Below are positions 1-64,000 of a DNA stretch of 64,000 nucleotides, in pieces. Numbering within the stretch: position 1 is the first letter of the stretch; each line of letters starts with the position of its first letter. A program made the position numbers and the translations under genes. The notes below the pieces were generated by a model, which saw only the letters and a list, made by a program, of their open reading frames with translations, was not told the DNA's origin and did no database searches. The stretch lies in assembly GCF_034092375.1 (NCBI RefSeq), contig NZ_CP139302.1:558001-622000 (forward strand). Direction: 5' to 3'. The DNA is from Prochlorococcus sp. MIT 1300 (lineage in GTDB: Bacteria; Cyanobacteriota; Cyanobacteriia; PCC-6307; Cyanobiaceae).

Positions 1-912
1 ATTGCCAGAAAGGACTTTGAGGCGATGTTCAAGGAAATGGAGGCTGATTACAACCTCAAGCACTTTGACCGTAAAGCTTCACTTGATCGGCTCAATGAAC
101 TTTCCCCTGAAGACAAAGCTATTTACGAAAGTTATCTAGTTCGTTCTGTTGTCTCCGAATTCTCGGGGTTTTTACTTTTTAAAGAAATCTCTAATCGCTT
201 CAAAAAAGCTGGTAGACAGGAGCTCGGGCAATTTTTCCAGTTTCTATCTAGGGATGAAGCCCGTCATGCAGGATTCCTTGGAAGAGCCCTCAAAGCAGAA
301 GGCATAAATGTTGACCTTCCTAACTTAGGGAATAAAAGAGCTGCAACATTTTTCCCATTAAGTTGGGTCTTGTACTCCTTATATCTCTCAGAAAAAATTG
401 GATATTGGCGTTACATCCTTATCAACAGGCACCTAAAAGATCATCCTGAAAAGGCATGTGCCCCTCTTTTTGATTTCTTCGAGCCTTGGTGCCAAGACGA
501 AAACCGTCACGGAGATTGCATAAATCTGATGATGCGTTGCTGGCCTGGAATGACCAAAGGCTTCCGCGGAAAAATACTTAGCAGGTTCTTCTTATGGACG
601 GTTTTCCTTACTCACACACTCACTGTTTGTGAGCGAGGCGACTTCTACAAAATGTTAGGTATTGACCCTGTTCTTTTCGATGAAGAGGTAATCATTCAAA
701 CAAATAATACCTCTAAAAATGCATTTCCTTGGGTGTACAAATTCGAGGACGGGAAGTTTTTAGAAATGCGAGTTCAAATATTAAATGCCTTTAAAAACTG
801 GAGAAAAAGTTCAGGATTAGCAAAGCCTTTGGCCTTTAGCAAGTTTGTCTCATTAATGCTTAGACAATTTGCTCTTCCTATGGAGAAAACAAATTCAGTT
901 AGATATTCTTAA
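1..912 (+). CDS. acsF: Mg-protoporphyrin IX monomethyl ester oxidative cyclase, 3' part
   Basis: This di-iron monooxygenase closes the isocyclic ring of chlorophyll, converting Mg-protoporphyrin IX monomethyl ester to protochlorophyllide using O2. The reading frame is open from base 1 and has no start inside the window, so the N-terminus lies upstream; the ATG at 25 is internal. Counting from that ATG, the two iron-ligand motifs are DEARH (residues 77-81) and DENRH (158-162), with further conserved acidic residues in a helical, ferritin-like region. It is followed by a convergent ferredoxin gene and a Ycf54-like gene, both relevant to the cyclase reaction. The assignment rests on family motifs and overall resemblance. 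Confidence 0.95.
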   Translation: MARKDFEAMFKEMEADYNLKHFDRKASLDRLNELSPEDKAIYESYLVRSVVSEFSGFLLFKEISNRFKKAGRQELGQFFQFLSRDEARHAGFLGRALKAEGINVDLPNLGNKRAATFFPLSWVLYSLYLSEKIGYWRYILINRHLKDHPEKACAPLFDFFEPWCQDENRHGDCINLMMRCWPGMTKGFRGKILSRFFLWTVFLTHTLTVCERGDFYKMLGIDPVLFDEEVIIQTNNTSKNAFPWVYKFEDGKFLEMRVQILNAFKNWRKSSGLAKPLAFSKFVSLMLRQFALPMEKTNSVRYS

Positions 913-985
913 AAAAATCCAGACAAGAAACTAATTAGAAACGAATGGATTAAAAGATAAGTTTCACTAACTAAAAAATATCAAT

Positions 986-1351
986 CTATAGGTCAAAGGG
1001 GCTTCCTGGTTGAGCGTTTACTTGACCTAAATACTTCCCAAATTGTTTTTCATACACTTCATCTTCATCTTGAGTTTCAAGTTCTAATGGCCCAGTAGCA
1101 CGAGCTATACAAAGCAATCCATAACCTTGTGCGACCATTTCCTGAGACAAACCTATACCAGTGGACTGATCCATAGACCCAGATAAAATTCGTACAGCAC
1201 ACGTTGTACAGCAACCATTCCTACAGGAAAATGGAAGTTCTTCGCCATGGGATTCAAAGCATCTAAGGATATAATCTCCCTCAGGCACATCAAAAGTAAT
1301 AGTTCGTCCCACTTTTCGATGATGGATAGTTACTTTGTGAAGAGGTTTCAT
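986..1351 (-). CDS. plant-type [2Fe-2S] ferredoxin
   Basis: A 121-residue soluble electron carrier. The cluster ligands are visible as C-x4-C-x2-C in CRNGCCTTC, about residues 43-51, with the fourth cysteine in LLCIA near residue 81. An extra cysteine sits directly beside the second ligand. The acidic C-terminal half (QDEDEVYEKQ) fits docking to electron donors or acceptors. It lies convergent to acsF and downstream of a ycf54-like gene on the same strand. The cyclase needs reduced ferredoxin, so this protein is a candidate donor, but that role is inferred only from position. It ends in a longer tail than petF-type ferredoxins. Confidence 0.9.
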   Translation of the reverse strand: MKPLHKVTIHHRKVGRTITFDVPEGDYILRCFESHGEELPFSCRNGCCTTCAVRILSGSMDQSTGIGLSQEMVAQGYGLLCIARATGPLELETQDEDEVYEKQFGKYLGQVNAQPGSPFDL

Positions 1352-1479
1352 ATCAATGAGCCAAAACAGAGGACAAGGGATTAAACAAAAGAATCATTAT
1401 TAAATGGATAGCTATATTAGAAATTAAAGGATCTAATTTGATAATCTTTCAATAAAGAAAGGTCAAAAGTAAATTCCTA

Positions 1480-1809
1480 CTAATTACTGCTTATATCTCT
1501 ATGAATGGGCGGCGGAGGAAGGGCACCTGCGTGAATATGTAATTCTTCAACGTCCAGTTCTGCTGTAAAGCATTCCCCACCAAAACGTAGTTTTAACCAG
1601 TCAATAGCTTTTGGGTCCTCTGCAACTACTGCTTCAACTCCATTACCAGGTAGCTTAAATTTCTCTACCAAGTCTGGCGAAAGGTACCAAAAAGCAACAT
1701 CCTTACCCTTTCTATTACGCCTTTCAGTAATTGTTTCACGTAACTGCCCATTGCCTGCCAATTGGCCTACAGGGGCAGAAAGTACATATAAAGACTTGGG
1801 GCCTGACAT
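1480..1809 (-). CDS. ycf54: Ycf54-like MgPME-cyclase complex protein
   Basis: A 109-residue protein resembling Ycf54, a small factor needed for stability and activity of the AcsF cyclase in cyanobacteria and plastids. Matching features are the N-terminal strand followed by a basic LRETITERRNRK helix, the DVAFW strand, and the diagnostic D-W-L-K-L-R helix near residues 69-74. Family members are about 100-110 residues, in agreement. It lies less than 1 kb from acsF, which strengthens the call. The C-terminus has a short proline run (PPPPI). No transmembrane segment is seen, so it should act as a soluble or peripheral subunit. Recognised from memory of the family, not from an alignment. Confidence 0.8.
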   Translation of the reverse strand: MSGPKSLYVLSAPVGQLAGNGQLRETITERRNRKGKDVAFWYLSPDLVEKFKLPGNGVEAVVAEDPKAIDWLKLRFGGECFTAELDVEELHIHAGALPPPPIHRDISSN

Positions 1810-1937
1810 AAATTAAAAGCCAATGAATATCCCTAAATTAATTATAGCCAATTCATCAGATGTCTTTTAAATGAAAGCTTCTGAAAAATCGAATAAAATC
1901 CAAAATCAATTATTTAATTGATTTGAAGCCTAACTAA

Positions 1938-2000
1938 GACATAAGTTGCAATTAAAAAACCCCACCCTTACGGTGGGGTTTTTTAATTGCAACTTATGTC
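1938..2000 (-). terminator. terminator within a 29-bp perfect inverted repeat
   Basis: Arms at 1938-1966 and 1972-2000 are perfectly complementary, with a 5-nt loop. The core is a GC-rich CCCCACC/GGTGGGG stem followed by a T run on both strands, so it can terminate the pcb gene ending at 2012. The pairing continues another 20 bp past the T tract, far longer than needed for termination. Confidence 0.85.
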
Positions 2001-2011
2001 ACTTCGACTAT

Positions 2012-3097
2012 TTAAGAGTCAATAGTGAAAGTCGCATTCTTTTCATTACCAATAGACGCACTGACCTTACTAAAATCAAAGCCAAGTGCCCGTAATGCAT
2101 GCCAGAAATGTCCCTGTAGGAAGAAGAAACCTAAGTAGTAATGGACATTAGAGAGTGCCGCTCTAGTTGTGTGACCCCAAAAAGCCCCACCACCTTGGAG
2201 ATCAACTGTATCGATCCAATATGGACAAACAGTGAACTTCAACTGAAGAGGCTCTCCATACCAAGCTTCGGGATAAACAGTGGTATTGGTTGCACACCAG
2301 AAAGCAGCAACAATAGCCATCCACCCGATACCGGCCAAAGACCAGGAGAGAACGGCTTCTGCTGAAAGCAATTCAGCTCCTTTGAACTTGGAGTATTCAC
2401 CAAGCCTTTTCTTTTCCCAAGGAGTAGATCCTGCAACCACATGTAATGCCCCACCAGTAATCTCAGCAAATGCCAAGAATGCGTGACCTCCCATGACATC
2501 CTCAAGGCTGTCAATTGCTAGGAAATCAAACTGTCGGTGCCAAATCATTGTCAGGTCAAGGTTGTAATTAACCTGACGGATAGCGCCTATAGCAGGGTCA
2601 TAAATACCATGCACTCTTGCCCATTCAACGAACCAGGCACAAGCAACACCAAAGAAAATCAGATGGTGACCAAGAATAAAAGTCTGGTTATCTGGGTTAC
2701 CCCATTCCAGCTTGAATTTTCTAGCTTGGACAACTTCTGAGTCCTGCATATCGCCAGGGAAAAGAAGAGAGTGAAGAAGCCCACCCCCTCCATAGACCAT
2801 GGAGAAAATCAAATGGAGAATTGCAATTGTTGCAACCCCAGCACCTGTCCAAACACCAGCTTCATCGAAGCCAATGCCGATAGACGCCAAATGAGCGAGA
2901 AATATCGAACTCTGATGCCCCATTGGCACCGAGGGGTCAAAGCGAGCAAGCTCCCATAGGGTGCTTCCACCAGCCGCAAAGCAAATCAGACCAGTATGTG
3001 CGGCATGAGCTGCAATGAATTTGCCTGAGCGGTTGGTGACCCCAGAATTGCCAGCCCACCATCCATAGGTGATGTCTGGGTTTCCATAGGTCTGCAT
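2012..3097 (-). CDS. pcb: Pcb divinyl-chlorophyll a/b-binding antenna protein (copy 1)
   Basis: A thylakoid membrane antenna protein of the CP43/IsiA superfamily, 361 residues, with six predicted transmembrane helices. Prochlorococcus uses Pcb proteins in place of phycobilisomes to deliver light energy to photosystem II or I. Conserved family blocks are visible: the start MQTYGNP followed by YGWW, FILGHHLIF, WFVEWARVHGIYDP, FLAFAEITGGALH, SAEAVLSWSLAGIGWMAIVAAFW and the C-terminal FLQGHFWHALRALGFDF; the histidines in these helices are chlorophyll ligands in the family. Its 5' region lacks the leader shared by the other three copies, so it may be controlled differently. I cannot assign the letter (A-H) or the photosystem partner. 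Confidence 0.95.
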   Translation of the reverse strand: MQTYGNPDITYGWWAGNSGVTNRSGKFIAAHAAHTGLICFAAGGSTLWELARFDPSVPMGHQSSIFLAHLASIGIGFDEAGVWTGAGVATIAILHLIFSMVYGGGGLLHSLLFPGDMQDSEVVQARKFKLEWGNPDNQTFILGHHLIFFGVACAWFVEWARVHGIYDPAIGAIRQVNYNLDLTMIWHRQFDFLAIDSLEDVMGGHAFLAFAEITGGALHVVAGSTPWEKKRLGEYSKFKGAELLSAEAVLSWSLAGIGWMAIVAAFWCATNTTVYPEAWYGEPLQLKFTVCPYWIDTVDLQGGGAFWGHTTRAALSNVHYYLGFFFLQGHFWHALRALGFDFSKVSASIGNEKNATFTIDS

Positions 3098-3649
3098 AAT
3101 TGCTTAGGAGATAAGGGAGAAAAACCTTCTGAACAGTACAAGCGACTGAATTGATATGGACGGAATAGTTAAAGGTCTTTATTTATAGAGAGCAAAAGTA
3201 CTCTGATTAAAAAAAAAAAAACCCAGATTTTTGAAGGCTGCTCAATCTATTGAATGGGTAGGGCAAGACTGCAGAACAATCAGAAATCACTTGCACTGCA
3301 ATGGATCTAACCGACAAAGGGGCAGTGGACTAAGGCTATAAAGGATAGAAGCTCATTCGAGCAGAAAAGAAAACTACAAGCAAGCTGGTCGTAGGTCTCC
3401 AAAAGGCAACAAATTAATTGTGCAGCAGTCTTTAGGGCAAGAAGGAACAAATGGCTTGAAAGAATCGATCAAATAAGCTTTCAACCATCCAAGAGAAGCG
3501 TAGTAAAAGCGACTAACAGCTCATAGCTTCACGAAACATATGCAAAGGGCTTATTAAAACTAATTTCAAATCCTCTTAGAGGGTTGAAGAGGATTAAGGA
3601 GTTAGGTTATCTATATCCCCAATTCGAATCAAAACTGCTAGTGCTACCA
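3098..3649. other. 552-nt divergent intergenic region, no gene called
   Basis: This gap separates the first pcb gene (minus) from a small membrane-protein gene (plus), so it should hold two promoters. It contains an A-tract near 3210-3222. A 9-bp stem (3569-3577 with 3587-3595) enclosing a purine-rich loop lies just upstream of the small gene, without a T tract. Only very short ORFs are present. A non-coding RNA is possible, but nothing recognisable was found. Confidence 0.5.
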
Positions 3650-3844
3650 ATGATTCACTTCTCTGAGCTCCTGACTCTTCTCCCACACCCATCCGACCTT
3701 GGCTTAATCAAGCCTTCAGGAGGGTTTGAGCTGCTACCAGCCATATGTGCCCTAGCGGTAGTCTTCGGAGCATCTCAGTTCTTCTACTATTCAGACGACT
3801 CCAAAAGGATTGACCCTTGGGCGAAACCTGAAAACTACAAGTAG
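3650..3844 (+). CDS. small single-pass membrane protein, unrecognised
   Basis: A 64-residue protein with one clear transmembrane stretch (LLPAICALAVVFGASQFFYY, about residues 29-48) and a polar C-terminal tail ending DPWAKPENYK. The reading frame can extend up to a TTG at 3584, but that start falls inside a hairpin, and the ATG at 3650 gives a compact protein, so I prefer it. It is encoded opposite to the pcb genes on either side and has its own terminator. Its size and topology resemble the many one-helix proteins of thylakoid complexes, but I do not recognise the family. Function is unknown. Confidence 0.6.
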   Translation: MIHFSELLTLLPHPSDLGLIKPSGGFELLPAICALAVVFGASQFFYYSDDSKRIDPWAKPENYK

Positions 3845-3891
3845 GAGAGCCTAAAGAAGGCAATCCACGCTTAGGTAATTAAGCCAAAGTC

Positions 3892-3923
3892 AAAAGCAGG
3901 GCTAAGTCCCTGCTTTTTTTTTT
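3892..3923 (+). terminator. rho-independent terminator of the small membrane-protein gene
   Basis: A 10-bp perfect stem (3892-3901 with 3908-3917) with a 6-nt loop is followed by a long T run ending at 3923. It lies 48 bases after the stop codon. Confidence 0.85.
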
Positions 3924-4002
3924 CTAACATTCAAAGTTTCTAAAAAATTAAATCCAAGGAGTGGATACTAGGAATAGGAGTCATTAAAAAAACATATAAA
4001 AA

Positions 4003-4024
4003 GGGCCTCGTAAAAACGAGGCCC
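4003..4024 (-). terminator. rho-independent terminator of pcb copy 2
   Basis: GGGCCTCG (4003-4010) pairs with CGAGGCCC (4017-4024) around a 6-nt A-rich loop. On the minus strand the stem is followed by a T-rich tract. It lies about 50 bases after the stop codon of the minus-strand pcb gene. Confidence 0.8.
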
Positions 4025-4074
4025 TAAAAGTTCTAAAGTTAAATCGAATACATTCAAACTAACTTTAAAGCTTT

Positions 4075-5133
4075 TTAATCTGCTGCAGGCGCAGCTAAGC
4101 CGGAGAGATTACCGAGAATCCTCCTGAAATCAACTCCCTGTGCTCTTAAGGCATGCCATAAGTGACCCTGGATGCAGAAGAATCCAAAGTAATACTGAAC
4201 ATTTACTAGAGCTGCTCTAGTTGTATGCCCAAGGAAGTATTTGCAATCAGAAATATCACCAGTATCAACCCAATATGGGGAGATGCCAAATTTAAGTGAC
4301 AAGGTCTCTCCATAGAACTCAACTGGATAAACAGTGGTATTTTGCGATGCCCAAAATGCAGCAAGAATACCCATCCAACCTAAGCCAGCCAATGACCAAG
4401 AAAGGACCGCTTCAGCAGAAAGAAGGCCTGCACCTTTGAACTTGGTGTATTCACCAATTTGGCGGGTAGCAATGTGCCAAGCACCGCCACTTATTTGCAA
4501 GAAGGCCAAGAAGGCATGGCCACTCATTACATCCTCAAGGCTGTCAATGGTGAAAAAGTCAAATTGGTGGCTCAAGAGCATTCCGAAGTCCCCATAACCA
4601 GGGAAGACGGTACGGACTGCGCCGATGGCTGGATCATAAATTCCATGGACCCTTGCCCATTCAACAAACCAAATATTCGCGACACCTAAGAAAATTAAAT
4701 GGTGTCCAAGTATGAAAGTCAGGTTGTCAGGGTTGTCCCACTCAAGCTTGAACTTAGGAGTTGTAGGGATTGGTCCACTCTGAAGGTCTGGGTCAAAAAC
4801 CAATGCATGTAGAAGAGCTGCTCCCCCATACACAGCAGAAAAAATCAGATGGAAGATTGCGATAGTTGCAACCCCTGCTCCTGTCCAGACACCAGCTTCA
4901 TCAAAGCCAATGCCTAACGTGGCTAAATGGGAAAGATAAATCGAGCTCTGATGGCCCATTGAGACCGAAGGGTCAAACCGGGCAAGCTCCCAAAGACAGC
5001 TTGCACCCGTAGCAAAACAAATAATTCCTGTATGCCCAACATGCGAGCTAATAAATCGTCCAGCTCGGTTGGTCACTACAGAATTACCAACCCACCACCC
5101 GTAGGTAGGGTTTGGATTTCCATAGGTCTGCAT
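4075..5133 (-). CDS. pcb: Pcb divinyl-chlorophyll a/b-binding antenna protein (copy 2)
   Basis: A 352-residue six-helix chlorophyll-binding antenna protein of the CP43/IsiA superfamily in the thylakoid. It shares MQTYGNP, YGWWVGNSVVTN, FILGHHLIFLGVANIWFVEW, SLEDVMSGHAFLAF, SAEAVLSWSLAGLGWM and IQGHLWHALRAQGVDF with its neighbours. It appears the most divergent of the four: cysteines in helix regions (SCLWELARF, FFCIQGH), a distinct lumenal segment around residue 120 (LQSGPIPTTPKFKLEW) and a C-terminus ending LAAPAAD. It carries the shared pcb 5' leader. Which photosystem it serves cannot be told by eye. Confidence 0.95.
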   Translation of the reverse strand: MQTYGNPNPTYGWWVGNSVVTNRAGRFISSHVGHTGIICFATGASCLWELARFDPSVSMGHQSSIYLSHLATLGIGFDEAGVWTGAGVATIAIFHLIFSAVYGGAALLHALVFDPDLQSGPIPTTPKFKLEWDNPDNLTFILGHHLIFLGVANIWFVEWARVHGIYDPAIGAVRTVFPGYGDFGMLLSHQFDFFTIDSLEDVMSGHAFLAFLQISGGAWHIATRQIGEYTKFKGAGLLSAEAVLSWSLAGLGWMGILAAFWASQNTTVYPVEFYGETLSLKFGISPYWVDTGDISDCKYFLGHTTRAALVNVQYYFGFFCIQGHLWHALRAQGVDFRRILGNLSGLAAPAAD

Positions 5134-5245
5134 AATTTAAGAGGGCAGGGAGGTAATACGCCAAGAAGACTACACTCATCTGGAGCTGGATCGGCAAGGC
5201 CGTTCAGCATCCGTAAAGGTCTGCGGCACAAGGGTTTTACCTTCC
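5134..5245 (-). promoter_or_regulatory. conserved pcb leader, copy a
   Basis: The roughly 110 bases upstream of this pcb start closely match those upstream of pcb copy 4 and, more loosely, copy 3. Blocks held in common, read on the plus strand, are ATAATTTAA next to the start codon, GGTAATACGCC, TACACTCA and GTTCAGCATCCGTAAAG. No strong Shine-Dalgarno sequence precedes the ATG. It probably covers the untranslated leader and perhaps promoter elements. Confidence 0.65.
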
Positions 5246-5248
5246 GGG

Positions 5249-5275
5249 ATTGAGACACCTTATAGGTGTCTCAAT
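5249..5275. repeat. perfect 12-bp palindrome with 3-nt loop
   Basis: Arms 5249-5260 and 5264-5275 are fully complementary around TAT. No T tract follows on either strand, so it is not a typical terminator. It sits directly upstream of the conserved pcb leader and could be an operator or an RNA hairpin. Confidence 0.6.
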
Positions 5276-5420
5276 GAAGTAAATAATTAGAGCCTCACTT
5301 TCCTTGCCCTAACAGGGTTTTCAGGACAGCTAAAAAAATTCTCATCCCAGAAAAAGAAGTATTAATCAATCCAAACGACTATTCGCTCATCAAAATGGAG
5401 ATAAAATTCCGTAAAAGTCC

Positions 5421-5462
5421 AACAAGAAAGCCCTCCCCAAATAAGGGAAGGGCTTTCTTGTT
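5421..5462 (-). terminator. rho-independent terminator of pcb copy 3
   Basis: A 14-bp perfect stem (5421-5434 with 5449-5462) includes the GC-rich AAGCCCT/AGGGCTT core. It lies about 60 bases beyond the stop codon of the minus-strand pcb gene. Confidence 0.8.
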
Positions 5463-5520
5463 TATTGAAAGAAGGTTCCCCTAGTGAGACTTCATTAGGG
5501 GATCAAAATTGATCTTAAAA

Positions 5521-6618
5521 TCAATTGAGAGTAAGTCTTGTGTTATCGAGATTTACTACCGCATCACGAATTCTCTTGAAGTCAAAGCCCATAGCCCGTA
5601 AAGCGTGCCACAAATGACCCTGGATAAAGAAGAAGCCAAGGTAGTAATGGACATTTGTTAGCCAAGCTCGAGTTGTATGCCCAAGAGGAGCGCCATCAAT
5701 TGGTCCTACAGTATCAACCCAATAAGGTGAAATACCAAACTTAATTGCTAACGGCTCGCCATACCAAGCTTCGGGATAAACAGTGGTGTTGGTTGCACAC
5801 CAAAACGCAGCGATAATTGCCATCCAGCCGATACCGGCTAAAGACCAAGAAAGGATAGCTTCAGCAGAAAGAAGGCCTGCACCTTTAAACTTGGTGTATG
5901 GACCAAGTAAGCCAGAACCCATCTTGGTTGCTATGTGATGAGCTCCGCCGAGGATCTGAGCAAAAGCCAAAAAGGCATGACCGCCCATGACATCCTCAAG
6001 ATTATTAATGGTTAGGAAGTCAAACTGATGATTCCATATGTGGGCCAAATTTAAGTTGTACTCAACCTGACGAATAGCGTCTATTGCAGGGTCATAAATT
6101 CCATGAACCCTTGCCCATTCAACAAACCAGATATTTGCAACACCTAGAAATATCAGGTGATGGCCGAGAATAAAGGTCTGGTTGTCAGGATTATCCCACT
6201 CAAGCTTGAATCTTTTCGCCTGGCGATGTTCCGGACGATCAGGTGCAAACAGGCCAGAACTATTTTGAGTATCTTCACTGAAAACAGCAGAATGGAGGAG
6301 ACCAGCACCTCCATAAACCATTGAACAGATGAGATGGAAGGCAGCTATGAAGAAAACACCAGCCCCAGTCCAAACTCCTGACTCGTCAAAACCAATCCCA
6401 ATAGATGCCAAATGAGGAATACTTACCAAGCCTTGATGACCCATAGGTACTGAAGGGTCATAGCGAGCTAAATCCCAAAGGGTGCTCGCTCCAGCGGTGA
6501 AGCAAATCAATCCTGTATGTGCAACATGCGAGCCAATGAAACGGCTTGAGCGGTTGGTCACCACAGAATTACCAACCCACCACCCGTAGGTAGGGTTTGG
6601 ATTTCCATAGGTCTGCAT
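5521..6618 (-). CDS. pcb: Pcb divinyl-chlorophyll a/b-binding antenna protein (copy 3)
   Basis: A 365-residue thylakoid antenna protein with six transmembrane helices, the longest of the four copies. It has an extra polar stretch near residues 115-137 (SEDTQNSSGLFAPDRPEHRQ) in the loop that follows helix 2-3, and a longer tail after the last helix. All family blocks are present (FILGHHLIFLGVANIWFVEW, NNLEDVMGGHAFLAF, SAEAILSWSLAGIGWMAII, FIQGHLWHALRAMGFDF). The first 60 or so coding bases and the start region are nearly identical to pcb copy 2, although the genes diverge further in. Shared leader upstream. Partner photosystem not determined. Confidence 0.95.
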   Translation of the reverse strand: MQTYGNPNPTYGWWVGNSVVTNRSSRFIGSHVAHTGLICFTAGASTLWDLARYDPSVPMGHQGLVSIPHLASIGIGFDESGVWTGAGVFFIAAFHLICSMVYGGAGLLHSAVFSEDTQNSSGLFAPDRPEHRQAKRFKLEWDNPDNQTFILGHHLIFLGVANIWFVEWARVHGIYDPAIDAIRQVEYNLNLAHIWNHQFDFLTINNLEDVMGGHAFLAFAQILGGAHHIATKMGSGLLGPYTKFKGAGLLSAEAILSWSLAGIGWMAIIAAFWCATNTTVYPEAWYGEPLAIKFGISPYWVDTVGPIDGAPLGHTTRAWLTNVHYYLGFFFIQGHLWHALRAMGFDFKRIRDAVVNLDNTRLTLN

Positions 6619-6715
6619 AATTTAAAGAGATCCAAGCGGTAATACGCCTCGAACACTACACTCAATTGCGACTAACAAGGCACTGCTGTTCAGCATCCGT
6701 AAAGATATGCCGAAT
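6619..6715 (-). promoter_or_regulatory. conserved pcb leader, copy b
   Basis: This shares the ATAATTTAA start-proximal block, GGTAATACGCC, the CACTACACTCA block and GTTCAGCATCCGTAAAG with the other two pcb leaders. The middle part (about 6661-6690) has diverged from them. Confidence 0.6.
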
Positions 6716-6837
6716 TAAGCCTGAAGAAATTTGTGAGGTATTTGATCGTACAAATCCTCTTTTGTTTGTCTTAGCTCTCAAAACTCCAATTCTTTCTTGA
6801 AAATTGGTTAAGCAGCAATAAAAGTTAAAAGTAAAAA

Positions 6838-6861
6838 AGCCCCATCAACTCTGATGGGGCT
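6838..6861 (-). terminator. rho-independent terminator of pcb copy 4
   Basis: AGCCCCATCA (6838-6847) pairs with TGATGGGGCT (6852-6861). On the minus strand the stem is followed by a run of six T. It is about 55 bases after the pcb stop codon. Confidence 0.85.
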
Positions 6862-6916
6862 TGGTATCTATTTAAAAATAATTAACCTATTTCCTCAACA
6901 CCTATTAAGCAGGTGC

Positions 6917-7942
6917 TCAGTTATTTGCAGCAAGGCGATTAGTAACAGTCTTGAAGTCAAAGCCCATTGCCCTTAGTGCATGCCATAGGTGACCCTGAAT
7001 ATAAAAGAATCCAAGATAGTAATGGACATTAGTAAGCCAAGCTCGAGAAGTGTGTAGCCCATCAGGAAGATTAACCGTGTCAATCCAATATGGAGAGATG
7101 GCAAATTTCTGAGCTAAAGGTTCACCAAAAAATTCCGTTGGATAAACGGTGGTGTTAGTAGCACACCAGAAGGCAGCGACAATTGCCATCCAGCCTATTC
7201 CTGCAAGCGACCAAGAAAGAACGGCTTCGGCAGAAAGAAGTCCTGCACCTTTGTACTTGGTGTATTCACCAGTCTTTTGAGCAATGTGAAGTGCTCCACC
7301 ACTAATCATCAAGAATGCCAAGAAAGCATGTCCGCCCATGACATCCTCAAGATTATTTATCGAGAGAAAGTCAAATTGATGATTCCAAATTGCATTCAAA
7401 TTCAAGTTGTACTCAACTTGTCTAACTGCACCAGCAGCAGCGTCATATATCCCATGGATTCTTGCCCATTCAACAAACTGAATATTCGCGACCCCCAAGA
7501 AAATCAAATGGTGTCCAAGAATGAATGTTTGATTTTCTGGGTTGTCCCATTCCAGCTTGAACTTTCTGGCTTGCGCCACCTCTGAAGACTGCATGTCTTC
7601 ATTGAAAAGAACTGCATGAAGAAGGCCACCAGCCCCATAAACCATCGAAAAAACAAGATGGAGAATTCCAATAGTTATGACACCAGCACCAGTCCAAACA
7701 CCAGCCTCATCAAATCCAATGCCAAGAGTTGCTAAATGAGGAAGGACTATGAGTGGCTGATGCCCCATAGGAACCGATGCGTCATAACGAGCAAGTTCCC
7801 ATAACGTGAAGGATCCAGCCCAGAAAGCTATTAAACCTGTGTGAGCAGCATGTGCTGCGATGAACCTGCCTGAGCGGTTGGTAACCACAGAATTACCAGC
7901 CCACCACCCGTAGGTAACATCCGGGTTTCCATAGGTCTGCAT
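6917..7942 (-). CDS. pcb: Pcb divinyl-chlorophyll a/b-binding antenna protein (copy 4)
   Basis: The shortest copy of the array, 341 residues, with the six-helix CP43/IsiA-like fold. It retains MQTYGNP, YGWWAGNSVVTN, FILGHHLIFLGVANIQFVEWARIHGIYD, NNLEDVMGGHAFLAF, SAEAVLSWSLAGIGWMAIVAAFW and IQGHLWHALRAMGFDF. It lacks the insertion seen in copy 3 and has a short tail. The FIAAHAAHTGLI block is shared with copy 1 rather than copies 2 and 3. The upstream leader is almost the same as that of copy 2. It is the first gene of the array in transcription order, but each gene has its own terminator, so they are probably transcribed singly. Confidence 0.95.
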   Translation of the reverse strand: MQTYGNPDVTYGWWAGNSVVTNRSGRFIAAHAAHTGLIAFWAGSFTLWELARYDASVPMGHQPLIVLPHLATLGIGFDEAGVWTGAGVITIGILHLVFSMVYGAGGLLHAVLFNEDMQSSEVAQARKFKLEWDNPENQTFILGHHLIFLGVANIQFVEWARIHGIYDAAAGAVRQVEYNLNLNAIWNHQFDFLSINNLEDVMGGHAFLAFLMISGGALHIAQKTGEYTKYKGAGLLSAEAVLSWSLAGIGWMAIVAAFWCATNTTVYPTEFFGEPLAQKFAISPYWIDTVNLPDGLHTSRAWLTNVHYYLGFFYIQGHLWHALRAMGFDFKTVTNRLAANN

Positions 7943-8058
7943 AATTTAAAGAGTTCAAAGCGGTAATACGCCTCGAACACTACACTCATCTAGAGCTGGA
8001 TCGGCAAGGCGGTTCAGCATCCGTAAAGGTCTGCGGCACAAGGGCTTTGACCTTTGCT
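7943..8058 (-). promoter_or_regulatory. conserved pcb leader, copy c
   Basis: About 115 bases upstream of the start match the leader of pcb copy 2 with few differences, including the GAGCTGGATCGGCAAGGC block, GTTCAGCATCCGTAAAG and GTCTGCGGCACAAGGG. The match ends near 8058, which suggests the limit of a shared regulatory unit. Confidence 0.65.
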
Positions 8059-8146
8059 CTTTGTTTGAGGCTTGAAATCGACATTTATAGGGATTTCCAA
8101 TTCGCCTGCAGAGCAATGCCTGACTGCTTTTTGGAGAAATTAATTT

Positions 8147-8347
8147 TCAGAGACCAGCTTGTAGAAATACATAAAACCCCAGCATAAAATTGACGAAATA
8201 ACATATGACAGTGTTAAGCAGTGTGATTGGAGAGATCTCCCTCCGCATAAGTATCCTGAAACCATAAGCTGTTTTTAAAATCAAATAGTCCAGAATGGAT
8301 CGAGTGAGCAATACGATTGGCTTTTGAGCTTTAACAAGGTCAGCCAT
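8147..8347 (-). CDS. small hypothetical protein
   Basis: A 66-residue ORF starting at the ATG at 8347 (a TTG lies one codon upstream). The second half is hydrophobic (LLNTVICYFVNFMLGFYVFLQAG) and would span the membrane once. It lies head-to-head with the glycosyltransferase gene, whose start is 12 bases away, leaving little room for promoters. No family is recognised and it could be a chance ORF. Confidence 0.3.
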   Translation of the reverse strand: MADLVKAQKPIVLLTRSILDYLILKTAYGFRILMRREISPITLLNTVICYFVNFMLGFYVFLQAGL

Positions 8348-8358
8348 CAATAAGTTCC

Positions 8359-10410
8359 ATGGAGATATCAGAGCAACCGCTAATAACTAAAGCCTTGAGG
8401 GAACATTCTCTAGGCAATCTTGAAGAAGCATCCAACTTATACAAGTTAATTATTGAAGTTGAAAAACCGGACTACAGAGCATTTATTAATTATGGGGTCA
8501 TTTGCCACCAAACTGGGCTTACAAAAAAAGCAGAGGGTTTATATCTAAAATGCATTGATTTATTTCCTCTAGAATCTGATGCTTATGCAAATCTAGGTGG
8601 GTTATTAAAAGACCTTGGCAGATTAGATGAAGCCGAATCTGCATGTAAAAAAGCTATTGGAATCAACCCAAAGAATATAACTGCTCTATCTAACATGGGT
8701 AGCATTATGAAAGAGAAAGGAGATCTTAAAGGTGCATATGATTTTACAAGAGAAGCAATTAAATTAGACGAAACACAGCCAGTTCTATACGCAAATATGG
8801 CGGGAATTTTGCAATCACAATCAAAACTTATGGATGCGGAGAAAAATATTAGAAAGGCTTTAGAACTAGATGCTAATTTGAAAGATGGGCATATGAAACT
8901 AGGAATCATATCAAGAGAACAAGGAAAATTAGATGAAGCAAATAAGGCATTTAAAGAAGCAGTCTTAGGAGATCCTGAAGATCTAAACAAGTATCTACTA
9001 GCAAGTTTACAACTAATCGATATTCCAAAATCAAAAGATGAAATAAGATCCGAGAGAAGAAAGTACTACTCAAAAATAGATAAGCTTCTTAAGCTAGAAG
9101 TAAATCCTAAAAATAACAGTCTTGACATATTTACAGAGATGTTTTGGCTTGCCTATCACAATTGCGATGACGACAAGAAGATACTAGAGAGCTTAGGCCT
9201 CGTACTACAGAAAAAACTAGCCAAAGCACAATACAAGTCTATTCAGAAGAAAAGCATCAAAGGCAAAGGGCCTATTAAAATAGGAATTTGTTCTGAATTC
9301 CTTAGAAATCATACAATCGGGAAATTAAACAAAGGCTTAGTTGAAGGCTTAGTACAACAAGGCTTTGAGGTGTTTGTTATCACACCTCCAGCCACTAAGA
9401 ATGATCCAATAAGAGCGGAAATAGAAGCATTAGCAACAAAATCGCTGGCGCTTCCATGTTCACATGAGCAAGCTTCTTTAATAATTAATAATTTAAATCT
9501 AGATTTTTTATATTACCCAGATATAGGGATGAGTCCTTACACTTATAAATTAGCACTATTTAGACTGGCAAGAATACAAGTGGTTAGCTGGGGGCATCCA
9601 AGTACAACAGGATTGAATACAATTGACTATTTCATTTCCTCAAATTACCTAGACAATGATTCAGCCCAATATAATTACAGTGAAACCTTGATTAGATTTT
9701 CACGCATACCTTGCATTTACAAGGCACCCTTGAAGCCTCTAGAAATTTCCATAAAAGATTTGATTCCATTAAAAAAGCAAAAAATTCTTCTTGGCATCCC
9801 ACAATCACTATTTAAAATTCACCCCGATTACGATTTAATCTTGCTTGAAATACTAAATAGAGAAGAAGATACCTTATTAGTGCTGATAGAAGGTGCAAAT
9901 ATAAATCAAACAAATAGGCTTAAAGAACGCTGGAAAAATTTAGATTCGAAATTAATAGAAAGATCTCTATTCCTAGCCAGAATGGATCAAAATAGCTACT
10001 TACAACTTTTAAATGATGTTGATATTCTTCTTGACCCTTTTTATTTTGGTGGTGGAAATACATTTTATGAATCAATGGTTTTTGGTACTCCATGGGTAAC
10101 AATGCCGACAAATTTTCTACGAGGGCGAATAGCTTACGCATGCTATAAACAGATGGAGATAAAAAATGCTCCTATAGCAAATAACCCTAGAGAGTACATA
10201 AAACTATGTTTAGAATTAGCTAATAATCCTGCATTGAGGGCATCAATTAGGAAAGAAAGTCGAAAAGCGGCAAAAACAAAGCTTTTTGAAGACAAAGAAA
10301 TAATTAATGAGTATGTTCAATTCTTCAAGAAAGCACTTGAAGCGGAGCAACAAGGGGAAAAACTGCCAAAGGGGTGGACGCCTCAGAAGGGGAAAAGCAT
10401 CCAAATCTAA
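8359..10410 (+). CDS. TPR-repeat, OGT-like (GT41 family) glycosyltransferase
   Basis: A 683-residue protein. Residues 1 to about 215 form tetratricopeptide repeats (for example DAYANLGGLLKDLGRLDEAE and HMKLGIISREQGKLDEANKA). Residues about 300-665 resemble the catalytic lobes of O-GlcNAc transferase/SPINDLY proteins: IKIGICSEFLRNHTIG, a SWGHPSTTGLNTIDYF block, and DILLDPFYFGGGNTFYESMVFGTPWVTMP, which binds the nucleotide sugar in this family. Bacterial members glycosylate proteins or surface polymers; the substrate here is unknown. There is no signal peptide, so it is cytoplasmic. Base composition is AT-rich with many AAA/ATA codons, more so than the pcb genes, which may mark an accessory gene. 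Confidence 0.85.
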   Translation: MEISEQPLITKALREHSLGNLEEASNLYKLIIEVEKPDYRAFINYGVICHQTGLTKKAEGLYLKCIDLFPLESDAYANLGGLLKDLGRLDEAESACKKAIGINPKNITALSNMGSIMKEKGDLKGAYDFTREAIKLDETQPVLYANMAGILQSQSKLMDAEKNIRKALELDANLKDGHMKLGIISREQGKLDEANKAFKEAVLGDPEDLNKYLLASLQLIDIPKSKDEIRSERRKYYSKIDKLLKLEVNPKNNSLDIFTEMFWLAYHNCDDDKKILESLGLVLQKKLAKAQYKSIQKKSIKGKGPIKIGICSEFLRNHTIGKLNKGLVEGLVQQGFEVFVITPPATKNDPIRAEIEALATKSLALPCSHEQASLIINNLNLDFLYYPDIGMSPYTYKLALFRLARIQVVSWGHPSTTGLNTIDYFISSNYLDNDSAQYNYSETLIRFSRIPCIYKAPLKPLEISIKDLIPLKKQKILLGIPQSLFKIHPDYDLILLEILNREEDTLLVLIEGANINQTNRLKERWKNLDSKLIERSLFLARMDQNSYLQLLNDVDILLDPFYFGGGNTFYESMVFGTPWVTMPTNFLRGRIAYACYKQMEIKNAPIANNPREYIKLCLELANNPALRASIRKESRKAAKTKLFEDKEIINEYVQFFKKALEAEQQGEKLPKGWTPQKGKSIQI

Positions 10411-10510
10411 AATTACTCAAATTAGAGTTGTGCAAAAGCACAATCTCCTTACCTCTCAAGGGTTAGAAAGTAGAGGAGTTCAAAGGATGGAAAGAATTTT
10501 CTAGACGAGT

Positions 10511-10690
10511 TCATTTTTTATCGCGGTTTCTTCTGGATTCGTCATTTGCCAACGTGGTCTTTACAAGATCCTGAAAGCCTCCCTTAGCAGAAGCTATACC
10601 AAACATAACAAGGAATGACATTCCAGAAATAACAATGACAGTTACCTCTAATGGACTTAAGGCCAAAGCAACGGAAAAAAATAGATTCAT
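10511..10690 (-). CDS. small single-pass membrane protein, unrecognised
   Basis: A 59-residue protein found by reading the minus strand. It starts MNLFFSVALALS, has one strong transmembrane segment (VTVIVISGMSFLVMFGIASA, about residues 16-35), then a polar basic tail with ESRRNRDKK at the end. A purine-rich AAGGAA/AAGAG stretch precedes the ATG and could serve as ribosome binding site. The organisation (one helix, charged cytoplasmic tail) argues for a real gene. It is convergent with the glycosyltransferase gene. Function unknown. Confidence 0.6.
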   Translation of the reverse strand: MNLFFSVALALSPLEVTVIVISGMSFLVMFGIASAKGGFQDLVKTTLANDESRRNRDKK

Positions 10691-10810
10691 CTCTTTAAAG
10701 TTCCTTGCTGACTATTAGAAGCTAAGCAAAAAAGGGGGAAATCAGAAAACTGGTCAGCAATAGAAGATCAAATTCACATTTAATGTCTTGAGTGTATAGA
10801 TTCTGTTGGA

Positions 10811-11068
10811 TTGCAAAGAACATTGACTAACATCCTTCCTCTTCTAGAAGAGTCTCTTGGGCAACCACCTATAGGTGAAACGAAGAGTTTCATATGGCTA
10901 GCGACTCCTATTGGTATAGCTGCATTATGTAGACCTGGTAGTCAATTGGGCAAACCACCTTTTGATGAAGCAGTTAAGGAGGGTGTTGAGGTATCAATTG
11001 ACCTCAGCAGAGAAGATAGAGAATTTCATCAAACTGAACAGGGTCTTGTATTATTGTTCTACTCATAA
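10811..11068 (+). CDS. hypothetical protein, doubtful
   Basis: An 85-residue ORF that can only begin with TTG, since the frame is closed by a TAA at 10781 and has no ATG or GTG. The text looks protein-like (ESLGQPPIGETKSFIWLATPIGIAALCRPGSQLGKPPFDEAVKEG) with a mid hydrophobic stretch, but no family is recognised. An overlapping frame (10962-11150) is also open. This could be a real small gene or the eroded remains of one. Confidence 0.3.
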   Translation: MQRTLTNILPLLEESLGQPPIGETKSFIWLATPIGIAALCRPGSQLGKPPFDEAVKEGVEVSIDLSREDREFHQTEQGLVLLFYS

Positions 11069-11334
11069 ATTGCATGCCAGAGATAGAGAATATATTTCGG
11101 CCTTCTATAAAAAGATACCATCAGAGAATCAAAATTTTAACATTTGCTGAATAGTATTTATTGGATTATTAATTGCCTCAAGTTTACTAAGGAAATCTAT
11201 AACCACTACATTTAATTTTTCCTATAACATTATTAGAGTATCCTTATCAACCAGGAGAAAGTGATGATTTATTGGCTAATAAAAGGAGCTTAATAGAGTT
11301 AGTATATAATTAATGAATAGAAAAATCGTAAGGT

Positions 11335-11607
11335 ATGAAACTTAAGTATCTTTATTTAGTAGTTCTAATTACTTCTATCACTAATATTCCAGTTGTTGAA
11401 GCAATGGGCCTACTGAAAAAGCTATGTTATGCGAGCTTAAACACAAGAATTTTTACAGCCAGGCAAGTATTACCGATTGGCCTAAGAGAGTATTCTTGTA
11501 ATTGCTTTATAAACGAATTCAAGTCAGGCAAGTCGATAGGTTCCTCAAAAACGATCTGCAAAAAAAAATCAATTGAAAAGTATAAACTCAAGTCGAAAGT
11601 TAAATAA
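11335..11607 (+). CDS. small secreted hypothetical protein
   Basis: A 90-residue protein with a clear signal peptide: a basic start (MKLK), a hydrophobic core (YLYLVVLITSITNIPVV) and a likely cleavage site after VEA at residue 23. The mature part has four cysteines and a strongly basic lysine-rich C-terminus (KKKSIEKYKLKSKVK). It probably acts in the periplasm or outside the cell. No family recognised. It stands alone between doubtful ORFs. Confidence 0.5.
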   Translation: MKLKYLYLVVLITSITNIPVVEAMGLLKKLCYASLNTRIFTARQVLPIGLREYSCNCFINEFKSGKSIGSSKTICKKKSIEKYKLKSKVK

Positions 11608-11632
11608 AAAAGAGTTTTTTAAACAAAAGGTG

Positions 11633-12283
11633 TTAATTAAGATTTTTCCAAAGAGCCAAGCCTCCTCCTCTACCCCTAGCCGATAGCCATGAACAATCAG
11701 GGCCTATACCAATAAGAGCAAAGAAGGGCCAGTTATTTTTTGATGGGCCTTTGAGAGAGCGAGTAAGGAAAGGTTTTTCAGCCACTAGTAGTTCTATTCG
11801 CTCAAAGAAAAAATATAAAATAGGCTGAGAACCTTGTAAGTATCCAAAGCCAAAAAACTTGATGCCAAGAATTCCGAACTGAATTGAGTTAGTAATGCAT
11901 AGAGTGCAATCTTTATTGGGGACATTCTCATCTAAACTATCTTTGTCTAAAACGTCTATCTTAAGGTTAGCGGAAAAAATCCTTAGGAATGAACTTGTAA
12001 GGTTATCTTGCTTATTCTCTTTATTCTTCCAAACGGTTTCAAAAGTCCAGGTTCCTATAAGCTTCTGTAGCATTATTCCACTACCATTCTTTCTAACATA
12101 GTTCTCTTTTTCTAAAAGCTGCTTTAAATCAGGCATAGGAATTGGTTGATTACTAGAATTTTTATCGTGATCTAAAGGTTCATCTAACTGATCCCTATCA
12201 GCAAATTTTCTAATTCCTTGTCGCAAAGCATATATGGTGAAGAAGATTATTAGATCGATTAATAGGAACTTTTCAATATTCAT
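11633..12283 (-). CDS. membrane-anchored conserved-looking hypothetical protein
   Basis: A 216-residue protein with an N-terminal hydrophobic anchor (FLLIDLIIFFTIYALR, about residues 6-21), a charged linker and a globular domain from about residue 70. The domain has a strand-rich pattern beginning LIGTWTFETVW and ending SWLSARGRGGGLALWKN. This pattern, GTW near the beginning and a terminal RGRGG strand, recalls plastid lipid-associated (fibrillin) or lipocalin-like barrels, but that is only a resemblance by eye. It may be tethered to the thylakoid or plasma membrane. The length and lack of internal stops support a real gene. Confidence 0.65.
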   Translation of the reverse strand: MNIEKFLLIDLIIFFTIYALRQGIRKFADRDQLDEPLDHDKNSSNQPIPMPDLKQLLEKENYVRKNGSGIMLQKLIGTWTFETVWKNKENKQDNLTSSFLRIFSANLKIDVLDKDSLDENVPNKDCTLCITNSIQFGILGIKFFGFGYLQGSQPILYFFFERIELLVAEKPFLTRSLKGPSKNNWPFFALIGIGPDCSWLSARGRGGGLALWKNLN

Positions 12284-12354
12284 AAATTTAGAGCATTAGA
12301 AGTACGAATTGTTTATCGATGAAGGAGAGATACTTACTATAATAAAAGTAAACA

Positions 12355-12537
12355 TTAAGCTGGTTTTAGCCTCATTGCCTTTGTAACTTTTGCCACAATT
12401 GCATCATCAATGTCATTATCAGTTGTCTTAACATACTCTTCTAACATCTGAACAAGGAACATCTTCATTTGCTGCTTAAAAAACCTTTTCAACATTATTA
12501 GAAGTATAGGTTTTAGTAATAGGAAAAGAAAGCTCAT
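12355..12537 (-). CDS. small hypothetical protein
   Basis: A 60-residue ORF with a hydrophobic N-terminus (MSFLFLLLKPILLIML) followed by an amphipathic, charged region (EEYVKTTDNDIDDAIVAKVTKAMRLKPA). It is on the same strand as, and 71 bases before, the membrane-anchored hypothetical gene, so the two might be co-transcribed. No family recognised. Confidence 0.45.
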   Translation of the reverse strand: MSFLFLLLKPILLIMLKRFFKQQMKMFLVQMLEEYVKTTDNDIDDAIVAKVTKAMRLKPA

Positions 12538-12655
12538 ACCAAAAGTCAGCCAGGTCTAATGATAGCGCTTTTTATCAGTGACTAGTAGAAGAAACCTGAC
12601 AATAGCTTGCAATCCCCTCCAAATACCCAATAATTAGCTAAAGCTCTTTAAACTC

Positions 12656-12850
12656 ATGCCAATTGTTAGCTTCTGGGAAAACCTGAATAGTGAAAACAAA
12701 ATTTTAATCAAACAGATTGGTATAGCTGCCATCTCTCTCTATATTGTATCCCAATTAGTAGTATTTCTATTTCCAATAGCCCTAACATCTCTAATAGCCT
12801 ACTTGGGATACACAAAATACATTTCCCCCAACCCAAGAGTCATGAAATAA
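12656..12850 (+). CDS. small membrane hypothetical protein
   Basis: A 64-residue protein with a short polar N-terminus (SFWENLNSENKILIKQ) and a long hydrophobic region (IGIAAISLYIVSQLVVFLFPIALTSLIAYLGY) that could form one or two membrane helices, ending KYISPNPRVMK. The start ATG is unambiguous. Unrecognised; its composition is typical of small picocyanobacterial membrane proteins. Confidence 0.5.
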   Translation: MPIVSFWENLNSENKILIKQIGIAAISLYIVSQLVVFLFPIALTSLIAYLGYTKYISPNPRVMK

Positions 12851-13191
12851 AAAGATAGCCTATTTTTTGCTTTTATAGAGCTATAGTCTTCTCATGGTAA
12901 TTTAAATCAGTAGATATGTTCTTTTAGTAATGTATACTGACTGCATTTACAAAAACTCATATTAATTGGGTCATTAAAAAAATAATTGCGGTAAATTAAT
13001 TATTCTAGCCTAGCTTGCTAAAGGTAATTTTTAGCTAAGCACTATAAAAAAATTACACAAAGGATTCTTCAAGTGCAGCTTAAAGATGAAAAATATATAG
13101 TCCCTCTTTAAACATAAATTGAAAATTACATGCTTTGTAAAACCAATGCAATCTTTCTGCTAAGCTCAAGAAACATTATTTATAAAATCAA
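12851..13191. other. 341-nt AT-rich intergenic region, nothing recognised
   Basis: No ORF of convincing length lies on either strand. The sequence is rich in A and T runs. It must contain the promoter for the secreted protein downstream, but no clear -35/-10 pair stands out. Confidence 0.5.
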
Positions 13192-13647
13192 ATGAAAAAA
13201 AATAAATATTGTCATGGGACTTTTCTTTCTCTTTTTATTGCCGCGATATTATTTCTTTCTCCAAACCTGTTAATCTCTGAGGCCAGGGCAACTGAGAATA
13301 ACTCCCTTTCACCATTGGTATCAGATGCAAGTAAATCATTTTCTGAGAATTTCTGCGGTTCTATAGATAATGGCTTAACACCTGAAGAGGCTGGAGAATT
13401 AACTGCAAAAAAAGCAGTTAAAGGTTTAATGTTCTCACCAATCTTTTCGGAAATAATGGCAACGCCAAAAGAATATTTGGCTTTATCAATTTCTAAAGAT
13501 ATATATGATGGATGTGGGAAAAGTCTTGAAGTATCGCGAGAGGAGCTTGACAACTACCTAATTACACTTGCAAATAAAATTCCGAACAAATCAAACAATA
13601 ATAACTTCCCAGTAGTAAAACAAAAGCCTTCTTCAAAAATTCTATGA
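13192..13647 (+). CDS. secreted hypothetical protein
   Basis: A 151-residue protein with a signal peptide: basic N-terminus (MKKNKYCHG), hydrophobic core (FLSLFIAAILFLSPNLLI) and a probable cleavage near ARA-TE at residues 32-35. The mature region has two cysteines about 50 residues apart (NFCGS and DGCGK), which could form a disulfide in the periplasm, and an Asn/Lys-rich tail. The helix-rich middle (EEAGELTAKKAVKGLMFSPIFSEIM) is well formed. No domain is recognised. A small minus-strand gene is convergent with it. Confidence 0.7.
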   Translation: MKKNKYCHGTFLSLFIAAILFLSPNLLISEARATENNSLSPLVSDASKSFSENFCGSIDNGLTPEEAGELTAKKAVKGLMFSPIFSEIMATPKEYLALSISKDIYDGCGKSLEVSREELDNYLITLANKIPNKSNNNNFPVVKQKPSSKIL

Positions 13648-13658
13648 TCGCTTAGCTT

Positions 13659-13829
13659 TTAACGAACCTCGGAGATTTCATAGTAAGGACGATCTGCATA
13701 ATCAGCATCGGAACAACATATGTCAGCATAAATCTCCTCGAGTAAATCATAGGCATCGTCATAATTATCAAATGATTGAATCGTGATATCATCTTCTTTT
13801 CCGTCACTTCTAGTGATAATATATTTCAC
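13659..13829 (-). CDS. small acidic protein, conserved-looking
   Basis: A 56-residue protein read from a GTG start at 13829. It begins (M/V)KYIITRSDG and is highly acidic, with DNYDDAYDLLEEIYADICCSDADYADRPYYEI in its core. The paired cysteines followed by D-Y-A-D-R-P-Y-Y recall small picocyanobacterial proteins of similar size that I have seen, but I cannot name the family. Too short for most ORF filters. It is convergent with the secreted protein gene, with an 11-base gap. Confidence 0.65.
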   Translation of the reverse strand: MKYIITRSDGKEDDITIQSFDNYDDAYDLLEEIYADICCSDADYADRPYYEISEVR

Positions 13830-13905
13830 GATAGACTATATAAGAAATTGAAAAGTATAGTACCTAATCATGAGATAGCACCATTAAAACCTTCGAATAG
13901 AAGTT

Positions 13906-14997
13906 CTACACATTGAATAGGAACTCCATCACATCTCCCTCATTAACAATATATTCTTTACCTTCACTGCGAAGCAATCCCATAGTTCTTGCTTCTACTA
14001 ATGAACCAGCTTCTAGCAACTTCTCACAACCAATTGTCTGTGCCCTTATAAAGCCTCTTTCAAAGTCAGTATGTATTACTCCAGCAGCTTGAGGGGCAGT
14101 CATCCCTGATTTTATAGTCCATGCACGAGTTTCCTTTTCTCCAGTAGTAAAATAGGTTCTCAATCCCAATAAATGATATGTTGCCTTTATAAGGCAGGTT
14201 AATCCTCCCTCAGAAACTCCTAGGCCTGATAAATAATCTAATCTTTCCAAGTCACTAAGCTCAACAAGTTCAGACTCAACCTGAGCAGATATATGTACAA
14301 CTTCAGCGCCCTCATGCTCTGCAAAGCGGGCAACCTGATCAGAATATTTATTGCCAGTTGCTAGGTCATCTTCATTTAGGTTGGCTGCATAAATAATTGC
14401 TTTAGAGGTAAGAAAACCGAGTGGTTTAACAATTCGTTCCTCGTCAGGATTTAATTTAATATTCCTAGCAGCCCCACCTTTTTCGAGTTCCAACTGGATT
14501 TTGGAAAGAATCTTATCTTCTAACTGTGCTTCCTTGTTATTACGTATCTGTTTCTTTAACCGTTCACGTCGCTTTTCTAATTGTGTGAGATCGGCAAGAC
14601 CTAACTCAAGGTTAATTACCTCTGCATCCCTAGCAGGATCTACAGAGCCAGAAACATGAATGACATCTTGATCTTCAAAGCAACGCACAACATGAACGAT
14701 TGCATCTACTTCACGGATATTGGCCAGAAATTTATTTCCTAAGCCTTCTCCTTTACTAGCTCCTTGAACAAGACCTGCAATATCAACAAATTCGATTCTT
14801 GTTGGTATTAGTTCCTTGCTCTTACTTAACTCAGAAAGCAATTGCAAGCGCTCATCAGGAACTGAGACGCATCCAACGTTGGGCTCAATCGTGCAGAAGG
14901 GGAAATTGGCTGCCTGGGCTTGGGCATTGGCAACAAGAGCATTAAACAATGTTGACTTGCCAACATTTGGTAATCCAACAATTCCTGCTTTAAGCAT
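13906..14997 (-). CDS. ychF: YchF, Obg-family ribosome-associated ATPase
   Basis: A 363-residue P-loop protein that binds and hydrolyses ATP rather than GTP and associates with ribosomes; linked to stress responses in other bacteria. The G1 motif GLPNVGKST is at residues 8-16, followed by EFVDIAGLVQGASKGEGLGNKFL near residues 69-92, a coiled-coil insertion in the middle (LEKRRERLKKQIRN) and a C-terminal TGS domain (TYFTTGEKETRAWTIKSGMTAPQAAGVIH). Length matches the family. It is transcribed divergently from the membrane-fusion protein gene. Confidence 0.97.
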   Translation of the reverse strand: MLKAGIVGLPNVGKSTLFNALVANAQAQAANFPFCTIEPNVGCVSVPDERLQLLSELSKSKELIPTRIEFVDIAGLVQGASKGEGLGNKFLANIREVDAIVHVVRCFEDQDVIHVSGSVDPARDAEVINLELGLADLTQLEKRRERLKKQIRNNKEAQLEDKILSKIQLELEKGGAARNIKLNPDEERIVKPLGFLTSKAIIYAANLNEDDLATGNKYSDQVARFAEHEGAEVVHISAQVESELVELSDLERLDYLSGLGVSEGGLTCLIKATYHLLGLRTYFTTGEKETRAWTIKSGMTAPQAAGVIHTDFERGFIRAQTIGCEKLLEAGSLVEARTMGLLRSEGKEYIVNEGDVMEFLFNV

Positions 14998-15161
14998 GTG
15001 CTGAAATCTCGCTGATACCTGCTGACTAGATAAGCCAAACCAACTTAATGCCCCCTAGGTCATAAACCCAAAAAACTTCCAAATCCTAAGTATTCTCCTA
15101 GCTAGAGCCAATCACCAACTAACATCTATAGATTCCCATATTTGACTGCCCAACTTAAAAA

Positions 15162-16238
15162 GTGAGTAAAAGCACTTTGCAACGCAAAAACTGGTTGGGG
15201 CTTGGAGCTGTTTTTTTTATTTTGACAGCTGTAGGAGGCATAACCGCCCTGAAGCTCGCCCCATGGAAGGTCAAGGTACGTGATGTGACTGAATACACCG
15301 TCTCAGCAGAAAGTGGCAAGCTGCCTGCTCTTATTACAGCGAGCGGCGAATTACAAGCAGAGCGCACTGTGAATGTCAGTCCTGATAAACAGGGCCTGCT
15401 AGACCAGCTATATGTCGATGAAGGAGACTTTGTTAAGAAGGGGGAAGTGCTTGCAAAAATGAATAGCGGTGACTACGTATATCGCTTAGCGGAGTTAAAA
15501 GCGGAATATGAAACTAAAAAAACGGCCTTTGAAAGAAGAAAAGAACTATTTAATGAAGGGGCTATTAGTGCTGAAGAAAATGATGAATATAAGAATCTAT
15601 TCCTTAAAAGCAGAGCTCGCTTTCAACAAAGACAAGTTGAGGGTAGTGAACTTTTAGTAAGAGCACCTTTCAATGGATTAATCACCGCTCGATATGCAGA
15701 GCCTGGTTCTTTTGTTACTCCTACAACTCGTGCCTCCTCCAATGCTGGTGCCACAAGTACTTCTATTCTTGAATTGTCCGAAGGGCTTGAAGTCTCCGCC
15801 AAGGTTCCTGAAAGCGATATTGGAAGAATTCGCATTGGACAAGACGCATCTGTTCGTGTAGACGCCTTCCCAGACAAGCAATTCAAGGCACAGGTTTCAG
15901 AAATTTCACCCAGAGCAGGTAAAACTGACAATGTCACGTCCTTTGATGTAACTCTAAAGCTATTAAAAGAAACATCAAGACTTCGAATTGGAATGACTGC
16001 TGATGTCAATTTTAATGCTGGTGAAACTAAAGTCAGCACCTTAGTTCCTACTGTGGCAATAGTTACTAAAAATGGTAAGCCTGGAGTGCTTTTAGTAGGT
16101 AAAGACTCAAACCCAAAATTCCAAATAGTCGAGCTTGGTACTACAAGTGGAAGCAAAACAGCCATAATTAAAGGTATAGAGCCTGGAACACCAATTTTTA
16201 TCAACTTACCTCCATGGGCTAAACAAAAACAAAACTAA
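15162..16238 (+). CDS. HlyD/RND-type periplasmic adaptor (membrane fusion) protein
   Basis: A 358-residue adaptor that would link an inner-membrane transporter to an outer-membrane channel. It starts with GTG at 15162. Residues about 13-32 form the membrane anchor (LGAVFFILTAVGGITALKLA). A split biotinyl-lipoyl domain follows (VSPDKQGLLDQLYVDEGDFVKKGEVLAKM and LLVRAPFNGLITARYAEPGSFV) around a helical hairpin with GAISAEENDEYK, then a beta-barrel with the typical IRIGQDASVRVDAFPDKQFKAQVSEISP. No transporter gene lies next to it, so its partner is elsewhere; some cyanobacterial members work with DevBCA-type ABC exporters. Confidence 0.9.
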   Translation: MSKSTLQRKNWLGLGAVFFILTAVGGITALKLAPWKVKVRDVTEYTVSAESGKLPALITASGELQAERTVNVSPDKQGLLDQLYVDEGDFVKKGEVLAKMNSGDYVYRLAELKAEYETKKTAFERRKELFNEGAISAEENDEYKNLFLKSRARFQQRQVEGSELLVRAPFNGLITARYAEPGSFVTPTTRASSNAGATSTSILELSEGLEVSAKVPESDIGRIRIGQDASVRVDAFPDKQFKAQVSEISPRAGKTDNVTSFDVTLKLLKETSRLRIGMTADVNFNAGETKVSTLVPTVAIVTKNGKPGVLLVGKDSNPKFQIVELGTTSGSKTAIIKGIEPGTPIFINLPPWAKQKQN

Positions 16239-16269
16239 TAGCCCTAAGGAAACGTTGCACTATTTTAAA

Positions 16270-19239
16270 ATGTCAACTGCCACGGAAAAGCCCATTTTAC
16301 TTTTAGTTGATGGTCATTCCTTGGCATTTCGTAGCTTCTATGCCTTCAGCAAAGGAGGAGAAGGAGGGCTTTCTACGAAAGAGGGAATCCCAACTAGTGT
16401 TACCTATGGCTTTCTAAAATCTCTATTGGATAATTGCATAAGTCTTAAACCCCAAGGTATTACTATTGCATTCGATACTGCTGAACCAACCTTTAGGCAC
16501 AAAGCAGATCTAAACTACAAAGCTAATAGGGATGTTGCACCAGATATTTTCTTCCAAGATCTCGAGCAACTGCAAAAAATTCTAAAAGAGGAATTAAATC
16601 TCTCAATTTGTTTAGCCCCTGGCTATGAAGCAGATGATGTTCTTGGTACTCTTGCAAATGAAGCTTCTAAAGATGGTTGGCGAGTAAGAATTCTCTCAGG
16701 TGATAGAGATTTATTCCAGCTGGTAGATGACAAGAAAGAGATAGCAGTTCTATATATGGGAGGAGGGCCGTATTCCAAAAACAAAGGTCCTAAACTAATT
16801 AATGAGGAAGGAGTACTGAATAAACTGGGAGTGGAACCCAAAAAAGTCATCGACTTTAAAGCACTTACAGGAGATAGTTCAGACAATATTCCTGGAGTCA
16901 AAGGGGTAGGTCCAAAGACAGCTATAAACCTTCTAAATGAAAACGGTGACTTAGATGGAGTTTACAGGGCTCTAGAGGCAGTCGAAGCTAAAGGAGAAAA
17001 GGCCACGAAGAGTATTCTAAAAGGTGCCCTAAAAACCAAGTTAAACAGTGATAGAGAAAATGCATACTTATCTCGTTTTCTAGCTGAAATTCTTTTAAAT
17101 GTACCTATCCCAAAAAAACCAATTCTTAAGCTACAGCAAGTTGATTCAGTTCAGCTAAAGAATACATTGGAAAAACTGGAATTAAATAGTCTTGTCAACT
17201 TGTTACCTAAGTTTGTTGATACATTTTCGGCCAAGGAACTTAAAAAAGATAAAGTTTCAATCGAAAGCAAAACACTTAAAAAAGCTTCTAGCTATACGGA
17301 AGTTCTAAAAGAAAAAACACTTGAAGGTCTGCCTAATGAAAATAAAATTCCTGAATTAAAGCCAATTGTTATCGATACAACTCTAGCATTGAAGAAATTA
17401 GTCGATACCCTTCTCACATTTACTGACCCGCTTAACCCAGTTTCATTAGATACTGAAACCACTAGCTTAAACCCATTTAAAGCACAGTTAATAGGCATAG
17501 GTTTTTGCTGGGGAACAGGGCTTGAAGACCTTGCTTATATCCCAATTGGACACATTGAAGAAATATCTGCATCAACCACAGAAAAACAAATACAACTTCC
17601 ATTAGAGCAAGTTTTAAACGCAATTTCCCCTTGGCTTTCAAGTTTTAAACATCCAAAGGTATTACAAAATGCCAAATACGACCGTCTAATACTGCTTCAA
17701 CATGGATTCATTCTAAATGGGGTTGTATTTGATACCTTGCTTGCTGACTATCTAATAGATTCATCGGCAAAGCATAGTTTGGAAATAATGGCAAAAAGAG
17801 AGTTTAACTTTGCACCCAAATCATTTTCAGATATTGTTAGCAAAGGAATGACATTTGCTAACGTAACAATTAATGAGGCTAGTTTATATTGCGGAATGGA
17901 CGTATATGTCACCAGGAAGCTCACCACCATACTAAAGAATTATTTAGAAGAGATGGGTCCAAGTCTAGTTAGCTTACTCCAAGAAGTTGAGCAACCATTA
18001 GAACAAGTTTTAGCTGATATGGAAACTACTGGAATTCGCATAGACCTCAGTTACTTAGAAGATCTTTCAAAGGAACTTATCAGTAAATTAAAAGATATAG
18101 AAACAAGAGTCTATAAACTCGCAGGAGTAAATTTTAACCTTTCATCACCAAAGCAGCTTGGAGAGGTACTATTTGAACAACTAAAGTTAGACAGGAAGAA
18201 ATCAAGAAGAACTAAAACAGGTTGGAGTACCGATGCGACTGTTCTTGAACGACTAGAGAATGATCATCCAATAATTACTCTATTAATAGAACACAGAACA
18301 ATTAGTAAACTGCTCACTACATATGTAGATGCACTGCCTGCCTTAGTTGAGAAAGAAACTGGTAGAGTTCATACCGATTTTAATCAAGCAGTAACAGCAA
18401 CAGGGAGACTGAGTAGTAGCAATCCAAACCTGCAGAATATTCCAGTTAGAACAGAATTTAGTAGAAGAATAAGAAAAGCTTTCTTACCTCAACAGGGCTG
18501 GCAGCTCATTAGTGCTGATTATTCCCAAATAGAGCTTAGAATACTCGCACATCTTTCTAACGAAAAGGCTCTAAAAGAGGCCTATCAGAATGGTGATGAT
18601 GTGCATGCTCTTACCGCCAAAGTTCTGCTTGAAAAAGACTCGATTACTGCAGAAGAACGACGTCTAGGGAAAACAATTAATTTTGGAGTTATCTATGGTA
18701 TGGGAGCGCAACGCTTTGCACGTTCAACTGGTCTAACCATTAAACAGGCCAAAGAATTCCTCAACAAATTCAAGGATAGGTATCAAATGGTGTTCTCCTT
18801 TCTTGAACTCCAAGAAAAACTTGCGCTTAGTAGAGGCTATGTAGAAACATTATTAGGTAGGCGAAGGAAATTTAATTTCGACAAAAATGGGCTTGGTCGT
18901 CTAAAAGGTATAGACCCATTAGAAATAGATTTAGAAGTAGCTCGCAGAGCAGGGATGGAAGCTCAGCAACTAAGAGCAGCAGCAAATGCCCCGATTCAGG
19001 GCTCAAGTGCTGACATAATTAAAATCGCAATGGTTAAGCTAAATAAACAACTAAAAAATAGTGAACTTCCAGCACATCTGCTTTTACAAGTACACGATGA
19101 GCTTGTTCTTGAAGTGCAGCCTGAATCTATTGAAGAAGTCAAAGCCTTAGTAGTTAAGACAATGCAAGAAGCAGTTGAACTCTCTGTACCCTTATTAGTA
19201 GAAACTGGTATTGGAAACAATTGGATGGATGCCAAATAG
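16270..19239 (+). CDS. polA: DNA polymerase I
   Basis: About 989 residues: an N-terminal 5'-3' flap nuclease (LLLVDGHSLAFRSFYAF, EADDVLGTLA, LTGDSSDNIPGVKGVGPKTA), a DEDD-type 3'-5' exonuclease and a family A polymerase. The exonuclease keeps its acidic residues: D and E in SLDTETTSLNP, NAKYD, and Y-x3-D in YCGMDVY, so proofreading should be active. Polymerase motifs are ADYSQIELRILAHLS (A), RRLGKTINFGVIYGMG (B) and LQVHDELVLEV (C). Used in replication primer removal and repair. A TTG at 16255 would add five residues; the ATG at 16270 is preferred. It is 31 bases from the adaptor gene and 36 before cysS. Confidence 0.98.
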   Translation: MSTATEKPILLLVDGHSLAFRSFYAFSKGGEGGLSTKEGIPTSVTYGFLKSLLDNCISLKPQGITIAFDTAEPTFRHKADLNYKANRDVAPDIFFQDLEQLQKILKEELNLSICLAPGYEADDVLGTLANEASKDGWRVRILSGDRDLFQLVDDKKEIAVLYMGGGPYSKNKGPKLINEEGVLNKLGVEPKKVIDFKALTGDSSDNIPGVKGVGPKTAINLLNENGDLDGVYRALEAVEAKGEKATKSILKGALKTKLNSDRENAYLSRFLAEILLNVPIPKKPILKLQQVDSVQLKNTLEKLELNSLVNLLPKFVDTFSAKELKKDKVSIESKTLKKASSYTEVLKEKTLEGLPNENKIPELKPIVIDTTLALKKLVDTLLTFTDPLNPVSLDTETTSLNPFKAQLIGIGFCWGTGLEDLAYIPIGHIEEISASTTEKQIQLPLEQVLNAISPWLSSFKHPKVLQNAKYDRLILLQHGFILNGVVFDTLLADYLIDSSAKHSLEIMAKREFNFAPKSFSDIVSKGMTFANVTINEASLYCGMDVYVTRKLTTILKNYLEEMGPSLVSLLQEVEQPLEQVLADMETTGIRIDLSYLEDLSKELISKLKDIETRVYKLAGVNFNLSSPKQLGEVLFEQLKLDRKKSRRTKTGWSTDATVLERLENDHPIITLLIEHRTISKLLTTYVDALPALVEKETGRVHTDFNQAVTATGRLSSSNPNLQNIPVRTEFSRRIRKAFLPQQGWQLISADYSQIELRILAHLSNEKALKEAYQNGDDVHALTAKVLLEKDSITAEERRLGKTINFGVIYGMGAQRFARSTGLTIKQAKEFLNKFKDRYQMVFSFLELQEKLALSRGYVETLLGRRRKFNFDKNGLGRLKGIDPLEIDLEVARRAGMEAQQLRAAANAPIQGSSADIIKIAMVKLNKQLKNSELPAHLLLQVHDELVLEVQPESIEEVKALVVKTMQEAVELSVPLLVETGIGNNWMDAK

Positions 19240-19275
19240 CATGCATCTACTCTCAAAACACCTAATAGCCTGATC

Positions 19276-20751
19276 GTGCAACTAAGGCTCACTAACACTC
19301 TAAATGGACGTATCGAAGACTTTCACCCCATTAAGCCTGGGAAAGTCAGCATTTATTGTTGTGGAGTAACCGTATATGACCTCTGTCATTTAGGTCACGC
19401 AAGAAGTTACATCGTTTGGGATGTACTCCGCAGATATCTCACTTGGATTGGATACGAAGTAACGTTTGTACAAAATTTCACCGATATTGACGACAAAATT
19501 TTAAAAAAAGCTAAGGAAGAAGGAAGTACAATGCAAATAGTAAGTGAAAGAAATATTCAAGAATTCCATAAAGATATGGATTCTCTAGGAATTATTAAAC
19601 CCGATCGAATGCCTAAAGCAACCAAATGCCTCGATCCAATTCGCAATTTAATCAAAGAACTTCAATCCAAAGGTGTTGCTTACTCTATAGATGGAGACGT
19701 GTATTTCTCTGTAATGAAACACACTAACTACGGGAAATTAAGTGGTCGAGATTTATCACAACAACAACAAAATGCTGATGGCCGAATAAAAGAGTCAGAA
19801 GAAGCTAAAAAACAGCACCCTTTCGACTTCGCTCTATGGAAATCTGCCAAACCCGAAGAGCCAAGTTTTCCATCGCCATGGGGTCAAGGAAGACCTGGCT
19901 GGCACATAGAGTGTTCTGCAATGGTAAAAGAAGAGCTTGGAGAAACTATCGATATACATCTTGGTGGAGCCGATTTAATTTTTCCTCATCATGAAAATGA
20001 GATAGCCCAGTCTGAATCTCTCACTGGCAAGCAACTAGCAAATTTCTGGTTGCACAATGGAATGGTCAACGTAGGTGGCCAAAAAATGAGCAAGTCACTT
20101 AATAACTTTACAACAATAAGAGCGCTTCTGAACCAGGGTATATCACCAATGACTCTTAGGCTTTTTGTTTTACAGGCGCATTATAGAAAGCCACTAGACT
20201 TTACCCATGAAGCATTAAATGCGGCATCCAAGGGTTGGGAAGGTTTAAACAAAGCCTTATCACTAAATATTAACCATGGGGAAGAACTAGGATGGACTAA
20301 TGATTATCTCAAAACAAATAATAATTTGAATTCAAAAATAGATCTAGCAGAAGAAGATAAAATGTTTAGGCTAGCAATGAATGACGACCTCAATACCTCA
20401 GGAGGCCTCTCGGTAATTTTTGAGCTTGCAAGGCCTCTACGAACATTAGCCAATCGACTTGAGCATGGTGAAGCTAATCAATTAAGTGAAGGCGAGAAAA
20501 GAGTCTTCTACCAAAAATGGGTATCTCTAATTGAGCTTGCCAAGGTTTTAGGGTTTAAGCCAGAAAAGATTATTAACTCTAAGCCCCAACAAGTAAACGA
20601 AGAAAGTATATTGCAAGCAATAGAAGATAGGAAAAAAGCCAAGTCAAACAAAGATTATTCTAAGGCAGACAGTATCCGTGAAGACCTAAGGCGCTTAGGC
20701 ATTGAGTTAATTGACAAATCAGGAGGAATAACCGAGTGGATTAAAAAATAA
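19276..20751 (+). CDS. cysS: cysteinyl-tRNA synthetase
   Basis: This 491-residue class I enzyme charges tRNA-Cys. It shows the HIGH-type signature HLGH at residues 38-41 and KMSKS at 270-274. Zinc-binding candidates are C29, C213 (HIECSAM) and the HHENE histidine and glutamate near 238-242. The C-terminal DALR-like domain ends with the family's [25 protein letters not shown] helix. Start is a GTG, since the next ATG would remove the nucleotide-binding core. Closely follows polA on the same strand. Confidence 0.98.
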
Positions 20752-20814
20752 AAGCAGTAAGCTCTGTACTGATTCAAAAAGACTTTGCCTATAAGTCAAT
20801 ATAAAAACAGGCAT

Positions 20815-22152
20815 CTATTGCATGAAAATATTCCTAAATGTTTCCTCCGCAACTACACAAAAACCAAGTGAAATAGTTGGTACAGATATCCACCTTAGGG
20901 TCCAAAGCAAGCCAGCCACTTGAGAATTACCTATAGACACTTCTGTTAAATCGGCACGTAATCTTTTTGGCACAACCCATCCCATTAACACTGAAAGAAT
21001 CAACCCAGAAGCAATTAAAAGTGTATTCATAACTGAATCTACTTTTACAAGAAAATTGACATTTATTGCAGAGGGTATGCCCAAAAGAGCTACTAGGGCA
21101 ACTGAACACAAAACTGCCTTGTTTCTATTCCAACCCAAATTATCTATCAAGGAACTCACAGGAACTTCAAGTAAAGATATTGAAGAGGTGATAGCGGCTA
21201 TATAAACCAAAGAGAAGAATGTAACACTCACGATTTTGCCTGCAATCCCTAAAGAAGGTAGTGCTAAGCCATGCGGCAATGTAGAAAAAAGAGTCCCAAC
21301 TGTTCCAGCACCGACTAAATCACCAAGCCCCAAAATTGCAACTAAAGGGAACGTGACACAACCAGCAAGCAATCCAACAGCAGTATCCATTGTTACGACA
21401 GCTAAGGCTTCACCAGGAATTGAACTCTTGCGACTCAAATAAGCTGAATATGCCAATATCGCTCCAATTCCAGTTCCAACCGAAAAGAACGCTTGCTTAA
21501 ATGCATTAGCAATAGTAGAAGGGTCAAGAAGTTGTTTTGCATCCCATCCAAACAAAAATGCGTAGCCCTCATGAGCATTGGGCTGAAATACTGCCCAAAT
21601 TGCTAGGCATATCAACATAAAGAAAAGAAGTGGTACTCCTAAGCGCGTAAGCCTCTCTATTCCTCCACGCACTCCAGCTGCAACAACAATTCCAGTTAAA
21701 GCAATACTTAGAAGTTGACCTATAAGTGAAACACTACCAGTACTTATCGATGGGAAATAATCAGTTGCTGCGGACTTATCAACTGGAAGTTGACCAAGTA
21801 ATGCATTTAAAAGAGTAGTTCCTGTATAACCCATTAAAACAACATAATAAGAAAGAATTCCTACAGAAACGACAAGGAAAAGCCATCCCAAAAGCCCCCA
21901 GGATTTACCTGCAATTTCAGCAGGAGCACGCAAAGGGGACTTTCTGGTACTCCTTCCAAGGGCCATCTCCGCCACCAACAATGGAAGGCAGACCAAAAAA
22001 ACTATTACCAAATACAGCAGAACAAATGCGCCTCCACCTCCTTGAGATGCGCGATAGGCAAAACCCCATAAATTGCCCAAACCAACTGCACTTCCTGCTG
22101 CTGCAAGAACAAAGCCAAGTCCTGAACCCCAACGTTCTTTAGTCACTGTCAT
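20815..22152 (-). CDS. sodium-dependent transporter, SNF/LeuT family
   Basis: A 445-residue inner-membrane protein with about 11-12 transmembrane helices. Its N-terminal block RWGSGLGFVLAAAGSAVGLGNLWGFAYRASQGGGGAFVLLY contains the unwound-helix glycine pattern and sodium and substrate contacts characteristic of the neurotransmitter:sodium symporter family. Prokaryotic members import amino acids with Na+, which suits a marine cell. SVGTGIGAILAYSAYLSR in helix 6 is another typical segment. The exact substrate cannot be told. It is transcribed divergently from dxr and has about 84 bases of shared promoter region. Confidence 0.93.
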   Translation of the reverse strand: MTVTKERWGSGLGFVLAAAGSAVGLGNLWGFAYRASQGGGGAFVLLYLVIVFLVCLPLLVAEMALGRSTRKSPLRAPAEIAGKSWGLLGWLFLVVSVGILSYYVVLMGYTGTTLLNALLGQLPVDKSAATDYFPSISTGSVSLIGQLLSIALTGIVVAAGVRGGIERLTRLGVPLLFFMLICLAIWAVFQPNAHEGYAFLFGWDAKQLLDPSTIANAFKQAFFSVGTGIGAILAYSAYLSRKSSIPGEALAVVTMDTAVGLLAGCVTFPLVAILGLGDLVGAGTVGTLFSTLPHGLALPSLGIAGKIVSVTFFSLVYIAAITSSISLLEVPVSSLIDNLGWNRNKAVLCSVALVALLGIPSAINVNFLVKVDSVMNTLLIASGLILSVLMGWVVPKRLRADLTEVSIGNSQVAGLLWTLRWISVPTISLGFCVVAEETFRNIFMQ

Positions 22153-22235
22153 TAGATGATGTTTCTTTCAAGGTTGGCCTAAGCATGAAGCCTTAGACCA
22201 TGTAATGGGAGACTGTATTTAACTGCTGGAACAGT

Positions 22236-23471
22236 GTGAAAGCCATAAGCGTCCTGGGCTCGACCGGTTCAATTGGCACACAAACCCTTGAGATTGCTGA
22301 GGAATTCCCAGAAAAATTCAGGGTTGTAGCAATTTCAGCTGGGCGCAATTTGCCTCTACTAGTGAAGCAAATCCAAAAACATAAACCTGAAGTTGTAGCT
22401 CTAGCCGACAATTCTCTGTTGCCCGAACTCGAAGAACGTCTTAAAGACCTTGACTCAAAAGAGCTATCTAGTTCTTTGCCAAAACTATTGGGAGGCCAAG
22501 ATGGCCTTAATACAGTTGCATCATGGGATAAAGCAGAGCTTGTAGTAACAGGAATAGTTGGCTGCGCTGGCCTACTTCCTACACTTGCTGCAGTTAGAGC
22601 AGGAAAGGATCTTGCTCTTGCAAATAAAGAAACACTCATCGCCGCTGGGCCAGTTGTCTTACCCGAATTAAAGAAAAGCGGGAGTCGTCTATTACCAGCC
22701 GACTCAGAACACTCCGCAATTTTTCAATGCCTGCAAGGCACTCCCTGGCCAGAAAATGCAAGGTTGTCAACAGGGTTAGCAACTCCTGGATTACGCCATA
22801 TCCAACTAACTGCTTCAGGTGGTGCTTTTCGAGATTGGTCTACCAGTGATCTAAAAAAAGCAACTGTCAAAGATGCAACCAGTCATCCAAATTGGAGCAT
22901 GGGCAAAAAAATAACTGTAGATTCTGCAACCCTAATGAATAAAGGACTAGAAGTAATTGAGGCTCACTATCTTTTTGGGATCGAATACAACCAAATCGAA
23001 ATTGTTATACACCCTCAAAGCATTATCCACTCAATGATAGAGCTATCAGATTCCTCGGTTTTGGCACAGCTTGGCTGGCCAGACATGAAACTACCAATCT
23101 TGTATTGCATGAGCTGGCCTAAGCGTTTAGAAACACCCTGGAGGCGGTTAGACCTTACAGAAATAAGTCAACTAACATTTAATTCTCCAGATACAAGAAA
23201 ATACCCTTGTATGACACTTGCCTATGAAGCTGGTCTTGCAGGCGGGACAATGCCAGCTGTTCTAAATGCAGCTAACGAAGAGGCAGTTGCACAGTTCCTT
23301 GATGAAAAAATACACTTTCTAGATATTCCAATGCTTATAGAAAAAGCCTGTGAAAGACACAAGAAAGATCTCAACCAAGAGCCAAACTTAGAAGAAGTTC
23401 TAAGTATTGACAAATGGGCACGAAAGGTTGTTCAAGAAGAAATAAATAAATCTACTAAATTATCAGTTTAA
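22236..23471 (+). CDS. dxr: 1-deoxy-D-xylulose 5-phosphate reductoisomerase
   Basis: A 411-residue cytosolic enzyme of the MEP isoprenoid pathway, converting DXP to 2-C-methyl-D-erythritol 4-phosphate with NADPH; it feeds carotenoid, phytol and quinone synthesis. The NADPH-binding glycine motif GSTGSIG is at residues 8-14. [32 protein letters not shown] (metal-binding D and E) and [26 protein letters not shown] are family signatures. The start is GTG. A ferredoxin-like gene begins ten bases after its stop. Confidence 0.98.
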
Positions 23472-23480
23472 TGCCTAAAA

Positions 23481-23825
23481 ATGAATAAAATCAAGGTAAG
23501 TCACCATTTATTATTGTGTGCTACGCCTACCAAGCAAGCATGTTGCAAGTCAGCAGCAGGTGCAGATAGTTGGGAGGCGCTGAAAAGATTATTAAAAGAA
23601 CTAAAACTTGAAGAACTGCATAATACCGAAGGGATTGTATTAAGAAGCAAAGTAGATTGCCTTAGAATTTGTAGCGGTGGACCAATATTACTTGTCTGGC
23701 CAGATGGGATTTGGTACGGAGGAGTTACACCAGAAAGAATCGAAAAGATTATCAATCAACACATAATAGATGGGATACCAATTAATGAATGGATAATCAG
23801 AAGAACCCCTATCAAATTAGCCTAA
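23481..23825 (+). CDS. thioredoxin-fold [2Fe-2S] ferredoxin-like protein
   Basis: A 114-residue protein of the (2Fe-2S) ferredoxin domain family with a thioredoxin fold. Cysteines near residue 13 (LLLCATPTK) and residues 21-22 (QACCKS), together with CLRICSGGP near residues 60-64, make the cluster-binding set C-x(7-8)-C ... C-x3-C. WPDGIWYGGVTPERIEKII is the typical end. Cytoplasmic electron carrier. It follows dxr closely enough to share a transcript. Electron partner unknown; the MEP enzymes IspG and IspH take electrons from ferredoxins, so a link is conceivable. Confidence 0.85.
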   Translation: MNKIKVSHHLLLCATPTKQACCKSAAGADSWEALKRLLKELKLEELHNTEGIVLRSKVDCLRICSGGPILLVWPDGIWYGGVTPERIEKIINQHIIDGIPINEWIIRRTPIKLA

Positions 23826-23835
23826 AAAACAAAAG

Positions 23836-24951
23836 CTAGAACCCTAATTCTGCGAACCATCTTTCCACCAATAAATCACCCCAGCAACCTCCAATACCAT
23901 GAAAACCATTGTGTCCTCCACGTGAAGTAATCACTAGGTCTATTTTCCCATCTTTAAGAGATTGGATGCTATTTTCTAATTCCAATAATCCCGAAACTGG
24001 AACCCAAGGATCATCAGAAGACTGCATCATTAAAGTTCGCGGTAATTTTCTGCCTTGATTGAGAATTGAAGCTAAAGGAGAAGCCTTAATGTAATACTCA
24101 TCAACGCTCTTATAACCCCATCTTGGAGCTGTTATAGCCGCATCAAAATCACGAATAGTTCTTATAGGACCAGAACCATCTAAACCATTATTCAAGAGAT
24201 CTTTTTCCGTAAGATTTAAGCCAAATGGATCCTCTAGAGTTTGTCTTATTAGTCTTTTCAAAAGCCAACTCTGATAAACCATATTCCTAGGTCTTTGAAT
24301 TGATGCACTACAAGAGCACAAATCAAGCGGACTGCTAGTACAAACTAATGCATCCAATAAGGGCTTATCAGAATCTTCTAAGTTATCTGATACCAAACAT
24401 GCATTTAATAAAATAGTGCCACCTAGAGAAATTCCTGCTCCGAGCAATGGCATATCTTTTTTTAATTTGCCTCCCTTACCAGAAAATTCACGACATAACC
24501 TCCTGGCCGTAATAAAGACTTCTCGAAGATCACTATTACAACTAGCTGAATATGTACCCCCTGCCAGATGTCTGCCTGGGTCAGCACCCCTCAAGTTAAG
24601 TCTTAGAACACCAAAACCTGCTTCATTAAGTTTCACTCCCATTCTTCGTAAACCTAATCGACTACTAGAGCCTCCTAAGCCATGAAGCAAAAGGACAATG
24701 CCCCTCATATTTTCTATCTCGATAGGCTTATCAAAAAAGGCCAATAAATAGCCAGGTCCAGCAGCAGCACTAGGTAATTCAGGTATGGGAATTTCTAATG
24801 GATCTCCCTTATCCTCAGGCAAATGTTCGTTGCCAAAGGTATCTCTAAGAGTTTGCAAATCCCCACCTATCCATGGCCAGCGCTCCTTAAAAATTGGCAT
24901 TTCCAATCTTTCAAGAAGCGAGGACACTCTTTTATCCCTTTCTACCAACAC
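23836..24951 (-). CDS. alpha/beta hydrolase, YheT family
   Basis: Up to 371 residues. The hydrolase core shows VLLLHGLGGSSSR (oxyanion hole region), the nucleophile elbow GAGISLGGTI with serine, and the C-terminal catalytic histidine in SRGGHNGFHG; the acid is likely in SSDDPWVP. YheT-type proteins are esterases of unknown physiological substrate. The GTG start at 24951 makes it overlap pntB by 20 bases; an ATG at 24900 is an alternative. It is convergent with the ferredoxin-like gene, ten bases apart, and probably sits at the end of the pnt operon. Confidence 0.88.
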   Translation of the reverse strand: MLVERDKRVSSLLERLEMPIFKERWPWIGGDLQTLRDTFGNEHLPEDKGDPLEIPIPELPSAAAGPGYLLAFFDKPIEIENMRGIVLLLHGLGGSSSRLGLRRMGVKLNEAGFGVLRLNLRGADPGRHLAGGTYSASCNSDLREVFITARRLCREFSGKGGKLKKDMPLLGAGISLGGTILLNACLVSDNLEDSDKPLLDALVCTSSPLDLCSCSASIQRPRNMVYQSWLLKRLIRQTLEDPFGLNLTEKDLLNNGLDGSGPIRTIRDFDAAITAPRWGYKSVDEYYIKASPLASILNQGRKLPRTLMMQSSDDPWVPVSGLLELENSIQSLKDGKIDLVITSRGGHNGFHGIGGCWGDLLVERWFAELGF

Positions 24952-26359
24952 CTAACTCCTTAAGTTCTACCAAAAGGTCTCCCAATACCTTCTTAGCATC
25001 ACCAAAAACCATCGAAGTATTTACCAGTTCAAAAAGGTCATTCTTAATCCCAGAATATCCAGCACTCATGCCTCGCTTAACAACAAAAACAGTTCTTGCC
25101 TCTTGAACATCAAGAACAGGCATGCCGTAAAGAGGAGAACTCGAATCATTTTTAGCCTGAGGGTTTACAACATCATTGGCTCCAAGAACAAGAACTACAT
25201 CAGTAGCAGGGAATTCTGGATTTATAACATCCATCTCTTTTAACTGTTCATAAGGCACGTCAGCCTCAGCAAGAAGAACATTCATGTGACCAGGCATTCT
25301 TCCTGCTACTGGGTGAATTGCGTAATCAACTTGAATACCACTTGACTCCAAAACACGAGTAACTTCTCTCAAAGTGTGCTGAGCTTGGGCAACCGCTAAG
25401 CCATAACCTGGAACAACAACAACTCTTTCGGCAGCCTCTAAAGTCAGCGCACATTCTTCAACACTGCAACTAGTAATATTGGTGTATTCACCTGGACTTT
25501 CTCCACTAGAATTGGTTGCCCCAAGGGCACCTCCAAAAAGGACAGATAAAAGAGATCTATTCATACCATTACACATCACCTGGGTAAGAATTAATCCCGC
25601 TGCACCCACCATTGCACCTGCAACAATTAACAACTGGCTTCTAACAACAAAACCTGCTGCAGCCGCTGCAACACCTGAATAACTATTAAGCAGAGAAATC
25701 ACAACTGGCATATCAGCGCCACCAATTGGAAGAGTCACGCCAATACCAAGAAGTGTTGAGCCAATTACTAATAGCCAAAGCCCCTTAAAGTCTCCAATTT
25801 GAAAGAAATGAAAAGCTGCTACTAAGGCAAGAGCTGCAAAAGCAATATTTACGACATGTCTGATCTTGCTTTGCATCCAAGCTGGGGTAGACAGCCAGCC
25901 CTGCAACTTAGCCATTGCGACTATTGATCCACTAAAAGTAATGGCCCCAACAAAAACAGAAACAACTATTGAGATATTTTCAATAAGACCATTTGCAAGT
26001 TCCTCATTAGGGAATAAAGCAACTCCCATCGCAACCAATAGCGATGACATCCCTCCACAGCCATTAAACAAAGCCACTGTTTCTGGCATTGCTGTCATAG
26101 GTACTCTTTGCGCAGTAACCATGCCTAAGAGCCCTCCAATAAGGATTCCAGACAAAATCCAAATAAAAGCTTGAGGGGAAGCTTTTAATTCACCAAAAGA
26201 GCTAACTAATACTCCTACCACTGCAAGTGACATTGCTAAGGCAGCAACCCTATTGGCCTCTCTTGCTGAGCGAACCTTAGAAAGACCTTTAATGCCCAAA
26301 GCAAGCAAAAGAACTGCTACCAGATCAATCAGGTATTTAAGAAGTTGAACAGAATTCAT
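24932..26359 (-). CDS. pntB: NAD(P) transhydrogenase subunit beta
   Basis: A 475-residue subunit of the proton-translocating transhydrogenase, which moves hydride between NADH and NADP+ coupled to H+ flow. About nine membrane helices occupy residues 1-290, followed by the NADP(H)-binding dIII domain: VVVVPGYGLAVAQAQH, IHPVAGRMPGHMNVLLAEADVPYE, VVLVLGANDVVNPQAK and SAGYSGIKNDLF. Its start codon overlaps the pntA2 stop by one base (TAATG), indicating translational coupling. Located in the cytoplasmic and/or thylakoid membrane. Confidence 0.98.
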   Translation of the reverse strand: MNSVQLLKYLIDLVAVLLLALGIKGLSKVRSAREANRVAALAMSLAVVGVLVSSFGELKASPQAFIWILSGILIGGLLGMVTAQRVPMTAMPETVALFNGCGGMSSLLVAMGVALFPNEELANGLIENISIVVSVFVGAITFSGSIVAMAKLQGWLSTPAWMQSKIRHVVNIAFAALALVAAFHFFQIGDFKGLWLLVIGSTLLGIGVTLPIGGADMPVVISLLNSYSGVAAAAAGFVVRSQLLIVAGAMVGAAGLILTQVMCNGMNRSLLSVLFGGALGATNSSGESPGEYTNITSCSVEECALTLEAAERVVVVPGYGLAVAQAQHTLREVTRVLESSGIQVDYAIHPVAGRMPGHMNVLLAEADVPYEQLKEMDVINPEFPATDVVLVLGANDVVNPQAKNDSSSPLYGMPVLDVQEARTVFVVKRGMSAGYSGIKNDLFELVNTSMVFGDAKKVLGDLLVELKELGVGRKG

Positions 26360-26664
26360 TAGCGGTTTTCCTTACTTCGGTTTGATTTACGGCTAAACAT
26401 TGCAAGCATTCGATCTGTTACCAAGAATCCACCAATCACATTGAACAAAGCGAAGCCAAGTGCTACTGAACCAATCAAAAGCAAAGGAGTTTTTTCGCCT
26501 GCGTTAATAATCAAGGTGAGAGCAGCAAGCATGGTTATGCCTGATATGGCATTAGCCCCACTCATCAAGGGTGTATGAAGCGTTGGTGGAACCTTCCCAA
26601 TAAGCTCCAAGCCAAGAAGACTCCCTAACAAAAGCACCCAAAGGGCCTCACTAACAAAATCCAT
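26359..26664 (-). CDS. pntA2: NAD(P) transhydrogenase alpha subunit, membrane part
   Basis: A 101-residue protein equal to the membrane-embedded C-terminal end of PntA, encoded separately as is usual in cyanobacteria and some alphaproteobacteria. Three to four hydrophobic helices are visible, including LHTPLMSGANAISGI, a highly conserved sequence. It ends with a basic tail (FSRKSNRSKENR). It overlaps both neighbours by one base (TGATG before, TAATG after). Confidence 0.96.
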   Translation of the reverse strand: MDFVSEALWVLLLGSLLGLELIGKVPPTLHTPLMSGANAISGITMLAALTLIINAGEKTPLLLIGSVALGFALFNVIGGFLVTDRMLAMFSRKSNRSKENR

Positions 26665-27806
26665 CAGATTGCTCCACCGGGATTAAGGACATCAGGCGAC
26701 AGAATCTTGCCTTCTTTACTTATCAAACAACCAGCAATCAATTCATCGTCAAGATTAAGGAAGAGCTGGCCGTCTTTTATCAAAGGCTTAAGAAGCGCTA
26801 GAAGATTACGTGCATATAACGAGCTCGCATGATTTGCAACGGAACATGGCAATTCTGAAGCTCCTATAAGCTTCACACCCTTTCTATCAACTGTTTTAGC
26901 AGGGTCTGTACAAGCCGAATTGCCTCCCTGAGAAACAGCAAGGTCAATTACCACTGATCCAGGCCTCATGCGATCGAGCATATCCTCACTAATAAGGCGA
27001 GGAGCTCTTTTGCCTGGGACTTGTGCCGTACAGATCGCCACATCTGCTTCTGCTAGCTGATCAGAAAGTTGCTGACGCTGAGCAGCTAGAAAAGTCTGAG
27101 AAGCCTCATTCGCATAACCACCAGATTCAGCTGGCTTTTCTTCAAGTTGAGGAGGATCAATGAACCTTGCTCCTAAGGACTCAACCTGTTCCTTCACTGC
27201 AGGGCGAATATCACTTACATAAACGACTGCTCCAAGGCGTCTTGCAGTAGCAACTGCTTGCAAACCTGCGACTCCAGCACCTAATACAACAACCTTGGCA
27301 GGCTGAACGGTACCTGCAGCAGTCATAAGCATCGGGAAATAGCGATCAAGCTGTGCTGCCGCAAGTAACACTGCTTTATAGCCAGCGATATTGGCCTGAG
27401 AAGAAAGTGCATCTGCAGCTTGAGCTCTACTAATTCGAGGTAAAAGTTCAAGAGCAATCGCTGACAGCTCATGAGATTGGACTACAGAAGACAATGCAAC
27501 ATTTGAATAAGGAGCCAGTAGCCCTACAAGCAATGCACCTGGCTTCAAAAGAGACAAAGAGTCTTCTGTGGGGGTTTGGACACAAAGGACTGCATCTGCT
27601 TCTTTCCAGGCGGCCTGATCCTGAGGAGCAACAAGCTGACAACCAACTGCTGCATATGTCGAATCGACAAAACCAGCATCTAGGCCAGCGTTCATTTCCA
27701 TAGCCACATTGCAGCCCATAGCAACGAACTTCTTGACTGTCTCTGGGGTTGCAGAGACTCGGGTCTCACCAGGAGCAGTTTCTTTTGGGATTAAAAGTCT
27801 GGGCAA
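26664..27806 (-). CDS. pntA1: NAD(P) transhydrogenase alpha subunit, NAD-binding part
   Basis: A 380-residue soluble dI domain that binds NAD(H), resembling alanine dehydrogenase. RLLIPKETAPGETRVSATPETV opens the protein, and VVVLGAGVAGLQAVATARRLGAVVYVSDIRP is the Rossmann glycine motif and its acidic partner near residues 172-202. It starts with TTG at 27806, as no ATG or GTG fits the conserved N-terminus. First gene of pntA1-pntA2-pntB and divergent from the hypothetical gene at 27933. Confidence 0.97.
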   Translation of the reverse strand: MPRLLIPKETAPGETRVSATPETVKKFVAMGCNVAMEMNAGLDAGFVDSTYAAVGCQLVAPQDQAAWKEADAVLCVQTPTEDSLSLLKPGALLVGLLAPYSNVALSSVVQSHELSAIALELLPRISRAQAADALSSQANIAGYKAVLLAAAQLDRYFPMLMTAAGTVQPAKVVVLGAGVAGLQAVATARRLGAVVYVSDIRPAVKEQVESLGARFIDPPQLEEKPAESGGYANEASQTFLAAQRQQLSDQLAEADVAICTAQVPGKRAPRLISEDMLDRMRPGSVVIDLAVSQGGNSACTDPAKTVDRKGVKLIGASELPCSVANHASSLYARNLLALLKPLIKDGQLFLNLDDELIAGCLISKEGKILSPDVLNPGGAI

Positions 27807-27932
27807 AACGAAAAGCCTTTAGACCCAAGGGAGATTAGATGTGAATGGTCCATGATCGGGAACTTTTCTGAAGAAGGCTTTTAAAAGCTCATGTATTAGC
27901 TATTACTCAGTAAGACAGTTCAACTCCTCTAA

Positions 27933-28514
27933 ATGGGCCTTACTGCAATCGAATGTCCTGATGGCGTATGCCATAGCCACCATGGCGGTCATGCTGTGGA
28001 CAGAGCCACAATGAAAAGAAACCTGCAAGTGCATGGCAAAGAATGGTGTGAGCGACTTGCAGAACGCATCTATGAAATGTCGGTAGATACCTTTTCTCAA
28101 ACGGTTATGCCAAGCCTTCATTCATCTGGCTGGCAAAGGCGTCATCTGAATTGGGAATTCAAACTTGACAAGGAGCAATCCGAGCCAGACGAAACACTAG
28201 TCGAGGGAATTATCAATGCCACTGAGAGTTTTCTTCGAAGCAGCGAGGTTCACAGGTTATTCATACAAGAACTAGTTCAAGGAACATTTGCTGAAGCTAC
28301 TGAAGACAATCTTCGAGCAACTGCCGTACGAAAACTTGTTGAAGATAATTTACTAATAATTTTACAAAATCAAAAAGAAGAGCTGATTAGCAAAATTACA
28401 AAGGAACTTTTAGAAGGCACTAACTCAAGCAAAGAGCTTGCACATAATGCTGCCTCAGAGGGGCTTGACGAAGTTCAAAGGTTACTGATGAACCATACTG
28501 AGGCGATGTGTTGA
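27933..28514 (+). CDS. hypothetical protein
   Basis: A 193-residue protein with a His/Cys-rich beginning (ECPDGVCHSHHGGHAVDR) that could bind a metal, followed by a mainly helical, acidic body (KLDKEQSEPDETLVEGII, FAEATEDNLRATAVRKLVEDNLLIILQNQKEELISKI). There is no signal peptide or membrane segment, so it is soluble. The length and codon use support a real gene. I do not recognise the family. It is divergent from the pnt operon, with 126 bases between them. Confidence 0.75.
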   Translation: MGLTAIECPDGVCHSHHGGHAVDRATMKRNLQVHGKEWCERLAERIYEMSVDTFSQTVMPSLHSSGWQRRHLNWEFKLDKEQSEPDETLVEGIINATESFLRSSEVHRLFIQELVQGTFAEATEDNLRATAVRKLVEDNLLIILQNQKEELISKITKELLEGTNSSKELAHNAASEGLDEVQRLLMNHTEAMC

Positions 28515-28625
28515 ACTCATAAACCCAACATGTAACAATGCAAAGGCAAACAAGAACAATTCTTGCACCTACTTAAGCTGACCAGAAAACAATTCAATAA
28601 CTAATAAAGTTTTTAGAGTTTTTAC

Positions 28626-30116
28626 TTGCGCCTAAAGCAGCGATTGTTAAAAAGGGATATTTATATTTTCTGTTTTATTACGACTCTATCTTTTGAGCTT
28701 CAAAGGAGTTCAGACAAACTAAGTATTCTTCCTCGTCTATGGCAAAGACAACTGACGCAACTTTTGAGGCGTCGTATTACAAATGTCTCTGACAAGGAAA
28801 AGGATGTATTAATTCATGCAGGACCAGGTGCAGGAAAGACTCTTGGCGCATTGATGAGTTTTAAAAAAATGAAGGAGGAAGGCCATCTCTCTAACTTTGT
28901 TGTCTTTTGCCATAGGAACTCAATCTGTACTCAATGGCGCAAAACCGCTTTGAAACTTGGATTAAAGCTTATAGATTTCGATGAATTCTCCTCAGACTTA
29001 ACAAGTTTTGACGGAATACTCACGACTTACCAAGGGGCTGCCTCTAAAAAAGATGAGCTAATAGAGGCATTTTCTGGCCTTATAGAAGGAGGATTTCTTG
29101 CTATTGCTGACGAAGCACATCATTTAGGAGTGAACCCAGAAGAACCAGAAAAACAAGCATGGGGAACAACATTTTTAGAGCTAACTTTGCAAAGCAAATT
29201 GAGATTAGGACTCACTGGAACGCCTTTTAGGTCTGACAACCTTGCATTTTGTGCTGCCAGAAAAATACGAGTTAGAACCAATTCAGGTGTATTTGAACAA
29301 ATCAATCCAGACCTCTGCATAGAGCCCCGTGAACTCATCGCAAATGGAGATGTGCGTCCAATTGAATTCAGATTTCAAGATGGGTGGGTTGAACACAGCA
29401 AACCAGGCCAACCAGATCGAGAGCTATCCCTTATCTCATCTGAAAACAGAGAAAGTTGGCGAGCTCGAAATCTTCGCCGTTGCATCCGCCTCTCTGACTC
29501 CAGCAGCATTGCAATGCAACTTCTTATCAAGGCAAAGCTTCAACTACAAAAAATAAGAGAACACCACCCGAACGCTGCTGGCTTAGTGATTTCTAGAGAT
29601 ATTCAACATGCCAAGGCAATTAGCTGTGCTTTAAAGGAAGACGGGGAAAGCGTGGAACTTGTTCACTCCCAAGATAGTGATGCGAATGAACGATTAGCTG
29701 ATTTTCAAATGAGTCAAGCCAAGTGGCTAGTCAGCGTCGATATGTGTTCAGAAGGTTTTGACTCCCCACGAATACGCGTGGTGGCCTATCTGACAACAGT
29801 TATCACAAGGAGTCGCTTCTTACAAGGGATTACACGAGCGGTAAGGATGGACTCCCAAAGAGCAGCAGATGAGCCCATTCCGCGTGATCCCTCATATGTT
29901 TTCGCCCCAGCTGACCCTGTGCTAATTAATCACGCACAGGATTGGGCCAAATCTCAGCCATACCAAATAAAATCGAGCACGATTTCAACCAGTGATCTAG
30001 AAAACTTCGGAGAAAGTTCTCATAGGCCGAGCCTACCTCTAGAAGCCATTAACGATGGAGCAGGAAAGGTTATCAGGATGCACACACCTGAACTACCGGC
30101 TTTCTTGAAAAAATGA
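28626..30116 (+). CDS. superfamily 2 DEAH-type helicase
   Basis: Up to 496 residues, with the two RecA-like domains of Res/UvrB-type helicases. Counting from the TTG at 28626: Walker A AGPGAGKT at 65-72, DEAH at 162-165, TGTP at 197-200, and arginine-finger motif QGITRAVRM in the second domain after EGFDSPRIRVVAYL. The first 33 residues look unlike the rest; the conserved beginning is probably LPRLWQRQL, but no ATG, GTG or in-frame TTG lies just before it. A purine-rich AAAGGAG at 28702-28708 precedes it. Initiation may use a rare codon. Substrate (DNA or RNA) unknown. Confidence 0.88.
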   Translation: MRLKQRLLKRDIYIFCFITTLSFELQRSSDKLSILPRLWQRQLTQLLRRRITNVSDKEKDVLIHAGPGAGKTLGALMSFKKMKEEGHLSNFVVFCHRNSICTQWRKTALKLGLKLIDFDEFSSDLTSFDGILTTYQGAASKKDELIEAFSGLIEGGFLAIADEAHHLGVNPEEPEKQAWGTTFLELTLQSKLRLGLTGTPFRSDNLAFCAARKIRVRTNSGVFEQINPDLCIEPRELIANGDVRPIEFRFQDGWVEHSKPGQPDRELSLISSENRESWRARNLRRCIRLSDSSSIAMQLLIKAKLQLQKIREHHPNAAGLVISRDIQHAKAISCALKEDGESVELVHSQDSDANERLADFQMSQAKWLVSVDMCSEGFDSPRIRVVAYLTTVITRSRFLQGITRAVRMDSQRAADEPIPRDPSYVFAPADPVLINHAQDWAKSQPYQIKSSTISTSDLENFGESSHRPSLPLEAINDGAGKVIRMHTPELPAFLKK

Positions 30117-30175
30117 TTCTTTTTGTAGAGAAAATGCTGTTTTAACTACAGAAAACATTTTTTGGGCCAATAAAC

Positions 30176-30451
30176 ATGCAATCTGGTGTGCATTGGGGAC
30201 AAATCATGGACGCATCTCTTCAACGAAGGCTGAATGTAGCCAGCTGTTGGGCATCCTCCAGAATTGCAGTACTCGACTGCCTTGAACGCTACGAAGACAG
30301 CTATGCAGTTATGCAGGAATTCCAGGAATGGATAGCTTGCCTAGGCGAAAATCCAAAGCACCTAGAAGGTAGTTTTCTCAAAGTACCTACTGATTTATTA
30401 ACTTCTTTAGAGCAAACCTCAAAAGACATCGACGAGATGCTGGAAATATAA
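30176..30451 (+). CDS. small hypothetical protein
   Basis: A 91-residue soluble protein, or 81 residues if the ATG at 30206 is the start (MDASLQRRLNVA). It is mostly helical with an acidic C-terminus (QTSKDIDEMLEI) and contains conserved-looking tryptophans and cysteines (NVASCWASSRIAVLDCLERYEDSYAVMQEFQEW). It lies 59 bases after the helicase on the same strand. Family not recognised. Confidence 0.65.
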   Translation: MQSGVHWGQIMDASLQRRLNVASCWASSRIAVLDCLERYEDSYAVMQEFQEWIACLGENPKHLEGSFLKVPTDLLTSLEQTSKDIDEMLEI

Positions 30452-30585
30452 AGAAAAGATTAAGCCTGGAAACATTTTTTCCTGTTTTCTTGGCAAAGTA
30501 CTTTTTATCTTTTCTGAGTACTTTTGGATTAACTTCTTAAATCCATAAGGGCCTATTCTTGGAAGCTGAAAATGCGCCTTAAAAC

Positions 30586-31977
30586 ATGGGCGAAATTATT
30601 ACACCTAGAGCATTGCCTATTGAAAATATAGTCATAGTTGGATCAGGACCAGCTGGATATACCGCAGCAATTTATGCAGCAAGATCAAACCTACAACCCT
30701 TGCTTATAACTGGCTTCAAAAGAGGAGGTATCCCTGGCGGCCAATTAATGACAACCACACACGTGGAAAATTTTCCTGGCTTCCCCGATGGGGTAATGGG
30801 CCCAGAACTAATGGACCTAATGAAAGCTCAGGCAATCAGGTGGGGAACACAGCTTTTAGAGGCAGACGTAGATGAAATAAACCTAATAGAGAAACCTTTC
30901 AGGCTCATTACTCTTGAAAAGACAATAACTACTCACGCTCTGATCTTGGCCACGGGTGCCAAAGCTAACCGCTTAGGCCTTCCTCAAGAAAATCTTTTTT
31001 GGAGTAAAGGAATTAGTGCATGTGCAATATGTGATGGAGCCACCCCTCAATTCCGTCAAGAGCAACTAGCTGTTGTAGGAGGGGGAGACTCAGCATGCGA
31101 AGAAGCTATCCATCTCACAAAATATGGTAGTCACGTTCATCTATTAGTCCGTTCCAATCAACTCAAGGCGAGTGCCGCAATGGCTGATCGAGTTGCCAGT
31201 AATAAACAAATAAAAATTCACTGGGAAACTAAAATATTAGATGTCTATGGTGATGAATGGCTCAAGGGGATAAAAGTCATATCTATAAAAACAAATCAAG
31301 AAAAAAACATAGAAGTAAAAGGTTTATTTTATGCTATCGGGCATACTCCAAATACCGAGCTAGTACTTAATCAGCTTGATTGCACATCCAATGGCTATCT
31401 AAAAACCAACCCAGGCCGTCCAGAGACCTCAGTCGAAGGAGTCTTTGCCGCAGGTGATATAGCAGATGCAGAATGGAGACAAGGGATTACAGCTGCTGGA
31501 AGTGGGTGCAAAGCTGCCTTGGCTGCTGAGCGTTGGCTAAGCAAAAAAAATCTTTCCAAACCGATTCAAAGAGATCCAATTGAACCTCCATCGATAGATA
31601 AATCCACACCAATATCAACCACGACAAAAGAAAATTACGACGAAAATGCCCTTTGGCAAAAAGGCAATTTTGCCCTTAGAAAGCTATATCATGCAGACAA
31701 TAAACCTCTATTAGTCATATATACTTCCCCTCACTGCGGTCCCTGTCACGTACTTAAACCACAACTAAAAAGAGTTCTGGAAGAACTTGAAGGGAAAGTA
31801 CAAGGAGTTGAAATTGATATTGAGGCAGATCCAGAGATTGCTAAGCAGGCTGGTATTAATGGAACACCTACAGTTCATCTATTTCAATCAAAAGTTCTCA
31901 AAGCTCAATGGCTTGGTTTCAAGCAAAGAAGTGAATTCAAGCAAGTAATCGAATCAACCCTAGAAATAAATAAATAA
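30586..31977 (+). CDS. ntrC-type trxB: NADPH-thioredoxin reductase C: reductase fused to thioredoxin
   Basis: A 463-residue bifunctional redox protein. Residues 1 to about 325 are a thioredoxin reductase with FAD motif GSGPAG (19-24), redox-active CAIC (146-149) and NADPH motif GGGDSACEE (165-173). Residues about 355-463 are a thioredoxin domain with CGPC at 384-387, joined by a Pro/Ser/Thr-rich linker. In plants and cyanobacteria this fusion (NTRC) passes NADPH electrons to 2-Cys peroxiredoxins and supports redox control in darkness or low light. Not to be confused with the nitrogen regulator NtrC. Its final bases are close to infA on the other strand. Confidence 0.95.
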   Translation: MGEIITPRALPIENIVIVGSGPAGYTAAIYAARSNLQPLLITGFKRGGIPGGQLMTTTHVENFPGFPDGVMGPELMDLMKAQAIRWGTQLLEADVDEINLIEKPFRLITLEKTITTHALILATGAKANRLGLPQENLFWSKGISACAICDGATPQFRQEQLAVVGGGDSACEEAIHLTKYGSHVHLLVRSNQLKASAAMADRVASNKQIKIHWETKILDVYGDEWLKGIKVISIKTNQEKNIEVKGLFYAIGHTPNTELVLNQLDCTSNGYLKTNPGRPETSVEGVFAAGDIADAEWRQGITAAGSGCKAALAAERWLSKKNLSKPIQRDPIEPPSIDKSTPISTTTKENYDENALWQKGNFALRKLYHADNKPLLVIYTSPHCGPCHVLKPQLKRVLEELEGKVQGVEIDIEADPEIAKQAGINGTPTVHLFQSKVLKAQWLGFKQRSEFKQVIESTLEINK

Positions 31978-31982
31978 ATAAA

Positions 31983-32252
31983 TTATTTACGCCTTGGTCC
32001 TCCTGGGCGGTTGCCCCCAGGCCGGCCCCCAGGAGCTCCTACATTTCTTTCTCGATAAGTAATTCTTCCTCGAGTTAAATCATACGGACTTATCTCAACA
32101 AGTACCTTATCGCCAGCCAAAAGCTTAATCCTGAACTTAGTCAATTTGCCTGCTGCTCGACATAGGCACTGGTGACCTGCAGGTTGCTCAAGAGTTACCA
32201 AATAGAATCCATTGCCTTGTTCCTTCTCAATAACACCGGATGTCTCAATCAT
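31983..32252 (-). CDS. infA: translation initiation factor IF-1 with Gly/Pro/Arg tail
   Basis: An 89-residue protein. Residues 1 to about 70 are the S1-like OB fold of IF-1 (MIETSGVIEKEQGNGFYLVTLE, GKLTKFRIKLLAGDKVLVEISPYDLTRGRITYRER), which binds the 30S A site during initiation. The start residues and the sequence differ somewhat from the classic MAKED form. About 19 residues follow (GAPGGRPGGNRPGGPRRK), a basic glycine-rich extension beyond the usual 72-residue length that could add RNA contacts. Whether another infA exists in the ribosomal protein cluster cannot be seen here. Confidence 0.9.
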   Translation of the reverse strand: MIETSGVIEKEQGNGFYLVTLEQPAGHQCLCRAAGKLTKFRIKLLAGDKVLVEISPYDLTRGRITYRERNVGAPGGRPGGNRPGGPRRK

Positions 32253-32391
32253 GCCTTTGATCCAGTCATTTGTTTATATAGGTCATTTTAGGCTTATAGG
32301 TGCTTAAAAAGCTCTTAGTGCGATCAACAAAAAAAATCAAAGAAATTTTCCATCGAAAGTATCTATAGTTTTTTTCGGAAGTAGTCCTTCA

Positions 32392-32607
32392 TCAGCCAAT
32401 AGATTCTTGAAGTTCTCTTACCGTTTGCCATTGTCCATAGTAGTAATTTGCCCGTGCACGTCGTTCAGCATCTTCAAGGCCATCAAAAGCATCAAAACCA
32501 ACATTCCTCCACAATTGATTACCACAAGTTCGATCGAGCTCTTCAGTAGCCTCACTAGCTAAGTTATCCAGCCTGCGCTGAAGGTTCTTTACCTGAAATA
32601 CAGACAT
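32392..32607 (-). CDS. small conserved-looking hypothetical protein
   Basis: A 71-residue soluble protein from the ATG at 32607 (MSVFQVKNLQRRL). The frame can extend to 32646, but that adds a hydrophobic piece poorly matched to the rest. The body is helical and charged: LQRRLDNLASEATEELDRTCGNQLWRN, then LEDAERRARANYYYGQWQTVRELQ. No family named. It lies between ycf39 and infA, all three on the minus strand. Confidence 0.6.
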   Translation of the reverse strand: MSVFQVKNLQRRLDNLASEATEELDRTCGNQLWRNVGFDAFDGLEDAERRARANYYYGQWQTVRELQESIG

Positions 32608-32685
32608 GAAACAGGAAACAAATGAAATTCCAAGTCCATAGTACAAAGAAACTACAGACTTGCCAGGGGGCTGCTTTTCTGAATT

Positions 32686-33660
32686 TCAAAAAGGCAGCTT
32701 TTTCTTTGCATCCTTATCTAGATCAGCTTCCATTTCACGAAGGCGTTTCAAAATCATGTCGTAATACTCTCTGATATAACTCTCCAAACCTGTTGTTTCG
32801 GTTGGATCAAGGTTAAAAGCTTTATATGTTTCCTCCATAGGTGCATCTAAGCACCCACCCCCTCCGGTGACCTCTGCAAAAGAAAGGCGTTCAGCAACAT
32901 TAAGAGTAGGTTGAAAAAATGAAACTAGTTGCTTTGCTACTGAAATTAGAAAAGGAGATACTCTCAAAACCTTTGCTGTCTTATCAGTAATTCCCTCACA
33001 CAACTTGACCAGTTCCTCAGGTCTCCATGCCTTAGGCCCAACCACTGGAAAGCTTTCCCGTAAGGTTTCTGAACGAGTTAATGCTGCTACAGCAAATTTT
33101 GCCATGTCTTGTGTATTCATATAAGCAATTGAACTTGGATTACCACTTATCCAAACAGGCTGACTATCAAGTACAGGAATAGCGAATTGGCCAATAACAC
33201 CCTGCATAAATGCAGCACCTTGGAGGATTGTGTAATCCAAGGAAGATTCTTTTAAGAGGTTCTCTGTGCAGTACTTAATGTCCATCAATGGAACATTCCT
33301 AAAGTTTTCAGCTGCTAAAAGAGAAAGAAAAATCACACGCTTGACACCTAATCGATCACAAGCTCTATATAAATTGAGTTTCCCGTCCCAATCTGTCTTG
33401 TAAACACTGTTTGGGTCATCTGGCCTCCCAGTTGCTGCATCAATAACAGCATCCACACCATCCAAGGCATATTCCAAGCTCTCTACATCAAGCAAATCAC
33501 CTTGAGTCAACTCACAGCCCCATTCCTGCAAGAATGCAGCCTTGCGTGGAGCTCGAACAACGCATCTAACTTGATGGCCAGCATCAATAGCACGTTTGGC
33601 AATCTGCCTTCCGAGAGTACCGGTGCCACCAACCACCAGAACCTGCATAGGTAACTTCAT
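32686..33660 (-). CDS. ycf39: Ycf39-type NAD(P)-binding photosystem II assembly factor
   Basis: A 324-residue atypical short-chain dehydrogenase. The dinucleotide-binding motif VVGGTGTLGRQIA is at residues 9-21, and DAVIDAATGRP, VKRVIFLSLLAAENF and YTILQGAAFMQG follow as in NmrA/SDR proteins. In cyanobacteria Ycf39 works with high-light-inducible proteins to supply chlorophyll to newly made D1; the plant counterpart is HCF244. Start is the ATG at 33660; the internal ATG at 33648 (MQVLVVGG) is also possible. petM lies 44 bases upstream on the same strand, giving a photosynthesis pair. Confidence 0.93.
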   Translation of the reverse strand: MKLPMQVLVVGGTGTLGRQIAKRAIDAGHQVRCVVRAPRKAAFLQEWGCELTQGDLLDVESLEYALDGVDAVIDAATGRPDDPNSVYKTDWDGKLNLYRACDRLGVKRVIFLSLLAAENFRNVPLMDIKYCTENLLKESSLDYTILQGAAFMQGVIGQFAIPVLDSQPVWISGNPSSIAYMNTQDMAKFAVAALTRSETLRESFPVVGPKAWRPEELVKLCEGITDKTAKVLRVSPFLISVAKQLVSFFQPTLNVAERLSFAEVTGGGGCLDAPMEETYKAFNLDPTETTGLESYIREYYDMILKRLREMEADLDKDAKKKLPF

Positions 33661-33703
33661 TTAGAAACAGGAGCCTAAATGGGCAAAACAAATATTGCGT
33701 GGA

Positions 33704-33802
33704 CTAGTCACCTTGAAACTTCAGTAAAAGAGCTCCTCCAGCAAGTCCTATGGGGATCAACACCCAAAAAATGGCTGCTATACCAAAAATCTCGGAGGCC
33801 AT
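33704..33802 (-). CDS. petM: cytochrome b6f complex subunit PetM
   Basis: A 32-residue single-helix protein: polar start MASEIFG, hydrophobic helix [20 protein letters not shown] and the short tail KFQGD. This is the size and pattern of PetM (subunit VII) of the b6f complex, which carries electrons from plastoquinol to plastocyanin in the thylakoid. The K-x-Q-G end and the length match other cyanobacterial PetM proteins. It is too short for common ORF filters. Encoded just before ycf39 on the same strand. Confidence 0.9.
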
Positions 33803-34031
33803 TGCAAATGGTAAAACTCTTCTCACCTATTTAAAGCCCTCAAGGGGCAAACTATCTACCACCTGACCAAAAAGCCAATATTCATGAACAATCAAGTTGA
33901 TCCAAAAAAGGAACTGTCATCCAAAAAAACCAATAGGTGGGGGGGAGCCTTTAGCGATACTGGTTAGTGGAATTTTCCGACTTGTCTTGAGAGGACATAT
34001 CTGCTCATTATTAAAAAACGAGGGTCTCAAA

Positions 34032-34985
34032 ATGGATTTTAGTGATTGGGGAGAATCCCATATTTGGGACTGGAAAGGGTTTCAATGTCACTGGAGAGTT
34101 CTCGGAGAGCCAAATTCACGCCCAATAGTTTTGGTACATGGCTTTGGGGCTAGCAGCAACCATTGGCGACATAATGCCAAAGTTTTTGCAAAAGATGGAT
34201 ATAGGGTCTTTGGACTTGATTTAATTGGTTTCGGTTCCTCAAGTCAACCAAAACCAGATCCAAGAAATCCCCTGGATAATTATTTTTGGGCGAAACAAAT
34301 TGTGGCTTTCCTTGAGGAAATTGTTAAACCAAAAAGTAGCGGCCCATCAGTTCTTATAGGCAACTCCCTTGGGAGTCTTGCCGCTATAACAACTGTGGCA
34401 TTTCGCCCTGATCTTGTCGCTGCTGTTATCGCAGCACCTTTACCTGACCCCGCAATAATGACGCCATTAGCAAAGCAAACGGCATCACCTTTATGCCAAA
34501 AAATAAAAAAGAAATTTATAACAGTTTTCTTTCACTTAATACCTCTGGAGTTAATTGTTTTTTTTATTTCCAAGACTTTCTTAATCAAGACAGGTTTGCA
34601 AATGGCTTACAGCAAATCCATTCAAGGAGATAAAGAGCTCCATCGCCTTATAACTCAACCAGCCCGAAGGCCAACAGCACCAAGAGCATTGAGGTCAATG
34701 TGTATAGGGATGACCCTTCGAAGGAGAGAACATACAGCACCACTTCTTTTACAAAAGATTGCCCAGGCAGTAATACGACCTCCAATACTTCTTATATGGG
34801 GCAAGGAAGACCGACTTGTCCCTTTATTTATTGGACATACAATTGTTGGGATGCATCCCTGGCTTAAATTATTGGTTATAGATTCTTGCGGACACTGTCC
34901 TCACGACGAGTTGCCCGATGAGTTCAATAAAACAGTTTTGAACTGGCTGAAAAGCAACTTAATTGGTGATCCACGACTGGCATGA
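34032..34985 (+). CDS. alpha/beta hydrolase
   Basis: About 317 residues from the ATG at 34032 ([14 protein letters not shown]). The frame extends to a TTG at 33897, but the conserved part starts at the WGES block. [14 protein letters not shown] is the oxyanion segment, [12 protein letters not shown] the nucleophile elbow with serine, and the catalytic acid and histidine are expected in [13 protein letters not shown] and [15 protein letters not shown]. The latter contains two candidate histidines. A hydrophobic cap ([20 protein letters not shown]) suggests membrane contact or a lipid substrate; esterase/pheophytinase-like activity is possible but unproven. Its stop overlaps the ilvN start (ATGA). 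Confidence 0.87.
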
Positions 34986-35512
34986 AGCACACTCTCTCAG
35001 TTCTAGTAGAAGACGAGTCAGGAGCTTTAAGCAGAATTGCTGGGCTGTTTGCCCGTAGAGGCTTCAATATTGATAGCTTGGCAGTTGGGCCTGCAGAGGC
35101 ACAAGGGCAGTCGCGCCTAACCATGGTTGTTGAAGGTGATGACCAAACACTTCAACAAATGACAAAGCAGTTGGAAAAATTACTAAATGTCCTGCAAGTT
35201 TTAGACCTGAGCTGTAGGCCAGCTGTTGAGAGAGAATTGATGTTGCTAAAGGTATCTGCTCCAGCCAATAAGAGAAGCTCAATTCTTGATCTGGTTCAAG
35301 TTTTTAGAGCAAAGGTAGTCGACGTAGCTGATGAAGCTTTAACACTTGAGGTCGTAGGAGATCCAGGAAAATTAGTTGCGCTAGAAAAGCTGCTCAAACC
35401 TTATGGAATTATCGAAATAGCTCGTACAGGAAAAGTTGCATTAGAAAGAGCCTCTGGAGTTAATACTGAATTACTAAAAGTTTCAACCAGCGGTGGAAGA
35501 GTTCCCGCATAA
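34982..35512 (+). CDS. ilvN: acetolactate synthase small (regulatory) subunit
   Basis: A 176-residue subunit that gives valine feedback control to acetolactate synthase in branched-chain amino acid synthesis. The N-terminal ACT domain reads [39 protein letters not shown], and the C-terminal half ([40 protein letters not shown]) is the second ACT-like domain. Length fits IlvH/IlvN. Start codon overlaps the stop of the hydrolase gene by four bases, so the two are translationally coupled. Confidence 0.96.
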
Positions 35513-35532
35513 TTTAAAAATCTCCTTTCGTA

Positions 35533-36234
35533 CTAATTAGATTGTAAATAAGAAGCTTTAATAATGCTGTCTCCCTGAGCGATCTTATCAACAACCTCCA
35601 TACCCTTAACAACCCGCCCAAAAACAGAATATCGACCATCAAGTTCTGGCAAATTGCGCAAAGATATATAAAACTGGGCACTTGCGGAATTCACAGCTTG
35701 TGACCTAGCCATAGCTAATGCGCCTCGTTGATGAGTCAACTCAAGCTGAGCTAAATCATTTGGTTCATTTACCAAACTTCCATATAAAGGATCTTTCCGG
35801 GTTCTCAATTTCAACTCAAGTGGGATGAAACGAGGTTTACCAAGAGCCTCATCAAAAAAATTTCCAGTTCCATAATTAGCTTCTGGAGTATCTGAGTTCT
35901 TAGTTGTCGGGTCTCCACCCTGAACCACAAAAGGAACAGGCTCCCTTATTACCCTGTGAAAAATTGTCCCGTCGTAAACCCCTCTATTAACAAGGTCAAG
36001 AAAATTGCCTGCTGTAACAGGAGCAGATTCGCCATCCAATTCCAAAAGGAAGCTTCCTCTATTTGTAATCATTTCAACTCTTGCAATACCATTCAGACAT
36101 GGGCTCAAAACATCAGAGCAGCCAAGAGAAATCTCCCCCTTTGATGAATTTGTACAACCAGATACAAAGAGAATCAAACATAAAGCCGTAGTCAAAAAAC
36201 ACTTCTGAAAATGAGCTCTACTAAATCCAAACAT
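35533..36234 (-). CDS. cyclophilin-type peptidyl-prolyl isomerase, lipoprotein
   Basis: A 233-residue protein with a lipoprotein signal: hydrophobic core CFLTTALCLILFV followed by the lipobox VSGC (Cys 27). The isomerase domain shows SFLLELDGESAPVTAGNFLDLVNRGVYDGTIFHRVI, FVVQGGDPT and the FYISLRNLPELDGRYSVFGRVVKGMEVVDKI ending. It would fold proteins in the periplasm or thylakoid lumen, anchored to the membrane. Some active-site residues differ slightly from human cyclophilin A, as in other cyanobacterial lumenal forms. It directly abuts ycf4 and may be co-transcribed with it. Confidence 0.9.
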   Translation of the reverse strand: MFGFSRAHFQKCFLTTALCLILFVSGCTNSSKGEISLGCSDVLSPCLNGIARVEMITNRGSFLLELDGESAPVTAGNFLDLVNRGVYDGTIFHRVIREPVPFVVQGGDPTTKNSDTPEANYGTGNFFDEALGKPRFIPLELKLRTRKDPLYGSLVNEPNDLAQLELTHQRGALAMARSQAVNSASAQFYISLRNLPELDGRYSVFGRVVKGMEVVDKIAQGDSIIKASYLQSN

Positions 36235-36810
36235 TTAGATACCCTCAAGATTGACTCCTAAAAAGCGAGCCAACTCAGCGCCTTCTTGTTCTAACTGACT
36301 AATAGGTATCGGGTCCCCTACCCGCGTTAAGGGCAAATCTGCTCGACCATTGACTCGTAATGAAATTCTTCTACGAGGATTCACGCCATCTCGTAATTCC
36401 AGGCGAACTGCCTTTACATCATTTAATGGGATTTCAATGTTGAAATCCTTTAAATACCCTCTACGAGAAATAAGCACCACCCCTTTTGCCTTATCAAAAC
36501 GATTGATACCACCTCCGAAATCTATTGAGTAAAGAGCCCATATATAGATTGCCAAAAGGCTTGCAAGAATCCCATAAACCCCCATCACAAGACCTTGTGG
36601 AACAAAAATCAATTCTTCAGGGTGTCCAATTGGAAGAAAGCCTTCACCGAAATAACTTGAAAGAGATGCGAGCGAAAAGCCAATCCCACCAATGGTCACA
36701 ACCAGGCCAACTAACAAATTCGAGAGACGCCTTGATCCTGTAACTGACTGCTGTAAAAGCTCTTTAGAAGAATTTTCGTTAGAAGAGATGTTCTGCATAT
36801 CAACGGACAT
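36235..36810 (-). CDS. ycf4: photosystem I assembly protein Ycf4
   Basis: A 191-residue thylakoid protein required for efficient photosystem I assembly. Two transmembrane helices lie at about residues 30-53 ([22 protein letters not shown]) and 73-93 ([21 protein letters not shown]), followed by a soluble domain with [41 protein letters not shown] and [28 protein letters not shown], all typical of the family. It has an N-terminal extension of about 25 residues. It diverges from psbD-psbC, linking PSI assembly and PSII core genes in one locus. Confidence 0.97.
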
Positions 36811-36996
36811 ATCAGGCTAAAAGGGGAGTCCATTTTGCCCTGGAAAAGCCAATTCTGACCAAAATAAACAACCTTCTGAATCGGTCTACCAATACAAGGG
36901 GTTTCAGATGAGAGCAATTTCCCCCCAAATTCTGCTCAGAAATTGTTAATGTCACCCGGTATCCAACAGCCTGCGACTCCCGCACCGTTTTCACCC

Positions 36997-38073
36997 ATGA
37001 CGATCGCTGTAGGAAGCGCGCCACAGCAAGGATGGTTTGACGTCCTCGATGACTGGCTCAAGCGCGACCGCTTCGTTTTTGTTGGCTGGTCCGGCATTCT
37101 CCTTTTCCCAACTGCTTACTTGGCACTTGGGGGATGGTTCGTCGGAACAACCTTCGTTACCTCCTGGTACACCCATGGTGTTGCCAGTTCCTATTTAGAA
37201 GGATGCAACTTCCTTACCGCTGCTGTTAGTACCCCTGGCGATGCCATGGGTCACAGCTTGTTGTTGCTTTGGGGCCCAGAGGCTCAGGGCGATTTCGTTC
37301 GCTGGTGTCAACTAGGCGGACTTTGGAATTTTGTTGCCTTGCACGGCATTTTCTCCCTGATCGGTTTCATGCTCCGTCAGTTTGAAATCGCTCGATTGAT
37401 CAACATTCGTCCATACAACGCTCTGGCCTTTTCGGCTCCTATAGCGGTATTTATGGCTTGCTTCCTAATTTATCCATTAGGTCAGCACAGCTGGTTCTTC
37501 GCTCCTTCTTTTGGAGTAGCAGCAATTTTCCGCTTCATCCTGTTTATTCAAGGGTTCCATAATTGGACACTCAACCCATTCCACATGATGGGGGTAGCAG
37601 GAATTCTTGGAGGAGCTCTACTTTGCGCAATTCATGGCGCAACAGTACAGAACACTCTCTATGAAGACAGCAGTGTTTATTCAGACGGGAAAAAGCAAAG
37701 CACTACTTTTAGAGCTTTTGACCCGACCCAAGAAGAAGAGACCTACTCAATGGTCACAGCCAACCGCTTCTGGAGTCAGATCTTCGGAATCGCTTTTTCA
37801 AACAAGCGTTGGCTTCACTTCTTCATGCTTTTCGTTCCTGTAATGGGAATGTGGGCACCATCCATCGGAATAGTTGGTCTGGCCGTAAACCTTCGTGCTT
37901 ACGACTTTGTTAGCCAAGAGATTCGCGCAGCTGAAGATCCTGAGTTCGAAACCTTCTATACAAAGAATGTTCTATTGAACGAAGGCATGCGCGCATGGAT
38001 GGCATCCGCAGACCAGCCACACGAAAACTTTGTATTCCCTGAGGAGGTACTGCCCCGTGGAAACGCCCTTTAA
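36997..38073 (+). CDS. psbD: photosystem II reaction-centre protein D2
   Basis: The D2 subunit (358 residues), which with D1 binds P680, pheophytin, QA and non-haem iron. The canonical start is [26 protein letters not shown] at 36997. The open frame continues upstream to about 36943 ([14 protein letters not shown]), which I treat as leader. Five transmembrane helices are present with [16 protein letters not shown] and [23 protein letters not shown] carrying the conserved histidines for chlorophyll and iron. The C-terminus ends [15 protein letters not shown], as in other D2 proteins. The stop overlaps psbC. Confidence 0.99.
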
Positions 38074-39442
38074 TAACCTTTTAAAGGCTCCGAATCAAAG
38101 TATTGATTCAACTGGCTACGCCTGGTATGTAGGCAATGCACGCCTAATAAACCTGTCTGGGCGGCTTTTAGGGGCACATATTGCTCACGCCGGTCTAATG
38201 GTCTTTTGGGCAGGGGCAATGTTGCTCTATGAGGTGAGTCACTTCACCTTTGACAAGCCCATGTGGGAGCAAGGTCTCATCCTTATGCCTCATGTAGCCA
38301 CTTTTGGTTACGGAATAGGCGTTGGAGGTGAGGTCACCGATATCCTTCCATTCTTCCAAGCAGGTGTTGTTCACCTTGTTGCCTCAGCAATACTTGGATT
38401 TGGAGGCATTTATCACTCCTTGGCCGGTCCTGAGAAGCTTGAGGAAGCTTTCCCATTCTTCTCTACAGATTGGAGAGACAAAGATCAGATGACCACAATT
38501 CTTGGTCGTCACCTTTGTGTTCTTGGCTTGGGTTCAATCCTATTCTCATTGAATTGGATTTTCCTTGGCGGTGCCTACGACACTTGGGCACCTGGTGGTG
38601 GGGCAGTTAGGTTGATTTCCAACCCAACGCTTAATCCAATAAGACTTCACTATTGGCTAGCCAATACTCCTTGGGGTGGTGGTGGCTGGATAGTAGGGGT
38701 CAACTCAATGGAAGACATTGTTGGTGGTCATGTTTGGCTAGGGATCATTCAGCTTCTTGGCGGACATTTCCACATGCAGACCAAGCCTTTCGGATGGGCT
38801 CGACGAGCATTTATTTGGAATGGCGAGGGCCTTCTTAGCTATGCATTAGGTGGTCTATGTGTTGCAAGCTTTGTTGCATCAACCTTCATCTGGTTCAACA
38901 ACACTGCTTACCCATCTGAGTTCTACGGACCTACTAACGCTGAAGCTTCTCAAGCTCAGAGTTTCACCTTCCTTGTAAGAGACCAAAGAATTGGTGCAAA
39001 CATCGGATCTGCCATGGGTCCAACTGGCCTTGGTAAGTATTTGATGCGTTCACCAACTGGTGAAATCATCTTTGGTGGTGAAACAATGCGTTTCTGGGAT
39101 TTCCGTGGACCATGGTTGGAACCCCTCAGAGGACCTAATGGCTTAAGCCTAGATAAGCTTCAAAACGATATTCAGCCATGGCAGGTTCGCCGTGCGGCTG
39201 AATACATGACACACGCACCTAACGCATCAATTAACTCCGTTGGCGGCATCATTACTGAGCCCAATGCAGTTAACTTTGTGAATCTGCGTCAGTGGCTAGC
39301 CTCAGCTCACTTCTTCCTTGGTTGGTTTACTTTTGTAGGCCATCTATGGCATGCAGGTCGAGCAAGAGCAGCTGCTGCAGGCTTTGAAAAAGGGATTGAT
39401 CGCAAGACCGAACCAGCCCTTGAAATGCCTGATCTCGACTAA
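38057..39442 (+). CDS. psbC: photosystem II CP43 core antenna protein
   Basis: A 461-residue six-helix chlorophyll protein of the PSII core. It begins with GTG inside the end of psbD ([35 protein letters not shown]), overlapping by 17 bases, as in other cyanobacteria and plastids, so translation of the pair is coupled. The large lumenal loop contains [24 protein letters not shown], including the Arg of the GGETMRFWD motif and the nearby glutamate that contacts the Mn cluster in the family. Ends with [20 protein letters not shown] strong terminator follows. Confidence 0.99.
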
Positions 39443-39483
39443 CTAAAAGTAATCAATCAAATATTGGTTACTTTGAAAACAAT

Positions 39484-39520
39484 AAAAAAGGCCTCACATA
39501 AAAATTGTGAGGCCTTTTTT
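39484..39520. terminator. bidirectional terminator between psbC and maf
   Basis: A 15-bp perfect stem (39484-39498 with 39506-39520) has A6 on the left and T6 on the right around a GGCCTCACA core and a 7-nt loop. It lies between the convergent psbC and maf stop codons and can serve both. Confidence 0.9.
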
Positions 39521-39535
39521 ATTGGAAAGTTCTTT

Positions 39536-40180
39536 TCAAGTCAGGTCTCCAATCATTGACAAAGATCTCCTTAACCAAGGGAGACTTAACCCTATAACAT
39601 TACTAAAACATCCTTCTATAGATGCAATAAAAACGCCTCCAGCCCCCTCAATTGCAAAGCCTCCAGCACAATTCATTGGCTCACCACTAGAAACATAATA
39701 TTCGATTTCCTGGGTAGTCATTTTCGCGAAAAAAACCTTCGTACTTATTGTTTCTTTTATAAGTCTCTTCTGAGAATTATGTCCTAAGCAATTGCTATCT
39801 AACGAAGATACAGCTAAAGCATGACCTGTATGTAAAATCCCAAAATTTGATTGCATTCGATGCCAACGGCTTATTGCCTCTTTTTCATTAGAAGGCTTAC
39901 CAAATACCTCTCCCTCAAACTCAAACAATGAATCACAGCCCAAAACAGCCGTAATTTTCTCAGCACTCAAATCGCTAAAATGGTTATCTGAGGAGATTTT
40001 TTGAAAAACCGCTTCAGCCTTTGCTTCAGCTAGAAGTTGAACCAAAATTTGTGGATTTGAATGGCCAATGCTCTCTTCATTTAACCCACTAACAACAACT
40101 TGATGAGGGATTTGGACTTGATTCAAAAGCCTTTGTCTGGCATTGGAAGCGGAGGCAAGAATAAGCAAAAGGAATTGCAC
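39536..40180 (-). CDS. maf: Maf-type nucleotide pyrophosphatase
   Basis: A 214-residue cytosolic enzyme that removes non-canonical or modified nucleoside triphosphates. The signature LILASASNARQRLL is at residues 6-19 (most homologues have LASASPRR), followed by VLGCDSLFEFEGEVFGKP with the conserved catalytic aspartate and the C-terminal YYVSSGEPMNCAGGFAIEGAGGVFI segment. GTG is used as start. Slightly divergent first motif (N-A-R in place of P-R-R). It is convergent with psbC and shares its terminator. Confidence 0.92.
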   Translation of the reverse strand: MQFLLLILASASNARQRLLNQVQIPHQVVVSGLNEESIGHSNPQILVQLLAEAKAEAVFQKISSDNHFSDLSAEKITAVLGCDSLFEFEGEVFGKPSNEKEAISRWHRMQSNFGILHTGHALAVSSLDSNCLGHNSQKRLIKETISTKVFFAKMTTQEIEYYVSSGEPMNCAGGFAIEGAGGVFIASIEGCFSNVIGLSLPWLRRSLSMIGDLT

Positions 40181-40233
40181 TTATCAGCAACACCCGTAGG
40201 CTGCCATTAATCCTTCACCTTGCAACATCTACA

Positions 40234-40620
40234 TTGGCGATCAAGATTGAAGAAATCGACCTTATCAGCCGAAAGAGAGCCTCAAAAGCTTTGAGGTGCC
40301 TTAAATTCAACAAAAAATTCTATAAAGACATAAGACTCCTAGGGCTCAATGCAGAGGGGGTAATTACTCAAGGCAGCAAATACGCCAAGCAAGAGGCCAA
40401 ATGGTACAGAAGCACGAATGACGTTGAAGGTGCATTCCGATGGCTAATTACATTGGGGGTCCTTCGCCGTGAGGTCGATGGACAAGGCCTTACTTCCAAA
40501 GTTCGCCTAACTCCATTGGCCAGAAAGATGCTTGAGGAAAAACCAGATCTTCCAGACGAACATCCTGGAATTTTGGAAAAAGCAATCCACACCATTTATC
40601 GCAGTTGGCCAATTCGATGA
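40234..40620 (+). CDS. small conserved-looking protein, probable Npun_F0494-type
   Basis: A 128-residue soluble protein from a TTG start. It begins with basic helices ([21 protein letters not shown]), and its C-terminal half [33 protein letters not shown] looks like a winged-helix DNA-binding fold. The [10 protein letters not shown] block is, as far as I recall, typical of an uncharacterised cyanobacterial family named after Npun_F0494. Its stop overlaps the cobQ start (ATGA). Function unknown; a regulator of the downstream genes is possible. Confidence 0.7.
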
Positions 40621-42137
40621 GATCCTCTTCAGTCCAAAAACCAATCATGGTCTTTGGGACCTCAAGCGGTGCAGGTAAATCTCTTACGACCATTGCTATT
40701 TGCCGCATGCTTCTCAACCTAGGCGATACCCCTTTGCCCTTTAAAGGCCAAAACATGAGTAACAACGCCTGGGTAGATGAAGATGGCGGAGAAATGGCAT
40801 ATTCACAAGCCGTTCAGGCATGGGCAGCAGGCCAAACTCCAATATGCGCTATGAACCCTGTACTCCTAAAGCCCAAAGGTAATTGCACGAGTGAAGTGAT
40901 CCACCTTGGCGAAAGCGTGGGGATTGCAAAAGCCGAAACCTACTACGATGAATGGTTCCGTCCTGGGTGGCTCGCAATACGCAAGGGACTAACCAAACTA
41001 AAAAGCACTGAACAAACTGGAAGACTTGTAATAGAAGGCGCAGGAAGTCCAGTAGAAATTAATTTGCAATATAGAGACCTAACAAACTTAAGAATCGCCC
41101 AATTCCTTAGAGCGAATTGTCTCCTGGTAGCAGATATAGAGAGAGGTGGTGTTTTTGCTCAAATAGTTGGGACTCTTTCTTTATTAAGACCAATTGAGAA
41201 ATCCCTGATAAAAGGAATATTAATCAATCGTTTTAGAGGCCGCAAAGAACTTTTTGAAGAGGGCAAGAAATGGCTAGAAAATCAAACTGGAATTCCAGTT
41301 ATAGGTGTAATGCCATGGCTAAATGATTTTTTCCCGCCAGAAGACTCTCTCGATTTAATAGAAATTGGGCGTAGAAAAAGCAGCTCCGAAATAGAAATTG
41401 CAGTAATTAAACTACCTTCAATAAGCAACTTTTCAGATTTAGATCCATTAAAGAATGAGCCTAGCGTTGATCTTCACTTGATCGAACCAGGATCAATTTT
41501 AGGCAACCCTGATGCGCTGATAATACCTGGAAGCAAACAAACAATAAAAGATCTTCAAGTGCTTCATGAAAGCGGATTAGCAAATCAAATAAAATCTTTC
41601 GCCAATAACGGAGGAATTGTTCTAGGGATTTGCGGAGGGATGCAAATGTTAGGCCACGAACTTCATGACCCATTAAAGTTAGAAAATTCACCTAAAGGAG
41701 TAGAGTCAGGAAAACATATTGGCCTTGAACTGCTCCCAATCAAAACAGTTTTTGAAAAGAATAAGTCACTCCAACAAAGACATATTAGAGCTTCCTGGCC
41801 AGCCTGTACATTAGTCAAAGGCTTTGAACTTCACCATGGGGAAAGTCGTTTAATTAGCGAAATAAATCATGGGACTGATACAATAACAGAAGATCCATCA
41901 CTAGGATGGGTTAAAACAAGTAAGTACTATTCATCAATAGCAGGAACATATCTCCATGGGATTCTAGATAATGGAACATGGAGAAGGCTCTGGCTTAACC
42001 AAATCAGAAAGCAAAAGGGAATAGAAGAGCTCCCACACAAAACCAAGGATCATTCAGAACAAAGAGATGGCTTAATAAATAAGTTGGCTGATATCTTTGC
42101 AGAAGAAGTTAATATCGAACCTCTACTAGAAAAATGA
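40617..42137 (+). CDS. cobQ: cobyric acid synthase
   Basis: A 506-residue enzyme that amidates adenosyl-cobyrinate a,c-diamide at four side chains, using glutamine and ATP, in cobalamin (or pseudocobalamin) synthesis. The N-terminal P-loop GTSSGAGKS and [12 protein letters not shown] blocks belong to the dethiobiotin-synthetase-like domain. The C-terminal class I glutaminase has the nucleophile in [10 protein letters not shown] and the catalytic histidine in GTYLHGILD. An upstream TTG at 40605 adds four residues; ATG at 40617 is preferred because of the ATGA overlap. Coupled to both neighbours. Confidence 0.97.
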
Positions 42138-42379
42138 TTGAGACTCAAATTTGTATTGAGTGGCCAAATGGAGAGAAGTCCTATGTTTACCCAGGCACAA
42201 GTTGGCTTGCAGTCGCAAAGTCCGTTGGCGTTGAAATCCCTACTGGATGCTTGAGTGGTAGTTGTGGTGCATGCGAAATAGAAGTAAATGGAAAAGTTGT
42301 TAGGGCATGTATTAATAACGTTGAGAATACGAAGTCAGGCAAAATCAAAGTCGACTTTGCTGAAGATCCATACTGGTAA
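42134..42379 (+). CDS. small [2Fe-2S] ferredoxin
   Basis: An 81-residue ferredoxin. Cysteines read CLSGSCGAC (39, 44, 47), with the fourth at residue 59 (VRACI). The last gap is only 11 residues, unlike the roughly 29 in photosynthetic ferredoxins and closer to the [2Fe-2S] domain of xanthine-oxidase-type enzymes. It starts within the stop of cobQ (ATGA), implying joint translation. An electron-transfer role linked to cobalt reduction during cobalamin synthesis is a hypothesis from position only. Confidence 0.85.
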
Positions 42380-42441
42380 TAAATCAATTAAAAAAGGGGT
42401 TAATGTGGATTTGCAAAGTCACTTGCTAATTTAGATAGGCC

Positions 42442-42891
42442 TTATACGCCTCCCCGAACATAGGAACTAATTGGCAGGAATAGGATAACTGAAGAAAGCA
42501 AACCAGCTAAAATAAAGAATTTCACATAACCATTTTTATACTGCATCATCTTATGCAAAAAGATCATAGATACAAATGTCAACGTGGACAAGAAAGATAA
42601 AACTTTTGCTGAAAGAAGGTCAATAGAGAGATTTAGATAGTTATTCTGACCAAAAATAGTTTGTCCCCAAGGGAAAAGGAATTCTCTAATGGCTTCTTCA
42701 GAAAGTTCTTGTGAAAGAAGCAAGTAGCTTATCGATGCTGAAGTCCCTATACAGGTTAATATGATAAAAGAAACAGGCTTACTCAGCCTAGACATCGTTC
42801 TACTAAAACTAATTAGTAGAATTCCAAGTAAAGAAGCTCCAACAAAAGGGAATACTGGAATGATCCAGGCAATTTCAATAGGTGATGGCAT
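42442..42891 (-). CDS. orphan NdhF-like N-terminal domain protein
   Basis: A 149-residue membrane protein beginning MPSPIEIAWIIPVFPFVGASLLG at 42891 (the frame extends to 42930). The first 45 residues closely resemble the start of NdhF, the proton-pumping subunit of NDH-1, including SFSRTMSRLSKPVSF. Four hydrophobic helices follow, with YKNGYVKFFILAGLLSSVILFL echoing the NdhF region near residue 115-140. It then stops where NdhF would go on for more than 450 residues. Either a degraded duplicate or a functional short paralogue. No internal stops. The match is by memory of NdhF, not by alignment. Confidence 0.7.
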   Translation of the reverse strand: MPSPIEIAWIIPVFPFVGASLLGILLISFSRTMSRLSKPVSFIILTCIGTSASISYLLLSQELSEEAIREFLFPWGQTIFGQNNYLNLSIDLLSAKVLSFLSTLTFVSMIFLHKMMQYKNGYVKFFILAGLLSSVILFLPISSYVRGGV

Positions 42892-42988
42892 ATGCGTTGC
42901 AATTTGGGACTGACTCTGAAGCCTAAGCAAGGCTATCTGTAGGCAAAAAGCTAAAAGCTCCTAAGATGACTTTAGCAATTCAAGAGCA

Positions 42989-43156
42989 ATGCATAATTAC
43001 CTATGGTTACTCGGCATAGTTTTTGCCATTTCACTAATAGGCTTCAGATGGAACCAAATTGAGGTTCAACATACTAGAAGCTCAAGCCGAATGATCAAAA
43101 AATCTCGCAAACGTCAAAACAAAATTAATATGAAAGCAAAAAGACTTAACAGTTAA
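42989..43156 (+). CDS. small basic single-pass membrane protein
   Basis: A 55-residue ORF: MHNYLWLLGIVFAISLIGF forms a membrane anchor, followed by a strongly basic tail (RMIKKSRKRQNKINMKAKRL). It lies in the gap between two minus-strand genes, on the plus strand. The topology is reasonable for a real protein, but no family is known to me. Chance occurrence cannot be excluded. Confidence 0.45.
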   Translation: MHNYLWLLGIVFAISLIGFRWNQIEVQHTRSSSRMIKKSRKRQNKINMKAKRLNS

Positions 43157-43178
43157 TTGATTGAGTATTTAAATAGCT

Positions 43179-43592
43179 TTAAAGGAAAATCTTTGCTTTA
43201 GTTTCCCCAGAAGAGCTTTCAGCAATAGGTCCTTGACTCTCTTCTAACTCTTCATCTTCTAAAGATGGATAGCTTAAGAGGGATTTTTCACTAGTGAGAG
43301 GCTCAATAACGCAAGCCCTTAGTTCTTTATGGGTTATAGATGCTGGGATATCAAATTCATTTGAAAGGTCATTTAAGAATGTCGGCAAACTACTCTCAAG
43401 ACCTTTTCTAGTTAAAAAAGGACCAAACATGTAAGTAACTTTAGGAGTATTAGTTTCAACCTTTGACCACCAAGCTAATCCCAAGCTATTCACCAGGTCA
43501 ATCAAAGCCTCCCAAGCGAAATATGAGAACAGCAGGAGTAAGTCTATAAAGCCAAACGCGGCTGCCAAATAATGCAGTTCAACATTTCCCAT
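43179..43592 (-). CDS. DUF1816-like membrane-anchored protein
   Basis: About 137 residues from the ATG at 43592 (a GTG at 43601 adds three). The N-terminal part LAAAFGFIDLLLLFSYFAWEALI is a hydrophobic helix, then comes LAWWSKVETNTPKVTYMFGPFLTRKGLESSLPTFLNDLSNEF, which resembles the DUF1816 domain of cyanobacteria (WW-x-I/V-E-T-x-x-P-x-x-T-Y-x-FGPF). The C-terminus is acidic and Ser/Glu-rich. Function unknown; a few family members relate to light-harvesting, but no claim is made here. Confidence 0.7.
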   Translation of the reverse strand: MGNVELHYLAAAFGFIDLLLLFSYFAWEALIDLVNSLGLAWWSKVETNTPKVTYMFGPFLTRKGLESSLPTFLNDLSNEFDIPASITHKELRACVIEPLTSEKSLLSYPSLEDEELEESQGPIAESSSGETKAKIFL

Positions 43593-43803
43593 AAAAACCA
43601 CCTATGATGACTCGAAATAGGCAATAGCCTACAGACGATAAGAATATTGGACTGACTTCAAGTGAGTGGAATGATTGTGGTAATCCTGACTAAAATAAAC
43701 TTGAATCTCTCACAAAGCGAATTGTCTACTTGGGCTAAAAGCTAAGCTCTACCTAGGATTTTTACTATTTTGTAAGACCTAACAAATTCTTACCAACACA
43801 AGA

Positions 43804-44100
43804 ATGAATCAAGAACGTGAACTGCCAGTATCCAGCTCAAATCCAAATGAGAATGATCTAAAAAACCTTGAGTCGCAAGTAAACAAAGAAAATATCTCCA
43901 ATGAACAATCAACTCCAGATCAACACAATCCAAAATGGATTAACAATGAAGGTTTAGAGGTTGAAGAGGTATTTGGGTTTAATAAAAATGCCGAACTAGT
44001 CAACGGGAGAGTTGCGATGGTCGGTTTCTTAATGCTAGTTATTACAGAATTATATTTTTCAGGTGTTCCAGTGACAAAAAGTATTTTTGGTATTGGCTAA
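43804..44100 (+). CDS. hli: high-light-inducible (Hli) chlorophyll-binding protein with long N-terminus
   Basis: A 98-residue one-helix LHC-like protein. The chlorophyll-binding helix ELVNGRVAMVGFLMLVITELYFSG (about residues 64-87) carries the conserved E-x-x-N-G-R-x-A-M-x-G-F motif. Hli proteins protect chlorophyll and take part in PSII assembly, partly with Ycf39, also encoded in this window. Unusual here is a polar N-terminal extension of about 60 residues rich in Asn, Glu and Ser, whereas most Hli proteins are 40-70 residues in total. It lies alone between hypothetical genes. Confidence 0.93.
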   Translation: MNQERELPVSSSNPNENDLKNLESQVNKENISNEQSTPDQHNPKWINNEGLEVEEVFGFNKNAELVNGRVAMVGFLMLVITELYFSGVPVTKSIFGIG

Positions 44101-44325
44101 AAAGCGTAGATCTTTTTGAAAAAAATAAAGCCAAGTTATTATTAAGAATAACTGTACTAAATTGACTTTGCTACTTCTTTACTGGGGACAAAGATATTGC
44201 TCTATTCATCATTTTAAAAATTAAAAAGTGACAGAATCGGTTTTCCCATAAGGTTTCAACCAATGCATTCAATGGATTACTTGGCCTAATACCCTTAAAC
44301 TATAGCCATTGGTAAGAACAGATCA

Positions 44326-44727
44326 ATGAAAAAGATCTCCCGAAGGCCTGTAGCAAATCTAGAGCTATTTGAAGGCGCCTTAGGACTAGCAGACCTAAGC
44401 ACTATCCAACAAGAACTTATCGATTACATTCGTTTCATTGGTACATTTACTCAACCTATTCTAAATAGAGAATTAGGCCTAACTAACAAACCACCTGCCT
44501 TATCGATTCTTTGTGACGCCTGCAGAAAAATTGGTATGCATATGCCTGAACACTTTTCACAAGTAAGGAGTTGGTCACTAAATACCAGTCAAGATGGTGT
44601 CCAATGGGATGGAGACCTGGTTTGCAGCATTACCTGGAATATTGATGGAACTAGACTCTGTCCAGAAGAGGGAACTGCTCAATTTCACAACTTTGCGGTA
44701 CATCCGGAGTTATTCAATGGCCTTTAA
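44326..44727 (+). CDS. hypothetical protein
   Basis: A 133-residue soluble protein. The middle contains LSILCDACRKIGMHMPEHFSQVRSWSLNTSQDGVQWDGDLVCSITWNIDGTRLCPEEGTAQFHNFAVH, with four cysteines and a repetitive strand pattern, preceded by a helix (LSTIQQELIDYIRFIGTFTQPI). No signal peptide. No domain recognised. Frame, start and composition make it a probable gene. Confidence 0.65.
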   Translation: MKKISRRPVANLELFEGALGLADLSTIQQELIDYIRFIGTFTQPILNRELGLTNKPPALSILCDACRKIGMHMPEHFSQVRSWSLNTSQDGVQWDGDLVCSITWNIDGTRLCPEEGTAQFHNFAVHPELFNGL

Positions 44728-44876
44728 TGACTGATCAGGTTCCCAAGCTCATATAGCAATTATTAAAAGGGTTGTCTTACAACAGAAAATAATCTATCAA
44801 TTCCTTACCTATGTCCCCAATAAAGGTAGATATTTAGCTAGAAGGATGTTGAAGGACTTGCCATGAGTTTGGTGGA

Positions 44877-45128
44877 ATGACAAAAAAAGACTGGTTCGGC
44901 ATTATCTATGTTTCAGCATGGGTTGTAATTTGGGGAAGCATAGGCTCCGTTATTGACTTGCCCCTACTAAACAGAGAGATCTACGTCGCCGGCTCCATTG
45001 GTCAATTAGCAACATTCGTTATAACTGCGGTTGTATCACTATTTATTGGTATATGGCTATTCCCAAAGGTTTCCAAAAATAGTTTTGTCGTTGCCGCTCT
45101 TGGACTAGACAGTGATGATACAAAATGA
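44877..45128 (+). CDS. small two-helix membrane protein
   Basis: An 83-residue protein with two predicted membrane helices (DWFGIIYVSAWVVIWGSIGSVID and GQLATFVITAVVSLFIGIWLF) joined by a polar loop (LPLLNREIYVAG), ending with an acidic tail (GLDSDDTK). Resembles small picocyanobacterial membrane proteins, but is not assigned to a family. Confidence 0.65.
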   Translation: MTKKDWFGIIYVSAWVVIWGSIGSVIDLPLLNREIYVAGSIGQLATFVITAVVSLFIGIWLFPKVSKNSFVVAALGLDSDDTK

Positions 45129-45245
45129 GTGCCCTAATAAATTGGTTAAGTCAAATCTATAAATTTGTAGTCGCAAACCGAAAATAATAATGCAATGAAG
45201 AGCATATGAAGCTAAAAAGAGTGTAAGCCTGCTATAGAAGGAATT

Positions 45246-45632
45246 ATGGCCCTAGTACGTTCAAGGTGGATAGAAGTTTGTTCAAGATTTCTTATAGCAT
45301 CAGTCTTTATAAATGCCTTGCCAAGCAAAATTATAAACTTCCAAAGTACAGCAAATTGGATTGCTAGCAATGGAATACCTGCCTCTCATTTCTTACTCTC
45401 TTGTGCGATAATTCTAATGATTTCTGGATCTTTATTTTTAATTATTGGTCGTCCACTTAGACTTGGAGCAATACTGTTGTTGATTTTTCTTGTTCCAACG
45501 ACACTTTTATTTCATAGTGACCTAAGCACTTTAAGTGAAAGGAATGCATTTACTAAGAATCTTGCAATAATTGGTGGCCTTTCATTGGTCGCTAATAGAG
45601 CAGGAAAGCGTAAAACTATTCGAAAAGAATAA
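45246..45632 (+). CDS. DoxX-like membrane protein
   Basis: A 128-residue protein with about four membrane helices. The first part (RWIEVCSRFLIASVFINALPSKIINFQSTANWIASNGIPAS) matches the DoxX layout, an N-terminal helix followed by a loop with a small conserved turn and glycine-proline. A basic C-terminus (RAGKRKTIRKE) is on the cytoplasmic side. DoxX proteins are linked to quinone or redox processes in some organisms; the role here is unknown. Confidence 0.8.
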   Translation: MALVRSRWIEVCSRFLIASVFINALPSKIINFQSTANWIASNGIPASHFLLSCAIILMISGSLFLIIGRPLRLGAILLLIFLVPTTLLFHSDLSTLSERNAFTKNLAIIGGLSLVANRAGKRKTIRKE

Positions 45633-45791
45633 AGCTAAGTAAATTTAGTCTAATTGAAAATTAGGCAACGGAAACACCTTCTATTAAATAAGAGCTGAGT
45701 TCATACAGCTACCCGATACTTTATTTAATATGTAAATTAAACTTGAATTTTGATCAAAGTAGATGTATGTATAGTACAAAGTACTGAAGTC

Positions 45792-46160
45792 ATGAACCGA
45801 AAACTTTCAATAATATTTACTGCATTAGTACTTATAGGCCTCATGGCTTCTTTTCAATTCCTAATCGAACACTGGGTAGTGACGATATCCAAAGCAATCC
45901 CCTCAGCATTTACCCTAGGTATGACCACCGTATTGGTCTATAAGAGCCTTAGATATCCCAGAGGAACAGTATTTACTCTCTTTGGTCTATTGCAAATAGG
46001 TTTAATCCTCTGGACAGGTTTAGTTGCCATAGAAACTGGCTTGGCTTGGATTCTTTTACCCCTTTCTATTGCCGCATTTGTATTTGCTCCCAAATCAGCA
46101 AAAGCCTCCTGGAAATGGTTTGGCGTTGACCGTTACTATCAAAAAAAAACCAAAGCATAA
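45792..46160 (+). CDS. membrane hypothetical protein
   Basis: About 122 residues from the ATG at 45792 (MNRKLSIIF); the frame extends to a TTG at 45750. Three to four hydrophobic helices (SIIFTALVLIGLMASFQFLI, AFTLGMTTVLVYK, TLFGLLQIGLILWTGLVAI, WILLPLSIAAFVFA) and a basic tail (SWKWFGVDRYYQKKTKA). Unrecognised. It is part of a series of small plus-strand membrane-protein genes. Confidence 0.6.
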   Translation: MNRKLSIIFTALVLIGLMASFQFLIEHWVVTISKAIPSAFTLGMTTVLVYKSLRYPRGTVFTLFGLLQIGLILWTGLVAIETGLAWILLPLSIAAFVFAPKSAKASWKWFGVDRYYQKKTKA

Positions 46161-46318
46161 GAGCAAAGCAAATTGTAAACCTCTAAATTTCGTCCCTAAA
46201 CTCTTAAGTCTTCTAAACCCTTAAGACCTAATGATCGGTAGTTTCAGAATCAAATCTTTAAATAAAGGGCAAAATAGCTAGAAATTGCTAAAAATTAGTT
46301 TAAGAGGTTTTAATCCAA

Positions 46319-46510
46319 ATGAAAGATCCAAGCTATGCCATTGAACAAATCATCCTGCACCCTCAACTTGGTCTTGCACTTTTAATAGCGGGTGCTTTAT
46401 TTACAGCCGCTGTTGGAGTCTCCGTATTTTCCTTCTACATCGATGATTATTGGACAGACCAAGCATACAGGGAACGGTTAAGATGGGGTCCACGCAGACA
46501 ATCACAATAA
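46319..46510 (+). CDS. small single-pass membrane protein
   Basis: A 63-residue protein with a central helix (LGLALLIAGALFTAAVGVSVFSFYI) between a polar N-terminus and a basic, aromatic C-terminus (DYWTDQAYRERLRWGPRRQSQ). The tail is distinctive and could bind another protein or the membrane surface. No family recognised. Confidence 0.6.
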   Translation: MKDPSYAIEQIILHPQLGLALLIAGALFTAAVGVSVFSFYIDDYWTDQAYRERLRWGPRRQSQ

Positions 46511-46658
46511 AATTCTAAGTTGTTTAATAAGTCCCGAACTTAATAGAGCAGTTTATAACTATCAAACACAGGGTTTCATCATCAATATGATGGATATCTT
46601 AATTGATAGTTAATTGTTCTAGATCTATTTGAATTTCACTAGGCACGTAGAAAAATCA

Positions 46659-47126
46659 ATGGACAAAACGACAAAAAATCTTATTCGTATATCATGTATT
46701 TTTCTTATTTCTACAGGGATGGCAGCCACTACATTACTTCTTATAAAGATAAAAAAAGAAATGAATAAGCCTTTAGATGAAAACGATTCATTAGAACTAT
46801 CTGAAGATATAAATAAACCAAAAGAGATAGAAAGTGATTTGGTCCAGAAGGAATCAAAAGAAAAACAATCTCTAGAATTGCCAGTTAAAGAAAAGAAGAC
46901 AGTTGATCATGAGAGAATCCCAGAGGCACCTTCTAAAGACCTAATCAAAAAGCTCAAATTCGATTCAATATCAGAAGATCCTTGTACTAAATATATTGAT
47001 TCTTTGGATCTTCTAGATGAACAAATGCCAATTAATGAAGAAAAACTCTCATTTGCTCAGAAAGTAGATGAGCTAGCAAATCTATATTTAAAATGTGTTG
47101 ACAATGAGCTGAACAAAATCAAATAG
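46659..47126 (+). CDS. membrane-anchored charged hypothetical protein
   Basis: A 155-residue protein from the ATG at 46659; the longer frame to 46629 begins with TTG. One N-terminal anchor (LIRISCIFLISTGMAATTLLLIKI) is followed by a long, low-complexity Glu/Lys-rich segment (ESDLVQKESKEKQSLELPVKEKK) and a short globular end with two cysteines (DPCTKYIDSLDLLDEQ, LYLKCVDNELNK). Composition suggests an extended linker. Very AT-rich. Unrecognised. Confidence 0.5.
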   Translation: MDKTTKNLIRISCIFLISTGMAATTLLLIKIKKEMNKPLDENDSLELSEDINKPKEIESDLVQKESKEKQSLELPVKEKKTVDHERIPEAPSKDLIKKLKFDSISEDPCTKYIDSLDLLDEQMPINEEKLSFAQKVDELANLYLKCVDNELNKIK

Positions 47127-47164
47127 AGCTTATATGTAAATAAAGCAAGTATGCTAATGAATAT

Positions 47165-47701
47165 TTACTGGTTATTATTTTTTTCTAAAACCTCCCTCGC
47201 TATAATCTCAATAAATCGCCAAACTGCACGATGTCTCCAATGAGAATATTCTCCACCAGTTCGTTGTTTACTACTCTCCAAGTAACCATCCCCAAAATGA
47301 TTTTCTAGAACTTGAATTATTTCACAACTATGCTCATCAAAGAAATTTTCGATGTCTAACAATTGTGTGTGTGCATATGCCTTACCTGAGATACACCCCT
47401 CTAGAGCTATATCTCTAAGTTCATTCTCATGATAAGTATCTAATATTAGTTGCCTAGCGTTGCTTTGGTCAGAGTCATAGTGAAGCATTTGCTTTGCTTT
47501 AATTACTTCCGAACTAAATCTTTGCAAATCACATGAATATGTACCATCCTCAGCATAAGTCGCATAACCAGCCCCAATGCAAAGCATATCTCCATCAATA
47601 TTAGAGTCTCTTTTATTCGACTCTATATAATCAAGTAGCTGCTTCCCCTTAAGATTCTTCACAGGGGGTCGTGAAGTGAAATCCTTTTGGGACATATTCA
47701 A
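47165..47701 (-). CDS. hypothetical protein, accessory-looking
   Basis: A 178-residue soluble protein: LLDYIESNKRDSNIDGDMLCIGAGYATYAEDGTYSCDLQRFSSEVIKAKQ, then NARQLILDTYHENELRDIALEGCISGKAYAHTQLLDIENFFDEHSCEIIQVLENHFGDGYLE and HWRHRAVWRFIEIIAREVLE. Well-formed helices and a Trp/His-rich end suggest a real fold. I do not recognise it. It is the only minus-strand gene between 43.7 and 49 kb and is surrounded by AT-rich DNA. Confidence 0.6.
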   Translation of the reverse strand: MNMSQKDFTSRPPVKNLKGKQLLDYIESNKRDSNIDGDMLCIGAGYATYAEDGTYSCDLQRFSSEVIKAKQMLHYDSDQSNARQLILDTYHENELRDIALEGCISGKAYAHTQLLDIENFFDEHSCEIIQVLENHFGDGYLESSKQRTGGEYSHWRHRAVWRFIEIIAREVLEKNNNQ

Positions 47702-47908
47702 CTGAAATACTGATTAAGTATAGCAATATAGTTACTATACTTTAGAGTAATGACAACCTAAATTAAAGATTAATTATAAATTAAATGTAGCCTTTCTGGT
47801 TTAATTTACTATTGATTTATCGCTAGGAGGTAAGCTGAGAACAATTTAATAAGGAGATCTTTTTTTTAATCCAATCATAAACTAAAATACATTTGAATTT
47901 TCTTGCCT

Positions 47909-48841
47909 ATGAACACTGAGATTCTGGATGCTTTTGAAACATGGAAAGAATTTACTCAAAAGAATGCTGACAATCCAAATCCAGGCTTAATCATAGATGA
48001 CACACTCCAAATAAAATTCGCAAGAATTTGTGTTCAATGCAATGTCAGGGATATAATAAAAACAGGAATTGAACTTGGTTTTTCGCTAGACAGTTTAATA
48101 AGTATTATTATTCTTCATGGTGGATATTTTAAACTACTTAAAGAAGGATTTATTACTAGAGAAAATTGCAGACATCTAGATTCTCTATACCACCAATCAA
48201 GCCCACATTTGTATTACAATACAAATAACCCTGAAATTCTTGCTCCATGGATAACACTTTCAGCTCAAGAAATATTGCTTGATCTAAACCTTAAAGAATA
48301 TGTTGCAGTTGAATATGGGTCTGGAATTTCGACTTTTTTCTACGAGAGAGAAACCATAGAATGTTATTCATTTGAAGACGACCCTGATTTAATACAAGGT
48401 AAAAATTGGTCTGAAATCATGGCATTCCAAGCTTCACATCTTGGTAGAAAACTAAACTTAATCAAACCAACCAATACTCAACTAATTCCTGAGTTTGCTA
48501 TCGAAAAACTATGGAGAGGTAGAGGTAGTTTGCTAGTTAGCATAGATGGAATCAATAGAGTCCAGCATTTCCAAGACTGGAGTAGATTCATAGCATATAA
48601 TAAGGATATGCCTATAATTATTTTACTCGACAATAGTGAAATAACTGGATTCAGAAATTCTTTCGAGTTCTTACTCTCTAGTGGAGCTTCTATATATCAT
48701 CATTATGGATACGTATATGGATCCTTAAACAGAAAGCAATGCACTTCTTTTATTACATTTCATCCTGAGATGATATGCAGCAAATCAGTTGCTCCTACAT
48801 CGCATGACAAAAGATGGGGGCAACTAGAGTTCCAGAACTAA
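47909..48841 (+). CDS. probable Rossmann-fold (methyltransferase-like) protein
   Basis: About 310 residues from the ATG at 47909. The segment YVAVEYGSGISTFFYERETIECYSFEDDPDLI (about 133-164) has the glycine motif, strand order and acidic end of class I S-adenosylmethionine methyltransferases, and LLVSIDGINRVQHFQDWSRFI follows as a later strand with acidic residue. The N-terminal 90 residues are helical and unfamiliar. Substrate unknown; similar domains modify cell-surface glycans. AT-rich composition and isolation suggest an accessory gene. The assignment is a pattern match only. Confidence 0.5.
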   Translation: MNTEILDAFETWKEFTQKNADNPNPGLIIDDTLQIKFARICVQCNVRDIIKTGIELGFSLDSLISIIILHGGYFKLLKEGFITRENCRHLDSLYHQSSPHLYYNTNNPEILAPWITLSAQEILLDLNLKEYVAVEYGSGISTFFYERETIECYSFEDDPDLIQGKNWSEIMAFQASHLGRKLNLIKPTNTQLIPEFAIEKLWRGRGSLLVSIDGINRVQHFQDWSRFIAYNKDMPIIILLDNSEITGFRNSFEFLLSSGASIYHHYGYVYGSLNRKQCTSFITFHPEMICSKSVAPTSHDKRWGQLEFQN

Positions 48842-49047
48842 GTCAAAGGAGTCTTTACCCTCTAGACAAAAGGCTCTTTCTATAAAAATAAAGAAATAAT
48901 AGCGCCAAACTTGTTTGCCAGCGTTCTTCAATTATTTGTCGTGCTTTATGAATCATAGAAAAGCAAAGTTTTTCATTAAGCAAATAAACCTAAGCTCATA
49001 TTTAAAAAATAAAATTTGGATTTATCTGATGATTTGCTTCTAATAAG

Positions 49048-49120
49048 TGGAGCCAAGCGGACTCGAACCGCTGACCCCCTGCATGCCATGCAGGTGCTCT
49101 ACCAGCTGAGCTATGGCCCC
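49048..49120 (-). tRNA. trnA-GGC: tRNA-Ala (GGC anticodon)
   Basis: A full cloverleaf can be read on the minus strand over 73 bases: acceptor GGGGCCA with TGGCTCC (one G-T pair) and genome-encoded final A, D-arm AGCTCAGCTGGTAGAGC, anticodon stem CCTGC/GCAGG with 7-base loop ATGGCAT, anticodon GGC, and TTCGAGTCC in the T-loop. Anticodon GGC decodes GCC and GCU alanine codons. It stands alone with a short gap before lexA. Confidence 0.98.
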
Positions 49121-49185
49121 TTTTGTCTGGTCAATGGTGCCCCTTGGCTGCCATCAACGCCTCTGAGCTTACATGGAAGAGCGTT

Positions 49186-49809
49186 TCATAGCTGCCGCCA
49201 AACCGCCAGCAGTTTGCCTTGTACCTCTACTTGCTCCGCGTCAAGCTCAATAGGTTCATAAGCTGGATTAGCTGCTTCAAGTATTACTAAGCCTTCTCTA
49301 CGGTGAAAATGCTTAAGAGTAGTTCCACTTCCACGAACCATTGCACTTACAACTGTGCCATCTCTTATCAAAGAAGGCTCATGAACTGGTTCCATTAAAA
49401 CAACATCGCCATGGGCAATATGAGAATCAACCATGGAGTCACCATTCACTGTTAAAGCAAATACCCCTCTTTTCTCTAAAACAGGGGACAAGTCAAGATG
49501 CTCTTGAATGTCATCAAAAGTTTCTACCAATCCACCAGCCGCTACTGCACCAAGTACTGGAATTCCAGACACCAACCCTCCAATCAATTGTAATGTTCTT
49601 GCTTGACCCTCCTGCCAGGTAATCCAACCCTTTTGCTGTAAGTGTCTCAATCTACTTTGAATAGGAGCAGGAGAGCGAAGACCCATTGCTTGCATCATCT
49701 GCCGAATTGAAGGGCTGTGATGATGAGTGCCAATGTAATCAACCAACCAGTCATAGAGCTCTTGCTGAGCTGGAGTTAGTGAGTCAGCGGAGGAAGGGAG
49801 CACCGACAA
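49186..49809 (-). CDS. lexA: LexA repressor
   Basis: A 207-residue transcriptional repressor. Residues about 11-75 are the winged-helix DNA-binding domain (LTPAQQELYDWLVDYI, SIRQMMQAMGLRSPAPIQSRLRHLQQKGWI). The self-cleavage site is A91-G92 in AVAAGG, and the catalytic pair is S125 (NGDSM) and K166 (TTLKHF). In bacteria it controls DNA-repair genes and is cleaved with RecA filaments; in some cyanobacteria LexA serves other roles. A candidate SOS box lies 15 bases before the start, consistent with autoregulation. Confidence 0.96.
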   Translation of the reverse strand: MSVLPSSADSLTPAQQELYDWLVDYIGTHHHSPSIRQMMQAMGLRSPAPIQSRLRHLQQKGWITWQEGQARTLQLIGGLVSGIPVLGAVAAGGLVETFDDIQEHLDLSPVLEKRGVFALTVNGDSMVDSHIAHGDVVLMEPVHEPSLIRDGTVVSAMVRGSGTTLKHFHRREGLVILEAANPAYEPIELDAEQVEVQGKLLAVWRQL

Positions 49810-49823
49810 TTCATATGTTCTTC

Positions 49824-49837
49824 AATACAGGTGTACC
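49824..49837 (-). promoter_or_regulatory. candidate LexA (SOS) box
   Basis: On the minus strand the site reads GGTACACCTGTATT. The cyanobacterial consensus RGTAC-N3-DGTWCB is matched at every specified position but one (T in place of the second-last C). Position just upstream of lexA supports autoregulation. This is a pattern match only. Confidence 0.6.
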
Positions 49838-49861
49838 TATATAACTTGATTTTGGCAAGTC

Positions 49862-50818
49862 TTATAGACCTCCCAAAACCCCCGCAAGAAGTGCTTGTTG
49901 GACATGCAATCGGTTTTCGGCTTGATCAAAAATCCTGCTCGCTTTGCCTTCAAAGACTTCTGAGGTTATTTCTTCTCCTCGGTGAGCAGGCAAACAGTGC
50001 ATAACTATGCAATTGGATGAAGCCTCTGCAACCAACTCGGGATTTAGACAAAAGCCCTGAAAAGCCTTCTCCCTTCTAGTCTTCTCTTTTTCCTGCCCCA
50101 TAGAAGCCCAAACATCTGTATAAACCGCATTTGCATCTTTCATAGCCTCTTTTGGATCGTTCATTAGATGAATTGAAGAACCCTTAATTGCAATCGAGCG
50201 AGCATGACTCACAACTTCAGGAATAGGCTCAAACCCTCTTGGACAAGCAATTCTTATATTTACACCTAGCAAGGCCCCACAAATCATCAAAGAATGGGCA
50301 ACATTATTACCATCACCTATATAAGTGAGAGTTAAGCCATTTAGATCGCCAAATGATTCCTTAAGGGTAAGAAAATCTGCAAGGGCTTGGCAAGGGTGCT
50401 CTAGGTCTGTGAGTGCATTTATTACTGGTATCGAAGCCCATTTTGCATAATCTATTAGCTCCTGCTGAGCAAATGTTCTGATCGCTAAGACATCACAAAA
50501 CCTACTCAATACTCTGGCTGTGTCCTCTAATGGCTCTCCTCGACCTAGCTGAGTAACTTGAGGATTAAGATCAACAGTTTGGCCGCCAAGTCGAGCCATT
50601 GCAACCTGAAAGCTGACTCGAGTACGTGTAGAGGCTTTTGTGAAAATAAGACCTAAGACACGATTGCCCAAGTCTATTCGCCTGTCTCCGCTTTTCAATT
50701 GTGTGGCTAGGTGAAGCAAAGCGGCTATCTGGTCTGCTGTGAAGTCAGATACAGACAAAAAGTCCTGACCTTTTACTTCAGAGAGAACAGAAGCAACGCC
50801 ATGGGAAGGAGAAACCAT
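49862..50818 (-). CDS. argF: ornithine carbamoyltransferase
   Basis: A 318-residue arginine-biosynthesis enzyme making citrulline from ornithine and carbamoyl phosphate. Signatures are the carbamoyl-phosphate site KASTRTRVSF near residues 55-64, RTFAQQELIDYAKWASIPVINALTDLEHPCQALADF, and the ornithine site HCLPAHRGEEI near the C-terminus with its cysteine. The start ATG is 45 bases from the ftsH stop, both on the minus strand. Cytosolic trimer. Confidence 0.97.
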   Translation of the reverse strand: MVSPSHGVASVLSEVKGQDFLSVSDFTADQIAALLHLATQLKSGDRRIDLGNRVLGLIFTKASTRTRVSFQVAMARLGGQTVDLNPQVTQLGRGEPLEDTARVLSRFCDVLAIRTFAQQELIDYAKWASIPVINALTDLEHPCQALADFLTLKESFGDLNGLTLTYIGDGNNVAHSLMICGALLGVNIRIACPRGFEPIPEVVSHARSIAIKGSSIHLMNDPKEAMKDANAVYTDVWASMGQEKEKTRREKAFQGFCLNPELVAEASSNCIVMHCLPAHRGEEITSEVFEGKASRIFDQAENRLHVQQALLAGVLGGL

Positions 50819-50863
50819 GGGAGCATCTTCAAAGAACCTTGACCTAAGAAAGATACTTCGCCA

Positions 50864-52741
50864 TCAAACCTTACTTAAAGTTTTAGGCAAAGAACTTGAT
50901 TCCAGCATATTCTTAAGCTCATCTCCTTCTATAACTTCCTTCTCCAAAATCATCTGTGCAATATTTTCTAAAAGAGGAAGATTATGCCTAAGAATGTTTA
51001 ACGCATTATCATGTCCTCTATCAACCAAACTACGAACTTCCTTGTCTATAGCTTGAGCAGTGGCATCACTTACAACTCTGCGAGGATTATTGTTACCACC
51101 CAAGAAATTTCCCCCTCCCTGTTTGTCATAAGCAAGAGGCCCCAAAATATCACTCATTCCATATGTTCCAACCATCTGCTCAGCGAGATCAGTCGCTCTT
51201 TGCAAATCATTAGATGCCCCAGTAGTTATTTTCCCAAAGACAATTTCTTCTGCGGATCTACCCCCCAACAAAGTTGCAATCTGACCTTCAAGATCCTGCT
51301 TTGAATTTAAAAATCTCTCCTCAGTAGGTAATTGCAATGTATAGCCTAAGGCACTCATCCCCCTAGGAACTATTGAAATCTTTGCGACCTTACTTCCTCC
51401 AGGCATCAGATGACCAACAATCGCATGGCCAACCTCGTGATAAGCAACTACTCTCTTTTCGTCTTCTTGAAGAACTCTGCTCTTTTTCTCAAGCCCAGCA
51501 ACTACTCTTTCTATTGCTTCATTCAAGTCTTTCTGCTCAACTTTGTTTCGTTTTCCACGTGCAGCTAATAAAGCAGCCTCATTAACCATATTTGCCAAGT
51601 CAGCGCCAGCAAATCCACTTGTTGCTTGTGCAATCCGATCAAGATCAACTCCTTCCGCAAGCTTAACTTTCTTTACGTAGATTTCTAATATTGTCTTCCT
51701 TCCTGAAAGGTCAGGTCTATCAACTAATACCTGCCTATCAAATCTTCCAGGGCGCAAGAGTGCTGCGTCTAATACTTCAGGCTGGTTAGTAGCAGCAAGA
51801 ACAATGACAGGTTTATCCGTTGAAGCAAATCCATCCATCTCTGTAAGTAACTGATTCAAAGTCTGCTCTCTTTCGTCATTCCCTCCAACTACACCCATGG
51901 ATCCAGAACGACTCTTACCTATTGCATCAAGTTCATCAATAAAAATTATGCATGGTGCTTTCTTCTTAGCTTGTTCAAACAAATCCCTAACCCTGGCTGC
52001 ACCCGCTCCTACAAATAGCTCAACAAATTCCGAACCAGAAATAATAAAGAAAGGTACACTTGCCTCTCCTGCAACTGCTTTTGAAAGAAGTGTCTTTCCG
52101 GTTCCTGGAGGCCCTACAAGCAAAACACCCTTAGGAATTCGTGCTCCTATTTCTGTATAACGCTCAGGAGTTTTTAAGAAATCAACAATTTCAGTCAACT
52201 CATCCTTTGCTTCATCAACACCAGCAACATCATCAAAAGTAATTCGGGATTCTTCATCAGGGACATAAACCTTGGCTTTACTTTTAGTAAAACTAAGGGC
52301 TCCTTGAGCTCCGCCACCTCCCATACTCCTTCTTGCAAAAAATTGCAGGACTAAAATAAATATTAGGGGGGGCACTACCCAACTCAAAATTGTTGTAAAT
52401 ATGTTTGGCTTCTTAGGAGGTGCGGCTGCAAATTCAACTCCCTTAGTTTCCAACCTCTGAGGCAAATCCATATCAAATATTGGTGTGGTTGCCAAAACTG
52501 AAGGAGCACCCTCTTGAGGACTTGCTATTTCATATCTAATTTGCTCCTGAGTGATATACGCCCTCTTAACCTCACCATCATTAACCTGATTAATGAAAAG
52601 AGAGTAAGGGACCCTAGGGACTTGCATCCCCTGGTTTGGGAAAAAGCTGCTTATCAAAAGCAACAAGCCAAAACCAATCAGAATCAAGTTAATGATCCCA
52701 AAACCTCGATTAGGTTTGTTTTCATCTTGACGTATGGCCAT
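50864..52741 (-). CDS. ftsH: FtsH ATP-dependent membrane metalloprotease
   Basis: A 625-residue AAA protease. Two membrane helices at about residues 15-34 and 114-135 flank an extracytoplasmic domain. Walker A is GPPGTGKT (210-217), Walker B IIFIDELD (265-272), second region of homology [17 protein letters not shown], and the zinc site HEVGH (435-439). In cyanobacteria the multiple FtsH paralogues form thylakoid complexes that remove photodamaged D1. Which paralogue this is cannot be told by eye. Closely upstream of argF. Confidence 0.97.
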
Positions 52742-52987
52742 AACTAAATAAATTTCTGGAGTACCAAGCTAGTTCTACCAATCTAAAATCGTTCAAATCA
52801 ACTGGTGTAAGAACCGAACGTTTTCACTAAGAACTCAATAATCCTCCTCTCATCCTCAAGGGCCCTTGACTTTAAATGCATAAACTTAAAAAAATTAGAT
52901 AGACTCAACGCATGACAAGGTTTAGGGCCTTATACAAAGCAACTCTTAACATATTTAGTTTCCATGCTTTATATTCAATTAATTCTT

Positions 52988-54088
52988 CTATTGATGAACG
53001 AAAAGAGTCTCAAAAAGCCAGTCATTGCCATATTTTTGAGCAGAAGGTAAATCTAATGAAAAAACCTGTTTCATGTTGGAAAAAGAAAAGTCCCCAAGAG
53101 GTGTTTTAGCCAACTCCCCACCTAATAATTTAGGACCAACAACTACTACCAATTCCTGCACACATTCTTGCTTGATTGCGGCAGTAGCTAAAGAAGGTCC
53201 ACATTCCCAAAGCACTTTATTGCAACCCCTCCGAGCCAACGCTTCAAGTAAACAAGAAGGTTCTGCTTCAGGAAGCAATAGAGCCTCTGGTCCATCGGGA
53301 AGAGTTTTTCCATTCCCCAATTCTTTTTCGGAATAAGCCAGAACCGTCTTAGCAAAAGAGGTATTCCATAAATTGGCCTTTCTGGGCAGATTCAAGCTCT
53401 GAGTCAATACCACCCTTAATGGCTCAGGGTTTCGTTTGCCGCGACTAGTCAACAATGGATCATCATTCCGCAAGGTACCACCACCAGTAATGACGGCATC
53501 ACACTTGGCACGTAGATGATGTACCCATCCACGAGCATCTCCTCCTGTTATCCATTTACTAGAACCATTTGGCAATGCAATACGTCCATCAAGGCTCATA
53601 GCCCATTTCAAGATCCCCCAAGGCCTACCTGTAGATACTCGATGCAAAAAAGCCCTGTTTTGGAAAGAAGCTTCAGCGGAAAGAACTCCCTTTACGACCT
53701 TTAAGCCAGAGGCCTCAAGCAAAGACAACCCTTTACCAGAAACCCGAGGATCAGGATCTTCAAGTGCAACAACAACAGAAGAAACACCTGATTTCAAAAT
53801 GGCTTCGGTACAAGGCGGTGTTTTCCCTTGATGGCAACAAGGTTCAAGAGTAACAATCAAACTTCCACCATTGGCCCTAGAGCCTGCCTGCTCAAGAGCA
53901 TTTACTTCAGCATGCGCAGCACCTGCGCATGCGTGATAGCCCTCACCAACAATATTTCCTTTTGAATCAAGAACTACAGCTCCTACAAGAGGATTAGGGC
54001 TTGTTTGTCCATCACCTAATTCGGCCAATTGCAAAGCACGTCGCATCCACGGGATCCAACTTTCAACTAACAAGTCTCTTGACTTCAT
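52988..54088 (-). CDS. ribD: riboflavin biosynthesis deaminase/reductase
   Basis: A 366-residue bifunctional enzyme. The N-terminal deaminase (HAE at 59-61, PCCHQGKTPPC at 83-93) binds zinc and deaminates the pyrimidine product of GTP cyclohydrolase II. The C-terminal reductase begins near residue 155 (PWGILKWAMSLDGRIALPNGSSKWITG) and uses NADPH. It overlaps the preceding DUF3122-like gene by four bases (ATGA). Confidence 0.97.
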   Translation of the reverse strand: MKSRDLLVESWIPWMRRALQLAELGDGQTSPNPLVGAVVLDSKGNIVGEGYHACAGAAHAEVNALEQAGSRANGGSLIVTLEPCCHQGKTPPCTEAILKSGVSSVVVALEDPDPRVSGKGLSLLEASGLKVVKGVLSAEASFQNRAFLHRVSTGRPWGILKWAMSLDGRIALPNGSSKWITGGDARGWVHHLRAKCDAVITGGGTLRNDDPLLTSRGKRNPEPLRVVLTQSLNLPRKANLWNTSFAKTVLAYSEKELGNGKTLPDGPEALLLPEAEPSCLLEALARRGCNKVLWECGPSLATAAIKQECVQELVVVVGPKLLGGELAKTPLGDFSFSNMKQVFSLDLPSAQKYGNDWLFETLFVHQ

Positions 54089-54627
54089 AAAGTGTTTTCG
54101 GAATCAAAAACAGATCGCCACTCTTTTACCAAATATGGAGGTACTGGCATTTCTGTAAAAGCTCCAGGCAATTCCAAGCGCAAAGGTCGATTATTTGTTA
54201 ACTCAGAAAGCAAACTCGACAACTCAAACTCTGCGGCTGCATCACGAGCATCATTTGCCAAAATTGGATTCAAAAGAGTGACGTCTCTTAAAATCCATTC
54301 TCTTCTCCCTGAATATACTTTTAAATCGGTTGGATGATCTAGACGCAACTGGCCTGGATACCCGATTATTCGAAGTACTGCCTTCTTAGACTCAAGATCC
54401 TCTTTATAGGCAACGACCTGCCAACTTTTGTAATCAAGATCACGAAGGGTTTCAAGACTTCTTACAAATCCTGCACTACTTTCTGCATCTGGCTTTAAGA
54501 CCTGTGCATGCGTCATCAAGGGAGTTAAAAAAAGAAGCAAACTTACGGCAAAAATGCTTAGTAGGAAAGTATTAATAGTGGCTGAAACGAGCGGGCTCTT
54601 AATAGAGAATTTGCCTGGGAAGGTCAT
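54085..54627 (-). CDS. DUF3122-like exported protein
   Basis: About 180 residues from the ATG at 54627; a TTG at 54693 would add 22. It has an N-terminal hydrophobic segment (NTFLLSIFAVSLLLFLTPLMTHAQ) acting as signal peptide or anchor, then SLETLRDLDYKSWQVVAYKEDLESKKAVLRIIGYPGQLRLDHPTDLKVYSGRREWILRDV, which resembles the DUF3122 pattern. Expected in the periplasm or lumen; function unknown. Its stop overlaps the ribD start, so they share an mRNA. Confidence 0.75.
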   Translation of the reverse strand: MTFPGKFSIKSPLVSATINTFLLSIFAVSLLLFLTPLMTHAQVLKPDAESSAGFVRSLETLRDLDYKSWQVVAYKEDLESKKAVLRIIGYPGQLRLDHPTDLKVYSGRREWILRDVTLLNPILANDARDAAAEFELSSLLSELTNNRPLRLELPGAFTEMPVPPYLVKEWRSVFDSENTL

Positions 54628-54777
54628 AAACAAAGCTTTCAAAAACGGAAGATGCAGAAGTCCATTAGTAATGCGTCTCTGTCCATTAAACAAAAACGGC
54701 CATCAAACTTCAGTCAAGTCCATCAATAGCCTTAATCTTATAGAAGTTCTCAGAATGACCTTATTAAGAGCTACGAG

Positions 54778-55077
54778 CTAATTCTCTTCATCCAGAAGCG
54801 CATCCAAGGTTACTGCTGAACGCACCACAGCTTGATATCTACTTAGAACTCGTCTGTTTCTATCAAGCCAACGAGCAGGGTCTTTCGCTTCTAGTGAATT
54901 TATTGGGCCTTCTAGCTGAGGAGCCTCAGCATCCAACAAATCAAAGCCATCTTGCTGTTTTATCAATGCAACAACAAGCTCATGCAACCTCCTACGCCGA
55001 TTTCCTCTTGCGAAATCGTTCTCTTTAATTTGATTCACTTTGACTGAAGGCAAACTAGTACCTATTGAACAAAACAA
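54778..55077 (-). CDS. small conserved-looking hypothetical protein
   Basis: A 99-residue soluble protein from a TTG start. Basic segment ENDFARGNRRRRLHELVVALIKQQDGFDLLDAEAPQLEGPINSLEAKDPARWLDRNRRVLSRYQAVVRSAVTLDALLDEEN is well structured and helical. The family seems cyanobacterial but I cannot name it. It is divergent from the cbiET-like gene at 55106, 28 bases away. Confidence 0.7.
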   Translation of the reverse strand: MFCSIGTSLPSVKVNQIKENDFARGNRRRRLHELVVALIKQQDGFDLLDAEAPQLEGPINSLEAKDPARWLDRNRRVLSRYQAVVRSAVTLDALLDEEN

Positions 55078-55105
55078 AAGCTCTCTTTAAACGTGGAACC
55101 AATAA

Positions 55106-56413
55106 ATGTCCAAATCTAAAGACCGAGGGAAAATCAATGTCATTGGCACCGATGCCTCAGGGCTTTGGCATCTACCCCCTGAATTGGAAGAGCTAGTAGT
55201 ATCTGCAGAAGCGATTGCAGCTTCTAAAAGGATCCTTCAAACTCTTCCAGAATGGTGGGCTAAAAAAGCACCTAAAAAAAATATTCCACAAACCACAAAC
55301 ACTGACCAGCCTGAAAAGTTAGTTAAGTGGCTTAAACAAACAAAAGGTAAAAAGATAGTACTAGCAAGCGGAGACCCCCTATGGTTCGGCATTGGTAGGC
55401 GTTTAAGCGAGTCATTCAAACAAAAACATATTGTTTTTCATCCTGGGCCAAGTTCAATGCAACTAGCCTTTGCTCGAATTGGACGTTCTTGGCAAGATTG
55501 TTCATGGATCAGTATTCATGGGCGTGATGCAACTCCTCTTATAAGATCACTGCAAAAACATCCCTCTAAACTTGTTGTACTGCCCGATCCACAGGCAGGT
55601 GGAGCAGAACAAGTTAGGGAGTTGCTAAATGCGTCAGGATTAGCAAGTTGTTATGAGTTTTGGCTTTTTGAACAATTAGGCCATCCAGATGAAAGAGTTC
55701 GACTTTTAAACACAAGTGACAAGATCCCAAAAGGGATAGATCCTCTTCATCTAACAATTTTAATTAAGAAAGAAAATCTTGATGAAATCATAGATTCACA
55801 ACTTCCTCTATTTGGCTTAAAAGACGGGTTGTTTTTTCAACACAAGGACCGCCCTGGGCTAATGACCAAAAGAGAAATGCGTGTTCAACTCTTAGCGGAG
55901 CTTGAGCTGCCTGAGAAAGGAGTGCTATGGGATATTGGAGCCGGTGTAGGGAGCGTAGGGCTAGAAGCTCTTCGCTTAAGGCCTCAACTTCAACTCATGG
56001 CCGTTGAAAAAAGAGCAGGAGGTGCAGATGTAATTCTTACAAATGCCGCACGTCTTAAAGTTAAACCAGCTGCGGTTCTGGAAGTAGAAGCCGTTGATTT
56101 AATAACAGGGCCAAACTTACCTAGATCCCTGAAATACCCTAATAGGGTGTTGATTGGAGGTTCTGACAAGAGACGTCTTGATCTTTTAGAAGCAATTTCT
56201 AAAAAAATCGCTCCAGATGGCATTATCATTATTCCACTCGCAAACATTGAAGCACTTTCTGAGATAAAGCCTTTCCTTGAAAAAAACTTTAAAGAAGTAA
56301 GCATTTCTCAACATCAGACTTGGCGGGGATTACCAATTAATCACGGGACAAGATTGTCTCCTATTAATCCAATTATAATAATCAAAGGCAAGCATAAGAT
56401 ATTTAGTAAATAG
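55106..56413 (+). CDS. cobL: precorrin-6B methyltransferase/decarboxylase, CbiE-CbiT fusion
   Basis: A 435-residue cobalamin enzyme. The N-terminal CbiE domain (about 1-215) has GLWHLPPELEELVVSAEAIAASKRIL, VLASGDPLWFGIGRRL and the tetrapyrrole methylase pattern. The C-terminal CbiT domain starts at about residue 255 (MTKREMRVQLLAELELPEKGVLWDIGAGVGSVGLEALRL), holding the SAM glycine loop. It methylates C5 and C15 and decarboxylates the acetate side chain. Second cobalamin gene in the window, with cobQ. Confidence 0.93.
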   Translation: MSKSKDRGKINVIGTDASGLWHLPPELEELVVSAEAIAASKRILQTLPEWWAKKAPKKNIPQTTNTDQPEKLVKWLKQTKGKKIVLASGDPLWFGIGRRLSESFKQKHIVFHPGPSSMQLAFARIGRSWQDCSWISIHGRDATPLIRSLQKHPSKLVVLPDPQAGGAEQVRELLNASGLASCYEFWLFEQLGHPDERVRLLNTSDKIPKGIDPLHLTILIKKENLDEIIDSQLPLFGLKDGLFFQHKDRPGLMTKREMRVQLLAELELPEKGVLWDIGAGVGSVGLEALRLRPQLQLMAVEKRAGGADVILTNAARLKVKPAAVLEVEAVDLITGPNLPRSLKYPNRVLIGGSDKRRLDLLEAISKKIAPDGIIIIPLANIEALSEIKPFLEKNFKEVSISQHQTWRGLPINHGTRLSPINPIIIIKGKHKIFSK

Positions 56414-56442
56414 CAAGATTACAGAGCGGTAAAGTATCCCTT

Positions 56443-57357
56443 TTAACGCTCAGGTTTTGCGACATGAGGCAATCCCCACCCTAATTTGTTACGAAGAACT
56501 TGAAAGAATTCATGATCACGAAGCCTTACAAATCTCACAGGGTGATCACTACGACGTATTAACACACGATCTTCAGGCCAGACATAACAACCGGCACTCC
56601 CATCAACGACCATCATTAATCTTTCCGGGGTCGCTGGAAAAATCGTAACTGGCTCCTCATCACTAAAAACAAGAGCTCTTGAAGCGAGTGAGTGGGGAGC
56701 TATTGGTGCCAATTGAAGGACAGGGCAGTCAGGGGTAATAACAGGCCCACCAGCACTAAGGGCATATGCCGTAGAACCAGTTGGCGTAGAAAGAATTACT
56801 CCATCAGCAGATATGTCCACAGGAGCATGACGACCAATTGCAATTTCAAAGTGGCACATGCTAGTTAAAGGCTCTCGGTGAAGAGCCATCTCGTTAAGGC
56901 AAAGGGCCTCCCATCTTCGTTGATCTCCCCTCAAAACTGTGACAACTAAAGTAGATCTCTTTTCAGTGGTCCATTCCTTAGCAATTACCTGTTCAAGAAC
57001 TCTTTCTAGGTCTGCCAGATAAGCCTCAGCAAGAAATCCAAGGTGACCAGTATTTATTGTCAAAATTGGGACATTTACTGGAGCAGTCTGCCTTGCAGCT
57101 GAAAGCACAGTGCCATCACCTCCAAGGACAATTGCTAAGGACATCGAAGTATCAAAACCTTCGGGGACAGAGGCGTTGTAACCAAGCATTCTCATGTGCT
57201 GGTCTGGGTTGGCGAAACCAACCATGCCACCAGAGCTACTAGCTCTAATTATTTGATGTCCAGCCTTCTCAAGTCTGGTTTGAATAATTTCAGCAGTCTT
57301 GACTGCTAGCTCCTTCCCATCATTAACGATCAGTCCGACACAGGGCACCGATCGCAT
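56443..57357 (-). CDS. nadK: NAD kinase
   Basis: A 304-residue enzyme that phosphorylates NAD to NADP. The start is the ATG at 57357 ([18 protein letters not shown]); an in-frame TTG lies five codons earlier. The GGDG motif is in [14 protein letters not shown], followed by [24 protein letters not shown] and the [25 protein letters not shown] signature. Supplies NADP(H) for photosynthesis and biosynthesis. It is convergent with cbiET, 29 bases away. Confidence 0.96.
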
Positions 57358-57455
57358 TGCAAAACAACCCAAATATTTTAATTGAATTTTTGTTGATTTC
57401 TTCCTTAGTTCCCACCCTGAATTAAAACATCTGTAATAACCCTCACTGATATCCC

Positions 57456-58496
57456 CTAAAACTGTTCTAGAAAGCGGAGATCACTTGTGTAAAGCCTTCG
57501 GATATCGTCAACTCCATGTCGAACCATACAAAATCTTTCAACACCTAATCCAGCAGCAAAACCACTCCACCGTTCAGGGTCAAGTCCTAATCCTTCCAAA
57601 ACCGCTGGATCAACCATCCCACATCCCATTACTTCCAACCACCTTCCTCGCCATTGGACATCAACCTCAGCAGAGGGTTCTGTGAATGGGAAATAACTCG
57701 CGCGAAACCTTACTGGAAGCTCACCAAAAAATGCTTTTAAGAAAGCAAGAACAGTGCCTCTGAGATGACTGAAATTCAGTCCTTCATCAATAGCAAGTAC
57801 CTCAACCTGGTGAAAAACTGGAGAATGCGTAGCATCTACAGCATCCCGCCTATAGACCCTCCCCGGAGCGACAATCCTTACAGGAGGAGGATTGTTCTCC
57901 AAATATCTAATTTGTACAGGGGAAGTATGAGTCCGCAAAAGCAAATTTCCTCCTAAGTAGAAGGTGTCCTGCATATCCCTCGCAGGATGAGCTTCAGGAA
58001 TATTTAAGGCTGCGAAGTTGTAATGATCAGTCTCAATCTCTGGCCCTTCAGCAACTGAATAGCCCAATCCGCAAAACAAATCAACAATATTCTCGGTTGT
58101 AGTAATTAATGGATGACGGTGTCCAAAAGGGACTCCTGAAGATGGGGCTGTTACATCAATAGCTTCTCGAGCAAGTTGGTTATTTAATTCAGCAGTAGTC
58201 AACTCCTCTAATTTTTTTGTTATCAATTTTTGCAGCTCAGTTTTTAACAAGTTTGCCCGCTGGCCAATCAGAGGCCTCTCATTCCCAGGAAGCTTTCCCA
58301 TGGACCCGAGGATGCCTGATAAGCGTCCCTTCTTTCCAAAAAAGCCTACTCTGAGACTTTCTAAGCTTTCAGGGTCTTTCGAAACAGCAATCTGCTTCAT
58401 TGCTTCTGACTCAAGTAAGTCGAGTTGATCGTTGAGTTGAGCAACAGTAGTTATGGCGTTCAAAGGAAATGAATATTTATTAGAGACTTTAGGCAT
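57456..58496 (-). CDS. pheS: phenylalanyl-tRNA synthetase alpha subunit
   Basis: The 346-residue catalytic subunit of PheRS. It has an N-terminal helical coiled-coil ([39 protein letters not shown]) that binds tRNA, and class II motifs: [55 protein letters not shown] (motif 2) and [21 protein letters not shown] (motif 3). Divergent from surE, 38 bases away. Confidence 0.97.
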
Positions 58497-58534
58497 CTAT
58501 CAGGTCTAAGTTCCAATCAATTCAGTCTTGAAGC

Positions 58535-59344
58535 ATGAATCCTTTGCGAATACTCATAAGTAACGACGACGGGGTTTTCGCTGAGGGCATACGAACTCTT
58601 GCCTCTGCTGCTGCGAATCGTGGCCACCACGTCACAGTAGTTTGTCCTGACCAAGAAAGATCTGCAACAGGGCATGGACTAACGCTTCAATCTCCCATAA
58701 GAGCCGAACGTGCTGATGAACTATTTAGTAATGGAGTAATTGCATGGGGATGCAGCGGGACGCCAGCAGACTGCGTAAAACTTGCTTTATACGAACTTCT
58801 TGATGAAAAACCTGATCTAGTGATATCGGGTATAAACCATGGTCCAAACTTAGGAACTGATATTTTCTGCTCTGGCACAGTCGCTGCTGCCCTTGAGGGA
58901 ACATTAGAAGGCATACCTTCTTTAGCTGTAAGCATTGCTAGTTTCAACTGGCGGGAATTTGACTATGCAGCCGAAATGGCCTTAAACATTTCAGAACTTG
59001 CAGTTTTAAGAAAGTGGCCAAAGAATCTACTTTTAAATCTAAACATCCCTCCATGTGATAGTTCCAAAATGAGTGACACTTGCTGGACAAGACTTTCTGT
59101 TCGACACTATGAAGAACAATTCAGCAAAAGAAAAGATCCACGCGGAAATACATACTTTTGGCTGGCCGGGGAAGCAGTAAAAGATCTTGATTCAGCTGGC
59201 GATGGTCCAACCAATTGGCCTAGTGATGTAGCACAAATTGAGAGAAATGGTCCATCTTTAACACCAATTCAACCAGACTTATTTTGGAGAGGGGGCATTA
59301 ACCAATTACCTGATTTAGATTTAATTAATCAACTTGTCCGATAA
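58535..59344 (+). CDS. surE: 5'/3'-nucleotidase SurE
   Basis: A 269-residue metal-dependent phosphatase acting on nucleoside monophosphates in the cytosol. [14 protein letters not shown] holds the metal-binding Asp pair (residues 11-12), [17 protein letters not shown] the conserved serine, and [29 protein letters not shown] the Asn ligand. Its last 16 bases overlap the convergent DUF3611-like gene. Confidence 0.96.
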
Positions 59345-59898
59345 ATTCTTTGAAGGAGCCAAAGCGAAAGTACTAAACCAATTAAATGTGCTGACAAAAC
59401 CTGCGTATTACTCAAAACAGACAGCATTTCAATTGAAGTTATTGGTAAAGATGCAAGGGAACCTGAGCTACCCATAGGGGCCCCAAAAAATCCCGGCACT
59501 TGAACAGAAGCTTGAACCATAAGACTTCCTGCCAATGCTTGATAGCCAATTAAGGCAAAAATCGATCCAAGAAGATCAACGATTACCCCTCGTTTCAAGA
59601 GTCGGCCAGTCTCTCCTCTAGTTGGCCTAGCGGCACTGTCAAGCGCTCTACCAACCTTCACTATCAACCAACCTTGCCAGAGGCTATAAAGAAGCACAAA
59701 GAATGCAAGTGTAGTTATCGACAATCCAGGTCCTAACCCCATTGCCTTTTGAGAGTTTCGTGCCAAACTTCCGCCAATGTTGTAAAAAATCAGTACGCCA
59801 GCCGAAACTATTGCAAGAGTCAACTGAATCCAAAAGCGTATCCAGCCAACTCGGCGAAGTCCCAAAGAAAGAAGTTGAAAGTCGAGACGGTCAGCCAT
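59329..59898 (-). CDS. DUF3611-like membrane protein
   Basis: A 189-residue protein with four transmembrane helices ([68 protein letters not shown] and [16 protein letters not shown]). The organisation and [11 protein letters not shown] opening match the DUF3611 family of cyanobacteria and chloroplasts, whose role is unknown. It overlaps surE at the 3' end by 16 bases and is divergent from ribF. Confidence 0.8.
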
Positions 59899-59925
59899 TC
59901 TTAGTAATGCGTTAGTCGTTCAAAC

Positions 59926-60882
59926 TTGCCACTGAAAAGCTCAATTTGCACGATCACCTTGATTCCACTCTGCCCACCTAAGCAGGCTCGTGTACCGACA
60001 GCTTTAGCTCTCGGCAGTTTCGATGGCCTACATGCTGGACACCGGCGTGTAATCAATGAGATTGTTAAAGACGGCAAGGGTATACCAACAGTAGTAAGTT
60101 TCTGGCCTCATCCCAGAGAAGTCCTTTACGGGGAGCAACGACTAAGGCTAGATCTCCCATCTGAAAAAACTGAACTCCTAGGGCCTCTAGGAGTGGAACA
60201 GCTTGTACTTGTGCCTTTTGACCATTCGTTGGCTGCATTATCTCCAGAAGAGTTTGTTGATCAAATACTTGTCCAAACACTCAAAGCAAAGAAAATTGCC
60301 GTGGGAGCAAACTTTCGTTTTGGGAAGAATCGCCAGGGTGATGCTCAGAGACTTAAAGAACTAGCTTCACATGCAAATATAGATATTGTGATTCTTCCAA
60401 TTATTGAGGACTCTCAGGGAAGGATTAGCAGTAGTCGCATTAGGAATGCACTTAATGAAGGAGACCTGGAGTCAGCAAAAAAATTTATGGGTCGTCCATT
60501 CAAATTTCGTGGACAAGTAGTTGAAGGGAAAGGGATTGGTCGCAAAATTGGTTGGCCTACCGCAAACCTTCAAGTTGACGGCAGAAAATTCCTTCCAGGT
60601 ATAGGCGTATATGCGGCATGGGCATTTCTAAATGAAAGCAAAACCCCTTTACCAGCAGTAATGAATTTGGGACCGCAACCAACAGTTGATCCAAATTCCC
60701 CTTCATGTGTTGAAGTACACCTACTAAATCAGCAGCTTGATCTAAGAGGGAAAGGACTGATTGTGCAGCCAATAAAAAGACTTAGAAGCCAAAAACGTTT
60801 TGAAGGATTAAATGCACTAAGCAAGCAAATTTCCAATGATGCAAAGATGGCGGAATTAATTCTTCAATCCACTAAAGTTTAA
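59926..60882 (+). CDS. ribF: bifunctional riboflavin kinase / FAD synthetase
   Basis: A 318-residue enzyme that makes FMN and then FAD. The N-terminal FAD synthetase has ALGSFDGLHAGHRRVINEI, VAVGANFRFGKNRQGDAQRL and the ISSSRIRNAL nucleotidyltransferase segment. The C-terminal riboflavin kinase reads GKGIGRKIGWPTANLQ with the conserved PTAN. The start is uncertain: TTG at 59926 adds about 25 residues to the conserved ALGSFDG part, while GTG within CGTGTACC is closer. Confidence 0.96.
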   Translation: MPLKSSICTITLIPLCPPKQARVPTALALGSFDGLHAGHRRVINEIVKDGKGIPTVVSFWPHPREVLYGEQRLRLDLPSEKTELLGPLGVEQLVLVPFDHSLAALSPEEFVDQILVQTLKAKKIAVGANFRFGKNRQGDAQRLKELASHANIDIVILPIIEDSQGRISSSRIRNALNEGDLESAKKFMGRPFKFRGQVVEGKGIGRKIGWPTANLQVDGRKFLPGIGVYAAWAFLNESKTPLPAVMNLGPQPTVDPNSPSCVEVHLLNQQLDLRGKGLIVQPIKRLRSQKRFEGLNALSKQISNDAKMAELILQSTKV

Positions 60883-60887
60883 TTCTC

Positions 60888-61010
60888 TTATCCAAAACTT
60901 TTCGGATAAGCATTCGCCAACCCCCAAGTAATGAAGACACCAATACCTCCCAATAAAACCACCCCCCAAATGAGGACGTTCATGCTGCTCGTAAATCCTC
61001 CCTTCTCCAT
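60888..61010 (-). CDS. small single-pass membrane protein, conserved-looking
   Basis: A 40-residue ORF (MEKGGFTSS then MNVLIWGVVLLGGIGVFITWGLANAYPKSFG). One membrane helix is obvious. The start could be 61010 or the internal ATG at 60983, for 31 residues. An AGGGAGG lies before the second ATG, 13 bases away. Tiny but very like the one-helix proteins of picocyanobacteria. Family not named. Confidence 0.5.
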   Translation of the reverse strand: MEKGGFTSSMNVLIWGVVLLGGIGVFITWGLANAYPKSFG

Positions 61011-61055
61011 TGGGTTTAAAACTATGAGGTTTTACCAAGATTGACACGAAAGTGA

Positions 61056-62093
61056 ATGCAAAACACACCAATACCAGATCCAAGTGTTGCTCAGCTCATA
61101 GATGCCAATCTTGATAGAGCTAGAGAAGGCCTACGCGTAGTAGAAGATTGGTGTCGTTTTGGCCTAAACCGTAAAGATCTTGTAATCACAATCAAGGACT
61201 GGAGACAGAAACTAGGGATTCACCATAAAGAAACGTACAAACAGGCAAGGTCAACATCCCAAGATCAAGGTCTAGGGCTAAGTCATCAAGCCCAAAGCAA
61301 TAGAAAAACGACCTGGGATGTTGTAGCTGCCAATTGTGCAAGAGCCCAAGAAGCTCTAAGAGTCATAGAGGAATTTGGCAGAAGTCCAGATCCAGAACTC
61401 GCCTCAGTTGCTGCTTTGATTCGTTATGGCTTATATGAACTAGAACTTAATGTTTTGGAAGCGACAAATGGTGGAACAAGACACAAGAAACTTTCCGAAT
61501 GTCAGATATGCCTTATTACATCGCCAAATTCAAATCTAACGCAAACTGTCGATGATGCTCTGTCAGTTGGCGTAGGCATGGTCCAATACAGATCAAAAAA
61601 TATTAGTGATCTTCAAATGTTCTCTGAAGCTAAAGAACTGGCTGATTTATGCAAAAAATATAAAGCCCTCTTTATAATTAATGACAGGATTGATCTGGCT
61701 CTTGCACTAGATGCCGATGGAGTTCATTTAGGGCAAAAAGACTTTCCGGTTGAAATCGCCAGACAACTAATTGGAAGCAACAAATTAATAGGTAGAAGCA
61801 CACACTCTCTTCAAGACATTAACCAAGCCGAACAAGAAGGCTGTGATTATCTTGGTGTTGGGCCAGTACACAAAACATCAACTAAACCAAATGAAAAAGT
61901 TGTAGGACTTATTTACGTAGAAGAAGCATCAAAGGCCACAACCCTTCCTTGGTTTGCTATAGGGGGAGTTAATGGTTCAAACATTAAATCTATTCTTACT
62001 GCAGGGGCTCAACGTATAGCAGTGGTTGGAGCAATAATGAATTCTCCTAATCCAAGAGAAGCTGCAGAAGAACTTTTTGAGGCTATGGAATGA
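61056..62093 (+). CDS. thiE: thiamine-phosphate synthase with N-terminal extension
   Basis: A 345-residue cytosolic enzyme. The C-terminal half (about 150-345) is the TIM barrel: VGMVQYRSKNIS, ALFIINDRIDLALALDADGVHLGQKDFPVEIARQL, IGRSTHSLQDINQAEQEGCDYLGVGPVHKTSTKP and GGVNGSNI. The N-terminal 140 residues (LIDANLDRAREGLRVVEDWCRFGL) form the helical domain found in cyanobacterial ThiE only. It joins the thiazole phosphate and the pyrimidine pyrophosphate. Stop and thiS start overlap (ATGA). Confidence 0.96.
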   Translation: MQNTPIPDPSVAQLIDANLDRAREGLRVVEDWCRFGLNRKDLVITIKDWRQKLGIHHKETYKQARSTSQDQGLGLSHQAQSNRKTTWDVVAANCARAQEALRVIEEFGRSPDPELASVAALIRYGLYELELNVLEATNGGTRHKKLSECQICLITSPNSNLTQTVDDALSVGVGMVQYRSKNISDLQMFSEAKELADLCKKYKALFIINDRIDLALALDADGVHLGQKDFPVEIARQLIGSNKLIGRSTHSLQDINQAEQEGCDYLGVGPVHKTSTKPNEKVVGLIYVEEASKATTLPWFAIGGVNGSNIKSILTAGAQRIAVVGAIMNSPNPREAAEELFEAME

Positions 62094-62302
62094 AACTTAA
62101 AGTCAATGGAGAAATTAAAGAGCTAAAGATAGGACTGGGACCAACAAGCCTTTCCAGCATTATCAGACTACTAGTGACTCATCCTGATCTAGTTGTAGTC
62201 GAATTAAATGGCTCAATAGTTAGCAATGATCTTTGGAAGGAACAATCTGTCAATGATGGTGATGTCATTGAAATTGTGACGATTGTTGGAGGAGGTTCCT
62301 AG
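62090..62302 (+). CDS. thiS: sulfur carrier protein ThiS
   Basis: A 70-residue ubiquitin-like protein that carries sulfur as a thiocarboxylate for thiazole synthesis. It has the beta-grasp pattern MKLKVNGEIKEL, LLVTHPDLVVVELNGSIV and DGDVIEIVTIVGGGS. Other ThiS proteins generally end in Gly-Gly; here one serine follows, which would need removal or tolerance. Translationally coupled to thiE and five bases before the DUF1517 gene. Confidence 0.93.
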   Translation: MKLKVNGEIKELKIGLGPTSLSSIIRLLVTHPDLVVVELNGSIVSNDLWKEQSVNDGDVIEIVTIVGGGS

Positions 62303-62307
62303 AGTCA

Positions 62308-63297
62308 ATGTCTATTGCCAATAAACCTTTGGCCAAACCCACGCTTAATTCAAGCCAAAAGCTGCTGAAACGCTGTTTCAGCATCCTCATCCTTCCGTTG
62401 GTGATGACAGGTCTTCTTTTGCTGCAGCCCCAATCTGCCGAGGCAGCTGGAGGCGGCAGGATCGGTGGAGGCAGCTTTCGAGCACCATCTATTCCGCGTA
62501 CCGGTGGATATGGCGGAGGCTATAGATATAGAGGAGGGGGATATGGATATAGAGGCGGTTACGGAGGGGGCGGCATGGGTTTTCCTTTCCTAATTCCAAT
62601 GTTTGGCTTTGGGGGAGGAGGGTTATTTGGATTTCTAATCCTTATGACAATTGCTGGTGTTCTAGTAAATGCAGTAAGAGGTAATCGGGATTCAATTGTT
62701 GGCACTCCTCAGGAATATTCACCTCAAGCACAAGGTCCTATAACTATGCTTCAAGTTCAAATAGGACTGTTAGCAAGTGCAAAATATCTACAAGAAGACT
62801 TAAGAAGAATTGCTCAATCAGCAAATACAAGTAACTCGGAAGGGTTAAGACATGTACTACAAGAGACCACTCTTTCCCTTCTTAGAAAACCAGAACTTTG
62901 GGTCTACTCAAATCTTGAGACAGGGATGATACCTTTCAACTCAGCAGAGTTAACCTTTAATCGTTTATCAATGAATGAAAGAAGTAAACTTAGTGCAGAG
63001 TTGACTTCGAATTATTCAGGTCAACAACTTTCTGAAAAAAGTCCTTCCTCTCTGGCTGGCGAAGCGGATCCTTCCAACGAGTACATAGTTATAACGATCC
63101 TGGCCGCATCAAAAGGTCGAATCAACCTCAACACTTCTGCTGAAAGCAATCATCTAACAGAAAGTCTAAGAACCCTTGGATCAATTCCCTCCGATGATCT
63201 AATGGCGTTGGAAGTGATTTGGCAACCTGAGGGAGCTGGAGAAGTGCTCACGTCTGACGATCTATTGACCTCGTACCCAAACCTGCAACATCTCTAG
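62308..63297 (+). CDS. DUF1517-family membrane protein
   Basis: A 329-residue protein. An N-terminal hydrophobic segment (CFSILILPLVMTGLLLLQPQSAEAA) is a signal peptide, followed by a glycine-, arginine- and tyrosine-rich region (about 48-95, GGGRIGGGSFRAP to YRGGYGGGGMG), one membrane helix (FGFLILMTIAGVLVNAVRG) and a soluble domain with MLQVQIGLLASAKYLQEDLRRIAQ, which is typical of DUF1517. In plants and cyanobacteria members are in thylakoids or envelope; function unknown. Only five bases follow thiS, so the genes may share a transcript. Confidence 0.88.
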   Translation: MSIANKPLAKPTLNSSQKLLKRCFSILILPLVMTGLLLLQPQSAEAAGGGRIGGGSFRAPSIPRTGGYGGGYRYRGGGYGYRGGYGGGGMGFPFLIPMFGFGGGGLFGFLILMTIAGVLVNAVRGNRDSIVGTPQEYSPQAQGPITMLQVQIGLLASAKYLQEDLRRIAQSANTSNSEGLRHVLQETTLSLLRKPELWVYSNLETGMIPFNSAELTFNRLSMNERSKLSAELTSNYSGQQLSEKSPSSLAGEADPSNEYIVITILAASKGRINLNTSAESNHLTESLRTLGSIPSDDLMALEVIWQPEGAGEVLTSDDLLTSYPNLQHL

Positions 63298-63424
63298 TCC
63301 ATAGCCTTGAAAAACCAGCCAAGACGAAATTCTTTATAATTTCTTTCGAGAAAATTGTGCAATACGAGCGAAATGAGGGCTTCAACACAATTATCTTATT
63401 GGGACTTAATTTTTTTACCAAGCA

Positions 63425-63592
63425 GTGTCCGCCTCATCCCAACCCGAGTCCCGTCCCATGAAATGGGAAAGCAATGGCGAACTTGCACATCATGACTTGT
63501 CCGAACTAGTCAGCCGATTGCTCGATGTCGAATCAACTAATCACACAAATGAGCTCTCAAGGCTTGGAACAAAATACGAAGATTCAGACTGA
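63425..63592 (+). CDS. small soluble protein, conserved-looking
   Basis: A 55-residue protein from a GTG start (MSASSQPESRPMKWESNGELAHHDLSELVSRLLDVESTNHTNELSRLGTKYEDSD when split by residue). A shorter form starts at the ATG at 63458. Helical and acidic with HHDLSEL; similar small proteins occur in related genomes to my recollection, but I cannot name the family. A TATAAT at 63335-63340 may be the -10 element. Confidence 0.55.
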   Translation: MSASSQPESRPMKWESNGELAHHDLSELVSRLLDVESTNHTNELSRLGTKYEDSD

Positions 63593-63659
63593 TTAATCCT
63601 TTTCCCTCTTGCGTCGAGAGCTCATATCACTCACCTTCAGTTCAACTGAAAAAATATGA

Positions 63660-63842
63660 ATGGCAATACGACCACTTCATTGGGTCAATACTCCAGTTCT
63701 CATGGAAGCAATATTGCGCTACCAGGAAGGACGTTTAGCCAAGCCAATGCGTCTATGGGTTGAGCAACTCCTAGAACTGAAGCCCAGCAAAAACCAAATA
63801 TGCGCGCTAACAAATGACTCTCATATTGAGGAGATTCAATAG
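63660..63842 (+). CDS. small protein, conserved-looking
   Basis: A 60-residue soluble protein (MAIRPLHWVNTPVLMEAILRY, then AKPMRLWVEQLLELKPSKNQI). Tryptophans and the amphipathic helices are well organised, which supports a real gene. An ATG four bases upstream opens a different frame that is not coding-like. Family not recognised. It follows the previous small gene by 67 bases on the same strand and could form a pair with it. Confidence 0.65.
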   Translation: MAIRPLHWVNTPVLMEAILRYQEGRLAKPMRLWVEQLLELKPSKNQICALTNDSHIEEIQ

Positions 63843-63858
63843 AGTCAATAAGACTCGA

Positions 63859-64000
63859 TCAATGTTTTTGAATTTTAATGATCCTAAGAGCAGCCATTGC
63901 AGCTCCATATCCATTGTCAATATTGACTACCACTAAACCAGGAGAACAACTTGAAAGCATCCCAGCGAGAGCAGCTTTCCCCTTAGAGCTCATTCCATAA
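63859..64000 (-). CDS. larB: LarB/CpmA-like protein, C-terminal part
   Basis: Only the last 46 residues are in the window; the start is beyond 64000. The frame reads [45 protein letters not shown], which matches the end of the AIR-carboxylase-like LarB family: [18 protein letters not shown] is the typical nucleotide-binding segment. LarB makes an intermediate of the nickel-pincer cofactor, and CpmA, a cyanobacterial relative, modifies circadian phase. Which role applies here cannot be told from a fragment. Confidence 0.8.

Follow-up and report, generated by a model that had tools for sequence, protein, structure and literature searches.

A short NdhF paralog maintained in Prochlorococcus, a candidate accessory protein of NDH-1

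A gene on the reverse strand at positions 42442-42891 of a 64,000-nucleotide stretch of the Prochlorococcus sp. MIT 1300 genome (the window, to which all coordinates refer) encodes a 149-residue paralog of NdhF. The gene is under purifying selection, with a constraint looser than that on NdhF, and its orthologues are wide in Prochlorococcus, where they come in two sizes, ∼150 aa (four helices) and ∼300 aa. From its sequence and those of its relatives we read it as what remains of a duplicated ndhF, a protein that is maintained without pumping and whose most likely role is that of a small accessory subunit in the NDH-1 membrane arm, a reading that we hold with about as much belief as doubt. The parts needed for pumping are lost, yet the gene has been kept by selection, and it is therefore probably a helper protein rather than debris.

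Similarity to the N-terminal part of NdhF

The frame is intact and without frameshift (149 codons and a stop), as the earlier note on this DNA had stated. Its ATG start (42891-42889) matches the starts of the aligned orthologues; the longest possible frame begins with a TTG at 42930 and would encode 162 aa. The genome (1,855,146 bases in one contig) carries one copy of full-length NdhF, located outside the window, and the short paralog aligns with it over residues 1-142 at 39% identity (E-value 9.1e-27), a likeness far beyond chance expectation. The likeness is greatest at the N-terminus, yet it spans nearly the whole protein. The earlier note had described 45 residues almost the same as NdhF, followed by four helices; in fact 26 of these 45 residues are identical, and the four long helices are the total for the protein, homologous to residues 1-142. 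Its remark that the stop falls where NdhF continues holds, the frame ending upstream of the NdhF segment that contains the channel glutamate (residue 152 of the NdhF of the same genome).

An AlphaFold2 model of the protein has four long helices (the first being residues 10-28, encoded at 42808-42864 on the reverse strand) and a hairpin, with a mean pLDDT of 86.7 and a pTM of 0.78; the input alignment had 32 rows, of which six are NdhF N-termini that may pull the model. The top match among solved structures is NdhF of the cyanobacterial NDH-1L complex (6l7p_F; E-value 2.2e-07, TM-score 0.85 by query). The model of a relative from the high-light clade, whose identity to the three NdhF sequences in its own alignment is 20-24%, again has four long helices (mean pLDDT 81.1, with low confidence for the helix 2-3 stretch). 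The short paralog has no match in Pfam at an E-value of at most 0.01, including PF00662 (Proton_antipo_N), and NdhF is the sole PF00662 match in its genome; 11 out of the 32 rows of the short-form alignment do match PF00662, but this alignment includes the six NdhF and two half-form N-termini (half forms being the proteins of ∼300 aa). The best NCBIfam match, at 86.1 of 963 bits, is far under the cut-off.

Distribution and origin

Because NdhF also matches a short-form query, paralog and NdhF were told apart by frame length and profile searches. A single-sequence scan of the named-genome contigs gave no match; a profile scan found 42 loci, 37 from Prochlorococcus and five from other bacteria (L099 and L101-L104, encoding NuoL-type proteins), a set biased towards the motif as the scan patterns fall in the conserved N-terminal region. 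Measured from stop to stop, 35 of the 37 Prochlorococcus frames have 144-182 codons; the remaining two are L069 (302 codons) and L100 (120 codons), the latter a copy broken by an early stop.

Among 49 selected genomes the paralog was found in 31, as a frame of 146-182 codons in 25 and of 296-314 codons in six (G014, G026, G028, G029, G043 and G070). Two genomes (G401 and G402) gave fragmentary matches, and 16 were without the paralog, 12 of which are just 53-85% complete. G004, G025, G088 and G266, which are 95-100% complete and lack the paralog, have as second match a protein of 621-645 codons that fits the short-form profile far worse (E-values 1.1e-7 to 2.5e-5); from their length and score, these proteins are probably NdhF3/NdhF4. 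The clade labels used here (HL, LLI and LLIV) are presumed, as are the identities of G070 (MIT9313), G151 (MED4) and G109 (NATL2A). In the HL clade the paralog occurs in 46 out of 49 genomes that are at least 97% complete (the exceptions being G370, G281 and G178). In LLI, all 17 genomes that are at least 90% complete have a match, and so do 36 of the 41 genomes overall, most of them incomplete (G345 matches in part); one LLI copy (G254) is broken, with an internal stop and a missing start. No intact paralog of 150 aa or 300 aa is among the matches listed for the full-NdhF search of 28 control genomes, which we take to be of other genera, partly from their paralog content; one of them (G018) has a two-piece fragment with 33-34% identity. 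We also considered a phage-borne gene and rejected it: 26 stretches fit the pattern in a scan of viral contigs but none was confirmed, and PHROGs gave no match.

A tree of 71 N-terminal sequences contains a branch (support 100/99) that splits NdhF and four non-cyanobacterial NuoL rows from all short and half forms, and the LLIV half form is the closest to NdhF; only 27 out of 68 inner branches of this tree are well supported, its bootstrap is unsettled, it includes some long rows and its outgroup does not fall at the base. The 300-aa forms of G043 (L069/L249) and G028 (L250) have the same neighbours as the window's short form, namely genes for ferredoxin, presumed cobQ and maf, so that 300-aa and 150-aa forms occur at one locus; no neighbours of these three types were matched near the LLIV, G014 and G026 half forms. 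Tree and loci fit a single duplication of ndhF, which would have arisen in or before the Prochlorococcus ancestor, and after which the duplicate would have retained just the N-terminal part of NdhF, losing the C-terminal half first and probably a further quarter later, to leave ∼300 aa in some lineages and ∼150 aa (four helices) in most of those examined.

Loss of the proton channel residues

The short form stops upstream of three NdhF features: the glutamate E152 (in the motif WELVG), which we take to be equivalent to NuoL E144, the histidine of SALIHA and the lysine of KSAQFPL. With 149 aa and four long helices it is without the complete helix set of NdhF/NuoL, and thus presumably without the two half-channels and the lateral helix. 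The half forms extend far enough to be compared at E152, and all seven that were examined have L, F or V instead. The SALIHA histidine is retained in only three of these seven (those of LLIV); the KSAQFPL lysine, as read from a printed alignment, is still present in the LLIV half forms, which counts against a loss of pumping. The earlier note had raised the possibility of a separate proton-channel module, and the paralog does derive from an antiporter-like subunit. But the modelled protein has four helices only, and the channel glutamate lies beyond the end of the short form and is gone from the half forms, so that a proton channel is very unlikely.

Purifying selection

We calculated pairwise dN/dS by the Nei-Gojobori method. 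For the short form, over pairs with dS between 0.05 and 1.5, the median is 0.22 in HL (30 genomes, 390 out of 435 pairs) and 0.20 in LLI (30 genomes, 433 out of 435 pairs). In matched genomes, the short form has a dN/dS of 0.20 in HL (n = 20) and 0.22 in LLI (n = 10), against 0.04 and 0.03, respectively, for the first 144 codons of NdhF; the values of the short form are thus five to seven times those of NdhF. When the reading frame of the matched-genome alignments was shifted by one or two bases, dN/dS rose to 0.93-1.95. The three LLIV half forms have values of 0.22-0.28 over 301 codons. The 30 HL short forms all begin with a GTG at one position and, with the start chosen by script, 29 of them are 144 aa long and one is 142 aa.

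The view that the paralog is a functionless, decaying fragment of ndhF can draw on the stepwise shortening, the fast evolution and the two broken copies (L100 and G254), but we consider it most improbable, given dN/dS values of ∼0.2 where the frame-shifted controls are near or above one, the uniform start and length in HL, and the wide presence of the gene. A pseudogene decaying in this strain only is rejected on the distribution together with dN/dS. The earlier note had left the choice between a gene maintained by selection and a duplicate in decay, and had taken dN/dS near one, or presence only in this strain, as signs of the latter; values of about 0.2 in two clades and a wide presence in Prochlorococcus decide for the former.

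The first loop in the paralog and in NdhF

Conservation within the family peaks in the first loop (residues 28-40, encoded at 42772-42810 on the reverse strand; SFSRTMSRLSKPV in this protein). In both clades pN/pS is lowest in codons 23-42, which run from the last part of helix 1 through the first loop (0.15 and 0.12). The short forms share a first-loop motif, T-x-x-R-L-x-K-P: T32, R35, L36, K38 and P39 are present in 60 out of 60 short forms (the 30 best matches of each of two profile searches), and among 91 distinct short sequences, some of which were found via patterns inside the first-loop region itself, T32, R35, L36 and P39 are in all 91 and K38 in 90. A second basic loop (residues 113-124; 42520-42555 on the reverse strand) has the consensus RKxGYV at its end, with G120 and Y121 in 88 of the 91 sequences. 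The mean net charge is +3.0 for the first loop and +3.8 for the second basic loop, and -1.8 for the loop between them; by the positive-inside rule both basic loops would therefore face the cytosol.

In full-length NdhF, the loop residues R31, T32, R35, L36 and P39 are kept in all 28 control genomes and in LLIV, but in none of 20 HL and none of 10 LLI genomes, and in six out of 15 other Prochlorococcus. For this comparison genomes were picked regardless of score, with one row per genome. Of 66 sites that are invariant in the controls, HL NdhF has lost six out of six in the loop and three out of 60 elsewhere (p = 9e-7), and LLI NdhF three out of six in the loop and one out of 60 elsewhere (p = 0.0017); with a threshold of 92% the p values are 1.7e-5 (HL) and 0.0037 (LLI). 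All of these p values ignore shared ancestry, each clade being little more than one event. The sites lost in NdhF are weakly enriched in sites kept by the short form in HL (five out of 14 versus four out of 52, p = 0.017); the LLI counts are two out of 14 versus two out of 52 (p = 0.195). An earlier NdhF sample had given a weaker result (HL, seven out of 12 versus 14 out of 91, p = 0.0023; LLI, p = 0.12; other Prochlorococcus, p = 0.125), and was biased: its loci were the best matches to the short form, with some genomes counted repeatedly, so that its rows (52 'Syn' and 18 'other') outnumber the genomes behind them. HL NdhF has drifted in helix 2 as well (identity of 0.45 to the control consensus). 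In the genome of the window the first loop is kept both in NdhF and in the short paralog, and therefore no hand-over is visible there.

Taken with the conservation of the loop in the short form, its replacement in NdhF suggests that part of a surface role of NdhF may have moved to a separate short protein. The role of the loop would have been handed over from NdhF to the paralog, the basic face of whose two loops might bind the partner originally served by the same loop of NdhF. The replacement of the first loop in HL and LLI NdhF (loci L199-L228), nearly fixed in each clade, merits a study of its own.

A protein in which the N-terminal helices and the first loop survive while all pumping parts are gone could also be a transient factor for assembly or quality control of NDH-1, one that mimics the N-terminus of NdhF and holds its partner until NdhF arrives. 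Evolution faster than that of NdhF would fit such a non-stoichiometric factor, and sequence alone cannot separate it from a stable subunit; an assembly factor, which the earlier note had also suggested, is the nearest competitor of our preferred reading, although we regard it as rather unlikely.

Genomic context

The short paralog of the window sits between a gene for a 2Fe-2S ferredoxin-like protein (42134-42379, forward strand; Pfam Fer2), which is also beside it in some relatives, and a gene for an Hli/chlorophyll-binding-like protein (43804-44100, forward strand; PF00504). Out of the 37 named loci, some of which are truncated by contig ends, 34 have the Hli-like neighbour (all except L064, L071 and L095) and five the ferredoxin-like neighbour (L063, L065, L068, L069 and L088). 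No other ndh gene was noticed beside the paralog in an unsystematic look at the loci whose frames were read, which counts against a role in NDH-1. Three features of the surroundings may be recorded here. The start of the ferredoxin-like gene overlaps the stop of the presumed cobQ gene by four bases. A divergent ORF of 55 aa (42989-43156, forward strand) encodes a single hydrophobic segment and a strongly basic tail; relatives of it adjoin the paralog in L065, L072, L239 and L252, and similar ORFs are found in L240 and L241. A gene for a DUF1816 protein (43179-43601, reverse strand) lies beside the locus and has a relative at one of the 37 named loci (L063).

An alternative oxidase gene (PTOX-type, PF01786) is present at all 30 HL loci that were fetched around the paralog (L139-L168), and in L243 the two genes lie tail to tail (7448-7882, forward strand, and 7879-8388, reverse strand) with an overlap of four bases. 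The oxidase at the HL loci, together with the frequent Hli-like neighbour, speaks for the view that the paralog has left NDH-1 for an unrelated membrane role, e.g. with photoprotective Hli proteins or in plastoquinol oxidation. The oxidase, however, was found in only four out of 12 genomes tested and is absent from the genome of the window, which makes the link clade-specific and led us to reject the oxidase as the partner. The best-kept residues of the paralog, moreover, are those of NdhF itself, and we consider an unrelated role rather improbable.

Discussion

An accessory subunit of the NDH-1 membrane arm, our preferred reading, would have to associate physically with the complex. The paralog is homologous to residues 1-142 of NdhF1/NuoL/ND5 (chain 5 of complex I) and shares their first four helices, but it is without the remaining helices and the channel glutamate. 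Like NdhF3 and NdhF4 of the CO2-uptake forms of NDH-1 it is an NdhF paralog; unlike the NdhF3/NdhF4-type matches described above, it is truncated. In the role proposed for it, a small membrane protein that helps to hold the distal arm, it would resemble NdhP and NdhQ of NDH-1L, which, in passages of two papers, are in contact with NdhD and NdhF along with lipids and carotenoids (PMC6992706, PMC7021789); small membrane proteins at that place therefore matter. NdhP and NdhQ have one predicted helix each according to a passage of the second paper (PMC7021789), whereas the paralog has four and comes from a duplication of ndhF.

No description of the short paralog was found in the full-text literature that was searched, subscription papers excepted, and its novelty is claimed within that range. 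For MED4, a passage of one paper reports two ndhD paralogs and names no second ndhF (PMC2663038); the internal transcription starts of MED4 ndhF (PMM0149), mentioned in a passage of another (PMC5607370), are a matter separate from the paralog.

A bolder proposal, which is possible but which we put forward as doubtful, is that NdhF has been split in trans: a four-helix, non-pumping protein would have taken on the surface through which the first cytosolic loop interacts and become a new, lineage-specific subunit of NDH-1, NdhF of the high-light and LLI clades would itself have lost this surface, and the 300-aa and 150-aa forms would record the steps from pump subunit to accessory subunit. For NdhL, NdhQ and similar small subunits a de novo origin has been proposed (in a passage of PMC12038448). 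If our proposal is true, the staged truncation of a pump subunit would represent another route by which subunits are born, one that can be traced, in a photosynthetic organism that is among the most abundant. The paralog is an example of a gene that is widely kept and yet missed by Pfam and, again if the proposal is true, it would bear on cyclic electron flow and respiration in a minimal cell.
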